DNA from: Alkalicaulis satelles
GTDB lineage: Bacteria > Pseudomonadota > Alphaproteobacteria > Caulobacterales > Maricaulaceae
DNA length: 64,000 bases
NCBI RefSeq assembly: GCF_008630495.1
Contig: NZ_VWOJ01000002.1
Span: 759,001 to 823,000, forward strand
Reading direction: 5' to 3'
Part shown: positions 1 to 64,000 of the stretch, in pieces
Position numbering within the stretch: the stretch's first letter is position 1
How the letters are laid out: every line of letters starts with the position of its first letter
The notes under the pieces: model-generated
The model's input: the letters and a program-made list of their open reading frames with translations, nothing else
The model's database searches: none
Told to the model about the DNA's origin: nothing
Program-made: the position numbers and the translations under genes

Positions 1-57
1 GTTCTGAGCCGCACATCTTGCGCCGGACACCGGGCCGGAAACCAAAAAGGGGCGCTG

Positions 58-594
58 ATGGCCCGCGGGCGTGATGATGCGCCGCCAGACGGCAAGCCGG
101 CCGCCCGCGATGACCGGGCCGCGCGCAAGGCGCTGGCCCGCATCCGCAAGGCGCGCGCCGCCGTGGACCGCGCCATCGCGGACGCCGAGGACCCGGACGC
201 GGCTCAGGCCGCCCGCGCCGCGCTGACCGACTGGGAAGATGAATTCATGAGCTCGGTGGAGGCGCGCCTGACGCGCTTCGGCTCGGCCTTCGCCGATCCG
301 GCCAAGGGCGCGCCGGGCGAGGCGCTGTCCCATCTGCAGCTGGTCAAGCTCAAAGAGATCGAGGCCAAGGCCCGCGGCAAGCCCCGCAAGGGCTTTAACC
401 GCCGCTCCAGCTTCCGTCCCAAGGCGCCGGCCTCCAGGGCCCGGGCGCGCGATATTCACGAGGACATGCCGGAGGCGGCGCCGGCGCCGGAAGCCACTGT
501 TCGCGATGAGGCGCCGGGCTTGTCGCCTGCCCGCGCCGCCCGCCCGGCGCTGCGCATTATTCGCGGCGGGCGCGATGACTCAAACGACGCCTAG
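58..594 (+). CDS. Hypothetical basic protein, 178 aa
   Basis: I do not recognise this family. The protein is rich in Ala and Arg, strongly charged, and has no signal peptide or membrane segment. Residues about 20-75 look helical and could form a coiled coil; the C-terminal half is basic and Pro/Ala-rich, so probably disordered. The ATG at 58 follows an AAGGGG ribosome-binding site at about 47-52. It converges on the metalloprotease gene, with a hairpin between them. That it is a real gene rests on the ribosome-binding site and on a full-length frame with GC-rich third positions like its neighbours. No function is proposed. Confidence 0.6.
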   Translation: MARGRDDAPPDGKPAARDDRAARKALARIRKARAAVDRAIADAEDPDAAQAARAALTDWEDEFMSSVEARLTRFGSAFADPAKGAPGEALSHLQLVKLKEIEAKARGKPRKGFNRRSSFRPKAPASRARARDIHEDMPEAAPAPEATVRDEAPGLSPARAARPALRIIRGGRDDSNDA

Positions 595-638
595 GCGGGC
601 CAATGGCTCGAATACGAAGGGCGGAACCCCAATGACAA

Positions 639-669
639 GCGGGGGCGGACTTGAGCAGCCTGCCCCCGC
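639..669. terminator. Hairpin between convergent genes
   Basis: GCGGGGGC at 639-646 pairs with GCCCCCGC at 662-669, an 8-bp GC stem with a 15-nt loop. It lies between the stop of the gene at 58-594 and the stop of the convergent metalloprotease at 681. There is no T-run on either side, so it is only a candidate bidirectional terminator. Confidence 0.4.
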
Positions 670-680
670 CATGCGCCAGA

Positions 681-3254
681 TCAGGCCTCGGAAGCGGCGA
701 TCAGCCGGCGCAGATGCGCGCGATGGGCGCGCGCCTCGCGTGAACCGAACAGGTCCGGCATCCAGCCCGGCCCGACCCAGCCCTTGATGTCGCCGATCGA
801 GGCCAGCGCCGCCGAGCGCGAAGCTGGCGAGAAGCTGGAGTCGGACGTGATGGCGATCAGGCGCTGGAGATAGGCCACCTGCAGGTTCTGCCGGTAGGAG
901 TTGGGCTCACCGCCCACATCGGCCTGGTACATGATGCGGGTCAGGTCGCGCATGTATTCGGCCGGGCTGTAGGTCCCGCCATAGCGCCGGGAATCCTGCA
1001 GCCGCTCAAGCACGTTCGGGTGGGTGAGATGGGCCAGAAGCGCCATCTGCTGGGCGAAGGCGCGGCTGTGAAGGGACGGGTCTTCATTGGAGCCGAAATG
1101 GTCGAAGAAACGCCGCTGGCGCTGCAGCCGGTCGGCGAAGGCCTCCTCGGCGGTGAAGGCGTCCGGGCCGAACATGGACGCCTCCAGCACCCGCAGGGCT
1201 TCTTCCTGCTTGGCGCGGGGCACCGGGATGAAGGGCCGCTCGGCGCCGGGCTGGCCGACCACGGCGCGGTTATTGTACACCCCGCCGATATGGCGCGTGG
1301 CCACATTGGCTGCGCCGAAACGCTGCCCGGTCAGGATCAGATAGCTGGTGAGCAGCGCCTGATAGGTCTCGCCTTCCTTCTCGAATTGCTCAGGCAGGGC
1401 CGTCAGGGTGTCATTGATGATATCAACACGCTGGGCGGCCCAGCCCACCGGATCGTCGGACAGGTCATTGATCATCACCCGCGGGTCGACGCCGCGTCCG
1501 GGCGCGCGCATGTCGTCGGCGTCATTGCCGAACGCCAGCTCCGGCTCGGTGGAGCGCGCCAGGATCGCCGGCAGGGCGTCCTCGTCGGTGGTGTAGCCGT
1601 ACTGGATCGCCCAGATGTCATAGGGTCCGGGCGTGTCCAGCGACCAGGGGCCCTGCTCCACGCCCGCCGGGGCGATGTTGAGCGCGGGATAATCCATGAT
1701 CGAGTTGGTCACCGGCCGCCCGTCATGGAGATGCTCGAGCGGCACCTCGGAGGTGGCGCGCATATTGTGCATCAGGCCCAGCGTATGGCCGATCTCGTGG
1801 ATCACCAGATAGGCCAGCGACTGGCGCTGCAGCTCGTCCATTTCCATCTGGCTGGCGCCGCGCGCCTGCAATGTGGCGAGCGCGGCCTGTGTCTCGAACT
1901 GCAGGTGTTCGGCGAAATTGCACATCTCGCCATGGGCGTGGTCGTGCACATGGGCCAGCTCGGGCCGGCCGGTCATTTCCGCCAGCATGTCTGCGGGCAG
2001 CCAAGGGGTGAGCCCGGCCACGTCGAAGATTTCCGAGAAGCGGATACGGTTCGTCATGAACACGTATTCCAGCATGATGTCCGCGCCAATGATCTCGCCG
2101 GTGCGCGGATTGGTGAAGCTCGGCCCGTAGCCGCCAAAGGGCGGGGTGGGCGACGAGGTCCAGCGCAGGACATTGTAGCGGATATCGCCTGCATCCCAGT
2201 CCGCATCGTCGGGCTGGACGCGCACCTCGATGGCGTTGGAGAAGCCCGCCGCCTCGAATGCGATATTCCAGGTCAGCGCCGCCTCGCGGATATCGTCGCG
2301 CAGCTCGTGCGGGGTGGTGTTCTCGATCCACCACACGATGGGCTCGACCGGATCGGAAATCTCCGCGTCCGGATCCTGTTTGACCAGCCGCCAGCGATTG
2401 ATCACGTCATCGAAGGGCGTGACGGTGGTGTCGGTCAGATTGGTCACGCGCTGGCCGAAATAACCCACGCGGAAATCATCGCTGCGCGGCTCATAGCCGT
2501 TTTCGGGCATGGCGATGAAGGAGTGCTGGAGCTTGACCGCTACCGTGCGCGGATCGGTGATTTCCGGCCCGATGGCGCCGCGCGGCGTGTCGTTGGTGAA
2601 GACGTATTCCACGATCACGTCGGTATTGAGCGGATAGGAACGCGCCTCCAGCACCCGGGTCCGGCCCGAGTCCAGGCGGCCCAGCTGGAACATGTTTTGC
2701 GCCGCCGGACCGGTGGGCGGGGTCGGCTTGATCTGGTGCATGTCTTCCGACTGCAACAAGCGGCCGGCATTGATCAGATAGCGCGCCGGGCTTCCCGCCT
2801 CGCCGTCTTCACCGTCTTCAGCCGGCGTTTCAGCGACCACATCGAGCACCGCCAGCAGGGCGCGGGTGATATTGGCGTCGGCGGCGCGCGACAGGGCGTT
2901 GTCCTCATCGAAGGAGAAGCTGGTATTGACCGCCTCGATCTCGATCTTGCCGAAGCGGCGCTCGAACACGAGCACCCGGTTGGCGCGGAACATGCCGCGG
3001 AAATGGCCGACGCGCGGCGCGCCGTCCTCGGTATAGGTAAAATAGATGATCTCATCGCCGAGAATGTCGCCGGAGATCTCCATGAACAGATCGCCGTTCT
3101 CGGTATTGCGATAAAGCGGGAACAGGCCGTCCGTGCGCTCGAACTTTTCGTCCTCGGTGTATTCCTCGATGGTCTTGTCATCAGCCAGCGCGCCTGCGCT
3201 GAACAAGACAAGAGCAATCAGCGCCGCGATCCAGCGGCTGCTCTGAGCGATCAT
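681..3254 (-). CDS. Secreted zinc-dependent metalloprotease (DUF5117/DUF4953 type)
   Basis: Large exported metallopeptidase of 857 aa. The N-terminus (from MIAQSS) is a typical signal peptide with a likely cut after ALA near residue 24. The zinc site is the extended metzincin-like motif HEIGHTLGLMH at about residues 486-496: two His plus catalytic Glu, then the third ligand after Gly. The length and the N-terminal region match the DUF5117-DUF4953 zinc metalloprotease family of Gram-negative bacteria. The start is placed at the ATG at 3254 and not at the in-frame ATG at 3281, because GGAGGG lies just upstream of 3254 and the signal peptide then begins at once. It probably acts in the periplasm or outside the cell; the substrate is unknown. 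It diverges from the CitE-like gene, and a CCGGACAAGTTG site lies 13 bases upstream of its start. Confidence 0.85.
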   Translation of the reverse strand: MIAQSSRWIAALIALVLFSAGALADDKTIEEYTEDEKFERTDGLFPLYRNTENGDLFMEISGDILGDEIIYFTYTEDGAPRVGHFRGMFRANRVLVFERRFGKIEIEAVNTSFSFDEDNALSRAADANITRALLAVLDVVAETPAEDGEDGEAGSPARYLINAGRLLQSEDMHQIKPTPPTGPAAQNMFQLGRLDSGRTRVLEARSYPLNTDVIVEYVFTNDTPRGAIGPEITDPRTVAVKLQHSFIAMPENGYEPRSDDFRVGYFGQRVTNLTDTTVTPFDDVINRWRLVKQDPDAEISDPVEPIVWWIENTTPHELRDDIREAALTWNIAFEAAGFSNAIEVRVQPDDADWDAGDIRYNVLRWTSSPTPPFGGYGPSFTNPRTGEIIGADIMLEYVFMTNRIRFSEIFDVAGLTPWLPADMLAEMTGRPELAHVHDHAHGEMCNFAEHLQFETQAALATLQARGASQMEMDELQRQSLAYLVIHEIGHTLGLMHNMRATSEVPLEHLHDGRPVTNSIMDYPALNIAPAGVEQGPWSLDTPGPYDIWAIQYGYTTDEDALPAILARSTEPELAFGNDADDMRAPGRGVDPRVMINDLSDDPVGWAAQRVDIINDTLTALPEQFEKEGETYQALLTSYLILTGQRFGAANVATRHIGGVYNNRAVVGQPGAERPFIPVPRAKQEEALRVLEASMFGPDAFTAEEAFADRLQRQRRFFDHFGSNEDPSLHSRAFAQQMALLAHLTHPNVLERLQDSRRYGGTYSPAEYMRDLTRIMYQADVGGEPNSYRQNLQVAYLQRLIAITSDSSFSPASRSAALASIGDIKGWVGPGWMPDLFGSREARAHRAHLRRLIAASEA

Positions 3255-3266
3255 GGATTTCCCTCC

Positions 3267-3436
3267 CCGGACAAGTTGCAATGCGCAATCTAGGCCGCCA
3301 GAGCGTAACGGGCCAAGCCTTGAGCAGCTTAATCTTTGGTCACGAAATCGCCACAGGCGCGGCTTGCGGCGGGCTGCGCCCTGCTTTGATGAGCGGGTTG
3401 ACCGGACAAGTTGGCGAGCCTAATTTGTCCGGACAA
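3267..3436. promoter_or_regulatory. Operator-like repeats in divergent intergenic region
   Basis: The gap between the divergent metalloprotease and CitE-like genes holds CCGGACAAGTTG twice (3267-3278 and 3402-3413) and a perfect 12-bp palindrome TTGTCCGGACAA at 3425-3436, which repeats the core CCGGACAA. The palindrome lies 20 bp upstream of the CitE-like ATG and the first copy lies 13 bp upstream of the metalloprotease start. The layout suggests a dimeric repressor (GntR or TetR type are options) controlling both directions. No regulator gene of those families lies nearby in this window. Confidence 0.5.
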
Positions 3437-3456
3437 CAATCCCGCAAAGGACTTCC

Positions 3457-4272
3457 ATGCGCTGCCTGCTCTTCGTGCCCGGATCGCGCCCTGACCGTAT
3501 CGCCAAGGCGCTGGGCGCCGGGGCTGATGGGGTGTGCGTGGACCTTGAGGACGCGGTGGCGCCCGCGGACAAGACCGGCGCGCGCGCCGCCGTGCTGGCG
3601 GCGCTGGCCGAGCCGCGAGCGGTCTCGCCGCGCCTGGGCTTGCGGGTCAATTCCCCGCGCACGCCGGCCGGGCTGGCCGATCTGGCGGCGCTGGCGCAAG
3701 GCGCGGCGCGGCCTGATTTCCTGATGTTGCCCAAAGTCTCCCACGCCGAGGAGCTCGCCATCGTGCGCGAGGCGTTGGGCGGGGCGGACTGCCCTGCGCT
3801 CTGGCCGGTGGTGGAAAGCGCGGCGGGGCTCCAGCAGGCCTACGCCATCGCCGCTGCGCCGGGCGTGGAGGGCGTGTTGTTCGGCGGCGCCGATTTCGCC
3901 GCTGATCTTGGAATTTCGCTGGACTGGGAGCCGCTCCTGCATGCGCGCGGAACGCTGGTGTCTGCGTCGGCGGCGGCGGGCGTGGCGCTGATGGACGTGC
4001 CGTTTCTGGATGTGGCTGATGAGGCGGGCCTTATCGAGACCACGCGCCGGGCCAGGGCCCTTGGCTTTACCGGCCGCTCCTGCATCCATCCGGCGCAAGT
4101 GGCGGGCGTCATCGCCGCCTTCACGCCCTCAACGGAAGAACTGGAACACGCGCGCGCGGTTCTGGAGGCCTTCGAGGCGGCCGAGGGCGGGGCGGCGCTG
4201 TTCAAGGGCAAGCTGATCGAATTGCCGGTGATCCGCGCGGCGCGCCGCACGCTCGCCGCCGCCCAGGATTGA
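3457..4272 (+). CDS. CoA ester lyase, HpcH/HpaI aldolase family (CitE-like)
   Basis: Beta-hydroxyacyl-CoA lyase of the CitE/malyl-CoA lyase family, 271 aa, the usual length for CitE-like proteins. The TIM-barrel N-terminus LLFVPGSRPDRI is characteristic. Candidate active-site residues are Arg63 (substrate), Glu120 (in WPVVE) and Asp146 (in FGGAD), the last two binding Mg2+. Such enzymes cleave malyl-, citramalyl- or 3-hydroxy-3-methylglutaryl-CoA-type esters to acetyl-CoA plus an oxoacid. The MaoC hydratase gene follows 11 bp downstream, then an acyl-CoA dehydrogenase and a CoA-transferase, the gene set of itaconate/leucine dissimilation clusters. Citramalyl-CoA lyase is therefore a reasonable guess, but the substrate cannot be read from sequence. 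An AAAGGA site precedes the ATG. Expression may be controlled by the palindrome at 3425-3436. Confidence 0.85.
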   Translation: MRCLLFVPGSRPDRIAKALGAGADGVCVDLEDAVAPADKTGARAAVLAALAEPRAVSPRLGLRVNSPRTPAGLADLAALAQGAARPDFLMLPKVSHAEELAIVREALGGADCPALWPVVESAAGLQQAYAIAAAPGVEGVLFGGADFAADLGISLDWEPLLHARGTLVSASAAAGVALMDVPFLDVADEAGLIETTRRARALGFTGRSCIHPAQVAGVIAAFTPSTEELEHARAVLEAFEAAEGGAALFKGKLIELPVIRAARRTLAAAQD

Positions 4273-4283
4273 AGGGGAATATC

Positions 4284-4805
4284 TTGGTCCAGAATATCAA
4301 GGAAATCGGCCCGCAGCGCTATCGCGAGACCTTCGGGCGCTATTTCGAGGATTTCACCGTGGGCGATGTGTATGAGCACCGCCCGGCCAAGACGGTGACC
4401 GAATACGACAATCACCTGTTCACGCTGATGACGATGAACACCCATCCCATGCATTTCGACGCCGAATTCGCCAAGGGCTCGGAGTTCAAGCGCAATCTGG
4501 TGGTCAGCCCCTACACGCTGGCGATCCTGATCGGGATGAGCGTCACCGACGTGTCCCAGAAGGCCATCGCCAATCTTGGCATGGACGAGGTGAAATTCAC
4601 CGCGCCGGTGTTTGCGGGCGACACGATCTATGGCGAGAGCGAGGTGCTGGCCAAGCGCGAGAGCCAGTCTCGCCCCGGTCAGGGCATCGTCACGGTCCTG
4701 ACCCGCGGCTTCAACCAGCGCAGCGAGATGGTCTGCACCTTCAAGCGCAACATGCTCATCCCCGGCCGCGGCAATGCGGTCGAGGACAAGGTTGGAAATT
4801 ACTGA
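4284..4805 (+). CDS. MaoC-family acyl-CoA hydratase/dehydratase
   Basis: Single hot-dog MaoC-like protein, 173 aa, expected to add water to or remove it from an enoyl-CoA, such as itaconyl- or mesaconyl-CoA, to feed the CitE-like lyase directly upstream. The signature region reads MNTHPMHFD at about residues 54-62. Most hydratase-2 enzymes have GDxNPxH here, so the His and Pro are kept while the catalytic Asp position is Asn or Thr. This is the main doubt about activity. The start is a TTG at 4284 preceded by GAAGGGGA at 4271-4278 with 5-bp spacing; an earlier in-frame TTG at 4269 overlaps the previous stop codon and lacks a ribosome-binding site. It is translationally close to the lyase and is surely in its operon. 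Confidence 0.8.
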   Translation: MVQNIKEIGPQRYRETFGRYFEDFTVGDVYEHRPAKTVTEYDNHLFTLMTMNTHPMHFDAEFAKGSEFKRNLVVSPYTLAILIGMSVTDVSQKAIANLGMDEVKFTAPVFAGDTIYGESEVLAKRESQSRPGQGIVTVLTRGFNQRSEMVCTFKRNMLIPGRGNAVEDKVGNY

Positions 4806-4821
4806 GCCGCGCCGGCGTTTT

Positions 4822-4939
4822 GCTCCCCCGCTTGCGGGGGAGCTGTCCGCGAAGCGGACTGAGGGGGGATGCGCCGCTTCATTCTCCCCCCTTCCGTCTG
4901 ACGCTTCGCGTCATCCACCTCCCCCGCCAGCGGGGGAGG
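4822..4939. repeat. Dimeric palindromic intergenic repeat, family A copy 1
   Basis: Two inverted half-units, each built of a GC hairpin (CTCCCCCGC/GCGGGGGAG) followed by a second small hairpin (GTCCGCGAAGCGGAC on the left, TGACGCTTCGCGTCA on the right) and a run of G or C, face each other around a short spacer. The same design occurs at 6184-6317, so the acyl-CoA dehydrogenase gene is bracketed by two copies. This is a REP-like element with no coding capacity. It may fold as an mRNA-stabilising or attenuating structure between MaoC and the dehydrogenase. Confidence 0.75.
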
Positions 4940-4961
4940 AAAACACATCAGGGAGCTCGTC

Positions 4962-6158
4962 ATGGCTGCTGCCGAAACCTATCAGATGACCGAGGCCGAC
5001 GAGCGCCAGATGCTCGACGCGATCCAGAAATGGATCGGGAAGAAAGTCGCGCCCGTGGCCATGCAGCTGGAGCATGACGATGTCTGGCCGGCCGAGCTGG
5101 TCGAGGACATGAAGGAGCTCGGCCTGTTCGGCGCGCTCATCGATCCCGAATATGGCGGGCTGGGCCTGAGCGCGGCCACCTATTCGAAGATCGTCATGAT
5201 GATCGCCGAGGAGTGGATGAGCCTGACCGGCATTTTCAACTCCCACCTGATGATGGCCCAGATCGTCCAGCGCTTTGGGACGGCGAAGCAGAAGGAATAC
5301 TGGCTGCCGCGCTTCGCCACGGGTGAGATTCGCGGCGGGCTGGGGCTCACCGAGCCGGACGCCGGCACAGACCTGCAGGCCATCCGCACCACGGCAAAGC
5401 GTGTGGGTGACAAATACGTCATCAACGGCGCGAAAACCTGGATTTCCAACGCCATCCAGGGTCATGCGAGCGCGCTTCTGGTGAAGACCGATCCGGCCGC
5501 CGAGCCCCGCTACAAGGGCATGAGCATGCTGATCGTCACCAAGACGGACCCGGAAACCGGCGCAGCTCTGCCCGGCATCCGCAACGGCAAGAAGCTGGAG
5601 AAGCTGGGCTATAAAGGCATCGATTCAGGCGAGTTCGTATTCGAGGACTATGAGTGCGACGCCGAGCTGTCGCTGGTCGGCGGCGAGGAGGGCCAGGGCT
5701 TCTTCATGGCTACCGGCGGGTTGGAGATAGGCCGCATCAATATCGCCGCGCGCTCGGTGGGCATCGCCAGGCGGGCCCTGCGCGAAAGCGTCGCCTACGC
5801 CCAGACCCGAAAGACCATGGGCAAGCCCATCTGCGAGCATCAGGCGATCCAGCTGAAGCTGGGCGACATGGCCGCGCGCACCCGCGCCGCCGAGCTCTTG
5901 GTGGAGGACGCCGCGCGCGCCTACGACACCGGGGCGCGCATCGACATGGAAGCGGGCATGGCCAAGTATTTCGCCTCTGAAACCGCGGTGGAAGTAGCCA
6001 CCGAAGCCATGCGCATCCATGGCGGCTACGGCTATTCCAAGGAATATGTGATCGAGCGCCTTTACCGCGATGCGCCCCTGATGTGCATTGGCGAGGGCAC
6101 CAACGAGATGCAGCGCATCATCATCGCCAAACAGCTGGTCAAGCGGAACCCGGTCTGA
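4962..6158 (+). CDS. Acyl-CoA dehydrogenase
   Basis: FAD-dependent acyl-CoA dehydrogenase, 398 aa, standard family length. Visible signatures are GGLGLTEPDAGTD (residues ~126-138), the FAD/substrate strand ending in KTWISN, and the C-terminal IHGGYGYSKEY. The likely catalytic base is Glu378 in IGEGTNEMQR. It introduces a double bond alpha-beta to the thioester and passes electrons to ETF. Linkage to CitE-like and MaoC genes suggests a branched or dicarboxylyl-CoA substrate; M. tuberculosis FadE19 and P. aeruginosa PA0879 are in similar gene sets. The ATG at 4962 follows GGGAG at 4951-4955. It is bounded by family A repeats on both sides, so co-transcription with the flanking genes is likely but not certain. 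Confidence 0.9.
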   Translation: MAAAETYQMTEADERQMLDAIQKWIGKKVAPVAMQLEHDDVWPAELVEDMKELGLFGALIDPEYGGLGLSAATYSKIVMMIAEEWMSLTGIFNSHLMMAQIVQRFGTAKQKEYWLPRFATGEIRGGLGLTEPDAGTDLQAIRTTAKRVGDKYVINGAKTWISNAIQGHASALLVKTDPAAEPRYKGMSMLIVTKTDPETGAALPGIRNGKKLEKLGYKGIDSGEFVFEDYECDAELSLVGGEEGQGFFMATGGLEIGRINIAARSVGIARRALRESVAYAQTRKTMGKPICEHQAIQLKLGDMAARTRAAELLVEDAARAYDTGARIDMEAGMAKYFASETAVEVATEAMRIHGGYGYSKEYVIERLYRDAPLMCIGEGTNEMQRIIIAKQLVKRNPV

Positions 6159-6183
6159 GGGGGCTCAAAGCGCAAACATCTTT

Positions 6184-6317
6184 CTCCCCCCGCCTGCGGG
6201 GGGAGTGGCCCGAAGGGCCGAGGGGGGATGGGGCGGTTCAGGCAGACGCAAGGGTTTGAGGCGTTGCTATCCCCCCTCCGTCCGCTTCGCGGACACCTCC
6301 CCCGCAGGCGGGGGAGG
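6184..6317. repeat. Dimeric palindromic intergenic repeat, family A copy 2
   Basis: The left half-unit starts with a hairpin at 6184-6205 (CTCCCCCC...GGGGGGAG) and GGCCCGAAGGGCC. The right half ends with the mirrored hairpin at 6296-6317, preceded by GTCCGCTTCGCGGAC. Same architecture as 4822-4939 but with a different central spacer, so the ends and not the middle are conserved. Non-coding. Confidence 0.75.
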
Positions 6318-6354
6318 ACAAACCAGCCGCCCCGCCCACATTTAAGGATCACCC

Positions 6355-7509
6355 ATGCACAAACCGCTTCAAGGCCTGCGCATCCTGACCATCGAGCAGT
6401 ATGGCGCGGGGCCTTACGGCACCCAGCTTCTGGCGGCGCTGGGCGCAGACGTGATCAAGATCGAGAACCGGGCCGGCGGCGGGGATTCCTCGCGCGCGGC
6501 GGGGCCGCATTTCCTCGGCGCGCATGACAGCCAGTTCTTCCAGACCTTCAACCGGGGCAAGAAATCGGTCTGCCTTGATCTGAAAGAGACTGAGGACCGC
6601 GCCCTGTTCGAGGCGCTGGTGAAGGACGCTGACGCGGTGGCCAATAATCTGCGCGGTGATCTGCCGGCCAAGCTGAAGGTGGATTACGCCGCGCTGCAGG
6701 CCATCAAGCCGTCCATCGTGTGCGCCCATCTCTCGGCCTATGGGCGCGAGGGGGAGCGGGCGGCCTGGCCGGGCTATGACTATCTCATGCAGGCCGAAGC
6801 CGGCTTTCTGTCGCTGACGGGCGAGCCGGACGGCCCGCCGGCGCGCTTTGGCCTGTCCATGGTCGATTTCATGACCGGGACCATGATGGCGCTGGGCCTG
6901 GTCTCGGCGGTTCTGGGTGCGCGGCGCAACGGTCAGGGCTGTGACGTGGACGTGTCGCTGCTCGACACCGCCCTGCACCAGCTCTCCTATCCGGCCACCT
7001 GGCATCTCAATGAGGGCGATGTCACCACGCGCCTGGCGCGCTCCTCCCATCCGTCGGTGATGCCGAGCCAGCTCTTTCCCACCCGGGACGGCTGGATTTT
7101 CCTGATGTGCCAGCTGCCCAAATTCTGGAACGTGTTCTGCCAGGCGGCGGGCCGGAGTGATCTGGCGGACCACCCCGATTACGCCGACGTGGGTGCGCGC
7201 GCCGCCAACCGCGCGGCGCTGCAGGACGAGCTCGACGCCCTGTTCCGCACCCGCACGACAGCAGACTGGATGGCGGCGCTTGGCGGCAAGGTGCCGGTGG
7301 CGCCCGTGCATGACATCGCCGCGGCGCTGGACGCGCCCGATGCGCGCGCCATGATAGAGACGGTGGAGCACCCCGAGCGCCCGGACGGGCTGAAGCTGCT
7401 GCGCGAACCCATCCGCATCAATGGCGAGCGGCCCTCCCAGACCCGCGCGCCGCAGCTGGGCGAGCATGATGACGCGGTGCTGGGACCGCTGAGACGAGGC
7501 CAGACATGA
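6355..7509 (+). CDS. CaiB/BaiF class III CoA-transferase
   Basis: Family III CoA-transferase, 384 aa. These enzymes move CoA between a dicarboxylic or carboxylic acid and an acyl-CoA through an aspartyl-CoA thioester. The likely nucleophile is Asp171 in SMVDFMTG, matching Asp169 of formyl-CoA transferase. The N-terminus PLQGLRILTIEQYGAGPYGTQ carries the usual CoA-binding start. It follows the dehydrogenase and shares its last 4 bases (ATGA) with the PaaI thioesterase, so those two are translationally coupled. Itaconate, mesaconate or glutarate activation with succinyl-CoA is plausible from context. The substrate of class III enzymes cannot be assigned by motif. Confidence 0.88.
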   Translation: MHKPLQGLRILTIEQYGAGPYGTQLLAALGADVIKIENRAGGGDSSRAAGPHFLGAHDSQFFQTFNRGKKSVCLDLKETEDRALFEALVKDADAVANNLRGDLPAKLKVDYAALQAIKPSIVCAHLSAYGREGERAAWPGYDYLMQAEAGFLSLTGEPDGPPARFGLSMVDFMTGTMMALGLVSAVLGARRNGQGCDVDVSLLDTALHQLSYPATWHLNEGDVTTRLARSSHPSVMPSQLFPTRDGWIFLMCQLPKFWNVFCQAAGRSDLADHPDYADVGARAANRAALQDELDALFRTRTTADWMAALGGKVPVAPVHDIAAALDAPDARAMIETVEHPERPDGLKLLREPIRINGERPSQTRAPQLGEHDDAVLGPLRRGQT

Positions 7510-7919
7510 TCCTCACGCCCGAGCTTCTGAACCAGCATCCCGTCCCGCTCTCGCGCACGCTGGGGGTGGAGATGGTGGAGGCGGGCCCCGAGCGCGTGGT
7601 GGCGCGCCTGAAGGTCACTGCGGAGATCTGCACCCTGGGCGGCACGCTGCATGGCGGGGCGATGATGAGCCTGGCCGACATCGCCGGGGCCACCGGCGCC
7701 TATATCAGCCTGCCCAAAGGGGCTGTCGGCACCACCACCACGGAAAGCAAGACCAACATGATCTCCAGCCCGCCTGAAGGCGCCGTGGTGATCGCCACGG
7801 CGACCCCCGTCCACAAGGGCCGCACCAGCCAGGTCTGGCAGACCCGCATCGAGACCGAAGCGGGCAAGCTCGTCTCCATCACCCTCCAGACCCAGCTCAA
7901 TCTGTGGCCAAAGGGATGA
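7506..7919 (+). CDS. PaaI-family hot-dog thioesterase
   Basis: Hot-dog fold thioesterase of 137 aa in the PaaI/YdiI group. The signature LGGTLHGGAMMSLADIAGATGA (written here as overlapping pieces LGGTLHGG and MSLADIAG, about residues 43-63) holds the conserved HGG turn and the acidic residue on the central helix that activates water. It hydrolyses acyl-CoA esters to free acid and CoA and probably releases CoA from dead-end intermediates of the surrounding catabolic operon. The start codon overlaps the stop of the CoA-transferase by 4 nt. The DUF433/DUF5615 pair follows after 35 bp. Confidence 0.8.
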   Translation: MILTPELLNQHPVPLSRTLGVEMVEAGPERVVARLKVTAEICTLGGTLHGGAMMSLADIAGATGAYISLPKGAVGTTTTESKTNMISSPPEGAVVIATATPVHKGRTSQVWQTRIETEAGKLVSITLQTQLNLWPKG

Positions 7920-7954
7920 GGGATTTTGTCCGCCGGATATGCTAGGCTGAACCC

Positions 7955-8188
7955 ATGAATATCGAGCAGGACCATCCCCGGATTTCCATCGATCCCGCGA
8001 TCATGTTCGGCAAGCCGTGCATCAAGGGCACGCGCGTGCCGGTGTACTTGATTTTGAGAAAGCTTTCGTCCGGGATGAGCGAGGCGGAGATTCACGAGGC
8101 CTATCCGCACCTTGAACAAGGCGATGTGCAGGCCGTCTTGGCGTATGCCGCCGACCAGCTGGAAGAGCCTGTCGTGGCGGCCCAGTAG
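7955..8188 (+). CDS. DUF433-family protein (antitoxin-like)
   Basis: Small protein of 77 aa of the DUF433 family, which is widely paired with DUF5615 PIN-like proteins and viewed as the DNA-binding antitoxin of that pair. The core ISIDPAIMFGKPCIKGTRVPV at the N-terminus and the EIHEAYPHLEQGDVQAVLAYA segment are typical; the second half carries a winged or helix-turn-helix-like segment. Its stop codon TAG shares its last base with the GTG start of the partner (TAGTG), so the two are made from one message. Likely self-repressing, although no operator was found. Confidence 0.8.
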   Translation: MNIEQDHPRISIDPAIMFGKPCIKGTRVPVYLILRKLSSGMSEAEIHEAYPHLEQGDVQAVLAYAADQLEEPVVAAQ

Positions 8189-8562
8189 TGCGGTTCTTCG
8201 CTGACGAATGCGTGGATATGCGCATCGTGCGCGCATTGCGCAGCGCAGGCCACGAAGTCCTCCAGCCCGATTTTTCTGCTCGCGGTGCAGCCGATGACAG
8301 TGTGCTTGAGGCGGCTTTGAAAAGCAGAGCGGTTCTGCTCACCGAAGATCGCGATTTTGGCGCGCTGCTGTTTCGTGATTCTCGTGACGCTGTCGGCGTT
8401 GTCTATTTCCGCTGCGATGACCCTGCCCGCTGCACGCAAGCCGTGCTGGACACGCTGCACCGCGTCACGGGCCATTTCGTTGTCGTCACTGATCGCGCCA
8501 TTCGCGTGCGCCCTTTGAAGGGAAGCCTTCCCCATGAAACTCTCCGGCCTCAAAGTCCTTGA
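8188..8562 (+). CDS. DUF5615 PIN-like protein (toxin-like)
   Basis: Protein of 124 aa starting at GTG 8188 with MRFFADECVD. This is the DUF5615 (Mut7-C/PIN-like) start, with the acidic cluster Asp6-Glu7 and a second one in LLTEDRDFGALL, as expected for a PIN-type metal nuclease. Together with DUF433 it forms a putative toxin-antitoxin pair. The last 29 bases overlap the start of the next CoA-transferase gene, so the pair is wedged into the catabolic gene run and may be co-transcribed with it. Activity is not demonstrated for most members of the family. Confidence 0.8.
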   Translation: MRFFADECVDMRIVRALRSAGHEVLQPDFSARGAADDSVLEAALKSRAVLLTEDRDFGALLFRDSRDAVGVVYFRCDDPARCTQAVLDTLHRVTGHFVVVTDRAIRVRPLKGSLPHETLRPQSP

Positions 8563-9703
8563 CCTCTCCGCCTTCCTGCCCGGTCCGCACATGACCCTGA
8601 TGATGGCCGATCACGGCGCGGATGTGGTGATGATCGAGCCGGCCAACGGGACCGGCGAGCCGACGCGCGAGATCGGCTGGAAGACCGCCGACGGCGTGTC
8701 GGTCTGGTTCCGCAATATCGCGCGCGGCAAGCGCTCGCTGGCGCTGAACCTGAAAGACCCGGACGGCCAGGCCCTGCTACACGCGCTGGCGCGCGAGGCC
8801 GATGTGGTGGTGGAGGCGTTCCGCCCCGGTGTCGCCAAGCGGCTCGGCGCCGATTACGAGACGCTCAGCGCGATCAATCCGCGTCTGGTCTATTGCTCCA
8901 TCTCCGCCTTCGGGCAGGACGGCGCCTATGCGATGAAGCCCGCCCATGACCTGACCGTGCAGGCGCTGGCCGGGCTCGCCGATCTCAATCGCGGGCTGGA
9001 GGATGGCAAACCGGCCAGCCCCAACATGCCGGTGGCCGACATGGCCGCCTCGCTGATGGCGCTGTCAGCGGTGCTCATGGCGCTCTACAGGCGCCAGCAG
9101 ACGGGCGAGGGCGATTTCATCGATCTGGCCATGTATGATGCGGCGCTGGCCTGGACGCCCAATGTCACCGGGCCTGTCTTCGCTGAGGACGCTCATCCGC
9201 CGGTGAAGGACATGCGCTCGTTCGGCGGGGCGGCCATGTATCATGTCTATGAAACGAAAGACGAAAAACACCTGGTGCTGGGTGGGTCGGAGATCAAGTT
9301 CGCCGCCAACCTGCTCGAGGCGCTGGGCCGTCCGGACCTGTTGCACTTCGCCCGCCTTGAGCCCGGCCCGGACCAGGCGCCCTTGCGAGACTATTTCAAA
9401 GAGACCTTCGCCAGCCGCACGCTGGCCGAATGGAGCGATTTCCTGAAAGACATCGATGTGTGCTGGGCGCCCGTGCGTTCGCTGAAAGACGCGTTCGACG
9501 ATCCCCATACGCGCGCACGCGGCATGGTGTTCGAGGACGCCGCCGGCAACCGCCATATCGGCCCGCCCATCCGTTTCGCGAAAGAGCCGCCTCAGCCCGA
9601 TCCGTCCGTGCCGGGGTTTGGCGCGCACTCCGAGGCGCTCGCCAGAGAGGCCGGGTTTGATCCTGAGCGCATCGCAGAGATGAAGGCGCGCGGGGTGATT
9701 TGA
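8534..9703 (+). CDS. CaiB/BaiF class III CoA-transferase (second)
   Basis: Second family III CoA-transferase of the region, 389 aa, only distantly similar to the one at 6355. The probable catalytic aspartate is Asp169 in NMPVADMAAS. The N-terminus GLKVLDLSAFLPGPHMTLMM and the RGKRSLALNLKDPDG segment are typical of racemase/CoA-transferase members (alpha-methylacyl-CoA racemase and relatives share this fold), so either CoA transfer or acyl-CoA epimerisation is possible. The ATG lies inside the end of the DUF5615 gene, with GAAGGGAAG just upstream. It is the last gene of this rightward run before a family B repeat. Confidence 0.85.
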   Translation: MKLSGLKVLDLSAFLPGPHMTLMMADHGADVVMIEPANGTGEPTREIGWKTADGVSVWFRNIARGKRSLALNLKDPDGQALLHALAREADVVVEAFRPGVAKRLGADYETLSAINPRLVYCSISAFGQDGAYAMKPAHDLTVQALAGLADLNRGLEDGKPASPNMPVADMAASLMALSAVLMALYRRQQTGEGDFIDLAMYDAALAWTPNVTGPVFAEDAHPPVKDMRSFGGAAMYHVYETKDEKHLVLGGSEIKFAANLLEALGRPDLLHFARLEPGPDQAPLRDYFKETFASRTLAEWSDFLKDIDVCWAPVRSLKDAFDDPHTRARGMVFEDAAGNRHIGPPIRFAKEPPQPDPSVPGFGAHSEALAREAGFDPERIAEMKARGVI

Positions 9704-9723
9704 AGGTCGCGCTTTATGATTCC

Positions 9724-9888
9724 CCGCACCCCCTCACCTTTATCCTCTCCCCCATCTCCATGGGGGAGAGGGGGCATTGACGCCGCGCTTTTTCCTTTGG
9801 GCTTGGGGTCAAGCATTTCCGAAACAAACGCAGCGCATAAGCCTCCTCTCCCCTCTTTGAGGGGAGAGGATAAAGGTGAGGGGTGCGG
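9724..9888. repeat. MITE-like intergenic repeat, family B copy 1
   Basis: About 165 bp with long inverted ends: the left end carries CACCCCCTCACCTTTATCC and the right end the mirror GGATAAAGGTGAGGGGTG. Inside, both ends form an extra GC hairpin (CTCCCCCAT...ATGGGGGAG on the left; CTCCCCTC...GAGGGGAG on the right), and the centre holds CCTTTGGGCTTGGG. Related copies lie at 17661-17819 and 20223-20386. There is no reading frame of note. It could be a non-autonomous mobile element or a structural RNA-level signal. Confidence 0.75.
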
Positions 9889-9915
9889 CGCCCAACCTCA
9901 ACACAGGAGCCGGTG

Positions 9916-10347
9916 ATGACCCACTTTCCCGCCATGCGCGCCCATGAAGGCGTCTGGGAGGGGGTTTACACCCATCTCGATACTGACGGCGCGGTGGTCG
10001 ACCGGCATAAGGCGCGGGTGATCTGTGACTTCCCGGCTTCCGGCGATCCTTTCTACGTCCAGCATATTCGCTTTGAGTGGCCGGACGGGCGGCTGCGCGA
10101 GGACCGGTTTGACGGGCGCATTTCAGGCGATGAGATCGTGTTCGACACGCCCACATTCTCCGGCCGGGCCTGGGAGAGCGCAGGGCTGGTCCTGCTCAAT
10201 CTGGACCGCAAGGACGAGCCGGGCGCCCATTTCACCGAAATCATCGTCATGGCTCCGGACGGGCGCACCCGCGCGCGCACCTGGCACTGGTTCAGGGACG
10301 GCGTACTGGTCCGCCGCACGCTGTGCGATGAGAGGCGGGCGGGCTAG
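9916..10347 (+). CDS. Conserved hypothetical, lipocalin/DUF3598-like fold suspected
   Basis: Cytoplasmic protein of 143 aa starting with MTHFPAMRAHEGVWEG; the ATG at 9916 is chosen because AGGAG lies at 9905-9909, and an upstream in-frame start falls inside the repeat. The pattern of alternating hydrophobic strands, with a WEGxY start and a final RTWHWFRDGVLVRRTLCDE strand, suggests a small beta-barrel such as the nitrobindin/DUF3598 group. This is a resemblance only. No catalytic motif is seen. It follows the catabolic run and converges on the aspartate kinase fusion gene. Confidence 0.6.
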   Translation: MTHFPAMRAHEGVWEGVYTHLDTDGAVVDRHKARVICDFPASGDPFYVQHIRFEWPDGRLREDRFDGRISGDEIVFDTPTFSGRAWESAGLVLLNLDRKDEPGAHFTEIIVMAPDGRTRARTWHWFRDGVLVRRTLCDERRAG

Positions 10348-10357
10348 ACTCCAGACG

Positions 10358-12967
10358 TTAAATCACTCTCTCCCCCGCCGGCTCGCGCAGATTATAGCGC
10401 GAGGCCATGACCGCGCCGTAGGCGCCGGCTTCGGCGATGAGCATCACGTCGCCCTCGCGCGTCTCGGGCAGCAGGCGTTCAGCGCCTAGCAGGTCCGCGC
10501 TTTCGCAGATCGGGCCGACCACCGAGGCGAGGCCGGCGCCGGGCTCATCCAGGCGGGTGAGGTTCACGATCTCATGGCGTGCGCCGTAGAGGGCGGGGCG
10601 GATCAGCGAGTTCATGCCCGTGCCCAGCCCGATAAAGCGCGCCCCGAAGGCGTGCTTGACCTGGGTGACGCGCGCCAGCAGCACGCCGGCTTCGGCCACT
10701 GGATAGCGCCCGGGCTCCATCCACAGCTCGAAGCGCGGATGGGCTTTTTTTAGCAGCGCCAGCTGGGCGTCCACTTCGGCCAGATCAAGGGCGGGCGCGT
10801 CGGGGCTTTCAGGCACGCCGAGCCCGCCGCCGCAATTGAGGATGCGCGCATCCGGGAAATGGCGCGCCGCATTGGCCAGGATCGCGCCGATCTCGCGCCA
10901 GTGATCGGCCTCGGTCACGCCAGACCCGGCATGGGCGTGCAGGCCGATAACGCGCACGCCTGCGGCCTCGGCGGCTGCGCGCGCTTCGTCCAGGGCTTCG
11001 AGCGGAATGCCGAACTTGGCCTTGGGCCCGGCGGTCTTGACGTGCTGGTGGTGTCCGCGCGGGCGGTCGGGATTGACCCTCAGGATCACCTCCGCCCCGC
11101 GTAAAGTCTCCGCCCAGTGGGTGAGCGGGTGTAGCCCGTCAATGGTCAGATGGGCGCCAAAGGCGCGCGCGGCCTCATACTCGCTGCGATGGGCGAAATT
11201 GGGCGTGAACAGCACCTCGTCCGGGGTGAGGTCTGAAAACGTCTCCTGCAGCCGCGCGATCTCGCCGGGGGACACGCACTCAAATCCGAGGCCCGCTGCG
11301 CGGATGGCGCGCAAGACGTCGCGGTGGGCGTTGGCCTTCATGGCGTAGAAGGCGCGCGAGAGCGACTGGATACCCGCCACGGCGCGTGCGCGCGCGCTGA
11401 CGGTTTCAAGATCGTAGACATAGAGCCCGCCGGTATCGGGCGCTGCGTCGAGAAGTGCGGCGCGCTTCGTGCGCCACCAGGGCGCGGACCGGGCCGGGCG
11501 CGCATCGGCGGGGCGGGCGAGCTCGGCCCAGCTTGGACCGAAGACCGGGCCTTCGGGCGCCGGGCTGATCAGTTCCTCATGCAGGCGCTTGGCCAGCGCT
11601 GCGCCTTCGGCCTCGTCCACCACGACGGTGAAGTTGAGATCATTGGCGGCCTGGCTGACCAGCCGGATCGGCTTGTCCTGGAACATTTCCAGCGCCGGGG
11701 CCAGCTGGTGGAGAATGCGCCGGATGCCATAGCCCAGAAGGCTCACGGCGGCCGCGTTCTCGATAATGCGCACCCGGCACAGCGGCGCCAAGGTCTCGCG
11801 CAGGCGCTCCAGCCGCGCCGCGTCCAGGCCCGGATCGGGATCGAGGCTGACGGTGACGTTGGTTTCCGAGGTGGAGACCAGATCCACCGACACCCCGCAC
11901 GCCTTGAAGCCGGCGAACACATCGGCGAGGAAACCCGCCTGGCGCCACATCCCTGAGCCTTCCATGGCCACCAGGCGCACCCCGGTTTTGACCGAGACGG
12001 CCTTCAGGCGCGGGGCGTCATCGCCGGGCGAGGCGCTGATGGTTGTGCCGGCGAGCTCCGGGCGCAAGGTGGAGCGCACCTCCAGCGGGATGTTGGCCCG
12101 GCGCGCCGGGCCGATGCAGCGTGGATGCAGCACCTTGCCGCCCATGGTGGCGATTTCCTGCGCCTCTTCATAGGAGAGCGCGCGCAAATGCCTGGCCCCT
12201 TCGGTCAGGCGCGGATCGGCGCTGAACAGGCCGGGCACGTCGGTCCAGATTTCAAGGCGCGCGGCCCCGATGCGGGCGGCGAAATAGGCCGCCGAGGTGT
12301 CCGACCCGCCCCGGCCCAACAGCACCGTGCCGCCATCGCGGTGGCGCGCGATAAAGCCCTGGGTGAGGACCAGCTGCGCGTTTGCCAGGCGCGCCTGCAG
12401 GGCGGGATCGGCGTCCTCGCCGGCGCTATTGTCGAGCCATGCGCGCGCCTCGTCGGCGGTGTTGAGGGCTACCAGCGCCTCGCGCGCGTCCAGCGTCTCG
12501 GCTTCGAGCCCTGCGCCCCTGAGGCATTCGAGACCCAGCACGCTCGCCATCAGCTCGCCCTGGGCCATCAGCTCGGCGCGCAGGCGCGCGCTGGCCTCTC
12601 CCGAATAGGCGATGCCGGCGGCGCGCCGGGTGATGAGATCGAAGGGTCCGGCCAGCAGCGCGTCCGCGTCCAGCCCGGCCTTGGCCGCGAAGGCGCGGTG
12701 TGCGTCCTTGACCGCTTCGGCTGCGCCCTCGCCCGCGCCCGCCAGCGCGGCGGCGGGCAGGGCTTCAAGCAGGTTGGACACGCCCGCCAGCGCTGAGTGC
12801 ACGATCAGAACCCGCTCGCCGGCGTCCAGCCTTTCGCGCGCAATATCGGCGATCACACGCCAGCGCTCGGGCGCGGCCACCGACGTGCCGCCAAACTTCA
12901 TCACCACCCAGGGGCGGGCCGAAGCGGACCAGTCAGCGGACGGGGGGCGGGATGCTGAAGCGGGCAT
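10358..12967 (-). CDS. Bifunctional aspartate kinase / diaminopimelate decarboxylase
   Basis: An 869-aa fusion of the first and last enzymes of lysine synthesis. Residues about 20-310 are aspartate kinase (VVMKFGGTSVA at 21-31, then GRGGSDTSA), followed by ACT regulatory domains up to about 470. Residues about 500-869 are a PLP-dependent meso-diaminopimelate decarboxylase, with the PLP lysine at about Lys544 in YAMKAN, HAHAGSG for phosphate binding, the catalytic-site CESADLL and the C-terminal YNLREP. The kinase makes aspartyl phosphate; the decarboxylase gives lysine. ACT domains indicate feedback control, probably by lysine or threonine. The fusion is known in Xanthomonadales and some marine bacteria and less common in alphaproteobacteria. 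No strong ribosome-binding site precedes the ATG, so the exact start is less sure. Confidence 0.9.
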   Translation of the reverse strand: MPASASRPPSADWSASARPWVVMKFGGTSVAAPERWRVIADIARERLDAGERVLIVHSALAGVSNLLEALPAAALAGAGEGAAEAVKDAHRAFAAKAGLDADALLAGPFDLITRRAAGIAYSGEASARLRAELMAQGELMASVLGLECLRGAGLEAETLDAREALVALNTADEARAWLDNSAGEDADPALQARLANAQLVLTQGFIARHRDGGTVLLGRGGSDTSAAYFAARIGAARLEIWTDVPGLFSADPRLTEGARHLRALSYEEAQEIATMGGKVLHPRCIGPARRANIPLEVRSTLRPELAGTTISASPGDDAPRLKAVSVKTGVRLVAMEGSGMWRQAGFLADVFAGFKACGVSVDLVSTSETNVTVSLDPDPGLDAARLERLRETLAPLCRVRIIENAAAVSLLGYGIRRILHQLAPALEMFQDKPIRLVSQAANDLNFTVVVDEAEGAALAKRLHEELISPAPEGPVFGPSWAELARPADARPARSAPWWRTKRAALLDAAPDTGGLYVYDLETVSARARAVAGIQSLSRAFYAMKANAHRDVLRAIRAAGLGFECVSPGEIARLQETFSDLTPDEVLFTPNFAHRSEYEAARAFGAHLTIDGLHPLTHWAETLRGAEVILRVNPDRPRGHHQHVKTAGPKAKFGIPLEALDEARAAAEAAGVRVIGLHAHAGSGVTEADHWREIGAILANAARHFPDARILNCGGGLGVPESPDAPALDLAEVDAQLALLKKAHPRFELWMEPGRYPVAEAGVLLARVTQVKHAFGARFIGLGTGMNSLIRPALYGARHEIVNLTRLDEPGAGLASVVGPICESADLLGAERLLPETREGDVMLIAEAGAYGAVMASRYNLREPAGERVI

Positions 12968-13092
12968 GGGTCAGGTCTCGGACAAGAAAAGGCCGGTCAC
13001 GGGCGAAGCCGTGTCACATAGCGCGCATGCTGCACCGCGAAAAGGCGTTTAGCGCGGAAGCGCGGCCTGGGCCGCCGCGCCCGCTGTGTCCC

Positions 13093-14292
13093 TTACGAAA
13101 ACGCCTGCAGGCCGGTCATGGCCCGGCCGAGGATGAGGGCGTGCACGTCGTGGGTGCCCTCATAGGTGTTCACGGTTTCCAGATTCATGGCATGGCGCAG
13201 GATATGGTATTCCTCCGCGATGCCGTTGCCGCCATGGATGTCGCGGGCCTCGCGGGCGATGGCCAGCGCCTTGCCGCAATTATTGCGCTTCATCAGGGAG
13301 ATGGCCTCGGGCACGAAAGCGCCCTCGTCGAGCAGGCGGCCCAGCTGTAGCGCGCCCTGATAGCCCAGCGCGATTTCGGTCTGCATGTCGGCGAGCTTTT
13401 TCTGCACCAGCTGGGTGCCGGCGATGGGCTTGCCGAACACCACGCGCTCCATGGCGTAGTCGCGGGCGGCGCGCCAGCAGAATTCCGCCGCGCCCATGGC
13501 GCCCCAGGCGATGCCGTAGCGCGCCTTGTTGAGGCAGGAGAACGGCCCGCGCAGGCCCTTCACATTGGGCAGCAGCGCGTCTTCAGGCACCAGCGCGTCG
13601 CTTAAAGAGATCGAGCCGGTGATAGAGGCGCGCAAGGACAGCTTGCCCTCGATCTTCGGGGTCTCGAAGCCCTTCACCCCGCGCTCCACGACGAAGCCGC
13701 GGATGACGCCGTCCAGCTTGGCCCACACCACAGCCAGATCGCTGATGGGCGAATTGGTGATCCACATCTTGGACCCGTTGAGCAGATAGCCGCCCTCGAC
13801 CTTTTTCGCCGTGGTGCGCATGGCGCCCGGATCCGACCCGCCATCAGGCTCGGTCAGGCCGAAACAGCCCACCCATTCGCCGGTAGCGAGTTTGGGCAGG
13901 TATTTGCGTTTTTGCTCTTCAGTGCCGAACGCCTCGATCGGGTACATGACCAGCGAGGACTGCACGCTCATGGCCGAGCGATAGCCTGAATCCACCGCCT
14001 CCACCTCGCGCGCGATCAGGCCGTAGGCCACGTGGGAGAGCCCTGCGCCGCCATATTCCTCGGCCACCGTGGCGCCCAGAAGGCCCAGCTCGCCCATCTC
14101 GGTCATGATCTCGCGGTCAAAGCGCTCCTCGCGATAGGCGCTGATCACGCGCGGCAGCAATTGCTCGCGGCAATAGGCGCGCGCGGCGTCGGAAATCATG
14201 CGCTCCTCCTCGCTCAGCTGGTGATCAAGATGGAGCGGGTCCTCCCAGGAAAAGCTCAGCGAAGTCTCGTGTGCGGCGTCCAGCGCGGCCAT
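13093..14292 (-). CDS. gcdH: Glutaryl-CoA dehydrogenase
   Basis: Acyl-CoA dehydrogenase of 399 aa that oxidises and decarboxylates glutaryl-CoA to crotonyl-CoA in lysine, tryptophan and glutarate breakdown. The group signature [16 protein letters not shown] (residues ~102-117), with the dicarboxylate-binding Arg, separates it from ordinary acyl-CoA dehydrogenases. Other marks are [13 protein letters not shown], the [12 protein letters not shown] segment and the catalytic Glu378 in NTYEGTHD. The start at 14292 is preferred to the ATG at 14298, because GAGGAG directly abuts 14298 but is 6 bp from 14292. The gene diverges from the aconitase-like operon, sharing a short promoter region. Confidence 0.92.
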
Positions 14293-14378
14293 GGTCATCT
14301 CCTCGTCAGGTCCAAACCATCGCCGCCAGTCTGAGGCGGGGGCTTGGGTCAGAAATGTTATAAAGATATATCCTTTGC

Positions 14379-14394
14379 CCGAAAACCGTTTCGG
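14379..14394. promoter_or_regulatory. Inverted repeat in gcdH/aconitase-like divergent promoter
   Basis: CCGAAA-ACCG-TTTCGG at 14379-14394 is a 6-bp inverted repeat lying 35 bp upstream of the aconitase-like ATG. It overlaps a possible promoter with TTGCCC at 14375-14380 and TAGTCT at 14399-14404 (18-bp spacing). An AT-rich stretch at 14355-14372 (TTATAAAGATATATCC) may serve gcdH. A regulator acting on both directions is possible, but the promoter match is weak. Confidence 0.3.
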
Positions 14395-14429
14395 CGTGTA
14401 GTCTGGCAGTGTGGTACTGAGGGCAAGCT

Positions 14430-15716
14430 ATGGCCGCAACCCTTGTTGAAAAGATCCTCGCACGCGCCGCCGGGCGCGACGCGGTGTCGCCGGGCGACAT
14501 CGTGACCATCGGCGTGGATCTGGCCATGGCCCATGATTCGTCCGGGCCCCGCCGCTGGCAGGCCCGGCTGGAAGCGCTGGGCGCGCGGCTGTGGGATCCG
14601 GACCGCGTGGTGATCGTGTCGGATCATTATGTCCCGGCTGTCGACGCCGAATCCGCCGCCATCCTGAAACAGACCCGCGCGTTTGCGCGCGACTATGGCG
14701 TGAAGCATTTCTACGACATGAAGGGCATCTGCCATGTGATCCTGCCCGAGAACGGGCACGTGATCCCCGGCATGGTGATTGCGGGCGGCGACAGCCACAC
14801 CACGAATGCCGGCGCGTTCGGCGCCTATGCGGCGGGCTTTGGCGCCACCGACATGACCGCCATAGCCGCCACGGGCGAGACCTGGACCACCGTGCCGGAC
14901 ACCATCCGCGTGGAGATCACCGGGACCCTGAGCGACGGCGTCACAGCCAAGGACGTGATGCTCGCCCTGTGCCGGGATCTGGGCATGGGCAATCACTTCA
15001 AGGCGGTGGAGTATGACGGCGAGGCGGTGCGCGCCATGGACATGGAGGCGCGCATGGTGCTGGCCAATATGGCCGCCGAGCTGGGCGCGGAGACGGGCCT
15101 GATCGCGCCGGATGACGTGACGCTCGCCCATATCCGCGCCCATGGCGGGACCGTCGGGGATGATGCGCCCGACCGCTGGCGCTCCGATGGTGATGCGGTG
15201 TTCGCTCGGACCTTCAAGCTCGACGGCGCGGCGCTCGCCCCCCAGGCCGCCGCGCCCCATTCGCCCGCCAACAGCGCCGATGTGGGCGATCATGACGGCG
15301 CGCGCATTGATCAGGCCTATATCGGCGCCTGCGTGGGCGCCAAGCTCTCCGATCTGCGCATGGCCGCTGCGGTGCTCAAAGGCCGCAAGATCGCGCCTGG
15401 CGTGCGGCTTCTGGTGGCGCCGGCCTCGGCGCGGGTGACGGCGGCGGCGGCCAAAGACGGCACGCTGGAAACCCTGATCGAGGCGGGTGCGGTGATGCTG
15501 CCCTCGGGCTGCGGCGCGTGCGCCGGGCTGGGCGCGGGGCTGCTGGCGGCGGGGGAGGTGTGCATCTCCTCGACCAACCGTAATTTCAAGGGCCGCATGG
15601 GCCACAAGGACGCCTCGGTCTATCTGGGCTCGCCCTACACCGTGGCGGCCAGCGCCATTGAGGGCCGGGTGGCCGATCCGCGCCCCTTCCTCACCGGACG
15701 GAGGGCGGCGGCATGA
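14430..15716 (+). CDS. Aconitase-superfamily large subunit (LeuC/DmdA-like)
   Basis: [4Fe-4S] hydro-lyase large subunit, 428 aa, the length of archaeal-type LeuC/homoaconitase and of dimethylmaleate hydratase large subunits. The three cluster cysteines appear to be Cys301 (IGACVGAKLSDLR), Cys361 and Cys364 (SGCGACAG), followed by the active-site strand STNRNFKGRMG. GGDSHTTNAGAFGAYAAGFG near residue 116 is the classic substrate/cluster loop, here differing at few positions. It shares 4 bp with the small-subunit gene. The third gene is a methylisocitrate/dimethylmalate-lyase-like enzyme and not isopropylmalate dehydrogenase, so leucine synthesis is unlikely. A 2,3-dimethylmalate- or methylcitrate-like intermediate fits better. 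Confidence 0.85.
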   Translation: MAATLVEKILARAAGRDAVSPGDIVTIGVDLAMAHDSSGPRRWQARLEALGARLWDPDRVVIVSDHYVPAVDAESAAILKQTRAFARDYGVKHFYDMKGICHVILPENGHVIPGMVIAGGDSHTTNAGAFGAYAAGFGATDMTAIAATGETWTTVPDTIRVEITGTLSDGVTAKDVMLALCRDLGMGNHFKAVEYDGEAVRAMDMEARMVLANMAAELGAETGLIAPDDVTLAHIRAHGGTVGDDAPDRWRSDGDAVFARTFKLDGAALAPQAAAPHSPANSADVGDHDGARIDQAYIGACVGAKLSDLRMAAAVLKGRKIAPGVRLLVAPASARVTAAAAKDGTLETLIEAGAVMLPSGCGACAGLGAGLLAAGEVCISSTNRNFKGRMGHKDASVYLGSPYTVAASAIEGRVADPRPFLTGRRAAA

Positions 15717-16249
15717 GCGTGCGCGAGGGCCGGGCCTGGGTCTATGGCGGCGGGATCGACACCGATCTCTTGGCCCCCGGCTACGCCATGAAGAAAAGCC
15801 CTGAAGAGCTGGCCAGGCACACGCTGGAAGCCGTCGATCCGGATTTCGCGGCGCAGGTCCGGCCCGGCGACATGCTGGTGGCGGGCGAGGATCTGGGCAT
15901 CGGATCCAGCCGGGAGCAGGCGGCCATATCGCTGAAGACGCTGGGCGTGTCGGCGGTGATCGCGGCGAGTTTTGCGCGCATTTTCTATCGCAATTGCATG
16001 AATATCGGCCTGCCCGCCATGCGCTTTGATCCGGCCGGGCGCATCAAGACCGGCGACCGGCTGCGCTTTGATCTGGCGGCGGGGCGCCTCGACAATCTGA
16101 CCACAGGCGAGGGCTGGACGGTGGCGGCCCTGCCGCCGCACCTCATGGCCATGATCGCGGAGGGCGGGCTGATGGCCAGCCTGGCCCGCCGCTTTAACCC
16201 AGAACCACAAGACGCCGGACACGGCGCGGCCCCAGGGAGCCTCACATGA
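15713..16249 (+). CDS. Aconitase-superfamily small subunit (LeuD/DmdB-like)
   Basis: Swivelling small subunit of the hydro-lyase, 178 aa. It begins with VYGGGIDTDLLAPG, which matches the N-terminal IxTDxIxP pattern, and has the conserved GEDLGIGSSREQA loop at about residues 60-72 that binds the substrate carboxylate and closes the active site. It then continues with VIAASFARIFYRNCMNIGLP, the usual family segment. Start and stop overlap both neighbours by 4 nt (ATGA), so large subunit, small subunit and lyase are made as one coupled unit. The length fits DmdB/LeuD of the archaeal type. Confidence 0.85.
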   Translation: MSVREGRAWVYGGGIDTDLLAPGYAMKKSPEELARHTLEAVDPDFAAQVRPGDMLVAGEDLGIGSSREQAAISLKTLGVSAVIAASFARIFYRNCMNIGLPAMRFDPAGRIKTGDRLRFDLAAGRLDNLTTGEGWTVAALPPHLMAMIAEGGLMASLARRFNPEPQDAGHGAAPGSLT

Positions 16250-17133
16250 CCGATCTCAAGACCCGTCTGGCCGCTGACGGCCCCGCCGTGCTGGCGCCGG
16301 GCGTGTATGACGCGCTCAGCGCGCTGCTGGTGGCCGAGGCCGGGTTCGAGGCGGCCTATCTGTCGGGCGCCTCCATCGCCTACACCCAGCTGGGTCGGCC
16401 CGATCTGGGCCTGGTCAGCGCCAAGGAGGTGGCCGACACGATCGCGCGCATCCATGAGCGCACGCCCATCCCCCTGATCGTCGACGCCGATACCGGCTTT
16501 GGCAATGCGCTCAATGTGCAGCGCACGGTCAAAACCTTCGAGCGCGCGGGCGCCAGCGCCATCCAGCTCGAAGACCAGCAATTGCCCAAGCGCTGCGGCC
16601 ATCTGGCCGGCAAGAGCCTGGTCAGCCTGGCCGAAATGGCCGGCAAGGTGCGCGCGGCGGTCGATGCGCGCGCCAGCGAGGCCACCTTGATCATTGCGCG
16701 CACCGACGCCATCGCCGTGGAGGGCTTCACCGCCGCGCTGGAGCGCGCCGAAGCCTATCTCGAAGCCGGAGCCGACATCCTGTTCATCGAGGCGCCCCAG
16801 GACATGGCCCAGATGAACGCCGCCGCCGCCCGCTTTGCCGGCCGTGCGCCGCTGCTGGCCAATATGGTGGAGGGCGGACGCACGCCCCTGCGCACCCTGG
16901 ACGATCTGTCCGCGGCCGGATACCGCCTCGTGATCACGCCGGGCGCGCTGGTGCGCGCCCTGGCCTTCATGGCCCGCGACTTCCTGGCTGCCCTGAAAAC
17001 CGACGGCGCCACAGCGCGATACCGCGACCGCATGCTCGATTTCGGCCAGCTCAACACGCTTCTGGGCATCGACGAGATGAAGGCCGACGGGGAGCGCTAT
17101 GATGCGGGCGAAGCGCCCAAGGCGGCGGAGTGA
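16246..17133 (+). CDS. Isocitrate lyase/PEP mutase family lyase (methylisocitrate or 2,3-dimethylmalate lyase-like)
   Basis: Lyase of 295 aa with the PEP mutase/isocitrate lyase barrel. IVDADTGFGN (Asp80, Asp82) binds Mg2+, QLEDQ holds Glu109, and LPKRCGHL supplies the catalytic cysteine Cys117, as in methylisocitrate lyase and in 2,3-dimethylmalate lyase of Eubacterium barkeri. Such enzymes split a 2-hydroxy-dicarboxylate or tricarboxylate to pyruvate plus propionate or succinate. No methylcitrate synthase (prpC) is seen here, so the coupling with an aconitase-like pair argues for a dimethylmalate-type reaction. It is the third and last gene of a tightly overlapping operon. Confidence 0.85.
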   Translation: MTDLKTRLAADGPAVLAPGVYDALSALLVAEAGFEAAYLSGASIAYTQLGRPDLGLVSAKEVADTIARIHERTPIPLIVDADTGFGNALNVQRTVKTFERAGASAIQLEDQQLPKRCGHLAGKSLVSLAEMAGKVRAAVDARASEATLIIARTDAIAVEGFTAALERAEAYLEAGADILFIEAPQDMAQMNAAAARFAGRAPLLANMVEGGRTPLRTLDDLSAAGYRLVITPGALVRALAFMARDFLAALKTDGATARYRDRMLDFGQLNTLLGIDEMKADGERYDAGEAPKAAE

Positions 17134-17376
17134 GGGGGGCGCCGGCGAGGGCCGCGTGAGAGTTTCCGCGAAAAACGCCCCGGAACGGTTCTTATCATTG
17201 TTATCACCATCCCCCTTCTGCGCCCACCCGTCCCGCGGGTGCGGGGATGATGGGCGCTTCCGCTCGCGAGGCGCGGGGCGTGGGTCTGCGTGAGCCATGG
17301 GCGGGAGTTTAGGCCCGGGCGGGGTTGGGGTGGATAAGGGGGGAGCTCACAGGCGCCGGACATCATTTCAGCGCTA

Positions 17377-17460
17377 CCCTCTCCACCTCGCGTTTCCCCG
17401 GCGTTCGCCGGGAAAACGCAAAATGGAATGCGCGCGGACAATCCTTGGGTGCGGGAGATC
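17377..17460. repeat. Intergenic repeat, family C copy 1
   Basis: Starts with CCTCTCCACC, then a long hairpin CGTTTCCCCGGCG / CGCCGGGAAAACG, then AAATGGAATGCGCGCGGAC and AATCCTTGGGTGC. A close copy is at 20142-20217 on the other side of the amidohydrolase gene, in the same orientation. The preceding stretch 17134-17376 has no gene and only a few short GC hairpins. Confidence 0.7.
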
Positions 17461-17476
17461 GCTCCAGCGTGACCTG

Positions 17477-17625
17477 ACCCATATCTGCCTTCCCGGAATG
17501 GGCGAAGCCCATATCCGGGATCCAGCCCCCGTAAGGCTCTACCGCCTCAGCGGCGGCGCACGACCGGTGGATGGGTCCCGGGTCTCCCCCGGATCAAGTC
17601 CGGGGCCGCCCGGGAAAACGCAAGA
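17477..17625. repeat. Intergenic repeat, family D copy 1 (recombined right end)
   Basis: Opens with ATCTGCCTTCCCGGAATGG and the hairpin ATGGGCGAAGCCCAT, and continues with GATCCAG...ACCGGTGGATGGGTCCCGG. It matches 20408-20540 over most of its length. The right end differs: instead of the CCGGGAAGGCAG terminus it runs into CCCGGGAAAACGCAAG, which is a family C end. The copy looks like a C/D mosaic. Confidence 0.65.
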
Positions 17626-17660
17626 CGCTGAGCGCGTAGAGGATCACCGCGCGCTGGCGC

Positions 17661-17819
17661 CTACCCCTCACCTTACCTCTCCCCTCCAGAGGGGAGAGGG
17701 GGCTTTGACGCTGAATTCTTCTCGGAACTGCCAGTCGCCTGGCTCAAAGGATAAATCGCTGCGCCCGAAGCCCCCTCTCCCCCATGGAGATGGGGGAGAG
17801 GTAAGGTGAGGGGGTGCGG
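17661..17819. repeat. MITE-like intergenic repeat, family B copy 2
   Basis: Inverted ends ACCCCTCACCTTACCTC and GAGGTAAGGTGAGGGGGT with internal hairpins CTCCCCTCCAGAGGGGAG and CTCCCCCAT...ATGGGGGAG. The TTAC/GTAA variation (TTTATC in the other copies) is matched on both arms, so the two arms have co-varied. The centre carries GGCTCAAAGGATAAATCGC, related to the core of copy 3. Confidence 0.75.
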
Positions 17820-17833
17820 GAGATCGCCGGGCG

Positions 17834-17902
17834 CTTGCCTCTCCACCCCACCCGAGCCGGAGCGATGCTCCGGCCCACCCTCCCCATCAAGGGGAGGGAA
17901 AA
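17834..17902. repeat. Short double-hairpin repeat upstream of the amidohydrolase gene
   Basis: Contains CCGGAGCGATGCTCCGG and CCCTCCCCATCAAGGGGAGGG, two strong hairpins separated by CCCA. The unit is of the REP type and does not match families A-D. The amidohydrolase start lies about 100 bp downstream, so it could act as a terminator for upstream transcription. There is no T-run. Confidence 0.5.
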
Positions 17903-17998
17903 GACCCACACCCCCCGTAATTCTATAACGCACAGACAAGCCCCGCGCCCGCGTGCTAACCCTTTGCGCTCACGATGGTTTGTGCGGGAGTATGGGTG

Positions 17999-20131
17999 AT
18001 GGCGGGATGGATGGCGCGGGGCGCGGCCGGGATGGCGGCGGGTGCGATGCTGGCGCTGGCGGCGTGCGGCGAGCCTTCGGGCACGCGTGAGGCCGGGAAC
18101 GAGGCGGCGGGCGAGGCGGCGGCGGGGGCTGATCGCTGGGGCCAGACCCGGGCGGCGGATGCCGTCTTCACCGTGATGACCAGCGGCACGCCCATTGGCG
18201 CGCTGGAGGTCTGGCGCGAGGCGGACCGCTACGCCATCGGCTACGAGTTCCGCAATAACGGGCGCGGGCCGACCTTTGAGGAGGCCATCCATCTGGGCGC
18301 CGGCGGCCATCCCGTCCACTGGACGATTGAGGGCGCGACCACGTTCGGCAATCAGGTGGACGAGCATTTTCATCGCGAGGACGAGGGCGAGGGTGACGGC
18401 GCAGCGCACTGGCGCGATTCCACCGGCGAGGGGCAGGCTCACCCCGGCGGCCCGGCGCTCTATGTGCCGCAGAACGCCAGCCCCTATGCGCTGGGACTGG
18501 CTGCGCGCGCGCTGATGGCCGCGCCCGGGCGCACGCTTCCGGCCCTGCCCGGCGGGCAGCTGCGGCTGGACCCGGTGGAGACCCTCGAGGTGACGGGTGC
18601 AGACGGCGCGGTGCGCCAGGTGCAGGCCTGGGCCCTGTCAGGCGCCAGCCTCAACCCGTCCTGGGTGATCATGGATGGCGACCGGTTCTTCGCCAGCGTC
18701 TCGCCGCGCTTTGCCGTGATCGCCCAAGGGTTCGAGGGCGAGGATGCGCGCCTGCGCGAGCGCGCCGGCGCCTGGGAGGCCGAGCGCTATGCCGGTATCC
18801 AGAGCCGCGTCGCCCGGCGCTATGACGGGCCGGTGCGCATCGCCGATGTACGCGTGTTCGATCCCGATGCGCAGGCGCTGACGGCGCCGGTGTCGGTGCT
18901 CATCGAGGGCGAGCGCATTGTGAGCCTAGACGCGCCGGATGTGCGCCGCGCGGGCGAGACGGTCATCGATGGCGCGGGCGGAACGCTGGTCCCCGGCCTG
19001 TTTGAAATGCATGCGCACTTAGGCGAGACGGCGGCCTTCCTGAATGTGGCTGCGGGCGTGACCAGCGTGCGTGATATGGGCAATGACAATGACAGCCTGG
19101 ACCGGCTGGAAGCGGAGATCGAAGCCGGGCGCATGGCGGGGCCGCGCATTTTCCGAAGCGCCTTCATCGAGGGGCGCAGCCCGTTCAACTCCAATTCCGG
19201 CGTGCTGGTGGATTCGGTGGAGGACGCCGTGGCCGCCGTTCACGCCTATGCCGACCGGGGCGGGTTCCACCAGATCAAGATCTACAACTCCATGAGCCCG
19301 GACTGGATCCCCGAGGTGATCGCCGCGGCGCGCGAGCGCGATATGCGCGTGTCCGGCCATATCCCGGCCTTCACAAACGCCGACGCCATGATCGCGGCGG
19401 GCTATGACGAGATCACCCATATCAACCAGCTCATGCTGGGCTGGGTGCTCGATGCCGACGAGGACACGCGCACGCTGCTGCGGCTCACCGCGCTGAAACG
19501 CCTGCCGGATCTCGATCTGGACAGCGCAGCGGTGAATGCGACGCTGGATGCGATGGCCCAGCGGGGCGTGTCCATCGATCCCACCCTGGTGATACATGAA
19601 TCGCTTCTGCTGTCGCGCAATGGCGAGATCAATCCCGGCGCGGTGGATTATATCGACCACATGCCGGTGGCGAGCCAGCGCTCGGCGCGCAGCGCCTGGG
19701 TGGCCATTGAGAGCGAGGACGATGACGCGGCCTATCGCGGCGCGTTCGACCAGATCCTCGAAACCCTGCGCCGCATGCGCGAGCGGGGGATTTTCCTGGT
19801 GCCCGGCACCGATACCGGCGGCTCCTTCACCTATCACCGCGAGCTGGAGCTCTATCAGGAGACCGGGATGAGCCCGGCGGAGATTCTCGCCTGGGCCGGC
19901 CATGGCATGGCCGATTATCTGGGCGCTGGCGATGAGCTGGGCCGTATCGCGCCGGGCTATTACGCCGATGTCTTCCTCATCCCCGGCGATCCGACTGAGG
20001 ACCTGAAGGCCATCAAGACCATCTCCATGGTGATGGCTGACGGCGTCGTCTACTTCCCCGAAGAGATCTATCCCGAGTTCGGCATCAGACCGTTCGCCGC
20101 GGCGCCGTCGGTGAGCGTGGCGGGGGATTGA
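17999..20131 (+). CDS. Amidohydrolase-family lipoprotein
   Basis: Predicted periplasmic, lipid-anchored amidohydrolase of 710 aa. The N-terminus ends in the lipobox LALAAC with Cys23. Residues about 40-280 form an uncharacterised domain; from about 285 a composite amidohydrolase domain begins (RIADVRVFDPDAQ) with the metal-binding HxH in FEMHAHLG, later His residues in SGHIPA and the C-terminal PGTDTGGSF. Relatives cleave cyclic amides or act as imidazolonepropionase-like or prolidase-like enzymes; the substrate here is unknown. The start is set at ATG 17999 because GGGAG at 17986-17990 is 8 bp upstream; an earlier ATG at 17975 lacks a site. The gene is flanked on both sides by matching repeats B, C and D, as if it were a cassette. 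Confidence 0.8.
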   Translation: MAGWMARGAAGMAAGAMLALAACGEPSGTREAGNEAAGEAAAGADRWGQTRAADAVFTVMTSGTPIGALEVWREADRYAIGYEFRNNGRGPTFEEAIHLGAGGHPVHWTIEGATTFGNQVDEHFHREDEGEGDGAAHWRDSTGEGQAHPGGPALYVPQNASPYALGLAARALMAAPGRTLPALPGGQLRLDPVETLEVTGADGAVRQVQAWALSGASLNPSWVIMDGDRFFASVSPRFAVIAQGFEGEDARLRERAGAWEAERYAGIQSRVARRYDGPVRIADVRVFDPDAQALTAPVSVLIEGERIVSLDAPDVRRAGETVIDGAGGTLVPGLFEMHAHLGETAAFLNVAAGVTSVRDMGNDNDSLDRLEAEIEAGRMAGPRIFRSAFIEGRSPFNSNSGVLVDSVEDAVAAVHAYADRGGFHQIKIYNSMSPDWIPEVIAAARERDMRVSGHIPAFTNADAMIAAGYDEITHINQLMLGWVLDADEDTRTLLRLTALKRLPDLDLDSAAVNATLDAMAQRGVSIDPTLVIHESLLLSRNGEINPGAVDYIDHMPVASQRSARSAWVAIESEDDDAAYRGAFDQILETLRRMRERGIFLVPGTDTGGSFTYHRELELYQETGMSPAEILAWAGHGMADYLGAGDELGRIAPGYYADVFLIPGDPTEDLKAIKTISMVMADGVVYFPEEIYPEFGIRPFAAAPSVSVAGD

Positions 20132-20141
20132 AGGGGCTCTG

Positions 20142-20217
20142 CCCTCTCCACCCGCGTTTCCCCGGCGAACGCCGGGAAAACGCAAAATGGAAAGCGCGCG
20201 GATAATCCTTGGGTGCT
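20142..20217. repeat. Intergenic repeat, family C copy 2
   Basis: CCTCTCCACC followed by a hairpin of GCGTTTCCCCGGCG and CGCCGGGAAAACGC (one mismatch), then AAATGGAAAGCGCGCGGAT and AATCCTTGGGTGC. Nearly identical to 17377-17460. The two loop bases differ (AA here, TT in copy 1), which suggests the copies do not owe their similarity to one very recent duplication. Confidence 0.7.
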
Positions 20218-20222
20218 GGCGC

Positions 20223-20386
20223 TGCACCCCTCACCTTTATCCTCTCCCCTCCAGAGGGGAGAGGGGGCTTAGGCGTTGAGATTCTTTCGGAAAAGCCTGA
20301 TCCCAAGCCCAAAGGATAAAGCGCGGCGTGGATGACCCCTCTCCCCCATGACCATGGGGGAGAGGATAAAGGTGAGGGGGTGCGGG
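20223..20386. repeat. MITE-like intergenic repeat, family B copy 3
   Basis: Left end CACCCCTCACCTTTATCC and right end GGATAAAGGTGAGGGGGTG are inverted, with internal hairpins CTCCCCTCCAGAGGGGAG and CTCCCCCATGACCATGGGGGAG. The core holds AAGCCCAAAGGATAAAGCGC, shared in variant form with copy 2 and, inverted, copy 1. About 164 bp, no coding potential. Confidence 0.75.
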
Positions 20387-20407
20387 AGATCAGTAAAGCT
20401 CGCCCCG

Positions 20408-20540
20408 GCCCACATCTGCCTTCCCGGAATGGGCGAAGCCCATATCCGGGATCCATCCCCCATAGAGTCCGACCGCCTCAACAGTGGCGAATGACCGGTG
20501 GATGGGTCCCGGGTCTCCCTGCGGTCGCCCGGGAAGGCAG
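20408..20540. repeat. Intergenic repeat, family D copy 2 (complete)
   Basis: Bounded by inverted ends CTGCCTTCCCGG and CCGGGAAGGCAG, with the hairpin ATGGGCGAAGCCCAT next to the left end and GATGGGTCCCGGGTC near the right. It ends 3 bp before the gyrB stop codon, so it may also serve as the gyrB 3' structure. Copy 1 at 17477-17625 has the same left part and a different right end. Confidence 0.65.
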
Positions 20541-20542
20541 GT

Positions 20543-22987
<2,445 letters not shown>

Positions 22988-23620
22988 TCAGCGCACCAGC
23001 AACACAAGCCCGACGCCCGCCAGCACCAGCCCGGTGACCAGATCCGCCCAGCGCCGCACGCCGCGCGCCGCCATCCAGCCGCGCGCCCGGTCGGCCAGCG
23101 TCACATGCACCCCGGCGGTCAGCGCGAACATGATGAGCATGATCGCGACCATGGCCAGATAGCTGGCCGCATCCACGCGGGAGAGATCAAAGAAGGCGGG
23201 CAGGAAGGCGAGATAGAACACGATGGGCTTGGGATTGGTCAGCGGCATGGCCACGCCCGCCGCCAGCGTGGCCGCCAGCCCGCCCGGCGTCACGCGCGGC
23301 AGGGGCGCAGCGGCCTTGGCCGGGCGCCAGACCCCGCGCAAGGCGCCATACGCGAACCAGAACAACAGCCCCGCGCCCACAAGCCGCGCCGCCCAGAACA
23401 GGCCGGGCTGATCAGACGCCAGCTGGGCGGCGGCGGCGAGGCCGAACACCGCCACGGTGAGCCAGAACAGATCGCCGATAATGATCCCTGCGCCATAAAC
23501 CCAGCCATGCACAGGCCCGGCGTCCAGGGTGCGCGCCACCATGGCCAGATTGCCCGGCCCCGGCGTGAAGAACAGCACGAAAATGGCGCCGGCGAAGGCG
23601 GCGAGCGAGGCGAGGGTCAT
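22988..23620 (-). CDS. LysE/RhtB-family exporter
   Basis: Inner-membrane transporter of 210 aa, six predicted hydrophobic helices, with the family N-terminal signature FVLFFTPGPGNLAMVARTL (residues ~15-33; the usual form is TPGPN/TPGP). LysE/RhtB proteins export amino acids such as lysine, threonine or homoserine. The conserved PLTNPK segment at about residue 120 (AMPLTNPKPIVFYLAF) confirms the family. It lies just upstream of gyrB, 42 bp apart, but a functional link to gyrase is not expected. Confidence 0.88.
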   Translation of the reverse strand: MTLASLAAFAGAIFVLFFTPGPGNLAMVARTLDAGPVHGWVYGAGIIIGDLFWLTVAVFGLAAAAQLASDQPGLFWAARLVGAGLLFWFAYGALRGVWRPAKAAAPLPRVTPGGLAATLAAGVAMPLTNPKPIVFYLAFLPAFFDLSRVDAASYLAMVAIMLIMFALTAGVHVTLADRARGWMAARGVRRWADLVTGLVLAGVGLVLLVR

Positions 23621-23735
23621 GGGCCGCAGAGCTAGGCTGTCCGTTCGCGCCCGCCAAGCCCGCCGCGCAGGGCTTGGCGGGAACGGGCGGGCGGGGTAAC
23701 CAGCGTGCGATGATCATGCCTGAACCGGAGGCCCC

Positions 23736-24029
23736 ATGCTGTTTGCTGTCACCTGTACCGACCGGGCGGGCGCCCTGTCTGTACGCCTTGAAAACCGCGC
23801 GGCCCATCTGGCCTGGGCGGGCGCGCCGGACTCGCCGGTGAAAATGGGCGGGCCGCTGCTCGATGGCGAGGGCCAGCCCGCGGGCTCGCTCCTGATCGTG
23901 GAGGCCGAGGATGGCGAGCATTTGCGCGCCATTCTGAAAGAGGACCCCTACGCCAGGGCGGATCTGTTCGCCGATGTGGTCTGGATGCCTTTCCGCTGGA
24001 CGCTGAATCCGCCGCAGGGGCTGGCGTGA
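23736..24029 (+). CDS. YciI-like protein
   Basis: Small soluble protein of 97 aa with the ferredoxin-like YciI fold: an N-terminal LFAVTCTDRAGAL strand, the GAPDSPVKMGGPLLD loop and EDPYARADLF, where the family has a conserved His/Asp pair of unknown catalytic role. YciI proteins are often found with oxygenase or dehydratase genes. Here it overlaps by 4 nt (GTGA) with the Rieske gene, so the two are coupled. Function unknown. Confidence 0.8.
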   Translation: MLFAVTCTDRAGALSVRLENRAAHLAWAGAPDSPVKMGGPLLDGEGQPAGSLLIVEAEDGEHLRAILKEDPYARADLFADVVWMPFRWTLNPPQGLA

Positions 24030-24364
24030 GCGCGGCCCTGCCCGCGCCGGGCACGGCGCTGAAAGCCCTGGACGCCATTCCCGATCCCGGCGGCGCGCCG
24101 GCCGATTACGCGCCTGCGCCGATCCTCATCGTGCGCAGCGGCGAGACGGTCACCGCCTTTCTCAATGTCTGCCCCCATCAGGGCCGCCCCCTCTGCTTGC
24201 CATCCGGGCGCACGCTGGTCAGCGAGGGCCGGTTTCTGGTCTGCCCGTTCCATGGCGCCAGCTTTGATATCGCCACCGGCGCCTGCGCTGGCGGCCCGGC
24301 GGGCGGATCGCGCCTGACCGCGGTGCCGGTGCAGGTGGCGGACGGGATGGTGGTTGCGGCCTGA
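24026..24364 (+). CDS. Rieske [2Fe-2S] protein
   Basis: Soluble Rieske ferredoxin-like protein of 112 aa. The cluster ligands are Cys49 and His51 (CPHQG) and Cys73 and His76 (CPFHG), the C-x-H and C-x2-H pattern of Rieske ferredoxins and of small nitrite-reductase-like proteins. There is no signal peptide or membrane anchor, so it is not the bc1 subunit. It could donate electrons to a ring-hydroxylating oxygenase, but no oxygenase is visible nearby. GTG start overlapping the YciI stop. Confidence 0.88.
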   Translation: MSAALPAPGTALKALDAIPDPGGAPADYAPAPILIVRSGETVTAFLNVCPHQGRPLCLPSGRTLVSEGRFLVCPFHGASFDIATGACAGGPAGGSRLTAVPVQVADGMVVAA

Positions 24365-24456
24365 TCTGACGCCGCCTGCGGCAAGCCGGACCTTGCCTGA
24401 AGTCCCGCGCCATGGCTTATGCTGCAGTGCAGCGAAACGCTGGGCGGAGTGCGGTC

Positions 24457-25863
24457 ATGATCTCCTTACTGGGCATGCTGGCGGCGCTGGGGCTGCTGAT
24501 CTGGCTCGCCTACCGCGGCGTCAGCGTCCTGGTGCTGGCGCCGGTGATGGCGCTGGCCGCCGTGCTGGCGGCGCCGGGCGAGCCGGTCATGGCCAGCTAT
24601 ACCCAGGTGTTCATGCCCGCCGCGGCGGAGTTCATCGCCCGCTTCTTTCCGCTGTTCCTGCTGGGCGCGGTGTTTGGCCGGCTGATGGATCATACCGGCT
24701 CGGCCCGGGTGATCGCTGACGCCGCCGCGCGCCGGCTGGGGCCGGGCCAGGCGAGCCTGGCCGTGGTGATCGCCTGCGCGGTGCTGACCTATGGCGGGGT
24801 GTCGCTGTTCGTGGTGGCCTTCGCCATCTATCCCGTGGCCGACGCCCTGTTCCGCCAGGCGGACCTGCCGCGCCGCCTGATCCCGGCGGCGGTGGCGCTG
24901 GGCGCCTTCACCTTCACCATGACCGCCCTGCCGGGCACGCCGGCCATCCAGAACGCCATCCCCATGCCGTATTTCTCCACCACGCCCTTCGCCGCGCCGG
25001 GGCTGGGCCTGATTGCCGCGGCGGTCATGCTGGGTCTGGGCCAGGCCTGGATCAGCTGGCGGCTGCGCCGGGCAAAAGCGCTGGGCCAGGGCTATGATCA
25101 TGGCGCGCCGCAGCTGACGCCGGCCATCGGCGCGCCGGGCGAGACCGGGACGCGGGCCGGCGATCCGCCGCTATGGCTGGCGGTAGCGCCCATCGCCCTG
25201 GTGCTGGCGGGCAATTATGTCTTCAGCACTATAGTTTTCGGCGCCATGGACGCGCCCTATCTGGCCGAGCCGCGCTTTGGCGCCACCGATATCGGCGCGG
25301 TGCGCGGGCTGTGGGCCATCATCGCCGCCCTGACGCTGGCGATCGCGGTGCTGCTGGCCGTGCATGTCCGGCGCCTGGCCAGTCCCGCCGCCACGCTGGG
25401 CGCCGGGGCCAATACCGCCCTCCTGCCGATTTTCAACACCGCCAGCCTGGTGGGCTTTGGCGCGGTGGCGGCGGGCCTGCCCGCCTTTGAACTGGTGCGC
25501 GCGGCGATAGACGGGCTGGGCGGCGGCCCGGTGCTGGGCCTGGCGGTCTCGGCCAGCGTGCTGGCGGGCATGACCGGCTCGGCCTCGGGCGGGATGAGCA
25601 TTGCGCTGGACGCGCTGGGGGCGGGCTATCTTGAACAGGCGCGCGCGGCGGGGATCTCGCCCGAGCTCCTGCACCGCGTGGCGGCGCTGGCCACCGGCGG
25701 GCTCGACGCCCTGCCGCATAATGGCGCGGTGGTGACGCTGCTGGCGGTGTGCGGGCTGACCCACCGCCAGGCCTATGGCGATATCTTCATGGTGGCGGTG
25801 GTGATCCCGGTGGCCGCGCTGGCCGCCGTGGTGGTGCTGGGCGGTCTGTTCGGCGCGTTCTGA
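24457..25863 (+). CDS. GntP-family permease
   Basis: Polytopic inner-membrane permease of 468 aa, about 12 helices, of the GntP gluconate:H+ symporter family. Telling segments are FPLFLLGAVFGRLMDHTGSA, LTYGGVSLFVVAFAIYPVA and GMTGSASGGMSIALDALG. Some GntP-type proteins carry 2-oxo or 3-hydroxy acids instead of gluconate, so the substrate is open; a carboxylate would fit the catabolic genes in the left third of the window. The ATG at 24457 is chosen because GGCGGAG at 24443-24449 sits 7 bp upstream; a longer frame from 24412 has no site and an un-membrane-like N-terminus. Confidence 0.85.
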   Translation: MISLLGMLAALGLLIWLAYRGVSVLVLAPVMALAAVLAAPGEPVMASYTQVFMPAAAEFIARFFPLFLLGAVFGRLMDHTGSARVIADAAARRLGPGQASLAVVIACAVLTYGGVSLFVVAFAIYPVADALFRQADLPRRLIPAAVALGAFTFTMTALPGTPAIQNAIPMPYFSTTPFAAPGLGLIAAAVMLGLGQAWISWRLRRAKALGQGYDHGAPQLTPAIGAPGETGTRAGDPPLWLAVAPIALVLAGNYVFSTIVFGAMDAPYLAEPRFGATDIGAVRGLWAIIAALTLAIAVLLAVHVRRLASPAATLGAGANTALLPIFNTASLVGFGAVAAGLPAFELVRAAIDGLGGGPVLGLAVSASVLAGMTGSASGGMSIALDALGAGYLEQARAAGISPELLHRVAALATGGLDALPHNGAVVTLLAVCGLTHRQAYGDIFMVAVVIPVAALAAVVVLGGLFGAF

Positions 25864-25868
25864 AGGGG

Positions 25869-26390
25869 TCAGGTGCGTTTGCGCGGCGCGCCCCATGTGT
25901 GCGGCGGGGCGGGATGGGGCCCGCCGGGGCGCACGGGCCGCTCTGCGAACCCGCCCAGGCACAGCGTGCGGTCATAGAGCGTGATCGCAGCAGCCATGGA
26001 CAGGTTGAGGCAGAAACGGGTGGGGATTTTCACCACATGGGCGCAGCGCGCCAGCAGGTCTTCGCTCAGATCGCCGCGCTCGCTGCCGAACACATAGGCC
26101 GCCGCGTGCGGATGGCGGAAGCTGGGCATGGGCACGGCGTCATCGGTGAGCTCCACCCCCACCAGCTGGCAGCCGCGCGGCAGGCGCATCTCTTCCACCC
26201 CCTGCCAGTGATAGGCCGGGACGCTGTCCTGGGTGCGGGAGGTATCGGCGTGGGCGATCTCGCGCGCGCGGTGTTCAGCGCCGAGCGTGAAGACGAAATG
26301 GGCGCCGAAGGCGTGAGCCGTGCGCATCACCGCGCCCAGATTCATCGCCTTGGACACGCCCTCCAGCCCGACTGCGAAATAACCTCTCAT
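25869..26390 (-). CDS. SpoU/TrmH-family RNA 2'-O-methyltransferase
   Basis: SAM-dependent RNA methyltransferase of 173 aa with the trefoil-knot SpoU fold. Motif 1 is at NLGAVMRTAHAFG (residues ~17-29), motif 2 at YVFGSERGDLSEDLL, and motif 3 at VKIPTRFCLNLSMAAAI, where the knot closes. No tRNA-specific N-terminal extension is present, so the substrate may be tRNA or rRNA. It converges tightly on the GntP permease gene, with only 5 bp between stop codons. Confidence 0.88.
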   Translation of the reverse strand: MRGYFAVGLEGVSKAMNLGAVMRTAHAFGAHFVFTLGAEHRAREIAHADTSRTQDSVPAYHWQGVEEMRLPRGCQLVGVELTDDAVPMPSFRHPHAAAYVFGSERGDLSEDLLARCAHVVKIPTRFCLNLSMAAAITLYDRTLCLGGFAERPVRPGGPHPAPPHTWGAPRKRT

Positions 26391-26438
26391 GGCCCTTTTC
26401 TAGAGCCATTCGAGCCAGATCGGGAACCGGTTTCGGGT

Positions 26439-26684
26439 TTAGTGCACGCTCACCGGCTGGGCGCCGTGCCAGCGCGCCGCGGCGAAGGCGGCGTCGCGGT
26501 CGGAGAACACGGCCATGCGCTGTCCGCGCTCGTCATGAATGGCGTACAGCGTGTCGTCAGCCCGGATCTGGATGTCGCTGGCCGCCGCCGCGTCCATCAC
26601 CTCGGCGCCGGCTATGGCCCGCACATAAACGGTCGGGCCGGATTCGGCCGTTTCGTCCGGATTATGGGTCATCGCTTCACTCAT
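26439..26684 (-). CDS. DUF1150-family protein
   Basis: Small protein of 81 aa, MSEAMTHNPDETAES..., with the DUF1150 core LYAIHDERGQRMAVFSDRD and the end AARWHGAQPVSVH. The family is largely restricted to alphaproteobacteria and has no known function; members often lie near small heat shock genes, which is not seen here. The start at 26684 is supported by AAGGAG 8 bp upstream. An extension to 26741 is possible but has no site. Confidence 0.8.
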   Translation of the reverse strand: MSEAMTHNPDETAESGPTVYVRAIAGAEVMDAAAASDIQIRADDTLYAIHDERGQRMAVFSDRDAAFAAARWHGAQPVSVH

Positions 26685-26769
26685 GACGCGCTCCTTTCCT
26701 GGCGCAATGTCTGGACAAGTACGTGGGAAGCAGGCGCGCACGCGTCAAGGGTTGAGCCAAACACAACAA

Positions 26770-26796
26770 ACCCCCGCGCCATCGGGCTGCGGGGGT
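26770..26796 (-). terminator. Rho-independent terminator after tRNA-Ala
   Basis: On the minus strand ACCCCCGC (26796-26789) pairs with GCGGGGGT (26777-26770), an 8-bp stem with an 11-nt loop followed by TTTGTTGTG. It lies just downstream of the tRNA 3' end, where a tRNA gene is expected to stop. Confidence 0.8.
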
Positions 26797-26805
26797 CTGG
26801 AGAAC

Positions 26806-26881
26806 TGGTGGAGCCAGGCGGAATCGAACCGCCGACCTCTTGAATGCCATTCAAGCGCTCTACCAACTGAGCTATGGCCCC
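26806..26881 (-). tRNA. tRNA-Ala (GGC)
   Basis: 76 nt on the minus strand starting GGGGCCATAGCTCAG and ending with an encoded CCA. The acceptor stem GGGGCCA pairs with TGGCTCC. The anticodon stem CTTGA/TCAAG encloses the loop ATGGCAT, so the anticodon is GGC and the amino acid is alanine. The T arm GGCGG-TTCGATT-CCGCC is intact. A terminator follows. Confidence 0.97.
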
Positions 26882-27044
26882 GAAATCGCCCGTAGGGCGG
26901 GCGGGGAGGGACCCCCGCCGGATCAGGAGCGCGGACATTAGTCGCGCGCCGCGCCCCGATCAAGCCTGCCCGGCGCCGCCTTGTGCAGCGCGGCCGGGCG
27001 GGCGTGCGCCAGGCTCACGCCCGGCCGCTGGCGCCCCTTATTGC

Positions 27045-27542
27045 TTACAGATCGTCGTCGTCATCATCGCCGACCACGACGTCATCAATATCATCGTCAT
27101 CGTCGTCCAGGAGGATGCCGCTATCGTCCTCGTCATCGTCGAGATCGGATTCCTCGTCAGAGAAGCCGTCCAGGTCTTCATCGGCCGGCGCGGCGGTCTT
27201 GGCCTTCACCGGCGCGGCGTCGGTGTCGTCATCCTCGTCCTCGCCCATATCGATGGGCTCCTCGTCGAGCTCGGGCGCGTCATCATCGCCGTCCTCGTCA
27301 TCGCTGTCGCCGGCGTCGTCGAGCGCTTCGTCCTCGTTATCGTCCTCGTCCTCATCCTCTTTGGGATCGGGCTTGGGGCGGGGCGCCTTGCGCGGGGGCG
27401 CCTTGACCGCCTCTTCTTCGAAGAAGGAGACGGGATATTCCTTGCCGGTGAACGGGGATACGACCGGGTCCTTGCCCAGGTCGTAGAATTTCTTGCCCGT
27501 TTCGGGGCAGACGCGCTTCACGCCGAGATCGGTCTTGGGCAC
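27045..27542 (-). CDS. TIGR02300-family acidic protein
   Basis: Alphaproteobacterial protein of 165 aa with an N-terminal conserved block (LGVKRVCPETGKKFYDL, then DPVVSPFTGKEYP) followed by a very acidic low-complexity tail of Asp/Glu with few Lys/Pro/Ala. The head looks like a half zinc-ribbon with only one Cys. Function unknown. The start is set at the GTG at 27542 (VPKTDLG), which matches the family's usual MAKPELG start and has AAGGA upstream; the ATG at 27617 would add 25 aa of non-family sequence. The Asp-rich tail makes the DNA a run of GAT/GAC/GAA repeats. Confidence 0.85.
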   Translation of the reverse strand: MPKTDLGVKRVCPETGKKFYDLGKDPVVSPFTGKEYPVSFFEEEAVKAPPRKAPRPKPDPKEDEDEDDNEDEALDDAGDSDDEDGDDDAPELDEEPIDMGEDEDDDTDAAPVKAKTAAPADEDLDGFSDEESDLDDDEDDSGILLDDDDDDIDDVVVGDDDDDDL

Positions 27543-27661
27543 GGGGTTGGGTCCTTCAGCGCTGGATGGCGGCTTTAAATCGGCGCGCCAGTTGCCACGT
27601 TCGGCGCGCGCTGTCAAAACCCGATTTCGCGTTTTTCCACCCTTATGAGCGATCCGTGCCC

Positions 27662-28996
27662 ATGATCCCTGCCAATCCGTCTGTCAGCGGACCGAGAACC
27701 GCCAGTCCCGTCAAGCGTTTGGCCGGGCGCCTGCCAGCCCCGGCGGACAAGTCGGTGTCCCATCGCGCACTGATGTTTTCCGCTCTGGCGGACGGGACCA
27801 GCCGGATTTCCAACCTGCTGGAAAGCGCCGACGTGACCGCCACGGCGCGCGCGGTCGCGGCGCTGGGCGCCGATGTGCGCCGCGACGGGCCGGGCGCCTG
27901 GACGGTGACGGGGCGCGGCGCATGGACCAGTCCGGCCGGGCCGCTGGACCTGGGCAATGCGGGCACAGGCGTGCGCCTGTTGATGGGCGCGGCGGCGCGC
28001 TTTGATCTCGAAGCGGTGTTCACCGGCGATGAGAGCCTGTCGGCCCGGCCCATGGCCCGGGTGCTCGATCCGCTCGCCCTGATGGGGGTGAAGAGCCGCT
28101 CGCGCGACGGCCGCCTGCCGGTGCGCCTGACCGGCTCGCGCGCGCTCAGGGCCATTGATTACGCCCCGCCGGTGGCGTCCGCCCAGGTGAAAAGCGCAAT
28201 CCTCATGGCCGGGCTGGGCGCCGACGGTGAGACGACCGTGCGCGAGGCCCACGCCACGCGTGGCCATACCGAAACCATGGCTCCCCTCTATGGCGCGGAC
28301 ATGTCGGCCCGGGCGGACGGGGCGGGCCTTGTCGCGCGGGTGCGCGGCGGGCGGGTGCTGACGCCCCATGATCTGGCGGTGCCCGGCGATCCGTCCTCGG
28401 CGGCTTTCGCCATCGCCGCCGCCCTGATCACGCCGGACAGCGATGTGACGCTCACCGGCGTGATGGACAATCCCGCCCGCAACGGGCTCTACGCGGTCTT
28501 GCGCGATATGGGCGCCGATCTCACCCTCACACCCGCCGGAACCCGCGCCGGGGAGACGCTGGTCGATATCTCCGCGCGCTCGGGCATGCTGACAGGGATC
28601 GAGGTGGCGGCCGATCGCGCGCCATCCATGATTGACGAATATCCCATATTGTCCGTGATCGCGGCGTTCGCCGAAGGGGCCACCGTGATGAAGGGGCTGG
28701 CCGAACTGCGCGCCAAGGAGAGCGACCGTCTGGCCGCTTCGGCGGCGATGCTGGCGGCCAACGGGGTCAGGATCGAGCTGGGCGAGGATTATCTGGTGGT
28801 CCATGGCTGCGGCGCGGGCGGGGTTCCCGGCGGCGGGCGGGTGGAGACCCGCCACGATCACCGCCTGGCCATGAGCGGGCTGGTGATGGGGCTTGGCGCG
28901 CGCGAGCCGGTGAGCGTGGATGACGCCGCCATGATCGCCACCTCCTATCCCGGCTTTTTTGACGACATGGCCGCCCTGGGCGCAGACATCGCCTGA
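27662..28996 (+). CDS. aroA: 3-phosphoshikimate 1-carboxyvinyltransferase (EPSP synthase)
   Basis: Sixth enzyme of the shikimate pathway, 444 aa: PEP plus shikimate-3-phosphate gives EPSP. Typical elements in order are PADKSVSHRALMFSALADG (S3P/PEP-binding Lys), LGNAGTGVRLLMG, RPMARVLDPL, SAQVKSAILMAGL, PGDPSSAAFAIAA, and the C-terminal LRAKESDRL and RHDHRLAMS. A PEP-loop Gly-Thr-Gly context (GNAGTGVR) occurs near residue 97. The pathway's kinase and dehydroquinate synthase are in the same window at 39.8-41.5 kb. The ATG at 27662 has only a weak upstream site. It diverges from the TIGR02300 gene. Confidence 0.93.
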   Translation: MIPANPSVSGPRTASPVKRLAGRLPAPADKSVSHRALMFSALADGTSRISNLLESADVTATARAVAALGADVRRDGPGAWTVTGRGAWTSPAGPLDLGNAGTGVRLLMGAAARFDLEAVFTGDESLSARPMARVLDPLALMGVKSRSRDGRLPVRLTGSRALRAIDYAPPVASAQVKSAILMAGLGADGETTVREAHATRGHTETMAPLYGADMSARADGAGLVARVRGGRVLTPHDLAVPGDPSSAAFAIAAALITPDSDVTLTGVMDNPARNGLYAVLRDMGADLTLTPAGTRAGETLVDISARSGMLTGIEVAADRAPSMIDEYPILSVIAAFAEGATVMKGLAELRAKESDRLAASAAMLAANGVRIELGEDYLVVHGCGAGGVPGGGRVETRHDHRLAMSGLVMGLGAREPVSVDDAAMIATSYPGFFDDMAALGADIA

Positions 28997-29101
28997 GCGG
29001 CGCATGGCCGCGCCCGTCCAGCGCCGTCCCGATTCCAGTTCCATTGGCTGAAAGAAACGCGCTACGCTCATTCCCGGACAGGCATTTGGGGATGTTATTC
29101 A

Positions 29102-29512
29102 ATGACGGACAATGGAAGCGGTGCGCGCGTGCTTCTGGTCGAGGATGACGAGCAGGACGCCTTTCTGTTCTCGAAAATGCTGCGCGAGGAGGCCGGCGCG
29201 GCGCAGATCGACCGCGCAGTGGAAGGCGCTGGCGCGCTGGAGATGCTGCAACAGGGCCCGGCGCCGGACTGCATCGTGCTGGATCTGCGGCTGAGCGGCG
29301 AGGACGGGCTGTGGCTGCTGGACCGGCTATTGGAGGATGAGGCGCTGGCGCGCATTCCCGTCATCGTCTTTTCCGGCGATCTTCAGCGCATCCAGCGCGC
29401 CTCGTCCAGCTTCCCCAATGTGGTCTCCTCGGTGCGCAAGCCCGAGACCCTGGACCAGTACCGCGCAGCCCTGGCCATCGTGGCCGCCATCCTGCAAGCG
29501 GCGGTGCGCTAA
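29102..29512 (+). CDS. Stand-alone response regulator receiver
   Basis: Single receiver domain of 136 aa with no output domain. The phosphoacceptor is Asp61 (IVLDLRL), with acidic pocket Asp15/Asp16, the switch Ser91 in FSGD, and Lys113 in VRKPET. It can act as a phosphate shuttle or bind a partner protein, as CheY-like proteins do. No histidine kinase partner adjoins it; the DivL-like protein 3 kb away cannot phosphorylate by itself. Its stop codon overlaps that of the convergent TIGR02302 gene. Confidence 0.88.
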   Translation: MTDNGSGARVLLVEDDEQDAFLFSKMLREEAGAAQIDRAVEGAGALEMLQQGPAPDCIVLDLRLSGEDGLWLLDRLLEDEALARIPVIVFSGDLQRIQRASSSFPNVVSSVRKPETLDQYRAALAIVAAILQAAVR

Positions 29513-32019
29513 CGCCGGAAGCGCTCCAGCAGGCGGTCGATGTAATCAAGTTCTTCCTGGGGGCGGCCGCGTTCGGCGGCCCGCCGGCGCAGTTCTTCCA
29601 GTATGTCGCGGGCGCGCTGGCGTTCGGCTTCGCTGGGGATGGCGGTCTCGCCCTCCACGCCGCCTTCACGGCCCAGCGGGTCGCCGCCCTCGCCCTGGCC
29701 TTCCTGTTCGAGCGCTTCAGCCGCCTCGCGCGAGGCTTCGCGCAAGGCCCGCACGGCCTCGTCCTGATCGCTGAGCGCGCGCTCCGCATCGCCCTGGCGC
29801 AAGGCGCGCTCGGCGGCGTCCATGGCGCGCCGGGCGGCCTCCAGCGCGTCTTGCGCGCGCTCGCCCGGGATCATGGACAGGGCTTCTTCGGCGTTCTCCA
29901 GCCGGTCGCGAAGGGCGCGCTGGCGTTCGGCCAGATCGGCGAAATCCGCCGGCCCTGTCTCGTCAGGACGCGCGCCTTCGCCCGTACCGTCCTCATCTTC
30001 CTCCGGGACAGCGTCCGCACCCGGCGGCGGCGGCGCTCCGGCCCCGCCGCCCTGGCGGTCGCGCTGGAAGGTGTCCTCGCTCAGGGAGCGTTGCTCGCCG
30101 ATGGCTTCGGAGAGCTCTTCGAGGGCTTCACGCAGGGCGCGCGCCATGGGGCTGTCCGCCTCGCCTCCCCCCCCGCCCTGGGACAGGGTCAGCTGCATGT
30201 TGCGCAACAGCTCGGCCAGCTGGGCCAGAGCCTGGCGCGAGCCGGACGTATCGCCCAGCTCGGCGGCCTCGCGGATGGCGTCGAGCAGCTCCTGCAGGGC
30301 GTTGGCGTCCATGCCGCTCATGCCCGCCGCACCATTGCCCTCGGCGAAGCGCCCGGCCTCGGCCGCCTCGCGGGCCAGCGCCTGCATATAGACCTGCACG
30401 GCGCGCTCGAAGGCGTCGAACAGGGCGGCCAGCTCGATCGGGTCGGCGCCGCGCGCCAGCGCATCCATCAGCGCCTCCTCGGCGGCGCGCAGGGCGGCTT
30501 CAGCGTCGGCCAGGCTGCCCAGCTCGGCGCGCAGGGCGATCTGCCACAGGTCTTCATCCAGATGGGCCAGGGCGTCGAGCTCGCGGGCGCGGCGCACCTC
30601 GCGCAGGGCCGTGCGCAGGCCCATCCACACCACCGGGTCGTCGAAATAGGGATGGGGCGCATCGCTGACCGCATCCAGCGCCAGCGCCAGGCGCTGCACG
30701 CCGGGCGGGGCGCGGTCAATGCGCCGGTCAGGCTGGTCGTCGACAAACGCGTCCGCCAGGGTCAGCACCGACACCGTGTCGGGCATGGGCGCGTAAGGCT
30801 CTCCCACCTGGATGAAGCGGCGGCGCTCCGACGCCACGGCCCGGGCCAGCGGGTTGAGGAAAACGCGCTGGGGCAGGGTCAGGCTGATCTCTCCGGACGC
30901 CCCGCGCTGGCCGATGGCGTCAAATGCGGCCACGCGCGCCGTCACCCGTTCGCCCGCCAGCGCATGGCGCGAGAGATCAAGCCGGATACGCTTGAGCCCG
31001 TCATCGCCTGTATCCGTAACCGCGCCGGGCGGTATCTCCATGTGCTCGTGCGGACCGCCCGCCTCGGGGGCGAACTCGAAGGCCAGCGCCTCCACGCCGT
31101 AATCATCCTCGGCATAGATCTCCAGCACCAGGCGCCCCTGCGCGTCGCCGGACGGTTCGGCGGCCAGGCGCACCTCGGGCGGCCGGTCCTCGATCAGGGT
31201 CAGGTTGACGCGCTCGCGCAGGCCTCCGGCGCGGATCAGGATCTCGCCATCGCCATCAGGGGTGATGCGCAGCTGGCGCACATCGCGCGACAGCGCCTCC
31301 AGCTCGGCCGGCGCGCCATGCACGGACGGATCGCGCGCCAGCCCGGCGATGCGCACGGCCAGCACCGAGCCTTCGGGCGCGCGCGCCTCGCGCCGGTCGC
31401 GCAGATACATCACCGGGCGCCCGGTATAGGCGGGCGGCTCGATCCACATCTCCACGCTGGCGCCCAGGGCCGACCCGCCCGCCAGCGGGCGCGGTGAAAA
31501 GGCCTCGGACAGGCGCGGCGCGGCCAGATCGCCGGCCAGGAAGACGCCGCTGGCGAACACGACCAGGGCTGACAGGCGCAGGCCCCACGGGTCCATCTGC
31601 GCCCAGGCCGCGCGCGGACGCCGGACGCGGGCGGTCCCAAGCCGGGCGGCCATGCGCGCGCGGTGGGCGGCCCACCAGCCCTCTTTGCCAGCGCGGGCGG
31701 GCGCATCGCGCAAGGCCTCGATGGGACGTCCGTCCAGGCCGGAATCGGCCTCCAGCCGGCGCTCGGCTTCGCGTGCGGAGGGCCAGCGCCAGCCGCGCGC
31801 CATGATCAGCGCGCCCCAGGCGCCCGCCGCGATCAGCGCCAGCAGGGCCATCACCCGCCAGGGATCGCCCAGACGCTCGAACACGCCGAACACAGCCAGG
31901 ATCAGATAGGCGATGAGCGCAGCCAGAGGCGCAGCCAGCACGGGGGCGGCGCGCTCCCACAGGAGCGCGGCGCGGGCGGTCGCGATCTGGGCCGCCAGGC
32001 GGCGCTCGGCGCGTGTCAT
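29509..32019 (-). CDS. DUF4175/TIGR02302-family membrane protein
   Basis: Large envelope-associated protein of 836 aa found in alphaproteobacteria. Two helices near residues 22-70 and one near 145 anchor it, followed by a large extracytoplasmic domain. The second half is rich in Glu/Ala/Gln/Arg heptads (from about residue 500) and predicted to be coiled coil, interrupted by a Gly/Pro-rich segment (GGGAGAPPPPGADA). Function unknown. The start at 32019 (MTRAERR) is preferred to an in-frame GTG at 32055. It converges with the receiver gene and diverges from the TonB-like lipoprotein. Confidence 0.8.
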   Translation of the reverse strand: MTRAERRLAAQIATARAALLWERAAPVLAAPLAALIAYLILAVFGVFERLGDPWRVMALLALIAAGAWGALIMARGWRWPSAREAERRLEADSGLDGRPIEALRDAPARAGKEGWWAAHRARMAARLGTARVRRPRAAWAQMDPWGLRLSALVVFASGVFLAGDLAAPRLSEAFSPRPLAGGSALGASVEMWIEPPAYTGRPVMYLRDRREARAPEGSVLAVRIAGLARDPSVHGAPAELEALSRDVRQLRITPDGDGEILIRAGGLRERVNLTLIEDRPPEVRLAAEPSGDAQGRLVLEIYAEDDYGVEALAFEFAPEAGGPHEHMEIPPGAVTDTGDDGLKRIRLDLSRHALAGERVTARVAAFDAIGQRGASGEISLTLPQRVFLNPLARAVASERRRFIQVGEPYAPMPDTVSVLTLADAFVDDQPDRRIDRAPPGVQRLALALDAVSDAPHPYFDDPVVWMGLRTALREVRRARELDALAHLDEDLWQIALRAELGSLADAEAALRAAEEALMDALARGADPIELAALFDAFERAVQVYMQALAREAAEAGRFAEGNGAAGMSGMDANALQELLDAIREAAELGDTSGSRQALAQLAELLRNMQLTLSQGGGGGEADSPMARALREALEELSEAIGEQRSLSEDTFQRDRQGGGAGAPPPPGADAVPEEDEDGTGEGARPDETGPADFADLAERQRALRDRLENAEEALSMIPGERAQDALEAARRAMDAAERALRQGDAERALSDQDEAVRALREASREAAEALEQEGQGEGGDPLGREGGVEGETAIPSEAERQRARDILEELRRRAAERGRPQEELDYIDRLLERFRR

Positions 32020-32121
32020 GGCGTGTAACCTAATGGCTCCGCGCGCGTTTGACACATGACAATCTCAGCCGCGGCGCCCGAGCGGCTTGATGGCGCGCCC
32101 GGCTCCCGGCACAGTCCGTTC

Positions 32122-32565
32122 ATGACCGCCCTGCGCCCCCTCCTGATGACTTGCGGACTGCTCGCCCTGGCGGGGTGCGCCTCGGCCAATCCGTTCGCCG
32201 ATCCGCGCGATCAGGTGTTCCGCGTCACCTCCGACATGCCTGTGCCGCCCAATGTGGAGCGCGCCGCTGACGCATCGGGATGCTCCGGCGGGCAGCTCAA
32301 CGCGGTGGAGGCGCGCCTGCCTGACTATCCCGCAAGGGGCTGGTCGCGGGGCCTGCAGGGCTGGACGGTGGTGCAATTCGACGTGCGCGAGGATGGCCTC
32401 ACCCAAGGCGTGCATGTGGCCCGCGGCGTGCCCGGCGGCAGTTTCAACCGTGAAGCCGAGCGCGCTGTGCGTGACTGGCGCTTCGCCCCGCTGGAACCGG
32501 GCGAGCAACTGACTGGCTGCGTGGTGCTGTTCGAGTTCACGCAAGGGCTTGTGCGGGTCCGGTAG
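32122..32565 (+). CDS. Lipoprotein with TonB C-terminal-like domain
   Basis: Small lipoprotein of 147 aa: signal MTALRPLLMTCGLLALAGC with lipobox LAGC at Cys19. The rest (GWTVVQFDVREDGLTQGVHVARGVPGGSFNREAERAVRDWRF) is the TonB-C fold, common in energy transducers but without the TonB transmembrane and proline-rich parts. It is probably an outer-membrane or periplasmic component. A stretch in front (from 32056) could encode 22 more residues, but no ribosome-binding site supports it. Confidence 0.8.
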   Translation: MTALRPLLMTCGLLALAGCASANPFADPRDQVFRVTSDMPVPPNVERAADASGCSGGQLNAVEARLPDYPARGWSRGLQGWTVVQFDVREDGLTQGVHVARGVPGGSFNREAERAVRDWRFAPLEPGEQLTGCVVLFEFTQGLVRVR

Positions 32566-32674
32566 ACCCCGGGGCATTGCCCCGTCGCCTCGCGATTCAC
32601 CTTCCGGTAAGATGTGATTCGTTCATGGCCCGCCCGTCTAGGCGCGGCCGGTCAGCCCGGGGGCGCCAGTACGC

Positions 32675-35158
32675 ATGACGGACGCCGAGCCGATCCAGCT
32701 CGCCACGCTGATTGTCACCGGAGGCGCGGTGGCTTTCGCCGTGTCGGCGGGCGTGTGGGCTTTTCGCATGACCGCCGGGGCGCGCGCGGCGCGGGCGGAC
32801 TGGCGCGCGAAAATGGCCCGGCTGGAAGACCGGCTGGAGCGCGCCGGCGGCGTATTGGGCGCCCATCCCGGCCTGATACTGGTCTGGGACGCGCCGCCTG
32901 ACGCCGATGCGCCTGACTGGGGCCAGCCGGGCATTTACGGCTCGCCCGAGGCGCTGGCCTCCATGGTGCAGTTCGCCGATCTCGGCCAGGGCGCCGCGGC
33001 CAGCGGCGATGCGGGGCGCGAGATTCTCGACGGCATCGCCGATTTCGAGGCGCGCAGCGCGCGCGGCGACACGGTCACCCTGCGCCAGCGCCTGCGCCGG
33101 CTGATGGAGACCGGGCAGGGCTTTTCCCTGAAAATCGCCGGACCCTCAGGCCGGCTGCTGGAAGCCGATGGCCGCGCCGCCGGGCGCCAGCTGGTGGTCT
33201 GGCTCACCGACGCCACCATACGCGAGCTGGAGGAAGCCGGGCTCAAGGGACGTGTGGAGGAAGCGCGCCGTTCGGCGGACGCGGACCCGGCGGCCTGTCT
33301 CGACATGGCTGCGCGCAGCCCCGTTCCGGCCTGGCGCATGAATGCCGCCGGGCGGCTGGTCTGGGTCAATGACGCCTATGCCGAGGCGGTGGAGGCTGGC
33401 AGCGCCGCCGATGTGGTGGAGGACCAGATCCTGCTGGAGCCGGCGCTGGCCGAGCAGACCCGCGAGGCGCTCAAGGCCGGGTCCGCCCAGCAAAGCGTGC
33501 GCGGCGCGGTGGCCAAGGGCGAGCGGCGCATCCTGGCCTTCCATGTCTATCCGGTGAGCGGCGGCGTGGCGGGCTTCGCCGTGGACGTCACTGACGGGGA
33601 GGAAGCCAAGGCCGCCCTCAAGCGCTTCCGTCAGGCCCACGACCAGACCCTCAACCACATGGCCGAGGCGGTGGCCATTTTCGACCGGGCCAAGCGGCTG
33701 GTGTTCTACAATCAGGCCTTTGTGCGCGTGTTCGGCCTGGAAGAGGCCATGCTCAACGAGCGCCCGGCCCATTCGGCCCTGCTGGACCGGCTGCGCACCG
33801 CGCGCCGTCTGCCCGAGCAGGAGGATTATGCGCGCTGGAAGGCGGCCGAGCTGGCGCTCTATGAATCCCCGCCCGGCGCGGACATGCCTGACGAGCTGTG
33901 GGCCTTGCCCGACGGACGCATGCTGCGCGTGGCGCGCCAGCGCCATCTCATGGGCGGGCTGTTGCTGATTTTCGAGGACATGACCGACCAGCTCGCCCTG
34001 CAGGCGCGCTACAACACCCTGATCAAGGTCCAGCGCGCGACGCTGGACAAGCTGCACGAGGCGGTGGCGGTGTTCGGCTCGGACGGGCGGCTGAAACTGC
34101 GCAACGCCGCCTTCGAGACGCTCTGGGGGCTGGATCCGGACGGGCTGGACGAGGCCGGTTTCGACGATGTGTCCGAGGGGTGCATGGCGCTGTATCCCAA
34201 CGCTGACGCCTGGAAGGCGCTCAAGGCGCGCATCACCGATCCCAGCCCCGAGGCGCGCACGCCCGTGGCCGGCGAGATCCGGCGCACCGACCAGTCCGTG
34301 CTGACCTGGCTGACCCGGCCCCTGCCCGATGGCGCCACCCTGATCGCCTGGGACGACATCACCGACACCCGCCGGGTGGAGGCCGCCCTGCGCGACCGCG
34401 CCGAGGCGCTGCAGGAATCAGAGAAGATCAAGACCGGCTTCGTGGAGCATGTGAGCTATCAGCTGCGCACGCCGCTGACCACGATCCATGGCTATGCCGA
34501 TCTGTTGGCGGGCGGGTTCGCCGGCGAGCTCAATGAGCGTCAGAGCGATCATCTGACCGCCATCCAGCAGGCCTCCAGCCAGCTGGGCAAGCTGATCGAC
34601 GACATTCTCGACATCGCCGCCATCGACGCCGGCCAGCTGGAGCTGGAGCTGGGCGATGTGCGCCTGGACGCGCTGGTGACCGAGACCGCCGAGCTGATCG
34701 CCACCCGCGCCGAGCACGCCGGCGTGCGCATCGCCATCGCCGCTGACAGCGAACTGCCCACCGCGCGCGCCGACGCCAAGCGGCTCAAGCAGGTGCTCTA
34801 CAATCTGCTGACCAATGCGCTGGACCATATCCAGCCGGGCGGCCAGGTGGAGATCGGCGCCGGGGCGGGCGAGGAAGACGTGACCTTGTGGGTCAGCGAT
34901 GACGGGGCGGGCATCGCCGCCGAGCGCCAGGCCCATGTGTTCGAGCGCTTCGAGCGCGGCGAGGGCGGCGGCGCCGGGCTGGGCCTGGCGCTGGTCAATG
35001 ACATCGTGCGCCTGCATGGCGGCTGGGTGGCGCTGGAAAGCGCGCCGGGCGAGGGCACGCGCGTGACCTGTCACCTGCCGCTGATCGCCGATCCGGCCGC
35101 CGCGCCGCCGGAGCTGGCGCTGCCTGCGCGCGGGCGCGATGAAGGCCAGACCGCCTGA
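32675..35158 (+). CDS. divL: DivL-like atypical histidine kinase (Tyr in place of His)
   Basis: Membrane-anchored PAS-HK protein of 827 aa. One helix near residues 8-28 is followed by a long linker and several PAS domains (roughly 200-300, 330-460, 460-560), then a dimerisation helix and ATPase domain (N box [11 protein letters not shown]1 [11 protein letters not shown]2 [12 protein letters not shown]). The H box reads [16 protein letters not shown], with Tyr595 where every true kinase has His. This matches Caulobacter DivL (769 aa, Tyr550), the essential tyrosine pseudokinase that reads DivK and controls CckA and CtrA. It is expected to set the cell-cycle phosphorelay here too. The surrounding gene order differs from Caulobacter. 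Confidence 0.9.
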
Positions 35159-35172
35159 AGGGCCAGCCCCGT

Positions 35173-35201
35173 TTGCCAAATCGTTACGCGCGCCCGATAA
35201 G
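35173..35201 (+). promoter_or_regulatory. Candidate sigma-70-like promoter for the transaldolase-like gene
   Basis: TTGCCA at 35173-35178 and GATAAG at 35196-35201 are separated by 17 bp and lie 37 bp upstream of the start at 35238. The -10 box is a partial match only. Confidence 0.35.
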
Positions 35202-35237
35202 ACGGGGACGACGCCGCCCCCCGCGATGGAGCCCGCC

Positions 35238-35894
35238 ATGCAGATCTTTCTCGACACCGCCGATATCGAGGCCATCACCGCGCGCGCCGGCGGCGGGCTG
35301 GTGGACGGGGTGACCACCAATCCCTCGCTGATCGCCGCCTCGGGCGCGGATATATTCGAGCGCATTGCGCAGATCTGCGCCGCCGTGGACGGGCCGGTCA
35401 GCGCCGAGGTGGTGGCCACGGACCTGGACGCCATGCTGGCCGAGGGACGCAAGCTGGCGGCCGTCGCGCCCAATGTGGTGGTCAAGCTGCCGCTCACCCC
35501 CGATGGCCTGAAAGCCTGCCACGTCTTCGCAAGCGAGGGCGTGCAGACCAATGTCACTTTGTGCTTCTCGGTCAATCAGGCCCTGCTCGCAGCTAAGGCG
35601 GGGGCCAGCTATATCTCGCCGTTTGTGGGCCGGGTGGAGGATATGGGCGGGGACGGCATGGACCTGCTGATGGGCATTCGCGAGGTCTATGACCATTTCG
35701 GTTACGAGACCGAGCTTCTGGCCGCGTCCTTGCGCTCGCCGGCCCATGTGGAGGCGGCTGCGCGCATTGGCTGTGATGTGGTGACCATTCCGCCCAAAGT
35801 GTTCGACCAGATGATCCGCCACCCGCTCACCGATGCGGGGCTGGAAGCGTTTCTGGCCGACTGGAAGAAGACCGGGCGCGGCGGGCTGGCCTGA
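35238..35894 (+). CDS. fsa: Transaldolase / fructose-6-phosphate aldolase (TalC/MipB type)
   Basis: Class I aldolase of 218 aa of the small transaldolase (FSA/TalC) family. The start is [10 protein letters not shown] (ATG 35238, GGAG at 35228-35231); the Schiff-base lysine is Lys83 in [16 protein letters not shown] near residue 25 and SPFVGRVED are typical substrate-pocket segments. It transfers dihydroxyacetone units (transaldolase, non-oxidative pentose phosphate pathway) or makes fructose-6-phosphate; the short family contains both, and most alphaproteobacterial members are annotated as transaldolase. A longer reading from 35139 adds only non-homologous sequence. Confidence 0.88.
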
Positions 35895-35907
35895 CTGGCC
35901 TGAGGCC

Positions 35908-36888
35908 TTACGCCTCGCCCAGCGTGCGTCCGATGGCCAGGAAGCGCTCGCGCCGGCGCTTGCGCAGCTCCGAAGGCTCCAGCCCGTCCAGCGCCGACAG
36001 GGCGCTTTCCACCGCATCACCGACGCGCGCGATGGCTGCGGCCCGGTCGCGATGGGCGCCGCCCACCGGCTCGGGGATGATGGAATCGATGATTTTCAGC
36101 TCGATCAGGTCCTGGGCGGTGATCTTCATGGCCATGGCCGCATCGCGCGCACGCGCGCCGTCGCGCCACAGGATCGAGGCGCAGCCCTCCGGTGAGATCA
36201 CCGAATAGATCGAGTGCTCCAGCATCATCACGGTGTTGGCCGAGGCCAGCGCCACCGCGCCGCCCGATCCGCCCTCGCCTGTGATCACCGAAACCAGCGG
36301 CGTGCCCAGCGTCAGGCAGCGCTCGGTGGAGCGGGCGATGGCTTCGGACTGGCCGCGCTCCTCCGCGCCCACGCCGGGATAGGCGCCGGCGGTGTCCACC
36401 AGCGTGATCACCGGAAGGCCGAAGCGCTCGGCCAGATCCATCAGGCGGATCGCCTTGCGATAGCCTTCCGGGCGGGCCATGCCGAAATTATGCTTGATGC
36501 GGGTCTGGGTGTCGTGGCCCTTTTCGTGGCCCATGATCACCGCCGGGCGGCCGCGGAACCGGCCCATCCCGCCCAGAATGGCGCAATCCTCGCCAAAGCG
36601 GCGGTCGCCGGACAGCTCTTCGAAATCACTGACCAGCGCGTCCAGATAATCGCGCAGATGCGGGCGCTCGGGATGGCGGGCCACTTGCGTCTTGCGCCAG
36701 GCGTCCAGCTTTGAATACAGCGCTTTGAGCTGCTCGGCCGATTTCTGGCGCAGCCTGGACACTTCTTCAGCCGCGTCCGGGGCGTCATCGCCATTGCGGG
36801 CGAGCACGCCTTGCAATTCCTCGATCTTGGAATCGAGTTCGGCGATGGGGCGTTCAAAGTCGAGATAGGTGCGTGTCGGATCCGACAT
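35908..36888 (-). CDS. accA: Acetyl-CoA carboxylase carboxyltransferase subunit alpha
   Basis: Carboxyltransferase alpha subunit, 326 aa, standard size. It shows the N-terminal coiled region ([18 protein letters not shown]), then the crotonase-like core [27 protein letters not shown], the oxyanion/CoA loop [13 protein letters not shown], and [16 protein letters not shown]. Together with AccD it moves CO2 from biotin to acetyl-CoA. The start codon at 36888 is followed by [14 protein letters not shown], as in other alphaproteobacteria. The xerD gene lies 87 bp upstream in the same direction. Confidence 0.96.
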
Positions 36889-36975
36889 GAGCCGTCCTGG
36901 AAAGGCGTGTCACTGTGATGAACTGCAAACTAGAGCCCGCTTTCGCCCGGCGCAATCACCCGGCGCGGCGGCGCT

Positions 36976-37905
36976 TCACTCCGGCTTGCGGGCCAGCGGG
37001 TGAGCATCATGGACCAGGCGCGTCAGGCGCTCCTCGAGCACATGGGTGTAGATCTGGGTGGTGGACACGTCGGCATGGCCCAGCAGGAGCTGCACGCTCC
37101 TCAGGTCCGCGCCATGGGCCAGAAGGTGGGTGGCGAAGGCGTGGCGCAGCACGTGCGGGCTGATCGCGGCGGGGTCGAGCCCGGCTTCGAGCGCGATGTC
37201 CTTGAGCAGCTGGGCGAAGCGCTCGCGAGTGAGATGGCCCTGCGTCCCGGTGCGCGAGGGAAAGAGATAGCGCTCGGCGCGTGATCTTGAGGGCGCGGTC
37301 CTGGGCGGCAGATGGACATCGCGCACCGCCTTGTAGGCGCTGACCGCCTCGAGCGCGGCGTTGGTGAGCGGGACCAGGCGCTCGCGCCCGCCCTTGCCGG
37401 TGACGATGACGCAGCGCTCGGCGCGGGCGAACGCGGCCAGCGGCAGGCTGACCAGCTCGGTGACGCGCAACCCGCCTGCATAGAGCAACTCCAGCAGGGC
37501 GCGCGCCCGCGCGCCGCCCGGACCGTCCAGCGCGTCCGCCGCAGCAAACAGCGCGTCCACATCGGCTTCGCTGAGCACTTTGGGCAGGGGCCGGGCGCGT
37601 TTGGGGCCTGACAGCGCCGCGGCGGGATCATCGGCGCGCAGGCCCTCTTTCAGGAGGAAGCGGTAATAGCGCTTGAGCGCGCTCAGCCGCCGCGCCGTGG
37701 TGGCCGGCGCCAGCCCGTCGCGGGCCAGAGCCGCCAGCAGGGCCTCGAGATCGGGCGTGGCGGCGTCATCCAGGTCCACGCCACGCGCCGTCAGGCGCGC
37801 CGAGGCGTCTTCGAGATCGCGCCGGTAGGCGTCCAGCGTGTTGCGCGCCGCGCCGCGCTCGGCGGCCATCATGTCCAGGAACAGCGCGATGGCGCGCGCG
37901 CTCAC
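36976..37905 (-). CDS. xerD: Tyrosine recombinase XerD
   Basis: Site-specific tyrosine recombinase of 309 aa. The N-terminal SAM-like domain starts ALFLDMMAAERGAARNTLDAYRRDL. The catalytic set is Arg in YAGGLRVTELVSL, Lys in TGKGGRERLVPL, HVLRHAFATHLL (His-x-x-Arg), His in LLGHADVSTTQIY and the nucleophile Tyr there. It resolves chromosome dimers at dif with XerC. XerC is possible, but the neighbourhood with accA and aroK is the usual xerD one. The start codon overlaps the stop of the upstream gene by 4 nt (ATGA), so they are coupled. Confidence 0.9.
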   Translation of the reverse strand: MSARAIALFLDMMAAERGAARNTLDAYRRDLEDASARLTARGVDLDDAATPDLEALLAALARDGLAPATTARRLSALKRYYRFLLKEGLRADDPAAALSGPKRARPLPKVLSEADVDALFAAADALDGPGGARARALLELLYAGGLRVTELVSLPLAAFARAERCVIVTGKGGRERLVPLTNAALEAVSAYKAVRDVHLPPRTAPSRSRAERYLFPSRTGTQGHLTRERFAQLLKDIALEAGLDPAAISPHVLRHAFATHLLAHGADLRSVQLLLGHADVSTTQIYTHVLEERLTRLVHDAHPLARKPE

Positions 37906-39566
37906 GCTTCCTCGTCCAGGATCAGCTCCAGCACAAAGCGCAGCGCCTCGATGCGCAGACCCGCCCGGTCCAGCGCCAGCGCCGCGCCCGCGCAGGCTTC
38001 GGGGTCGCGCCCGCCCTGCTCGATCAGGCGCGCGGCATGCAGCTGGGTCTCGCCCTTGGCGCCCGCCACAGCGGCCAGCAAGGCCGGCACGATCAGGGGG
38101 GCGGGCACTTCAGGATCGCGCGTCAGCCCGGTCAAAGCCGTGCGGATGGCCGCCCCGTCCGGCGCGCCCAGCGCGCTGAGCGCCGCAGCCTGGCACAGAC
38201 GGGCGGGATTGGGCGCCTCCATGCGCGCAGCCAGCAGGGCCTCGAACCCGCCGCCGGTGATTTCACCAGTGGCCACGGCGCGCGCGAAATCGAGCGCCAC
38301 CAGCACGCCGGGCGGCGGCGGGGTCCAGTCGGGATCCGGTTCAGTCCGGGCGGAGGCGGGCGGCGGAGGGGCCTCAAACCCCTCTCCATACGCATCCTCA
38401 TCGCTGAGCCAGGGTGCACCTTCAAACGGCGAGACTTCGCGCGGCGGCCCGCTCAGCAGCGCCTCGCGCCAGGCATTGGCGGCGATGATGTCGTCGGCCG
38501 CCAGCGCGGCCAGCATGAAGCGGGGGCCGTGGGCCAGCGTGTCGGCGGTGATGGGAATCTCGGCCACCTCGATGCCATAGGCGCTGGCGGTCTCCACGAA
38601 TGATCCGTTGCGCGCCGCATCGTCCAGCGCAATGGCCAGCGCCTCGGCGGCGATCTCCCGGTCGAGATCCTGCTGGATCAGCGCGCCCAGCGCCGCAGCG
38701 CGCAGGGCGCCCTCCATGGCTTCCGCCGCCTCCAGCGCTTCGCCCAGATCCTCAGGCAGCACCACGCTTTCGCCGGTGCGTTCGGCGGCGCGGTGCAGCC
38801 AGCGCGGCGCCTCCTGGCCCGGGGTGATGCGCGTTTCCGGCGCCAGAAACTCGGCCATGGCCAGCTGCAGCCCGCTCATGGGCGCGGCGTTCTCAGGCAG
38901 CCCCCGCTCCAGGGCCAGGGCGTCAAACAGGCGCTCGAAGGCCGGGTTTTCATTCTGGGCGCGGGCCAGCTCCGCGCTCAGCTCGGCGGCGGCGATATTG
39001 CCCGCGAAGGCCTGGCAGGCGGCGCGCGCGCGCAGCCAGTAGGATGTCTCGCGTCCCCGGATCAGGGTCTCGGCGATGCGGCAGCCTTCCTCGCGGTGGC
39101 CCAGCGCAAAGGCGGTTTCGGCATAGATGCGCGACAGGGCGGGCGATTCATGGGTGCGCGGGGTGCGCTGCATGAGGGCATGGACCGGCTCGGCCCGTCC
39201 CGCAGACAGCGCCCGTCCCGCGCGCATGGCGGCCAGCTCGCTGTCGCCGCGTGCACTCCGGGGCGGTTCGCCCGCGCTCAGAAGCGCACGCACGGCCAGG
39301 CGCGAGGCGGCAGGCGAGCGCCAGCCGGGGCCGGCGCTTTCAGGCAGCACGTCGAGAAGGGCGCGCAAGGCGCGCGCATCGCCCGAGGACCAGGCGTCCC
39401 CCTCTAGCGCCCCGCCGGGGGCGCCGATCTCGAACGGATCGGCCACTTCCAGCGTGCGCACCTCCACCGGGCGGCGTTCGGGCTGCTGGGCCGCGGCGCT
39501 GGCGGCCACAGGCGCACTCAACGCCAGCGCCAGCACGGACGGGACGAGGCTAGAGGCCCAGCTCAT
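37902..39566 (-). CDS. Exported hypothetical protein, possibly helical-repeat
   Basis: Protein of 554 aa with a signal peptide (MSWASSLVPSVLALALS...AQQ). The mature part is almost entirely Ala/Leu/Glu-rich helices, such as ALGHREEGCRIAETLI and YWLRARAACQAFAGNIAAAELSAELARAQ; these helix pairs look TPR/SEL1-like, but no exact repeat can be counted. Function unknown. The start at 39566 lies inside the end of the 46-aa gene and is preceded by GAGGTGGGCG, so translation of the two is probably coupled. Its stop overlaps xerD. Confidence 0.75.
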   Translation of the reverse strand: MSWASSLVPSVLALALSAPVAASAAAQQPERRPVEVRTLEVADPFEIGAPGGALEGDAWSSGDARALRALLDVLPESAGPGWRSPAASRLAVRALLSAGEPPRSARGDSELAAMRAGRALSAGRAEPVHALMQRTPRTHESPALSRIYAETAFALGHREEGCRIAETLIRGRETSYWLRARAACQAFAGNIAAAELSAELARAQNENPAFERLFDALALERGLPENAAPMSGLQLAMAEFLAPETRITPGQEAPRWLHRAAERTGESVVLPEDLGEALEAAEAMEGALRAAALGALIQQDLDREIAAEALAIALDDAARNGSFVETASAYGIEVAEIPITADTLAHGPRFMLAALAADDIIAANAWREALLSGPPREVSPFEGAPWLSDEDAYGEGFEAPPPPASARTEPDPDWTPPPPGVLVALDFARAVATGEITGGGFEALLAARMEAPNPARLCQAAALSALGAPDGAAIRTALTGLTRDPEVPAPLIVPALLAAVAGAKGETQLHAARLIEQGGRDPEACAGAALALDRAGLRIEALRFVLELILDEEA

Positions 39567-39690
39567 CGCCCACCTCGACGCGCATTTCCTGCGGCTCGGG
39601 CGCGCCGGATTCGGCAATCACCAGCAAAGCCCCCAAGGCGCCAGCGGCGATCACCACCGCCACGGCCAGTCCGATCAGCACACCCCGCAT
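39550..39690 (-). CDS. 46-aa single-pass membrane protein
   Basis: Short gene: ATG at 39690, AAGGAG 9 bp upstream. The product MRGVLIGLAVAVVIAAGALG continues with ALLVIAES, one membrane helix, and then an acidic tail PEPQEMRVEVGDELGL. It overlaps the start of the 554-aa gene (ATG 39566 lies within GGCGATGAG), a classical translational coupling. It is probably the first gene of the operon with the exported protein and xerD. No family is recognised. Confidence 0.7.
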   Translation of the reverse strand: MRGVLIGLAVAVVIAAGALGALLVIAESGAPEPQEMRVEVGDELGL

Positions 39691-39819
39691 CGCGCCACTG
39701 CTCCTTCGCTTGCGCTTTCAGGCTTCTATATCGCAGGAGATTGGGGCGTTTTCCAGACAGCGCATCCAGAAGGCCCGCGCGATTGCGGCGCGCGGGCGCG
39801 CTGGCGTATACCCTAGGCC

Positions 39820-40380
39820 ATGAACCATCCTGATCCCTTGCGCGCTCTGGACCGCCCCGTCGTCCTGGTAGGACTGATGGGCGTGGGCAAGACCACGGTG
39901 GGCCGCCGCCTGGCGGCGCGCCTCAACCGCCCCTTTATCGACGCCGACGAGGAAATCGAGGCCGCCGCCGGGCGGCCTGTCGCGGAGATTTTCGCCGATT
40001 TCGGCGAGGCCGCCTTCCGCGACGGCGAGCGCCGGGTGATTGCGCGCCTTCTGGAAAGCCCGTCGCCCATGGTGCTGGCGCTGGGCGGCGGCGCTTTTGT
40101 CCAGGACGAGGTGCGCGCCCTGGTCAAGGCGCGCGCCATCTCGATCTGGTTGCGCGCCGATCTCGACACGCTGATGAGCCGGGTCTCTCGCCGCCCCGGC
40201 GTGCGCCCTTTGCTCAATGACGATGATCCGCGCGCGGTGATGGCCCGGCTGATGGAGGCGCGCGCGCCGGCCTATGGCCAGGCCGATATCGTGGTGGACT
40301 CCGATGCAGGCTCCCATGACGTCACCGCCCGCCTGGTGCTTGAAGCCTTGTCGGACTGGCTGGAGGGGGCGCGTCCGTGA
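39820..40380 (+). CDS. aroK: Shikimate kinase
   Basis: Fifth enzyme of the shikimate pathway, 186 aa. The Walker A motif GLMGVGKTTVG (residues ~19-29), the shikimate-binding Asp in DADEEIE and Arg in EAAFRDGERRV, and LALGGGAFV (Walker B/shikimate loop) are all present. It phosphorylates shikimate with ATP. Its stop overlaps the GTG start of aroB by 4 nt (GTGA), the conserved aroK-aroB pair. It diverges from the small membrane gene, with about 130 bp of shared upstream sequence. Confidence 0.95.
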   Translation: MNHPDPLRALDRPVVLVGLMGVGKTTVGRRLAARLNRPFIDADEEIEAAAGRPVAEIFADFGEAAFRDGERRVIARLLESPSPMVLALGGGAFVQDEVRALVKARAISIWLRADLDTLMSRVSRRPGVRPLLNDDDPRAVMARLMEARAPAYGQADIVVDSDAGSHDVTARLVLEALSDWLEGARP

Positions 40381-41480
40381 GCGCGCTCACCGTCCCCGTC
40401 GCCCTGGGCGCGCGCAGCTATGATGTGCTTATCGGCCCCGATGCGCTGGAGACCGGGGCGGCGCGCCTGCCTCAATACTGCCCGCGCGGGCGCGCCCTGA
40501 TCGCGGCGGACCGCGCCGCCTTCGCCGCCCATGGCGAACGTCTGATATCCGCGGTGCGCGCCGCCGGGCTGACGCCCCTCGTCCATGAGATTGAAGGCGG
40601 GGAGCGCGCCAAGAGCTGGGCGGGGCTGGACGCCCTGACCGGCTGGATGCTGGATCAGGGCATGGAGCGCGGCGAGGCGCTGATCGCCTTTGGCGGCGGC
40701 ACGCTGGGCGATCTGGCCGGGTTCGCGGCTGCGGTGATGAAGCGCGGCTGCGGCTTCATCCAGATCCCCACCACCCTCCTGGCCCAGGTGGACAGCTCGG
40801 TGGGCGGCAAGACCGGCATCAATACGCCCCAGGGCAAGAATCTGATCGGCGCCTTCCACCAGCCCGCCCTGGTGATCGCCGACACGCGGGTCCTCGACAC
40901 CCTGCCGGAGCGCGAAATCCGCGCGGGCTATGCTGAAATCATCAAGGCCGGGCTGATCGCCGATGCGCCGCTGTTCGAGCGCCTGGAGGCGCTGGGACCC
41001 AAGGCGCTGCAGGGCGATGCGCTGGTGCGCGCGATAGCAGACGCCGTGGCGTTCAAGGCGCGCATCGTCGCCGAGGACGAGACCGAGCGCGGCGTGCGCG
41101 CCTTGCTCAATCTGGGCCATACCTTCGCGCACGCCTTTGAGGCCGAGGCGCGTCCCGGCGCCCTGGTCCATGGCGAGGCGGTGGCCGCAGGCCTGGTGCT
41201 GGCGTTCCGGTATTCGGTGCGCCGCGGCCTGTGCCCTCAAGCCGATGCGGACCGGGCTGAAGCCCATATCGCCGCGGCGGGCCTGCCCGCACGCATCGCC
41301 GATCTGCCTGGCGGGCCGTATGAGCCGGCCCGGCTGACAGCGCGCATGGGCTCGGACAAGAAGAATACAGGCGGGGCCATCACGCTGGTGCTTGCGCGCG
41401 CCATCGGCGAGGCCATGATCGCGCCCGGCGCGGACGCGGCGGACCTGACCGCCTTCCTGCAAGAGGAGACAGACCGGTGA
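40377..41480 (+). CDS. aroB: 3-dehydroquinate synthase
   Basis: Second shikimate pathway enzyme, 367 aa, Zn and NAD dependent: DAHP to dehydroquinate. Motifs are FGGGTLGDLAGFAAAVMKRG, IPTTLLAQVDSSVGGKTGIN, and the zinc ligands in EIRAGYAEIIKAGLI (Glu), LLNLGHTFAHAFE (His) and LVHGEAVA (His). GTG start. Both ends overlap neighbours by GTGA, making aroK-aroB-CorC one translationally coupled unit. Confidence 0.96.
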   Translation: MSALTVPVALGARSYDVLIGPDALETGAARLPQYCPRGRALIAADRAAFAAHGERLISAVRAAGLTPLVHEIEGGERAKSWAGLDALTGWMLDQGMERGEALIAFGGGTLGDLAGFAAAVMKRGCGFIQIPTTLLAQVDSSVGGKTGINTPQGKNLIGAFHQPALVIADTRVLDTLPEREIRAGYAEIIKAGLIADAPLFERLEALGPKALQGDALVRAIADAVAFKARIVAEDETERGVRALLNLGHTFAHAFEAEARPGALVHGEAVAAGLVLAFRYSVRRGLCPQADADRAEAHIAAAGLPARIADLPGGPYEPARLTARMGSDKKNTGGAITLVLARAIGEAMIAPGADAADLTAFLQEETDR

Positions 41481-42769
41481 GCGTCACAATCGAACCCTGG
41501 ATGCTCTGGGCGGGCGGCGGCGTTCTGGTCCTTTTGACCTTTTCGGCCTTCTTCTCCGGATCGGAGACGGCGCTGACGGCCACCTCGCGCGCACGCATGC
41601 TGGCGCTGGAGAAGGACCGCGATCACCGCGCCGCGCGGGTCAACCGCCTGATCGCCGACCGCGAGAGCCTGATCGGGGCGATCCTTCTGGGCAATAATCT
41701 GGTCAATATCCTGGCTTCATCCATTGCCGCGGCCGTGTTCCTGACCCTGTTCGGCGAGGCGGGCGTGCCCATCGCCACGCTGGTGATGACGCTGCTGGTG
41801 CTGATCTTCGCCGAGGTGCTGCCCAAGACCTACGCCCTGTCCAATCCGGACCGGATGGCGCTGGCGGTGTCCTGGCCGCTGCGGTTTTTCGTCTTTCTCT
41901 TCGCGCCTGTGGTGGCCGCGGTGCAGACCCTGGTGCGCGCCACGCTGCGCCTGATCGGCGCGCGGGTGGAGGGCCCGGTCCTGTCGGCCCATGAGGAGAT
42001 TCGCGGCCAGATCGACCTGCATCACCAGGAAGCCTCCCTGGTGAAGACCGACCGCGACATGCTGGGCGGGGTGCTGGATCTGCGCGAATTGTCGGTGGTG
42101 GACATCATGATCCACCGCAAGAACCTGATCATGCTCGATATCGACGCGCCCAACCGGGACATTGTGGAGACCGCGCTCAACAGCCCGCACACCCGCCTGC
42201 CGCTTTATCAGGGCGATCCGGAGAATATCGTCGGGGTGCTGCATGCGCGCGATCTCGCCCGCGCCCTGCACCAGGCCGGGGGCGATCCGGACGCGCTGGA
42301 TATCGCCGCGGTCATGCGCGAGCCCTGGTTCGTGCCCGAAACCACCCAGGTCCAGGACCAGCTGGCCGCCTTCCGCACCAAGCGCGAGCATTTCGCCCTG
42401 GTGGTGGATGAATATGGCGCGCTGATGGGCGTGGTGACGCTGGAAGACATTCTTGAGGAGATCGTCGGCGATATCGAGGACGAGCATGACGTGAGCGTGG
42501 CGGGGGTCACCCCCATGGCTGACGGTTTCGTGCTGGTGGACGGGGCCACCCCGATCCGCGACGTCAACCGGGCGCTGGATTGGAGCCTGCCCGACAGCGA
42601 GGCGATCACCCTGGCCGGCCTGGTGATCCACGAGGCCCAGACCATCCCCGAAACCGGCCAGGTGTTCCGCTTCCACGGCGTTCAGTTTGAAATCCTCGAA
42701 CGCAAGCGCAACCAGATCACCCGCCTGCGGGTGAAGGCCGACCGGGGCGAGGCGGATGCCGCCTTGTAA
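41477..42769 (+). CDS. CNNM/CorC-family membrane protein (HlyC/CorC)
   Basis: Inner-membrane protein of 430 aa: an N-terminal DUF21/CNNM transmembrane domain with about four helices (GLVLLTFSAFFSGSETALTATS), two CBS domains (about 200-330, with VVDIMIHRKNLI and FALVVDEYGALMGVVTLEDILEEIVGDIEDEHD) and a C-terminal CorC_HlyC domain (ADGFVLVDGATPIRDVN). CNNM/CorC proteins are linked to Mg2+ or Co2+ efflux, and CBS domains bind Mg-ATP. GTG start overlapping aroB. The aroB-corC pairing is found in other alphaproteobacteria. Confidence 0.9.
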   Translation: MSVTIEPWMLWAGGGVLVLLTFSAFFSGSETALTATSRARMLALEKDRDHRAARVNRLIADRESLIGAILLGNNLVNILASSIAAAVFLTLFGEAGVPIATLVMTLLVLIFAEVLPKTYALSNPDRMALAVSWPLRFFVFLFAPVVAAVQTLVRATLRLIGARVEGPVLSAHEEIRGQIDLHHQEASLVKTDRDMLGGVLDLRELSVVDIMIHRKNLIMLDIDAPNRDIVETALNSPHTRLPLYQGDPENIVGVLHARDLARALHQAGGDPDALDIAAVMREPWFVPETTQVQDQLAAFRTKREHFALVVDEYGALMGVVTLEDILEEIVGDIEDEHDVSVAGVTPMADGFVLVDGATPIRDVNRALDWSLPDSEAITLAGLVIHEAQTIPETGQVFRFHGVQFEILERKRNQITRLRVKADRGEADAAL

Positions 42770-42873
42770 GGCTGACTGTTTAGCCTGGCTAAACCAGCAG
42801 GCAGGCGCGCTGGGCTTGCCTGCCGGCTTCAGGCGGCTAGCTGTGGCGATTGCATATCTGATGGAGTGACGCC

Positions 42874-43440
42874 ATGCGCATAGTCCTGACCGCCCTCGCC
42901 CCCGCCTTCGCCCTGATCCTGCTGGCCGCCTGCAGCGCCCCTGAAGGAGAGACCGCCCTGGACCGCCCGATCATCCCCGCTGACGCTGAAATCACCGCGC
43001 CCGAAGACGCCTACGCCGCCGCCCCGCCCGCGCTTGAAGCGCTGGACGCCGCCTTTGAGGCCGCCGCGCGCGACGGCCGGCGCGTGGCCGCCATCTTTGG
43101 CGGGGACTGGTGCCCGGACTGCCGCATTTTTGCGGGCATGCTGGAGATCCCTGAGCTGGCCGCCTTTGTTGAGCGCCATTTCGTGATCGTGAAGATCGAC
43201 GCCGAACGCACCGGCGAACTCAATGCCGAAGCGCTGGCGCGCTATGGCTATGAGGGGCGGCTGGAGGGCTATCCCACCGTGGTGGTGACCACGGCGGACG
43301 GCGTGGTGATCAACCGCGCCAACGCCGCCGAATGGCGCACCGCGCGCGAGCGCTCGCCCCAGGACGTGGCCGACTGGTTCCATGCCCTCATCACCGCGCC
43401 TGCGCCGGATGAAACCGACCGCGTGGCGGTGGCCGGCTGA
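42874..43440 (+). CDS. Thioredoxin-like lipoprotein
   Basis: Protein of 188 aa with lipoprotein signal (LLAAC, Cys20) and a thioredoxin-fold domain with redox motif WCPDC (Cys80, Cys83) in AIFGGDWCPDC, and cis-proline in GYPTVVV. It probably acts as a periplasmic thiol reductant or in cytochrome c maturation; the N-terminal linker is Pro/Glu/Ala-rich. GGAG precedes the ATG. It is followed, with a 1-base overlap (TGATG), by the PhzF-like gene; no functional link is evident. Confidence 0.8.
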   Translation: MRIVLTALAPAFALILLAACSAPEGETALDRPIIPADAEITAPEDAYAAAPPALEALDAAFEAAARDGRRVAAIFGGDWCPDCRIFAGMLEIPELAAFVERHFVIVKIDAERTGELNAEALARYGYEGRLEGYPTVVVTTADGVVINRANAAEWRTARERSPQDVADWFHALITAPAPDETDRVAVAG

Positions 43441-44255
43441 TGGAACTGGCCTATGCCGAGATTCACGCCTTCCCGGACGCAGACCGGCCCCATAGCGGCA
43501 ATCCGGCCGGCGTGGTGTGGCTCGACGCACCGCTGGCGGACGCGGACCTTCTGGGGATCGCGCGCTCCAATAATCTGTCCGAGACCGCCTATCTGAGCGC
43601 CTCGGGCGAGGCCGATGCGTGGGGTCTGCGCTGGTTCACGCCGGAGGTGGAGGTCGATCTGTGCGGCCACGCCACGCTGGCCTCGGCGGCTTTCCTGTTC
43701 GAGGGCGGTCATGTGACAGGGCCCGAGGCCCGTTTCGACACCCGCTCGGGACGGCTCAGCGTGACCCGGCTTGAGCCCGGGCGCTACGCCATGGACCTGC
43801 CGGTGATCGGCTGGCGCGCGGGCGAGGCGGCGAGCGAGGCGGTAAAGGCGCTGGGCGCAGGGACCCCGCAGGCGGCGTTCGAGGTCGAGCGGGTCCACGG
43901 CGCACGCTATCAGATGCTGGTGTTTGAAAGCGAAGACCAGATCGCGGCCCTGCGCCCGGACACCGGCGCGCTGAAGCGCGCCGGGATCAATGTCATCGCC
44001 ACGGCCCGGGGGAGAAGCGCGGACGTGGTCTCGCGCTTCTTTGCGCCGGCCAGCGGCGTGGATGAAGACCCGGTCACCGGCTCGGCCCATTGCACGCTGG
44101 CGCCCTACTGGGCCGGGGTGCTGGGCCGCGGCACGCTCACCGCCCGCCAGATCGGTCCGCGCCCGGGCGCCCTGACCCTGCAGGCGCGCCCGGACGGACG
44201 GGTGGTGCTGACCGGCGGAGCCCGGCGCTATCTCGACGGCGTCATCCGGATCTAG
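43440..44255 (+). CDS. PhzF-family isomerase/epimerase-like protein
   Basis: Member of the PhzF/diaminopimelate-epimerase-like superfamily, 271 aa. Two related alpha/beta halves carry the key pieces: SGNPAGVVWLD near the N-terminus, LSETAYLS (catalytic Glu), GHATLASAAFL (the His/Ala/Thr loop), and DPVTGSAHCTLAPYW in the second half. Phenazine synthesis is unlikely, as no phz genes are present; such genes are common and mostly uncharacterised. Its stop overlaps the stop of the convergent gene at 44252 (CTAG). Confidence 0.88.
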   Translation: MELAYAEIHAFPDADRPHSGNPAGVVWLDAPLADADLLGIARSNNLSETAYLSASGEADAWGLRWFTPEVEVDLCGHATLASAAFLFEGGHVTGPEARFDTRSGRLSVTRLEPGRYAMDLPVIGWRAGEAASEAVKALGAGTPQAAFEVERVHGARYQMLVFESEDQIAALRPDTGALKRAGINVIATARGRSADVVSRFFAPASGVDEDPVTGSAHCTLAPYWAGVLGRGTLTARQIGPRPGALTLQARPDGRVVLTGGARRYLDGVIRI

Positions 44256-44659
44256 AACACCCGGCGCGGCGCCCTGTGATGAGGGTGCGCACGCCGGGGC
44301 GCGGGCGCGCGCCAGACAATACGCACCGGAACCGCGCCGGCGCGGGTGCGCATCACATAGCTGTCGGCCCGGCGGCTGTACTGAGCCGTTGCATTGTGCC
44401 GCGGCGCGGGAACGCCCAAGCGCACCTCCCGGCGGCTGGGCACATAGCGCCAGGCCTGGCGCGGGCAGCTGAACCGGGCCGGTTGCGAACGATGGAAGTT
44501 CACCGCTACGCGCTGCAATTGGGGGCAGGCGGAGGCGTTGACGACGAAATGGCCCTCGGGTGCGCGCGGCGCATAGCGCTGGGCTTCGGCGGGGGCAGGC
44601 AGGGCGGCGGCGGCCGAGAAGGCGGCGGCCGCTGCGAACAGAACGGCTAAGGCGCGCAT
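44252..44659 (-). CDS. Exported hypothetical, Arg-rich
   Basis: Protein of 135 aa with a signal peptide (MRALAVLFAAAAAFSAAAALPAPAEA, given here as MRALAVLFAAAAAFSAAA plus ALPAPAEA). The mature part has two Cys (SACPQLQ and SCPRQ), perhaps a disulphide, and a basic His/Arg-rich C-terminus (RRAHPHHRAPRRV). No family recognised. The start at 44659 is well supported by AAGGAGA 7 bp upstream; an extension to 44728 has no site. Confidence 0.7.
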   Translation of the reverse strand: MRALAVLFAAAAAFSAAAALPAPAEAQRYAPRAPEGHFVVNASACPQLQRVAVNFHRSQPARFSCPRQAWRYVPSRREVRLGVPAPRHNATAQYSRRADSYVMRTRAGAVPVRIVWRAPAPRRAHPHHRAPRRVF

Positions 44660-44760
44660 GTCGCGGTCTCCTTCAACATTGTGGCGGATGATCGGGGCGC
44701 TAGGCGCCGCGATGCTGGAGCCGATCATCCCCCCTGCCGTCTGAACGCGTGCTGGACCCC

Positions 44761-44779
44761 CGGTTCAGCCCCGGTTCAG
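44761..44779 (+). promoter_or_regulatory. Direct repeat CGGTTCAG, one helical turn apart
   Basis: CGGTTCAG at 44761-44768 and again at 44772-44779, centre spacing 11 bp, about 115 bp upstream of the L,D-transpeptidase start. Tandem half-sites one helical turn apart are typical for OmpR/PhoB-class response regulators. The regulator is unknown. The region 44820-44894 also has an ATAAT-like box (CATAAT near 44837). Confidence 0.35.
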
Positions 44780-44894
44780 GGCCATGAACGCGCTATCGAA
44801 AGGAGATCGCCCCTGACGCGGCGTTGAAACCCGGCCATAATCCGCCATCTTTGAGACCTGAAACGCCCCTTGGCCAAGACGCCTGGAGACCATA

Positions 44895-46442
44895 ATGCGC
44901 CTGCTCATCGCCGCCAGCCTCGCCGCCGCCTGCATGTGGAGCGCGCCGGCTTCAGCCAGCGCAGTGTTCGACTGCCGGGCCTGCGAGACCTCCCAGCGCT
45001 TCTATGATCTGCGCGCGGGCGCCCTGTCCTGGACTGGTCCGGCCAACGCCCATCATCTCGGTGCGCTGGTGCGCGCGGTGGAGGGCGCGCAGCGTCATGG
45101 CCTGCGCGCCGCCGATTATCATCTGGCCGAGCTGGCGGCGGCGGACGCTGAAACGCCTGACGAACGCATCGACCGCCTGGCCACGGATGCCTATATCACG
45201 CTGGCCGCTCATCTGCTCTCGGGCCGGGTGGATCCGGTGAGCATCGAGCCCAACTGGACCGCAGCGCGGCGCGAGCGCGATCTGGCGGCCTATCTTCATG
45301 TGGCCCTGACCCAAGACGCCGTGGAGGAGAGCCTGGAAGGCCTGGCTCCGGCGTCTGACAGCTATCGCGCGCTGATGGATATGCTGGAGCGCTACCGGGC
45401 GCTGGAGGCGGCGGGGGGCTGGGCGCGCGTGGATGAAGGCGGCGTTCTGCGCCCGGGCGACCGGGGCGCGCGCGTGGCCCAGATGCGCGCGCGCCTGGCG
45501 GCGTCGGGCGATCTGGCCGAAGCCGATGCGCAAAGCGAAGACCCGGAGCTGTTCGACAGCGCCCTGGAGGCCGCCGTGCGCGGTTTCCAGCGCCGGCTGA
45601 GCCTGGAGCCGGACGGGGTTGTGGGCGCGCGCACGCTGGCCCAGCTCAACACCACGCCCGCCCAGCGCATCAACCAGCTGCGCGCCAATATGGAGCGCTG
45701 GCGCTGGTTGCCCGAGGATCTGGGCGAGCGCCATATCCGGGTCAATATCGCCGACTTCACGCTGGAGGCGCGCGCAGGCGGCGTGGTGGAGCAGCGCCAT
45801 GACGTGATTGTGGGCCGGCTGTTCCGGCGCACGCCGGTCTTCTCGGCCTCCATGACCTATTTCGTGCTCAATCCGTGGTGGGAGACCCCGCCGAGCCTGA
45901 CCGTGCGTGACAAGCTGCCCGCCTTCCGCAATGATCCCGGCTCGGTGGAGCGCCTGGGCTTCCAGGTGATTGACCGCCAGGGCCAGCTGGTGGACCCGTC
46001 CACCATCGACTGGCACGCCGTGCCGGCCCAGAACTTCCCCTACCGGGTGCGCCAGGCGCCCGGACCGCTCAACGCGCTGGGCGTGGTCAAGTTCATGTTC
46101 CCCAACCGGCACAATGTCTATATCCACGACACGCCCACGCGCGGGCTGTTTGCGCGGGTGCGCCGGGACTTCTCCTCGGGCTGCATCAGGGTGCACGATC
46201 CCATGCGCCTGGCCGACTGGGTGGCGGCGGAAACCCCCGACTTCACGCCCGAGCGCATGCGCACCATCGTGGAGCGGGGCAATGAGACCCGGGTCAGCCT
46301 TCGCCGGCCGGTCATGGTCCATATCCTCTATCTCACCGCCGTCTCTGACGCAGAGGCTGGCGTGCGGTTCGTGGACGATCTATACGAGCGCGACGGGGGC
46401 CTGATCGCGGCGCTGGATGCCGCCGCGCCGCGCGTGGAGTAA
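44895..46442 (+). CDS. Murein L,D-transpeptidase (YkuD, YcbB-like)
   Basis: Periplasmic L,D-transpeptidase of 515 aa. Signal peptide (MRLLIAASLAAACMWSAPASA), a lid/scaffold region, a peptidoglycan-binding domain at about residues 180-255 (LRPGDRGARVAQMRARLAASG, DGVVGARTLAQLN), then the YkuD domain with YIHDTPTRGLFAR and SSGCIRVHDP, catalytic Cys430 and the preceding His. It forms 3-3 cross-links or ties proteins to peptidoglycan. The M15 peptidase gene begins 6 bp downstream, so the two form a cell-wall pair. Direct repeats at 44761 may control it. Confidence 0.9.
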   Translation: MRLLIAASLAAACMWSAPASASAVFDCRACETSQRFYDLRAGALSWTGPANAHHLGALVRAVEGAQRHGLRAADYHLAELAAADAETPDERIDRLATDAYITLAAHLLSGRVDPVSIEPNWTAARRERDLAAYLHVALTQDAVEESLEGLAPASDSYRALMDMLERYRALEAAGGWARVDEGGVLRPGDRGARVAQMRARLAASGDLAEADAQSEDPELFDSALEAAVRGFQRRLSLEPDGVVGARTLAQLNTTPAQRINQLRANMERWRWLPEDLGERHIRVNIADFTLEARAGGVVEQRHDVIVGRLFRRTPVFSASMTYFVLNPWWETPPSLTVRDKLPAFRNDPGSVERLGFQVIDRQGQLVDPSTIDWHAVPAQNFPYRVRQAPGPLNALGVVKFMFPNRHNVYIHDTPTRGLFARVRRDFSSGCIRVHDPMRLADWVAAETPDFTPERMRTIVERGNETRVSLRRPVMVHILYLTAVSDAEAGVRFVDDLYERDGGLIAALDAAAPRVE

Positions 46443-46448
46443 CCCTGC

Positions 46449-47537
46449 TTGACCCCATGGATGCGTGCGCCCGCGGGCGCCCTTTGCGCTCTCGCCCTGG
46501 CCGCCGCAGCGCCGCTTGCGCCTGCGCAATCAAGCGCCAGCGACCTCGTCCGCGCGCCTGCGCCCCGGCTGGCCCCGGTGCGGGCTATGGAGCCTGTGGC
46601 TGATCCCGAGCCGCTCCGGCTTGAAGCCCCCGTGCCGCGCCTGTCTCCGCGCCGCGCGCCGCCGCGCGCGCCTTTCGCCCGGAAGCAAGCCGGGTTCAAT
46701 CTGACCCTTCGCGGCGAGCTGGTGACGGACCTGGCCGTGTTCACCGTGTTCGCCCGTCCTGGCGAGCGGGTGTTGCTGGAAGCCGATGCGCCGGTGCGCT
46801 GGCCGGGCGCGACAGCGCCGTCGCCGCGCCATGTCTGGACGGCGCCGTCACAGCCGGGCCTGTCCACCCTCATTCTTGAGGGCGAAGAGGGGGCGGCGAT
46901 GACGCTCAATCTGGTCACCATGCGCGCCCTCGCGGAAGCGCGCGGCGGCGTGCTCAACGGTTACCGCATCGGCGAGTACCCTTCAGAGCCCTATCGCGGC
47001 GAGGCGGCCTACCGCGCGCCCGAGGCGCTGGTGGAGGTGAGCGGCGCGCTGGCGAACTTGCGCGTCACGCCGCACTTCACCCTGGGTCAGTTCCTGTGCA
47101 AGCAGGCCCATGACGGCACGCCCTACGTGCTGGTGACCGAGGCCCTGCTGGTCAAGCTGGAGCATATCCTGGAGGCGGTGAACGAGGCGGGCTGGCGCGT
47201 GGATACGCTGGGGGTCATGAGCGGCTACCGCACGCCGGCCTATAACCGGGCCATCGGCAATGGCGCCAATTCGCGCCATGTCTATGGCGGGGCGGCGGAT
47301 ATCTTCATCGATCTGGAAGGCGACGGGCGCATGAGCGATCTCAATGGCGACGGGGTGGTCGACCGGCGCGATGCGGCGCTGCTGTTTGACCTCATCGAGA
47401 ATCTGTATGGCGCGAGCCCCGACTTCGCCCGCCATCTGGGCGGGCTGGGCGAGTACGGCCCGACCCGTTTCCATGGCGGCTTCGTCCATGTGGACGAGCG
47501 CGGCTGGCGCGCGCGCTGGGGCCGGCGCACCGGCTGA
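46449..47537 (+). CDS. M15-family peptidase (D,D-carboxypeptidase/endopeptidase-like)
   Basis: Exported zinc peptidase of 362 aa. Signal sequence, then a beta domain of about 150 residues of unknown type, then an M15A-type domain with SGYRTPAYNRAI, SRHVYGGAADIFID (His and Asp zinc ligands) and the third ligand in FHGGFVHVDERG. Relatives trim or cut peptidoglycan stem peptides. The start could be TTG 46449 or ATG 46461; the TTG directly follows the L,D-transpeptidase stop. A loop DGRMSDLNGDGVVDRRDA resembles a dockerin/EF-hand Ca site placed in the middle of the domain. Confidence 0.85.
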   Translation: MTPWMRAPAGALCALALAAAAPLAPAQSSASDLVRAPAPRLAPVRAMEPVADPEPLRLEAPVPRLSPRRAPPRAPFARKQAGFNLTLRGELVTDLAVFTVFARPGERVLLEADAPVRWPGATAPSPRHVWTAPSQPGLSTLILEGEEGAAMTLNLVTMRALAEARGGVLNGYRIGEYPSEPYRGEAAYRAPEALVEVSGALANLRVTPHFTLGQFLCKQAHDGTPYVLVTEALLVKLEHILEAVNEAGWRVDTLGVMSGYRTPAYNRAIGNGANSRHVYGGAADIFIDLEGDGRMSDLNGDGVVDRRDAALLFDLIENLYGASPDFARHLGGLGEYGPTRFHGGFVHVDERGWRARWGRRTG

Positions 47538-47620
47538 GCCCGCCTGCAGCGCCCCTGCGATCCGGCTGGCCTTGGCGGGCGTATTAAGGCATGACGGGAT
47601 TTGAAGCCACGGAGCGCCCC

Positions 47621-48349
47621 ATGACCGAGACCCAAGCCCGGCCCGAAAATGCGGACACCAAGACCGCGAAGGGCAAAGCCGCCGGCAAGACGGTGGGACA
47701 AGGCTCCAAGCTGCTGGTCGATGTGGGCCCGGCGGCGGTGTTCATGATCAGCTATAACGTGGCGCGCGGCCAGATCGGCGATCAGGCGATCTACTGGGCC
47801 ACCGGCCTGTTCATGGCCGCCACGGCGCTGGCGCTGGTCTGGGCGCTGATCACCCAGAAGCGCTTTCCGCCCATGCTGGTGGTGACCTTCGTCATCGTCA
47901 CGGCGTTCGGCGCCATGACCATCTATCTGCAGGATCCGGTCTTCATCTATATCAAGCCGACCATCATCAATCTGTTGTTCTGCTTTTCGATCCTGATTTC
48001 CTTCGCGTTCGGCTTCAATGTCTGGCGGGCCCTGTTCGGCTCCATTTTCGAGATGCCCGAGCGCGCCTGGACAATCCTGGCCATTCGCTGGGCGCTGTTC
48101 TTCGCCTTCCTCGCGCTGATGAATGAATCGCTGTGGCGCCATATCACCGACTCATCGGTGGACCCGGCCTTCATGCAGGCCGCGCGCTGGATCGAGGGCT
48201 TCGAGATCACCGAAAGCTTCTGGGTGAATTTCCGCTTCTGGGCTACCTATCCGCTATTCTTCATCTTCGTGCTGCTGAACGTGCCGATCACGCTCAAATA
48301 CGCCCGCGAACCGGGTTCGGGCGATGAGGCCGGTTCGCCGGCGCAGTGA
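47621..48349 (+). CDS. yciB: Intracellular septation protein A homologue (YciB)
   Basis: Inner-membrane protein of 242 aa of the YciB/IspA septation family, about five or six helices. After a charged N-terminus (TETQARPENADTKTAKGK) come LLVDVGPAAVFMISYNVA, a helix ending ALITQKRFP, and the diagnostic FGAMTIYLQDPVFIYIKPTIIN. It is linked to cell envelope upkeep in E. coli; its role here is inferred. The ATG at 47621 has GGAG at 47611-47614. Confidence 0.88.
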   Translation: MTETQARPENADTKTAKGKAAGKTVGQGSKLLVDVGPAAVFMISYNVARGQIGDQAIYWATGLFMAATALALVWALITQKRFPPMLVVTFVIVTAFGAMTIYLQDPVFIYIKPTIINLLFCFSILISFAFGFNVWRALFGSIFEMPERAWTILAIRWALFFAFLALMNESLWRHITDSSVDPAFMQAARWIEGFEITESFWVNFRFWATYPLFFIFVLLNVPITLKYAREPGSGDEAGSPAQ

Positions 48350-48409
48350 TGCAGTCCGTCACGGCGCTGTGACTTCAATCTTCACGCGCTTTGGGCTAGC
48401 TAAATCACC

Positions 48410-49162
48410 ATGAGCATATTTGCTGTCCCGATCATCGCCGTGCTGGCTCTGGTGCAGGCCAATGGCCAAGCTGCAGCGCCTGCGCCGGAGCGCGATCCGT
48501 CCGCCGGGCTGGTCGTGGCCGAGCTGTTCACCAGCCAGGCCTGCCGCTTCTGCCCGTCCGCCAACGCCTGGTTCGCCGACGCCGCCGAGGGGCGCGCAGA
48601 CATGCTCGCCCTGGCCTACGGGGTGGATTACTGGGACGTGATCCATGGCTGGCGCGATGAATACGCCCATCCCGACTTCGCCGCCCGCCAGAAAGCCTAT
48701 GTGAAGGCTGGCGAGGCGCGCCGGGTGTTCACCCCGCATTTCGTGATCAATGGCGGGCCTGAGCGCATCCGTTTCTCGCCCGAGCGCATGCAGGCCGCCT
48801 TCGAGGCCGCCGCACCGCTGGCTCAGGTCAGCGCTGTACGCGACAATGGCGCCATCACCATCCATCTGGAGGGCGCCGCGCCGGAGGGCGGAGCGGATGT
48901 CTGGGTGATCCACTTTGCGCCCGGACGCCATGTGCGCGTGATCGAAACCGGGGCCAATGAAGGCGTGGAGATGACCCATTACAACATGGTCCGCGCCATC
49001 GAACATGCCGGGCTATGGTCCGGCGGCGTCCAGACCTTTGAGGCGGCCTGGCCTGATGATGCGAGCCTGTCCAGCGCGGTGCTGGTGCAGGCTGGCGAAG
49101 GCGGGCGCCTGGTCGCGGCGGGCCGCGTCACCCGCAACAGCGCCGTGGCCCAAAGACACTGA
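48410..49162 (+). CDS. DUF1223 family protein
   Basis: Exported protein of 250 aa. After a signal-like N-terminus (MSIFAVPIIAVLALVQANG) it has the DUF1223 core LVVAELFTSQACRFCPSANAW, holding a CxxC-type pair (Cys48, Cys51 by approximate count), and YGVDYWDVIHGWRDEYA. The fold is thioredoxin-like, so the cysteines may be redox active. Biological role unknown. It converges on the ChrR-like gene, with only 11 bp between stops. Confidence 0.85.
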   Translation: MSIFAVPIIAVLALVQANGQAAAPAPERDPSAGLVVAELFTSQACRFCPSANAWFADAAEGRADMLALAYGVDYWDVIHGWRDEYAHPDFAARQKAYVKAGEARRVFTPHFVINGGPERIRFSPERMQAAFEAAAPLAQVSAVRDNGAITIHLEGAAPEGGADVWVIHFAPGRHVRVIETGANEGVEMTHYNMVRAIEHAGLWSGGVQTFEAAWPDDASLSSAVLVQAGEGGRLVAAGRVTRNSAVAQRH

Positions 49163-49173
49163 AAATCCGAAAA

Positions 49174-49866
49174 CTAGACGCCCAGCGCGCGCTGCACCCA
49201 GCCCAGCGGGCCGGTGAAGGCGAGGGGACCGTCGGTGACCGCCAGCGCAATGCACACCTCGCCCGCTTCAGCCACCGGCTTGTGCTCGGTATCGGGATCG
49301 GCGGCGCACAGCTCGCCGCGGGCATAGCGGCCCAGCCCGTCGTGAAACGCGCCGGTCAGCACCAGCGTCATCTCGCGCCCGTCATGGCCGTGACGAGGCA
49401 CGCCCCGGCCCGGCTCCAGACGGATCAGCTCGGCCTTGGCGCCGTCTTCTTCCATCAAGGTCATGGTGCGCACGCCCGGTCCGGCGAACTGCCAGGCCGC
49501 GCCGGCGTCAAGCGCCAGATCACGCACGCCCGCCGGTAATTTCAGGATTTCGTCCAGCGCCTTGCCCGCCGCCTGCGCTGCCCGCCGGGCGGCGGCGTCG
49601 CCCGCGCCGGGACGCAGGGCCGCTTCGCCAATTCCGGCCTCTTCAGCATCGATCGCCGCCATCACCTCGCTGAGCGCACCGGCGCGCATGGGGGCGGGCG
49701 ATGAGGTCTCCAGCATCACGCCGGCGACCGCCTCGGCGGCCGCGCGCTGGCGCGCCACATCCCCGTTCAGGCTCGCCTGGGTCTCCACCAGCAGGCGCAT
49801 GGGCGCGGACAGGGCGCCGGAGGCGTAAGCGGCGTAAAGCTCGTCACCGAGAGGATGATTTGTCAT
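49174..49866 (-). CDS. ChrR-family anti-sigma factor, zinc ligands lost
   Basis: Protein of 230 aa with the ChrR layout: an N-terminal anti-sigma helix bundle (residues 1-80) and a C-terminal cupin (about 120-230) with VPRHGHDGREMTLVL (two His and Glu), a later GAFHDG and PDTEHKP as metal ligands. In Rhodobacter ChrR, His6, His31, Cys35 and Cys38 bind zinc in the N-terminal domain. Here only the first His (His4) remains; the segment LLVETQASLNGDVAR has no Cys or His at the other three places. Such zinc-free variants exist in the family. It is preceded by the ECF sigma gene, 125 bp upstream. Confidence 0.8.
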   Translation of the reverse strand: MTNHPLGDELYAAYASGALSAPMRLLVETQASLNGDVARQRAAAEAVAGVMLETSSPAPMRAGALSEVMAAIDAEEAGIGEAALRPGAGDAAARRAAQAAGKALDEILKLPAGVRDLALDAGAAWQFAGPGVRTMTLMEEDGAKAELIRLEPGRGVPRHGHDGREMTLVLTGAFHDGLGRYARGELCAADPDTEHKPVAEAGEVCIALAVTDGPLAFTGPLGWVQRALGV

Positions 49867-49991
49867 GGGCGTCGTCGCGTCTGTGGCCAGGCTGGCGTCT
49901 TCAGGAGGCGCAATATTGAGCGCGCGAGGATCAGTTCAAGGGCAAGGCGGAGGTCCGGGCGCGCGCATGGCATAATCATCACACCGGCAGC

Positions 49992-50573
49992 TCAAAGCGT
50001 GTCCGGGTCGAGCACCCGGCGCAGCTTGTCGAAGGCCAGGCGCAGGCGCGACTTGACCGTGCCCAGGGGCGCGCCGAGACGCTCTGCGATATCGCGGTGA
50101 GACAATCCGTCAAAGAAGGCCAGGCGCAACAACTCCACCTGTTCGCCGGGCAGGTCCTCCAGCGCCTTGCGCACCCGGGCGTCGCGCGCAGCGGCATGGG
50201 CCATCTCGTCAGGCGGAGCGCAGGGTTCAGGCTGCAGGGCCGGGTCGGTCTCGTCCAGCGCCGGGCGCGCCGCACGCCGGGCGGCGTCTATGCGCCGGTT
50301 GCGGGCAATGCGGAAAATCCATGTGGAGGCCGAGGCCTGGGTGCGGTCGAACTGGCCGGCCTTGCGCCAGACGGTGAGCATCACCTCCTGGGTCAGCTCC
50401 TCGGCCAGCGTGTCACCGGCATTGAGGCGCAACAGATAGGCCTTCACCCGCGGGGCGTAGAAATTGAACAGCGCAGCGAACGCATCCCGGTCACGCGCCG
50501 CCGCGGCTTCGACCAGACGGTCGAGCTCATCCCGGTCAAGCGCCGGTTCGGCGGGGGCGGGCGCGTCGGGCAA
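49992..50573 (-). CDS. ECF RNA polymerase sigma factor (RpoE/ECF11-like)
   Basis: Sigma-70 family protein of 193 aa with region 2 (FNFYAPRVKAYLLRLNAG... TWIFRIARNRRID) and region 4 (ALEDLPGEQVELLRLAFFDG, HRDIAERLGAPLGTVKSRLRLA). In Rhodobacter sphaeroides the matching RpoE-ChrR pair answers singlet oxygen made by bacteriochlorophyll. Pairing with a ChrR-like gene in a genome with bch genes makes a similar role likely. The TTG start at 50573 is the only codon with a site (AGGTGA about 6 bp upstream). It probably activates its own operon; a promoter of the TGATCC type was not found. Confidence 0.88.
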   Translation of the reverse strand: MPDAPAPAEPALDRDELDRLVEAAAARDRDAFAALFNFYAPRVKAYLLRLNAGDTLAEELTQEVMLTVWRKAGQFDRTQASASTWIFRIARNRRIDAARRAARPALDETDPALQPEPCAPPDEMAHAAARDARVRKALEDLPGEQVELLRLAFFDGLSHRDIAERLGAPLGTVKSRLRLAFDKLRRVLDPDTL

Positions 50574-50719
50574 GTCTGGATCACCTAGCGGCTGGATTTA
50601 GGGAACATCACACAGGCTTGGAGAGGATTTATCAACCCGCCTCGCCTTGAATCCGCCCTCAAGCACTTGTTTATAGCCGGACGAGACGTCACGCCAGCCC
50701 CCGCAACCTGCCGAGACCC

Positions 50720-51241
50720 ATGATGCGCCTGATTGCTGCTGTTTTGAGCCTTGCCCTCGCCGCCGCCGCGCCTGCCGCCGCCCTCCAGTCTGAATCTGGC
50801 CCCGAGCCTGTGTTCAGGGCCACCCATAACGCCTGGCTGGTCTTCACCAAGGGCGAAGGGCGCGAGCGCATCTGCTATGTGGTGAGCCGCCCCACCGAGT
50901 CCCTGCCGGCCAATGTCCAGCATGGCGAGGTGTTCTTCCTGATCTCCAGCTGGGCCTCGGGCGCGGCCAGCGAACAGCCCAGCTTCCTGGCCGGCTATCC
51001 CCTGCGCCCCGACAGCCCGCCGCGCGCGCGCGTGGGCTCGGACCGCTTCGCCATGTATGTCTCCGAGAACGAGGGCTTTATCGAGGCCGAGCGCGACGCC
51101 TCGCGCCTGGTGAGCGCCATGCGCCGGGGCGCGACCATGCGGGTGGAGGCCTCCAGCCAGCGCGGCACGGCGACGGTGTATGAATTCTCGCTCCTGGGCG
51201 TGACCGCCGCGCTGAACCAGGCGGCGGGCTATTGCCGCTGA
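50720..51241 (+). CDS. IalB-family (invasion-associated locus B) exported protein
   Basis: Periplasmic protein of 173 aa with a signal peptide (MMRLIAAVLSLALAAAAPAAA) and the IalB core: WLVFTKGEGRERICYVVSRPTES, HGEVFFLISSW, QPSFLAGYPL and a C-terminal GYCR, with two conserved Cys likely forming a disulphide. IalB was named for Bartonella invasion, but homologues are universal in free-living alphaproteobacteria, so no virulence role is implied. The 3' end overlaps the convergent GDPD gene by 13 bp. Confidence 0.85.
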   Translation: MMRLIAAVLSLALAAAAPAAALQSESGPEPVFRATHNAWLVFTKGEGRERICYVVSRPTESLPANVQHGEVFFLISSWASGAASEQPSFLAGYPLRPDSPPRARVGSDRFAMYVSENEGFIEAERDASRLVSAMRRGATMRVEASSQRGTATVYEFSLLGVTAALNQAAGYCR

Positions 51242-52269
51242 CGGCGCGCTTGCTCCGCCGCTGACATCGCCGCGCGCACGGCCACAGCCGTGTCCGGCTG
51301 GTCGGTGAACACCCCGTCCACGCCCAGCTGATAGAGCGCGCGCAGCTCGTCCTGGACGCTCTCGCCCGCATGGGGCGGGCGGTCATCGCGCACGGTCCAT
51401 ACATGGACGGCGAGGCCCAGCGCATGGGCGGCCTCCAGATAACCGGTGCTGGTCCCGTCCGGATTGAGCAGCACCGAGATGTGCGGCCCCACCGCGTCGG
51501 CAAATTGCGCGATCTCCTCAAGGCTGAGCCCGCCGGCATCAAAGCCCTGCGCGTCAGGGCCGTAATAGAGCATGGCCAGCGTCACCGGGGTGAGCGGACG
51601 CAGGCGCTGCAGGAAGGGCGCGTCAAACGACTGGACGATGACCGGAGCGCCTTCACGGTTCAGGCCGCGCCGCTCCAGCGCGTCCAGCAAGGCAGGCAGC
51701 GGGTCGAGCCCGAAGGCGGCGTGCTCGGCGGGCAGCTTGATTTCAGGCTCGGTGATGATGGTGCAGCTGCATTCGGCTTCCAGCTCTTCCACCAGATCGA
51801 AGAAATCATCCAGCGTCATCACCGGATCGATATCGTTATAGTCCTGGCTTCGGTCGGCGAAGACCTGACGGGCGCGCAGCGAGCGCAGCTCGTCAGCGGT
51901 GAAATCCATCACCCACCAGTCCTCGCGGCCCATCAGCGTGCGCTGGCGATCGGCGAATTCGGGCCGGTCGGCGATATCGGTGGAGGTGGACAGATACGGG
52001 TCATGGCGCACGATCAGCTGGCCATCCGATGACATCATCAGATCGGGCTCGAGAATGTCTGCGCCCTGTTCAAACGCCAGGCGGAAGGCGCTGACCGTGT
52101 GTTCGGGCCGGTAGCCCGAAGCGCCGCGATGGGCGACCACTTGCGGGGCTTCGCCCGTCAGCGTGTTCCAGCCGGCTTCAGCCGCAGCGGGCGTATCCGC
52201 CGCGCCGCTGCAAGCGGCCAGGGCGGCGGCAAGGGATGCCCACAAGGTCAGGGCGGCAAGGCGGATCAT
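51229..52269 (-). CDS. Glycerophosphodiester phosphodiesterase, lipoprotein
   Basis: GDPD-family enzyme of 346 aa, lipid-anchored (LAAC, Cys20). The TIM-barrel signature VVAHRGASGYRPEHT (metal and catalytic His) and GADILEPDLMMSSDGQLIVRHDP (Glu and His ligands) is intact; later ITEPEIKLP and SVLLNPDGTSTG complete the barrel. It cleaves glycerophosphodiesters to glycerol-3-phosphate plus an alcohol in the periplasm, as GlpQ does. The length and lipid anchor suit GlpQ-like scavenging of phospholipid breakdown products. Confidence 0.92.
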   Translation of the reverse strand: MIRLAALTLWASLAAALAACSGAADTPAAAEAGWNTLTGEAPQVVAHRGASGYRPEHTVSAFRLAFEQGADILEPDLMMSSDGQLIVRHDPYLSTSTDIADRPEFADRQRTLMGREDWWVMDFTADELRSLRARQVFADRSQDYNDIDPVMTLDDFFDLVEELEAECSCTIITEPEIKLPAEHAAFGLDPLPALLDALERRGLNREGAPVIVQSFDAPFLQRLRPLTPVTLAMLYYGPDAQGFDAGGLSLEEIAQFADAVGPHISVLLNPDGTSTGYLEAAHALGLAVHVWTVRDDRPPHAGESVQDELRALYQLGVDGVFTDQPDTAVAVRAAMSAAEQARRQRQ

Positions 52270-52361
52270 GGCGGGCCTCCGGCAGGCGTGAATCAGCGCC
52301 CGGGCACACTAGCCAATCGCGCCCTTGCCTGCGCGTGATGATTTCGTGACGGCTTCGCCCG

Positions 52362-52598
52362 TCAGAACAGCGAGAAGGCCAGATCGCGCACGCTGTCAAA
52401 GCGCCACAGCCCCGCCAGCGATCCGATCACCAGCACCAGAAGGATTTTCCACCGGTGGGCGCGAAGGCCCCGGCGCACAAGGCCAAAACCGGCCAGCGTC
52501 GCGCGCCAGCCCACAATGCGCACCGGCAGGCCCACGACAAGGCTCGCCGTCAACGCCAATGCGATCATCACCAGCTCAGCCGGGTATTCCGCCAGCAT
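52362..52598 (-). CDS. Small two-helix membrane protein, 78 aa
   Basis: Two hydrophobic segments (ELVMIALALTASLVVGLPV and KILLVLVIGSLAGLW) separated by a basic stretch GWRATLAGFGLVRRGLRAHR, so a hairpin with the loop inside. The ATG at 52598 has GGAGG 6 bp upstream; the longer frame from 52649 lacks a site. No family recognised. Confidence 0.6.
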   Translation of the reverse strand: MLAEYPAELVMIALALTASLVVGLPVRIVGWRATLAGFGLVRRGLRAHRWKILLVLVIGSLAGLWRFDSVRDLAFSLF

Positions 52599-52710
52599 CA
52601 CGCCCTCCCCACCGGTCTTGTCCGCACGCGGCGCGCGTGCACCGCCCATATCACGCCAGGCCGGGCGAACCGCGCCTGAAGGCCCGGTTCACAGGGCGTT
52701 CATGCGCCTG

Positions 52711-52932
52711 TCAGCCCCGGCTGGGCCCGCCGCGCGGATTGACCCGGTCGTCCGCTGCGCCCGGTCCGCCCGGCGGGGCTTCGCCGCAATAGGGCCAGCT
52801 GCCGGTATTGGGTCCGCGGTCGGGACACACGCTCTCGCCATCAGGCATCAGCGCGCACGCCCCGAGCGCCAGCGCGCCTCCCGCAGCGGCGGCGCCGCGC
52901 AAGGCGGCGCGGTTGAACAAGCGTCGGGCCAT
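52711..52932 (-). CDS. Small lipoprotein, 73 aa
   Basis: Begins MARRLFNRAALRGAAAAGG, with lipobox LGAC at Cys26. The twin Arg near the start could also suit Tat export. The mature part holds two Cys (ESVCPDRG, WPYCGE) and a Pro/Gly-rich end (GGPGAADDRVNPRGG). AGAGGG precedes the ATG. Function unknown. Confidence 0.6.
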   Translation of the reverse strand: MARRLFNRAALRGAAAAGGALALGACALMPDGESVCPDRGPNTGSWPYCGEAPPGGPGAADDRVNPRGGPSRG

Positions 52933-53047
52933 GAGATCATTCCCTCTGGAGGCTCAACGCCCATGATCGCGCGGCCCAGGCGCGCGGGCAAGACAGGAAT
53001 CGGGATGATGTTTCACCCGCCCTTAACCCTGCTGACGCTTTGTGGGG

Positions 53048-53065
53048 CCGGTCATGACCGGTCAG
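53048..53065. promoter_or_regulatory. Palindrome upstream of the penicillin-binding protein gene
   Basis: CCGGTCATGACCGG at 53048-53061 is a 14-bp perfect palindrome, overlapping TGACCGGTCA at 53055-53064. It ends about 17 bp before the start at 53082, where a repressor would block initiation. No matching regulator is visible. Confidence 0.3.
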
Positions 53066-53081
53066 ACAGAGCGCGCAATCC

Positions 53082-55049
53082 ATGCCTGATCATAAGAGCC
53101 CGCGGCCCTATTCGCGCGTGCGCCCGTCCCGCAAACGCCGGGCGGGGGCGGGGAGCTGGCTGCGTCTGGGGGCGTCGGCGGTTCTGCTGGCCTCTCTGGC
53201 CGGCGCGGTGTGGCTGGCCTCGCTGGCGCGCACCCTGCCCGAGCTGTCCGGGCTGGAGCCTGCGCCTTCGGCGGGCGCGATCGTTTTGCTGGACCGGCAC
53301 GGGCGCACCATTGTGCGCCGCGGCGAGGCCGGACAGGCCGCCATCCGCGCCGGGGATCTGCCGGGCACGCTGGTGGACGCGGTTCTGGCGGTGGAGGACC
53401 GGCGGTTCTACAGCCATTTCGGCGTCGATCTGATCGGCGCAGGCCGGGCGGCGCTGGCCAATATGCGCGCCGGGCGCGTGGTGCAGGGCGGGTCCACCAT
53501 CACCCAGCAGCTGGCCAAGAATTTGTTCCTGACGCCCGACCGCACGCTGGAGCGCAAGGTGCAGGAAATGATGCTCGCCTTCTGGCTGGAGCAGCGCTTC
53601 ACCAAGGACGAGATCCTCGCGCTTTATCTCAACCGGGTCTATTTCGGCGCCGGCGCCTGGGGCGCGGAGGACGCCGCCCAGCGCTATTTCTCCAAGAGCG
53701 CGCACGAACTCACCCTGGGCGAAGCGGCCCTGCTGGCGGGCCTTCTGAAGGCGCCCTCGCGCTACGCCCCCACCTCGGACGCGCGCCGCGCCTCGGTGCG
53801 CGCCACGGTGGTGCTCGATCTGATGCTGGCGGCGGGCCGGATCACCGAGGCTGAACGCATCGCCGCCGCCGAGGCGCCCATCCGGGTGTCGCGTGGAAAC
53901 GCCAGCCCGGGCGCGGGCTGGTTCGCCGACTGGGTGCTGCCCCAGGTGCGCGAGCTCGCGCCCGGTCACACGGGCGATCTGGTGGTGCGCACCACGCTCG
54001 ACATCGCCGCCCAGCGCGCCGCCGAACAGGCCCTGCGCGAGGGCCTCAATGATCCGGCCCTGGCGCGCGGCGCCGGAACAGGCGCGCTGGCGGCGCTTGA
54101 TCACACCGGCGCCGTGGTGGCCATGGCCGGCGGGGCCGATTATGTGCGCTCGCCCTTCAACCGGGCGGTCAGCGCGCGGCGCCAGCCCGGCTCGGCGTTC
54201 AAGCCCTTCGTCTACGCCGCGGGGTTCGAGGGCGGGCTGACCCCCGATGACGTGTTCGAGGACCAGCCGGTGCGTTACGGCTCCTGGGCGCCGGAGAATT
54301 TCAACAATCGCTATGAGGGCCCGATGACGCTGGAGACCGCGTTCGCGCGTTCCTCCAATGCGGTCGCCGTGCAGGTCTCAGAGACCACCGGGCGCGGCTG
54401 GGTGTTGCGCACGGCGCGCCGCATGGGCGTGACCAGCCCGATCCAGAACACGGCGTCGGCGGCCCTGGGCGCCTATGAGGTGACCCCGCTGGAGCTGATC
54501 GGCGCCTATCTGCCCTTCATGAATGGCGGGCGTGCGGCTGAGCCTTACGCCATCACCGCCATCGAGGCGCCGGACGGCCGGGTGATCTGGGCGCGCGAGG
54601 ACGCGCCGGGACCGGTGGTGCTGGCCGGGCGCGTGGCCGCGGACATGGACCGCATCTTCGCCGCCGCCGTGGAGACCGGCACCGGGCGCAGCGCGCGCGT
54701 TCCCGGCCGTGAGGTGCGCGGCAAGACCGGCACCACCAACGGCCATCGCGACGCCTGGTTCGCGGGCTGGTCGGAGGGGATGGCCGCTGTGGTGTGGATG
54801 GGCAATGACGATTTCTCCCCTACGCAGGAAGCGTTGGGCGGGGCGGGTCCGGCCCAGGTCTTCGCCCGCTTCATCAACGCTGCGCCGGTTTATCCCGCGC
54901 CGCTGGACGCCCTGCTGATCGAGCCTGCGCGCCGGGATGATCCCATAGCGGCCCTGCTCGAGATGCCGGCGCCTGCGCCAGAGCCCGATCCGGAACCGGA
55001 CGGGGACGACCCTATCGCGGCCCTGTTGGGACGCATGGGCGGGGACTGA
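53082..55049 (+). CDS. Class A penicillin-binding protein (PBP1-type)
   Basis: Bifunctional peptidoglycan synthase of 655 aa. A basic cytoplasmic tail and one helix (SAVLLASLAGAVWLASLA) anchor it. The GT51 transglycosylase has catalytic Glu105 in AVEDRRFYSHFG, GGSTITQQLAKNLFL and ALYLNRVYFG. The transpeptidase has SxxK at Ser371-Lys374 (PGSAFKPF), SSN near residue 425 (FARSSNAVAV) and KTG (VRGKTGTTN). The C-terminal tail is Pro/Glu/Asp-rich. It polymerises and cross-links glycan strands during growth. Within the class, short members of this type are often called PbpC or Pbp1b-like. Confidence 0.92.
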   Translation: MPDHKSPRPYSRVRPSRKRRAGAGSWLRLGASAVLLASLAGAVWLASLARTLPELSGLEPAPSAGAIVLLDRHGRTIVRRGEAGQAAIRAGDLPGTLVDAVLAVEDRRFYSHFGVDLIGAGRAALANMRAGRVVQGGSTITQQLAKNLFLTPDRTLERKVQEMMLAFWLEQRFTKDEILALYLNRVYFGAGAWGAEDAAQRYFSKSAHELTLGEAALLAGLLKAPSRYAPTSDARRASVRATVVLDLMLAAGRITEAERIAAAEAPIRVSRGNASPGAGWFADWVLPQVRELAPGHTGDLVVRTTLDIAAQRAAEQALREGLNDPALARGAGTGALAALDHTGAVVAMAGGADYVRSPFNRAVSARRQPGSAFKPFVYAAGFEGGLTPDDVFEDQPVRYGSWAPENFNNRYEGPMTLETAFARSSNAVAVQVSETTGRGWVLRTARRMGVTSPIQNTASAALGAYEVTPLELIGAYLPFMNGGRAAEPYAITAIEAPDGRVIWAREDAPGPVVLAGRVAADMDRIFAAAVETGTGRSARVPGREVRGKTGTTNGHRDAWFAGWSEGMAAVVWMGNDDFSPTQEALGGAGPAQVFARFINAAPVYPAPLDALLIEPARRDDPIAALLEMPAPAPEPDPEPDGDDPIAALLGRMGGD

Positions 55050-55140
55050 AATCAACTGCTTGACGCAAAACTATGAGATGCGCGCCGCACACTCAGGCGC
55101 TAATGTGCGCGCCTTGCCGTGCGAAACAGGGGACCTCGCC

Positions 55141-56736
55141 ATGACTGACGCCATCCGCCTATCCAAGCTGGCCGCCATTAGCGCCTTCGCCGCCATCGCC
55201 GTCACCGCCTGCGGGCCGGATCGCCCGGGCGAGGGACCGCGCACCGAGGTCACCCGCGATCAGATCGAGGAAGGCTTGGGCGCTCTGGGCATGGCCGAAG
55301 AGTCCCGCATGGAATGGGACTCCTCTGTCATTGACGGGGGCGTGGCGGTTTTCACCGGCGTGACCCGCCCGGACAGCGAGCTTCCTGGACGCATCGGGCG
55401 CTTCTCCATCGCCGCGCCGCGCGTGGAAGGCGGGGTGACCCGGTTTGATGCGCTGGAGGCCGAAGACCTCACCGTTGAGGACGAGGACCAGATCACCCGG
55501 CTGGAGCGCCTGAAGGTGGACCAGCCCGGACCGGGCCTGTCGCAGTGGCTGTCCGACGTGATGGCGGGCCGGATGAATGAGGGGGGCTATGAGCCGCCTT
55601 CGCGCAGCGCCGCCGATTACACGTTCTCCGAAGTCTCCATGAGCGGCATGACCATTGCCCCGCGCGACAATGGGGCCGCCCCCACGGGCCGGATCGCGCG
55701 CATGGCGCTGGAGGATTTCGACGGTCAGAAGCTGGGCCGCGCGGTGATCGAGGGCATGGCCTTCCGTGATGCGGGCGAGGCGGGCGAAGCGTTCATGTTC
55801 GCTCTGGAGGAATTCTCCATGACCGGAATGGACGCCCTGTTTGCGGAAATCTTCCTCAATCTGGACGACGAGACCGGTTTCCCGGCGCTGGGCGACGCGT
55901 TCGGCGACGCCATGTCAGCCTGGATGCGCCCGACGGGCGCGTTTGACGCCATGCGTGTGCGCGGTCTTGAGCTGGCTGCAGGCGGCGCGTCCATCGACAT
56001 GCCCTCTATGGACATGCGCTATGAGACGCGGCGTGATGACAGCATCGACATCATCGCCGAGATGCCCAGCCTGCGCATCGCGCTGTCCCCGGACGCCCCT
56101 GAAATGGCTGAAGCCTCACAGATGCTGGCGATGATGGGCTATGAGGTTCTGGAGTTCGCCGCTTACAGCCGCACCCGTTTCGATCCGCAAGCCGACCGGG
56201 CCACCACCACGCTGGATGATTACTGGTTCGAGCTCACGGACGGGCTGCGCATATCCCTGGCCCAGGACGTGACCGGCTTGCAGGCCTATTCGGACGCCAC
56301 CGCCGCCCTGATGAGCGAGATGATCATCCTGGCCGAGGAGGACCCGGCCCAGCTTGACGCCGCCGATGAGCGCCTTCTGGAGGCTTATGGCCATCTCAAG
56401 GTGAACGCGATGACGATCCGCATCGAAGATCGCGATCTGGTGTCGCGCCTGATCGCCATGAATGCGCAGATGCAGGGCGTCAGCCCGGAAGAGGCGCGCA
56501 TGCAGGCGGCCACCATGGTCAGCCTGGGCATCGCCATGGCTGGGGGCATGTTGCCTGACGGCCTGGCCCTGCAGCTGGGCGGCGCCATCAGCGCCCTGAT
56601 CTCGGAGGGCGGCGCGGTGGAGCTGGTCATGAACCCGGACGAGCCCGTGGGCATGGACCTGTTTTTCAAGCTGGACGAGGACATGTCCGTCCTGTCCGAT
56701 CTGGGCCTGTCAGTGCGTCATATCCCGCCGCAATAA
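55141..56736 (+). CDS. Hypothetical lipoprotein, 531 aa
   Basis: Exported protein with lipobox AVTAC (Cys24). The mature part is rich in Glu, Asp, Met and Ala, with long helical stretches, such as MAEASQMLAMMGYEVLEF; the overall pattern is alternating strands and helices without enzymatic motifs. I do not recognise the family. The start at ATG 55141 has AGGGGA 7 bp upstream; a longer frame from 55060 does not. It stands alone between the penicillin-binding protein and the cytochrome gene, in the same direction as both. Confidence 0.7.
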   Translation: MTDAIRLSKLAAISAFAAIAVTACGPDRPGEGPRTEVTRDQIEEGLGALGMAEESRMEWDSSVIDGGVAVFTGVTRPDSELPGRIGRFSIAAPRVEGGVTRFDALEAEDLTVEDEDQITRLERLKVDQPGPGLSQWLSDVMAGRMNEGGYEPPSRSAADYTFSEVSMSGMTIAPRDNGAAPTGRIARMALEDFDGQKLGRAVIEGMAFRDAGEAGEAFMFALEEFSMTGMDALFAEIFLNLDDETGFPALGDAFGDAMSAWMRPTGAFDAMRVRGLELAAGGASIDMPSMDMRYETRRDDSIDIIAEMPSLRIALSPDAPEMAEASQMLAMMGYEVLEFAAYSRTRFDPQADRATTTLDDYWFELTDGLRISLAQDVTGLQAYSDATAALMSEMIILAEEDPAQLDAADERLLEAYGHLKVNAMTIRIEDRDLVSRLIAMNAQMQGVSPEEARMQAATMVSLGIAMAGGMLPDGLALQLGGAISALISEGGAVELVMNPDEPVGMDLFFKLDEDMSVLSDLGLSVRHIPPQ

Positions 56737-56845
56737 GGCCCGCTCACGGCCTTCCGGGCGGGTGTGTGTGAAATTTTCCGGCGGGACTAGCCGTCAGCCT
56801 ATTCAGCGCTATCTTCACTCAGCCAATTTGGGAGGAGCAGGCTCA

Positions 56846-57493
56846 ATGAAGACGACGCATCTTTTTGTAGCGCTTATGGCGTCCACGGCTCTGGCCGCAT
56901 GTGGAGACAATAACCAGCCTGCGGCGGACCAGCCGGCGCCGCCCCCGGCCGCTGCGCCCGAACCCGATGAGGCCGCCGCGCAGACCGAAGCGGATGAAGA
57001 CGCGGCCGACGCGGAAGAAACGGTTGAAGACGCCGCTGATGAAACGCCTGACAGCCCTTCTGAGACGGAGGCCGCCGCCGGGGAAGAGCCTGAGGCTGAA
57101 GAACCCGCCGCCAGCGAGACCAATGGCAATGGCGCCGGCGCCGTGGGGGATGGCGAGTTCCTGGTTGCTGGCCTGACCGGCAATCCCCAGGCGGGCCGCC
57201 GTGTGTTCGTGCAGTGTCAGACCTGCCATGTCATGGACGAGGGCGTGAACCGCACCGGCCCGTCCCTGTATGGTATTTTCGGGCGCACTGCGGGCACGGT
57301 GGAAGGCTTCCGCTACTCCGCCGCCAACCGCGATTCCGGCGTGGTGTGGGACGCCGAAGTCATGTTCGAGTATCTGGAAAATCCGCGCCGCTTCATGCCG
57401 GGCACCAATATGGTGTTCCCCGGCATCCGCAATGAGCAGCAGCGTGCGGATCTCATCGCCTGGATGAAAGAGAATGGCGGGGTGGCCGAATAG
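56846..57493 (+). CDS. Lipid-anchored class I cytochrome c (c2-like)
   Basis: 215-aa protein with lipoprotein signal (LAAC, Cys19), an unusually long acidic/Pro/Ala linker at residues 20-100 (few other residues), and a c2-type cytochrome domain from about 105: heme site CQTCH (Cys124, Cys127, His128), YGIFGRTAGT and the axial methionine in MPGTNMVF near residue 190. It should be attached to the outer face of the inner membrane, so the linker would let the heme domain reach partners, as in membrane-bound cytochrome cy. In this setting it may carry electrons between bc1 and the reaction centre or oxidase. GGAGGAG precedes the ATG. Confidence 0.88.
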   Translation: MKTTHLFVALMASTALAACGDNNQPAADQPAPPPAAAPEPDEAAAQTEADEDAADAEETVEDAADETPDSPSETEAAAGEEPEAEEPAASETNGNGAGAVGDGEFLVAGLTGNPQAGRRVFVQCQTCHVMDEGVNRTGPSLYGIFGRTAGTVEGFRYSAANRDSGVVWDAEVMFEYLENPRRFMPGTNMVFPGIRNEQQRADLIAWMKENGGVAE

Positions 57494-57501
57494 GCCTCAC
57501 G

Positions 57502-57795
57502 TCAGGGCCGGTCCGGCGCCTTGAACCGGCGCCGGCGCGCCACATCCGCGATATGACAGGCAAAGGCGGCGGCCAGCATGGCCGCCGTCAGCATGTGGGG
57601 GGCGCCGGTCAGCGCCGCGCGCACGGCCAGAAGCAGCATCACGCCCGGCGCGATCAGCGCGGCGATGTCGAGAAGGCTCATCGCCCCGCGCAGGCGCGGC
57701 CACAGGGCCAGCACGGCGCATTCCGCCACCACCAGAACCAGGATCAGATCGACCACGCGCCCCGTGACGAAGAGGCTTTCCAGCCAGACAGGCAT
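57502..57795 (-). CDS. Small membrane protein next to bchP
   Basis: 97-aa protein with three hydrophobic segments: LFVTGRVVDLILVLVVAECA, LLDIAALIAPGVMLLLAVRA and LTAAMLAAAFACHIADVA, then a basic end (RRRRFKAPDRP). The start at 57795 is 11 bp after the bchP stop, so it is probably the last gene of ppsR-bchG-bchP. Photosynthesis clusters of other bacteria often have a small membrane gene beside bchP; no named family can be given. Confidence 0.65.
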   Translation of the reverse strand: MPVWLESLFVTGRVVDLILVLVVAECAVLALWPRLRGAMSLLDIAALIAPGVMLLLAVRAALTGAPHMLTAAMLAAAFACHIADVARRRRFKAPDRP

Positions 57796-57806
57796 GCCCG
57801 CCCCGC

Positions 57807-59006
57807 TCAGCGCGGCGACATGCCCAGGAGATGGGCGAGGTCTTTGAAGAAGATGCGCGCATGGGCGCCCGGATCGCGGCGCACCAGTTCTTTTTCCATA
57901 TAGCCCTGCCAGGTCAGGCGCTGCACATCCTCATCGGCGCAGATCGACACGAAGCGCTCGCGCCGCTTGTCGCTGCGATACCAGAAGTGCTGCATGATCC
58001 CCAGGATCCAGAAGACCTTGCCGTGATCCTTCATGAAGCGCTTGCGCACCCCCGCCAGAGCGCGCGCATCGCCGGTGGCCAGGAACGCCAAAGCGCCATC
58101 GCCAGCCATCTCGCCCGAGGTCATGGCGTAAAATATCCCTTCGCCCGATGACGGCGCGACGGCGCCGGCGGCGTCGCCGCACAGCACCACGTCGCGGCCA
58201 TTATCCCAGCGCGGCGCGGGCTTGTAGGGCAAAGGCGCGCCTTCGCGGCGCACGATCTCGCACCCGTCAAGTCCGGCGGACTGGCGCAAGGCCTTGACCG
58301 CGCCGCGCAAGGAAAAGCCCTTGACCTGGCTGCCCGTGCCCACGCTGGCGACGGCGCCATGGGGAAAGACCCAGCCATAGAAGTCCGGCGAGATGCGCCC
58401 GTCATAATACACGTCGCAGCGGCGCGGATCGTAATGTGAGCCCGAACCGGCCTCAGGCGCGCGCACGATCTCATGATAGGCGAACACGCTCTTGACCTTG
58501 TGCGCGCCCTTCACCGTCTGCCGGGCGAGCCTGGAGCGCGCCCCGTCCGCGCCGATCACCACGCGCGCGCGCACCCGCACTTCGTCGTCAGGCGCTTCGG
58601 CGGGCGCGAACACGATGACCGCCGTCCCGTCTTCATCGCGCTCGAACCGGTCAAACGCGCCGTCGCGGCGCACCGCGCCCGCGTCGGCGGCGCGCTGGCG
58701 CAGGAATTCATCGAAATGCTCGCGGTCCACCATGCCCACATAGCCCTGGCCAATGGGCATATCCACTTCCTTGCCGGAAGGGGCGAGAATGCGCGCACCC
58801 TGGGTGCGCGCCACGATCTGGGCGTCGGGTATGCGGTATTCGCGGATCAGCTTGGGCGGCACCGCCCCGCCGCAGGGCTTGATGCGTCCGGGCTTGTCGA
58901 TCAGCAGCACCGAAGCGCCGGCCCTGGCCAGCGTCTGGGCGGCGGTGGCCCCGGCGGGCCCGCCGCCGACCACGACAGCGTCATAGGTTTCCATCGTCTG
59001 GCTCAC
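57807..59006 (-). CDS. bchP: Geranylgeranyl reductase (bacteriochlorophyll)
   Basis: FAD-dependent reductase of 399 aa that saturates the geranylgeranyl tail to phytyl on bacteriochlorophyll (or on GGPP). The Rossmann FAD site VVVGGGPAGATAAQTLA, the GGAVPPKLI segment, GADGARSRLARQTV and the late FAD site LCGDAAGAVAPSSGEGI are diagnostic of BchP/ChlP. The start is GTG 59006, supported by AAGGAGG 8-9 bp upstream; ATG 58994 is a fallback. It lies 51 bp after bchG in the same direction and before the small membrane gene. The PucC-like gene that often separates bchG and bchP in other phototrophs is absent. Confidence 0.95.
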   Translation of the reverse strand: MSQTMETYDAVVVGGGPAGATAAQTLARAGASVLLIDKPGRIKPCGGAVPPKLIREYRIPDAQIVARTQGARILAPSGKEVDMPIGQGYVGMVDREHFDEFLRQRAADAGAVRRDGAFDRFERDEDGTAVIVFAPAEAPDDEVRVRARVVIGADGARSRLARQTVKGAHKVKSVFAYHEIVRAPEAGSGSHYDPRRCDVYYDGRISPDFYGWVFPHGAVASVGTGSQVKGFSLRGAVKALRQSAGLDGCEIVRREGAPLPYKPAPRWDNGRDVVLCGDAAGAVAPSSGEGIFYAMTSGEMAGDGALAFLATGDARALAGVRKRFMKDHGKVFWILGIMQHFWYRSDKRRERFVSICADEDVQRLTWQGYMEKELVRRDPGAHARIFFKDLAHLLGMSPR

Positions 59007-59057
59007 GCGAAGGGCCTCCTTCAAGACGCGCCGCGCACGGCGCAGGTCTGGCGCGCG

Positions 59058-59972
59058 TTACAGCGCGGCCTGGTTCAGTCCGGACAGGGCGAAAGCGCTC
59101 GCCAGCATGCCCAGCACGTAAAGCATCACGCCGGTGGCGTTGTACCAGGGCGCCAGGGCCTTGGGATCGCGCATCAGGCGGGCCATCAGGGCGATCTGGA
59201 TCGCAAGGGAAAGGCCCACCAGTCCGGCATGAAGGGGCGTGTTCCAGATCATCAGCAGAGCGATCACCACCGCCTGGGGAACCGCCATGGTCACGCAGGC
59301 GATCCAGGCCGCCTTGCGCGGGCCCAGCGCGGCGGGCAGGGATTTCAGCCCCATGGCCCGGTCGCCCTCGATGGCCTTGAAATCATTGAGCACCATGATG
59401 CCGTAAGCGCCCAGGCTGTAGAGCACGGCCAAGGTGATGGTGCGCGCATCGGGCAGGGCCTGGGCCATCACGGCGGCGCCGGTGAACCAGGCCAGGCCCT
59501 CATAGGAGAAGCCCACCGAGAGCGGGCCCCATATGCCGCTGCGCTTCAGGCGTACGGGCGGCGCGCTATAGGCCCAGGACAGGGCCACGCCCGCCGCCGC
59601 CGCCGCCAGAACCCACACGCCCAGAAAGCTCGCCCAGACCAGCCCGGCCACAGACCAGAAAATTGCAATCCATAGGCCCCAACGGCCGGGAATCCGGCCC
59701 GACGGAATCGGGCGCCCGGGCTCGTTGATGGCGTCCACATGCCGGTCGAACCAGTCATTGACCGCCTGGCTGCCCGCGCACAGGAGCGGCCCGGCCAGCA
59801 AGACCCCGCCGATCAGAAGCCAGAGATTGTCAAAGCTCATCTGGCCCGAGGACACCACCCCGCAGCCGAACGCCCACATGGGCGGAAACCAGGTGACAGG
59901 CTTTGACAGCTCCACCACCGCCAGAAGCGATGTTTTCAGGCGCGGGGCCGGTGCTGCCGCAGTGTGATCCAT
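59058..59972 (-). CDS. bchG: Bacteriochlorophyll synthase
   Basis: Membrane prenyltransferase of 304 aa that esterifies bacteriochlorophyllide a with geranylgeranyl or phytyl diphosphate. The Mg-diphosphate motif NDWFDRHVDAINEPGRPIP (residues 72-90: Asn72, Asp73, Asp76, Asp80) and a second Asp-rich loop LNDFKAIEGDRAMGLKSLP identify UbiA-family BchG/ChlG. Nine or so helices are predicted. The ATG follows directly on a PpsR-type operator, with no good Shine-Dalgarno sequence between them, so the message may be leaderless or weakly translated. A transposable element lies 42 bp upstream. Confidence 0.96.
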   Translation of the reverse strand: MDHTAAAPAPRLKTSLLAVVELSKPVTWFPPMWAFGCGVVSSGQMSFDNLWLLIGGVLLAGPLLCAGSQAVNDWFDRHVDAINEPGRPIPSGRIPGRWGLWIAIFWSVAGLVWASFLGVWVLAAAAAGVALSWAYSAPPVRLKRSGIWGPLSVGFSYEGLAWFTGAAVMAQALPDARTITLAVLYSLGAYGIMVLNDFKAIEGDRAMGLKSLPAALGPRKAAWIACVTMAVPQAVVIALLMIWNTPLHAGLVGLSLAIQIALMARLMRDPKALAPWYNATGVMLYVLGMLASAFALSGLNQAAL

Positions 59973-59973
59973 G

Positions 59974-59995
59974 ACTGTAAGCTACGGCTCACAGT
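59974..59995. promoter_or_regulatory. PpsR/CrtJ operator upstream of bchG
   Basis: TGT at 59976-59978 and ACA at 59991-59993 with exactly 12 bases between give the PpsR/CrtJ consensus TGT-N12-ACA. The symmetry extends to ACTGT...ACAGT (59974-59995). The site sits two bases before the bchG ATG. PpsR itself is encoded upstream, beyond the transposable element, so a repressor loop on bchG-bchP is expected. Confidence 0.8.
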
Positions 59996-60007
59996 CAATA
60001 CCGTCAA
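59979..60007 (-). promoter_or_regulatory. Possible bchG promoter overlapping the operator
   Basis: On the minus strand TTGACG (60007-60002) and TAGCTT (59984-59979) are 17 bp apart, and the operator covers the spacer end and the -10. The -35 box is the last sequence left of the inserted element (the target duplication begins at 60007), so the element just misses it. The start of transcription would fall near the ATG. Confidence 0.3.
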
Positions 60008-60014
60008 CCAAACT
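60007..60014. repeat. Target-site duplication, left copy
   Basis: ACCAAACT at 60007-60014 is repeated exactly at 62615-62622, on the other side of the element. An 8-bp duplication is the known size for the IS1595 family. Perfect copies point to a recent insertion. Confidence 0.9.
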
Positions 60015-60038
60015 GGACATTATGCACTTTACATACCG
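60015..60038 (+). repeat. Left terminal inverted repeat of the element
   Basis: 24 bp beginning GGACATTATG and ending TTACATACCG; perfect inverted match to 62591-62614. Confidence 0.92.
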
Positions 60039-60077
60039 AGCGTGATCGGCTAGGTTCTTGCTCAAGGAGTTAGAGCA

Positions 60078-61031
60078 ATGACCGATCTTACCAGTCCGAT
60101 CTTTCACGATGAACAAGCCGCTCGCGAGCATTTTGAGAAGCTGCGCTGGCCGAACGGGCGCACCTGCCCGCACTGCGGCGAGGTCGATAACTCCACCCTC
60201 ATGCAAGGCAAATCCCACCGCCCTGGCCTCTATAAGTGCAAGGGCTGTGAGAAGCCGTTCACTGCCACGATGGGAACCGTTTTTGAGTCCTCGAAGCTGC
60301 CCCTCACCAAGTGGCTGTTGGCGGTTCAACTCATGGTATCGAGCAAGAAGGGCATTAGCGCGGCCCAACTTCAACGTAATCTCGGCCTCGGCTCCTACCG
60401 GACGGCTTGGTTTGTGGCTCACCGTATCCGCGAAGCGATGCGCGAGGGCAGCCTTGAAACCCCGATGGGCGGTGGTGGCGGCGATGTGGAAGCCGATGAA
60501 ACGTTCATCGGTCGTGACTCCGATGTGCCGGAAAGCCGTTTGCCTTACCGCAGCATGTGCAAGGTTCTGACGCTGGTAGACCGGGACACCGGTCGCGCTC
60601 GCTCATTCGTCATGGATCATCTCAGCGCCAAAACCATCGCACCGATCCTGCAAGAGAACATCGCGAAGGAGGCCCGTCTGATCACCGACGAGGCCGCCCA
60701 CTACCGGGCTCTCGGCAAAGACTTCGCCGCGCACGGCTCTGTCTCTCACGCCCGCGATGAGTATGTCTCTCGGGAGGATCGCACCATCAACACGCAGACG
60801 ATTGAAGGTTTCTTCGCGATCTTTAAGCGAGGGATGCGCGGCATATACCAGCACTGCGCCAAGCGGCACCTTCACCGCTACATGGCTGAGTTCGATTTCC
60901 GCTATACCCACCGCATCGCGCGCGGCGTGGACGACGATATGCGGGCTGCGAAAGCGATCACTGGAGCCATTGGCAAGCGCCTCAAATATCAAAGGCCTTG
61001 TGGCCCGGAAACGGCGGCGCTTGCAGGCTAA
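60078..61031 (+). CDS. IS1595-family transposase
   Basis: Transposase of 317 aa. The N-terminal zinc ribbon has CPHC (Cys30, Cys33) and CKGC (Cys54, Cys57). Then comes the ISXO2-like DDE domain: Asp140 in EADETFIG, Asp204 in ITDEAAHY and Glu243 in NTQTIEGFFAIFKRG, followed by the family-typical GIYQHC and HLHRYMAEFDFRY. The frame is intact, so the element is probably active. AAGGAG at 60064-60069 precedes the ATG. The gene runs towards the passenger genes and ends about 160 bp before their stop. Confidence 0.95.
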   Translation: MTDLTSPIFHDEQAAREHFEKLRWPNGRTCPHCGEVDNSTLMQGKSHRPGLYKCKGCEKPFTATMGTVFESSKLPLTKWLLAVQLMVSSKKGISAAQLQRNLGLGSYRTAWFVAHRIREAMREGSLETPMGGGGGDVEADETFIGRDSDVPESRLPYRSMCKVLTLVDRDTGRARSFVMDHLSAKTIAPILQENIAKEARLITDEAAHYRALGKDFAAHGSVSHARDEYVSREDRTINTQTIEGFFAIFKRGMRGIYQHCAKRHLHRYMAEFDFRYTHRIARGVDDDMRAAKAITGAIGKRLKYQRPCGPETAALAG

Positions 61032-61216
61032 GAAGCGTCGTTCCCGCTGGTGGACGAAGACGCGGCGGCGATAGGCCTGCCGCGTCTTCCGCCCGGCTCA
61101 GATTTAGGCCTCGGTTTCGGCGGCGTGGCGAGCATAATCCTGAGCACCTCATCACGCCGCGCGTCAGCTTCCAGACAGCCCTTTGGGTCAGAGATCGCCT
61201 TCTTCTTCGTCCTCAT
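61028..61216 (-). CDS. Small overlapping passenger gene, 62 aa
   Basis: Frame starting with ATG 61216 inside the end of the larger passenger gene (MRTKKKAISDPKGCLEAD...). The centre DEVLRIMLATPPKPRPK resembles a motif seen in many small proteins beside mobile elements and toxin-like loci; I cannot name the family. GGAG lies about 11 bp upstream. The frame overlaps its neighbour by 29 bp in a different phase, so coupling is possible. Its stop overlaps the end of the transposase gene. Confidence 0.45.
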   Translation of the reverse strand: MRTKKKAISDPKGCLEADARRDEVLRIMLATPPKPRPKSEPGGRRGRPIAAASSSTSGNDAS

Positions 61217-62138
61217 CGGTATCCATCTCCAGTATCTCTTGATACTTCTCAAGCTTCCGTCGCAGGCGTGCGAGACTGCTCGCATTGAGGTCATACGCCT
61301 CAACATGGATTTTAGCCCCCTCTTGAATGACCTTGAAGGGAGGCCGCTCACCCCCCTGCGTCTTTAAAGTGTTTGGCGAGGGCGGAGCTGGCGGAGGCGT
61401 CATCCCGCCCTCCGGCGGAACTCGAACGCCTGACGGAGGAGCTGGCGGCTTTTCAATTGATACTTCGGTCATGGGTATTCCTGTGTCGCTGCCTTCCACG
61501 GCCAGCCACGCCTCGTCATCACTGACCCAGCGTATCCGGCGTGGCTTCTCGAACTGCAGCGCTCCGCCAGAGTCCCATTGGACGTAGTCACCGACCTTCG
61601 GTGTAGTCGCGGACCCTTCTAGGGGCTGCATTGACGACGATTCTCCCGCTTCACCGGCGGAAGGGCCACCACTTCCGTCAACTTCTTCCTGCTCAAGATA
61701 GCGGCAAGTGTCCAAGTAGGCCTGAGTGACAGGACCGATAGCCCGGTCCTGAAAATTCTCCCGTACGAGCCATGATTTCAGAGCGGGCTCGGACGGCACA
61801 TGCGGGAACCGCTCTTTTATCGAGCGAAAAACCTGTGGATGGAACGCGGCCTCTACAAGCGCCCGACGCTTCCCCGCAGGACTATCGGGGTGAAGTATGT
61901 CCACGGCCATCTTGCTCACGCGCACGAGCCCCTTACCGCCGCGTTCCAGCAGGCCGTAATGGACCAAAGAGGCAATTGCCTTATCCGAAGCGCCGGAGAG
62001 GCCGCTATATCCAAGGTGGATTGCGGCGGTTTCCCGATCGATCTCAGCAGTGCGATCGGCGTCATGAATTTTTCGGACCCGATCAATCGCCTTTTGAAGC
62101 GACATATTCGGGTACCCAGGGCTTTGCTGGCGAGGCAT
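61188..62138 (-). CDS. Passenger protein of the IS1595 element, 316 aa
   Basis: Unrecognised protein carried by the element. Residues 1-130 form a helical domain (SLQKAIDRVRKIHDADRTAEI, AIHLGYSGLSGASDKAIASLVHYGLLERGGKGLVRVSKMAVDIL) resembling a winged helix. Residues 130-165 are another helical part. Then comes a Ser/Glu-rich linker, a small beta region (VGDYVQWDSGGALQFEKPRRIRWVSDDEAWLAVEG), a Pro-rich linker and a C-terminal coiled segment with an acidic end (DTDEDEEEGDL). The start at 62138 has GGAG 8 bp upstream. Codon use and GC content are unlike the host genes. A role in DNA binding is plausible, not shown. Confidence 0.75.
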   Translation of the reverse strand: MPRQQSPGYPNMSLQKAIDRVRKIHDADRTAEIDRETAAIHLGYSGLSGASDKAIASLVHYGLLERGGKGLVRVSKMAVDILHPDSPAGKRRALVEAAFHPQVFRSIKERFPHVPSEPALKSWLVRENFQDRAIGPVTQAYLDTCRYLEQEEVDGSGGPSAGEAGESSSMQPLEGSATTPKVGDYVQWDSGGALQFEKPRRIRWVSDDEAWLAVEGSDTGIPMTEVSIEKPPAPPSGVRVPPEGGMTPPPAPPSPNTLKTQGGERPPFKVIQEGAKIHVEAYDLNASSLARLRRKLEKYQEILEMDTDEDEEEGDL

Positions 62139-62590
62139 GGCTTTCTCCGCTTCTATTCCGAACTGCAAAGACGTATACAGCCGCTCAGCGGAAAAAGCAA
62201 ACGAAGCGGAAGCAACCGGAGTTCCCGGGTTGACGGCGCCACCACGCTATGGCGATATAGGACCCGCGGCATCCAGCCGCGCGATTCGCAGAAAGGGCGG
62301 TGCGCCATGTTCAGGAGGGTAAGAGCCCGCTTCGTCTTCGCCGACCGGCGTTGCGGGCCCGGAAAAGCAGGAAAGGCCGCGATCCCGCTCCCGTGACAAG
62401 GAAAGATCGCGGCCTTTAATCGGCAATCATATTTCCACCCCCAGTCCACACGGGGGAAAGGAGCAATGGCTCGTCTGGTTCCACCCCGGCGGGCCGTTGT
62501 GCTATCTATATATGTGAATCCCCCTGATTTAGCAAGAATATTCGGCAGTTATGCGCTTGCCTGTTTGGGCTAAAATGCCTCAATTGTCGC
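62139..62590. other. Non-coding part of the element right of the passenger genes
   Basis: About 450 bp upstream of the passenger gene with no convincing frame. It contains the hairpin at 62372-62417 and an AT-rich stretch from 62495 to 62590 (CTATCTATATATGTGAA, then TTTAGCAAGAATATTCGG). The passenger promoter must lie in the left part of this stretch. A possible 29-codon frame (62308-62397, MFRRVRARFVFADRR...) ends at the hairpin. Confidence 0.6.
62372..62417. terminator. Strong hairpin within the element
   Basis: AAAGGCCGCGATC (62372-62384) and GATCGCGGCCTTT (62405-62417) form a perfect 13-bp stem with a 20-nt loop. It looks like a bidirectional terminator, stem flanked by A and T triplets, and could insulate the element from the right-hand neighbour or end a small RNA. 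Confidence 0.65.
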
Positions 62591-62614
62591 CGGTATGTAA
62601 AGTGCATAATGTCC
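62591..62614 (-). repeat. Right terminal inverted repeat of the element
   Basis: 24-bp perfect reverse complement of 60015-60038. The target duplication ACCAAACT follows at 62615-62622. Confidence 0.92.
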
Positions 62615-62651
62615 ACCAAACTTGACGCCTTCCGGCTCCATCGGGGCCGAA

Positions 62652-64000
62652 TTAATGTTCGGGCTTGGGAGTCAGTTCGCCGATCTTGTGGCGGTGCATC
62701 TTGGCGTACAGGCTCTGGCGGCTCAGACCGAGGATCTCCGCCGCCGAGGCGCGGTTGTCATTGGTCAGGGCCAGCGCCGCCTCGATACAGCTCTGCTCGA
62801 TCATGTCCGTGCTTTCGCGCACGATATCCTTGAGCGCCACCCGTCCCACCAGATCGGTGAGCTGGTCAACGCTGGCGGGCATGGCCGCCCCGCTCTCGCG
62901 GCGGCCCGCCACCAGGCGCCGGCCCACGGGCCGGATGGAAAATCCGTACACCGTGCCCGATGGTCCAGGCGCGGCCACGGCGGACACTTCCACCGGCTCG
63001 CGCAGATCATGCTGGCTGCGCACCATGGTCGCGAAATTGCGGATCACGCCGTGCTCGCGCAGATTGGCCATCAACACGTTCACTTCGGTTTCGGTGCGGC
63101 CCAGATAGGTCTCGACAGGCGTGCCGGCTGCGGCCTTGACATCACTCAGCTGGACGATGTCGGCGAAGGCTTCGTTGACCGAGAGGATCTTGCCGTCCTC
63201 GCCGGTCAGCACCAGCCCGTCAGGCAGTATGGCGGCCAGGCGCGCCAGCGAGGCGCCGCTCTGGGCGGCGGCGGGCGCATTCATCTCCGCGATGCGCACC
63301 AGATAATGGACATCCCGCCCCTGGCGGTAGATCGAGGCGGACAGCTGGCAGGGCTGATGGGCGCCCTCAAGCGTCAGCTCCACGCGTTCGGTGCGTCCGG
63401 TCTTGCGCGCCACGGCCAGCGTCTCGCGCACCGCTTCGGACCGGGCCGGTCCGAACACGCCGTCCAGCGTGCGCCCTTCCAGACGCTGGGCCGGCCGGCC
63501 CAGAAGGCGCGCCGCCGCTGCGTTGACATCGGTGACCTTGGAGCTGGCGCCTTCAACAATGATGACGCCTTCGGACGACAGCTGGAACAGGAGGCGGAAG
63601 CGGGTTTCGGCCTCGCGCACGCGGGCATAGTCCTGCTCCATGGCGCGCTGGGCCTCGATCAGGCGCTTTTGCATGCGCGCCGCCGCGCGCAAATCGCGCC
63701 CGATGGCCAGCGTCCACCCCTCGCGCCCTGTGGGCAGGGTGAAGTAGCGCACCGGCAGGTCATGCCCGCCAGGCTGGGCGTGATTGACATGGCGCCAGCG
63801 GCGCTTGCCGGCATGAGCCGGCGCGTTCAGAAGCGCGCTGATCTTGTCGCGGGAATCATCCTGGACCAGCTCGATCCATTTACGCCCGATCCAGCTGTCC
63901 ACGGCGTCTTCGTCGGCGAACTCGTCACCGGAATAGGCTGCATCACGGATCACCCCGCGGTGATCGACCAGCAGGGCGAGATCAGCCGCATTCGCGGCCA
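62652..64000 (-). CDS. ppsR: PpsR/CrtJ transcriptional regulator (partial, runs off the window)
   Basis: Repressor of photosynthesis genes; about 448 residues are visible and the start lies beyond 64000. It shows PAS domains (FRLLFQLSSEGVIIVEGASSKVTDVNAAAARLLG, then LPDGLVLTGEDGKILSVNEAFADI) and a Fis-type helix-turn-helix at the end (NRASAAEILGLSRQSLYAKMHRH). Two cysteines are visible: HQPCQL (codon 63350-63348) and EQSCIEAAL at the helix-turn-helix (62789-62787), which could correspond to the redox pair of Rhodobacter PpsR. It binds TGT-N12-ACA sites; one lies before bchG. The frame is open to the window edge. Confidence 0.93.
   Translation of the reverse strand, partial: AANAADLALLVDHRGVIRDAAYSGDEFADEDAVDSWIGRKWIELVQDDSRDKISALLNAPAHAGKRRWRHVNHAQPGGHDLPVRYFTLPTGREGWTLAIGRDLRAAARMQKRLIEAQRAMEQDYARVREAETRFRLLFQLSSEGVIIVEGASSKVTDVNAAAARLLGRPAQRLEGRTLDGVFGPARSEAVRETLAVARKTGRTERVELTLEGAHQPCQLSASIYRQGRDVHYLVRIAEMNAPAAAQSGASLARLAAILPDGLVLTGEDGKILSVNEAFADIVQLSDVKAAAGTPVETYLGRTETEVNVLMANLREHGVIRNFATMVRSQHDLREPVEVSAVAAPGPSGTVYGFSIRPVGRRLVAGRRESGAAMPASVDQLTDLVGRVALKDIVRESTDMIEQSCIEAALALTNDNRASAAEILGLSRQSLYAKMHRHKIGELTPKPEH

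Follow-up and report, generated by a model that had tools for sequence, protein, structure and literature searches.

Nicotinate fermentation in Eubacterium barkeri proceeds through a dimethylmaleate hydratase (DmdAB) and then a 2,3-dimethylmalate lyase, and is further marked by 6-hydroxynicotinate reductase, methyleneglutarate mutase and methylitaconate isomerase. Compared with this pathway, a gene triplet of Alkalicaulis satelles is alike in pairing an aconitase-type two-subunit hydratase with a lyase of the isocitrate lyase (ICL)/PEP-mutase family, predicted to act on a disubstituted malate. The E. barkeri enzymes serve an anaerobic fermentation, whereas the triplet is found in proteobacteria and has ring-amide hydrolases and glutaryl-CoA dehydrogenase (GCDH) as partners. 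Methylisocitrate lyase (PrpB) shares with the A. satelles lyase (LYA) its family, the KRCGH motif and the proposed release of pyruvate from a 2-methyl-3-substituted malate; LYA differs in forming a separate clade, in scoring below the PrpB equivalog cut-off, in coming from a genome with no second citrate synthase and in having a predicted substrate one carbon longer, which would give glutarate instead of succinate. Homoaconitase and isopropylmalate isomerase (4kp2 and 2pkp, 4nqy and 3vba) resemble the triplet hydratase in two-subunit architecture and substrate loop, but the latter falls below the equivalog cut-offs of both, carries the large-subunit signature GAC[VT]GAK, has Lys where homoaconitase has Arg in the loop and is predicted to act catabolically, on a methylated homoaconitate. 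For nitrogen removal, the nearest systems by description are Aspergillus HxnM/HxnN and the Pseudomonas putida cyclic imide hydrolase, in which, according to the accessible parts of PMC9304392, a PuuE-related imidase is followed by an ammonia-freeing amidase; their substrate is 3-hydroxypiperidine-2,6-dione and their product alpha-hydroxyglutarate, unlike those of the maleimide route proposed here.

The triplet and its enzyme families

The window (the whole stretch of 64 000 nucleotides that was analysed) contains the following features:

8534..9703, + strand: CaiB-type CoA-transferase (PF02515, E = 1e-103)
13093..14298, − strand: GCDH, transcribed away from the triplet; no other close copy in the genome
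14430..15716, + strand: LeuC/HacA-like large subunit of a predicted [4Fe-4S] cis-dicarboxylate hydratase (428 aa; PF00330)
15713..16249, + strand: LeuD/DmdB-like small subunit (178 aa; PF00694, TIGR02087)
16246..17133, + strand: ICL/PEP-mutase-family lyase LYA, proposed 2-methyl-3-(2-carboxyethyl)malate lyase (295 aa; PF13714)
17975..20131, + strand: amidohydrolase with an unassigned N-terminal part (PF01979, E = 6e-21)

Direct reading of the sequence shows ATGA at both the LeuC-LeuD and the LeuD-LYA junction, and domain profile searches identified Aconitase (PF00330, E = 3e-93), Aconitase_C (PF00694, E = 1e-17) and PEP_mutase (PF13714, E = 3e-45) in the three products. Coordinates, junctions and families thus bear out the overlapping LeuC-like, LeuD-like and lyase trio of the preliminary description.

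The large subunit exceeds the cut-off of NF001614 (517 versus 385 bits) and remains below the LeuC and homoaconitase equivalog cut-offs. For the pair, no equivalog cut-off is reached for LeuCD (TIGR00170, 249/560; TIGR02083, 408/611; TIGR02084, 138/246 bits) or for homoaconitase (NF040615, 449/550; NF040625, 149/230 bits). The small subunit lies within the LeuD/DmdB subfamily (TIGR02087, 158 bits versus a cut-off of 109). Its loop reads APGYAMKK, and Lys27 occupies the homoaconitase Arg position, aligned with the R of YLRT in 2pkp; this lysine is kept in all eight aligned sequences and, by pattern match, in 41 of 46 close relatives (otherwise A in two and R, P and Q in one each). The basic residue of the homoaconitase YLRT loop binds the extra carboxylate, and a lysine at this position may point to a substrate with a side-chain carboxylate (carboxyethyl). 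A separate canonical LeuC is encoded on another contig, C5 (637 bits versus a cut-off of 560), beside an IlvE gene (412/279); its signature is GSCTNAR, compared with GACVGAK in the triplet. The LeuD that follows it was recognized by eye and gave no match at the strict limit of 1e-60. The pair is therefore not the only LeuCD of the genome, as the preliminary description had allowed that it might be, and a leucine-pathway reading was rejected.

LYA was assigned to the ICL/PEP-mutase superfamily on its PF13714 score (155 bits versus a cut-off of 31.5) and on KxCGH, the lyase motif of that superfamily, which it carries as KRCGH; K[KR]CGH is present in 81/81 sequences. It misses the PrpB cut-off (TIGR02317, 286 versus 354 bits), and in the phylogeny the LYA clade (91 rows, support 100/97) stands apart from the PrpB group (13 rows, 100/99). 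Against solved structures it matched PrpB with E = 9e-58 and the 2,3-dimethylmalate lyase 3fa3 with E = 3e-46; both PrpB and the petal death protein match it somewhat better than 3fa3 does. No 2-methylcitrate synthase was found in the genome, where the single citrate-synthase-family gene scores as citrate synthase I (775/485 bits) and below the cut-offs of the methylcitrate-synthase models. Among 11 true PrpB loci, none has any of the partners of the lyase locus within 1.5 kb, and a paralogous PEP-mutase-family gene on contig C1 has no such partners in 16 kb. Clustering of the lyase with true methylisocitrate lyases and a prpC gene elsewhere in the genome, both raised in the preliminary description, were not observed. 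The PrpB/methylcitrate reading was rejected: profile score, phylogeny, neighbouring genes and the lone citrate synthase, of type I, all speak against it.

Partners at related loci and elsewhere in the genome

Gene partners were analysed at the loci of 80 lyase relatives, whose records bear the names of alpha-, beta- and gammaproteobacteria and others; presence was called by homology, and the fetched islands were re-called with a GC-position ORF caller. Caulobacter endophyticus 774 and Azospirillum oryzae are culturable bacteria among the relatives with the set. In 64/80 the retrieved flanking sequence contains a LeuC-like gene, so that the triplet association is not due to chance. Ring-amide hydrolases of three kinds were found, never two at one locus: HyuAB at 38 loci, a PuuE-like protein at 13 and a dihydropyrimidinase-like enzyme at 8. 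An isochorismatase-type amidase is present at 40/80. Several observations count against the route proposed below: only 7 of the 13 PuuE-type loci have a matching isochorismatase, 21/80 loci lack a ring hydrolase of the three kinds and 16/80 lack LeuC (several contigs being short). By profile score HyuAB is nearest to caprolactamase, the dihydropyrimidinase-like enzyme to allantoinase and the cluster PuuE-like protein to PuuE allantoinase; lactams or ureides may therefore still be the substrates.

In the relative L178 both halves of the proposed pathway lie in one stretch. In another, L033, a run of genes with abutting or overlapping ends (called with a crude ORF caller, one junction being checked) reads HyuB-HyuA-isochorismatase-LYA-flavoprotein-GCDH-CoA-transferase; the last of these, cut by the contig end, scores 529 bits as succinate-glutarate CoA-transferase (cut-off 750) versus 303 for the next family. 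A flavoprotein and a transporter are common in the relatives. An amidohydrolase ORF similar in appearance to that at 17975..20131 follows the lyase in L008 and L178; the A. satelles gene is a possible member of the pathway set.

The A. satelles GCDH matched three solved sequences named glutaryl-CoA dehydrogenase at 590–591 bits. Its top match, 4w9u (597 bits), is named only acyl-CoA dehydrogenase; nine GCDH-named entries follow at 591 to 355 bits, and after this group the next score is 230 (3mpi, a GCDH-named entry of another type, gave 174). The protein is thus closest to solved GCDHs and well above other acyl-CoA dehydrogenases, and other copies in the genome are at most 34% identical to it. 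GCDH lies beside the lyase locus in only 7/80 relatives, from at least three lineages; candidates in L012, L062 and L069 were rejected as other acyl-CoA dehydrogenases. No dedicated glutarate CoA-transferase could be shown in the A. satelles genome, which speaks against the proposed route. The CaiB-type gene at 8534..9703, whose best NCBIfam match is succinate-glutarate CoA-transferase at a weak 186 of 750 bits, hardly above other families, is a possible candidate for glutarate activation.

The remaining partners lie on contig C4, where DUF1838-like, CpeT-family, isochorismatase and two PuuE-like genes stand in a row. The isochorismatase and the first PuuE-like protein are 70–79% identical to genes at Caulobacteraceae lyase loci. 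PuuE-related proteins include a cyclic imidase, as stated in the accessible parts of PMC9304392, and on family and context we propose the PuuE-like pair as putative cyclic imidases. The sole HyuB-family gene of the genome, a 1213-aa oxoprolinase-like frame (30–32% like the cluster HyuB), was not counted. Among 137 genomes of the host family, a lyase ortholog occurs in 13 and the first PuuE-like gene in 25, including all 13 (P = 1e-11, relatedness uncorrected; P = 0.0014 inside the genus). Lyase homologues (37–46%) in G032, G057 and G121 were left out as non-orthologous; among these three genomes the PuuE-like gene is present in G057 alone. G005 and G061 have PuuE-like and isochorismatase genes together with HMGL- or CoA-type genes and no lyase match at 1e-40, and the upper half is thus present in genomes that lack such a match too, which again counts against the proposed route.

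A proposed maleimide route and its alternatives

Ring-amide hydrolases, half-amidases and sometimes GCDH as partners point to a maleimide whose side chain is a propionate and, as product, to glutarate rather than propionate. We propose, with a probability of roughly 0.5, that the triplet forms the lower half of a disubstituted-maleimide pathway, most likely converting hematinic acid to pyruvate and glutarate; genes, families, adjacency, co-occurrence and lyase clade are observed, and activities, substrate and order are inferred from them. An imide-derived substituted maleate in general is the probable substrate, the chances for glutarate as a product are about even, and hematinic acid itself is put forward tentatively. 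Hematinic acid, 3-methyl-4-(2-carboxyethyl)maleimide, is a fragment left when heme, bilins and chlorophyll are oxidized. The PuuE-like imidases of contig C4 would open the imide to a maleamate, and the isochorismatase-type hydrolase would remove ammonia to give 2-methyl-3-(2-carboxyethyl)maleate, i.e. methyl-homoaconitate. The LeuCD-like hydratase would then add water to form methyl-homoisocitrate, which the lyase would cleave to pyruvate and glutarate; the latter would be converted to glutaryl-CoA and oxidized by the divergent GCDH.

Ring-opening and amidase evidence would fit equally well a different maleimide, either disubstituted (methylethyl-, methylvinyl- or dimethylmaleimide) or lacking the methyl group, yielding pyruvate with butyrate or propionate, or glyoxylate with glutarate; GCDH would then be a neighbour with another role, or would serve the glyoxylate version. 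The absence of GCDH from the locus in most relatives agrees with such a substrate, but we consider it unlikely since the small-subunit lysine, the adjacency of a single-copy GCDH and the L033 run ending in GCDH and a glutarate-type CoA-transferase together favour a carboxyethyl side chain. The profile affinities of the three ring hydrolases would also suit a hydantoin, dihydropyrimidine or lactam ring, with LeuCD and lyase acting on some other intermediate once the nitrogen is removed. On general chemistry, amino acids or ureido acids are expected from such rings, and these are not the cis-dicarboxylates needed by an aconitase-type hydratase. As PuuE-related proteins also include the true imidase of PMC9304392 (in its accessible parts), this possibility appears quite remote.

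The preliminary description envisaged hydration and cleavage in a single route, with dimethylmaleate and nicotinate fermentation as the model. Family and context uphold the route in so far as a substituted maleate would yield pyruvate and an acid; dimethylmaleate is not the best fit. A dimethylmaleate hydratase and dimethylmalate lyase forming pyruvate and propionate, now in an aerobe, would account for the LeuD/DmdB subfamily of the small subunit and for the match to 3fa3, but it leaves GCDH unexplained, the partner genes in the 80 relatives encode hydrolases of ring amides and amides, and PrpB and the petal death protein are the somewhat better matches; we hold it to be improbable. A second methylcitrate-cycle or leucine-pathway set, made of a PrpB-like lyase and spare LeuCD, has in its favour that PrpB is a close solved relative, but scores below the PrpB, LeuC and LeuD cut-offs, the lyase clade, the unshared neighbours of true PrpB loci, the type I citrate synthase and the LeuC beside ilvE render it very improbable.

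A possible link to tetrapyrrole pigments, and its significance

More speculatively, and in our view doubtfully, the triplet may complete a bacterial route that draws carbon and nitrogen from tetrapyrrole pigments (heme, bilins, chlorophyll). Relatives would import linear tetrapyrroles by means of TonB receptors and CpeT-family proteins, oxygenases would cut them to maleimides, and the imidase-amidase-hydratase-lyase set, with three unrelated ring hydrolases recruited, would release pyruvate, glutarate and ammonia. For the maleimide route itself, a tetrapyrrole origin of the substrate is favoured by the CpeT gene (bilin-lyase family) just upstream of the C4 amidase, which was noticed after the hypothesis had been framed. 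PF06206 was found in 5/385 genomes of the class versus 17/137 of the host family, 16 of these 17 having the PuuE-like gene. Against such an origin, the CpeT-amidase adjacency is absent in the four other class genomes with CpeT, being confined to the host family, and CpeT is found at 0/80 of the relatives' lyase loci.

The accessible parts of PMC7318184 put chlorophyll turnover at 10^12 kg a year and report hematinic acid in leaves at levels similar to those of dipyrrolic products, alkyl maleimides not being detected there; those of a paper on bacterial porphyrin breakdown (PMC8669743) do not mention such genes. Among the open-access matches listed, judged by title and start of abstract, we found no bacterial route for the carbon and nitrogen of hematinic acid, and no description of such a pathway among the matches listed. 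Present annotation assigns gene sets of this kind to leucine biosynthesis and to the 'isocitrate lyase/PEP mutase family'. If the proposal is true, this set would gain a function, the repeated exchange of ring hydrolases of three unrelated kinds would offer a clear example of non-orthologous replacement, and pigment breakdown would gain a testable end.

The triplet and its family assignment

The preliminary description reported a tightly overlapping gene triplet, and the ORFs of the window bear this out in their coordinates and in the ATGA overlaps at both junctions. A glutaryl-CoA dehydrogenase (GCDH)-like gene lies to its left, divergently oriented.

13093–14298, minus strand, GCDH-like gene
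14430–15716, plus strand, LeuC-like large subunit (Pfam Aconitase)
15713–16249, plus strand, LeuD-like small subunit (Pfam Aconitase_C)
16246–17133, plus strand, lyase (Pfam PEP_mutase)

The large subunit exceeds the cut-off of the broad LeuC/homoaconitase subfamily (NF001614, 517/385 bits) and falls below those of the LeuC and homoaconitase equivalogs; the sole cut-off passed by the small subunit is that of LeuD/DmdB (TIGR02087, 158/109 bits). The pair is not the only LeuCD of the genome (2.89 Mb, 8 contigs, three aconitase-family genes), since a canonical LeuC (637/560 bits) adjoins ilvE elsewhere and is followed by a gene that by eye is LeuD. The lyase was rejected as PrpB: it scores below the cut-off of that model (286 versus 354 bits), the only citrate synthase of the genome is of type I, and phylogeny does not place it within the true methylisocitrate lyases. 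In a tree of 111 proteins (a single build, with some long branches), its family forms a group of 91 rows (support 100/97) separate from the group of 13 rows (100/99) that contains every one of the 11 proteins passing the PrpB threshold. An ordinary isocitrate lyase and another PEP-mutase-family gene are also encoded in this genome.

Other neighbours were recorded. A fused aspartate kinase/diaminopimelate decarboxylase (10358–12967, minus strand; PRK08961, 1132 bits) adjoins the GCDH gene; a lysine-synthesis gene beside a glutarate-catabolic enzyme may be a chance neighbour. To the right, a 718-amino acid amidohydrolase (17975–20131, plus strand) has a signal sequence by eye and no Pfam family match in its first ~330 residues; similar ORFs follow the lyase in two relatives (L008 and L178). 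A short ORF (8188–8562, plus strand) has a DUF5615/PIN-like look, judged by eye from sequence alone.

Neighbours of the lyase in relatives

The best 80 of at least 564 lyase relatives were kept with flanks of up to 10 kb; ORFs were called and clustered, presence was scored by homology and families were assigned on one representative per main cluster. Because these loci span just 3.3–20.9 kb, the partner counts are lower bounds. Among these best 80, a LeuC-like gene occurs at 64 loci (42 close, 22 divergent), and an isochorismatase-type hydrolase and a flavocytochrome c/TcuA-type flavoprotein at 40 each. As ring hydrolase, 38 loci have HyuA and/or HyuB, 13 a PuuE-like and 8 a dihydropyrimidinase-like protein; no locus of the 80 has two of these kinds, and 21, including the nearest relative (L008), have none of the three. 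Within 1.5 kb, a ring hydrolase accompanies 49/80 lyase genes versus 0/11 true PrpB genes, which likewise have none of the other lyase partners at that distance. For 18 other relatives the corresponding counts are 5 (ring hydrolase) and 6 (LeuC), and all six LeuC-bearing members group inside the lyase clade. An annotated Azospirillum oryzae plasmid carries, in one run, GntR, a branched-chain-type ABC transporter, the lyase, hydantoinase B, hydantoinase, cysteine hydrolase, FAD oxidoreductase, leuC and leuD. The triplet stands at the end of a conserved, modular ring-amide gene set.

PuuE-like loci turn up at several distinct places in the tree, which suggests repeated exchange of the ring hydrolase. 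Since many HyuAB clusters have a LeuC of another type (GSCTNxR motif in 17 of the 22 divergent relatives, e.g. L034 and L043), the hydratase was apparently replaced as well. Several PuuE-type lyase clusters (L013, L016, L017 and L021) share a methyltransferase-domain protein whose N-terminal part is long (cluster c23), and L177 has one that looks alike (9286–10665). The set is also present on a metagenome contig titled Bordetella parapertussis (L009), a title that could stem from misbinning or mislabelling.

Missing partners on another contig

In the window, neither a ring hydrolase of the three kinds nor a half-amidase (isochorismatase-type hydrolase) adjoins the triplet. A family search of the genome gave two isochorismatase, one HyuB and four polysaccharide-deacetylase matches, the HyuB match being a fused oxoprolinase-like frame. 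Contig C4 carries an isochorismatase gene with two PuuE-like genes after it. Lyase loci of Brevundimonas, Caulobacter and a Caulobacteraceae MAG have genes whose products share 70–79% identity with this isochorismatase and with the first PuuE-like protein; for the second PuuE-like protein, identity to the nearest counterparts is 53–56%. Among 137 family genomes, the first PuuE-like gene is found in 25, including all 13 with a lyase ortholog (≥64% identity; hypergeometric P = 1e-11, kinship ignored). Within the genus (lyase 8/15, PuuE-like 9/15) P is 0.0014. In two genomes of another genus (L178 and L180), the PuuE-like/isochorismatase genes and the triplet share one 20-kb stretch, with GCDH adjoining leuC.

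Near the PuuE-like pair, L178 has a carbon-nitrogen hydrolase (8932–10047; PF00795, E = 4e-23), and by eye L179 (2984–4099) and L183 (18821–19999) have similar ones. Islands of genomes G005 and G061 (L176, L177 and L173–L175) carry PuuE-like and isochorismatase genes without a close lyase, together with a TonB receptor, VOC-looking proteins, a FAD_binding_4 oxidase and mesaconyl-CoA-hydratase-like, HpcH/HpaI and HMGL-like genes; they are perhaps a CoA-dependent variant. In L176, L177 and L186, the family scan covered only some of the genes.

Predicted substrate

We found no description of such a ring-amide/triplet pathway in those parts of the open-access literature consulted, a scope outside which most subscription journals lie. 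Excerpts of PMC9304392 describe HxnM as a PuuE-related cyclic imidase, 64% identical to a Pseudomonas putida cyclic imide hydrolase homolog, with an amidase acting after the imidase step. The best solved match of the cluster PuuE-like protein is PuuE allantoinase (E = 1e-20). From known chemistry, maleimide alone among the ring types opened would yield, after opening and deamidation, a cis-dicarboxylate suited to an aconitase-type hydratase. The flavoprotein of many relatives (cluster representative, 155 of 369 bits against TcuA) could feed saturated (succinimide) forms into the route, as tricarballylate dehydrogenase does.

The window GCDH, the only close copy in its genome, matches solved GCDHs at up to 591 bits and other acyl-CoA dehydrogenases from ~230 bits downwards; its top match (597 bits) is an entry named simply acyl-CoA dehydrogenase. 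True GCDH (≥66% identity) lies by the lyase in 7 of the best 80 of at least 564 relatives; three further candidates were dropped at just 27–31% identity. In L033 (a Cohaesibacteraceae MAG), HyuB, HyuA, isochorismatase, lyase, flavoprotein, GCDH and CoA-transferase genes share one orientation, each abutting or overlapping the next; the CoA-transferase, partial at the contig end, scores 529 bits as succinate-glutarate CoA-transferase, against a cut-off of 750 and 303 bits for the next family. In the small subunit, a Lys, found by pattern search in 41/46 close relatives, aligns to an Arg of homoaconitase 2pkp; the same stretch of isopropylmalate isomerase 3vba reads YLVY, with the Lys opposite Val or Tyr according to the placement of a one-residue gap. 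The GCDH links, the L033 transferase and this Lys are the grounds for proposing a ring that bears a propionate side chain, with glutarate as a product.

A tetrapyrrole origin was framed before a CpeT/CpcT-family gene (PF06206, E = 2e-19) came to light in the C4 row, after an initial DUF1838-like gene (24.0 bits, slightly below the cut-off of 25). The family takes its name from bilin lyases. PF06206 occurs in 5/385 class genomes, this one counted, but in 17/137 family genomes, 16 of which also have the PuuE-like gene; among 30 loci examined, 10 place it alongside isochorismatase and PuuE-like genes. Counting against a pigment, CpeT is present at none of the best 80 of at least 564 lyase loci and beside the amidase in none of the four other CpeT-bearing class genomes. 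In alphaproteobacteria, CpeT-family proteins also lie beside TonB receptors (a longer form, in L186 and L241) or DUF1838 proteins (L186 and L237):

L186, 4867–9617, CpeT region
L241, 8420–11933, CpeT region
L237, 8274–9864, CpeT region

The L186 protein weakly resembles solved CpcT 4o4o (E = 0.0066). The recurrence of these neighbours suggests a bilin- or pigment-uptake unit. Hematinic acid, a maleimide, has been detected in leaves, according to an excerpt of PMC7318184.

The triplet had been read as one route hydrating a methylated maleate or similar and releasing pyruvate and propionate or a related acid. Judged from sequence, this was partly right: the triplet ends a ring-amide gene set, with pyruvate and glutarate from hematinic acid now favoured as the outcome. 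The imide ring would be opened and then deamidated to a substituted maleate, to which the hydratase would add water; from hematinic acid this diacid would be methyl-homoaconitate, and cleavage of its hydrate would give pyruvate and glutarate. We predict the hematinic acid-derived diacid as the substrate of the triplet.
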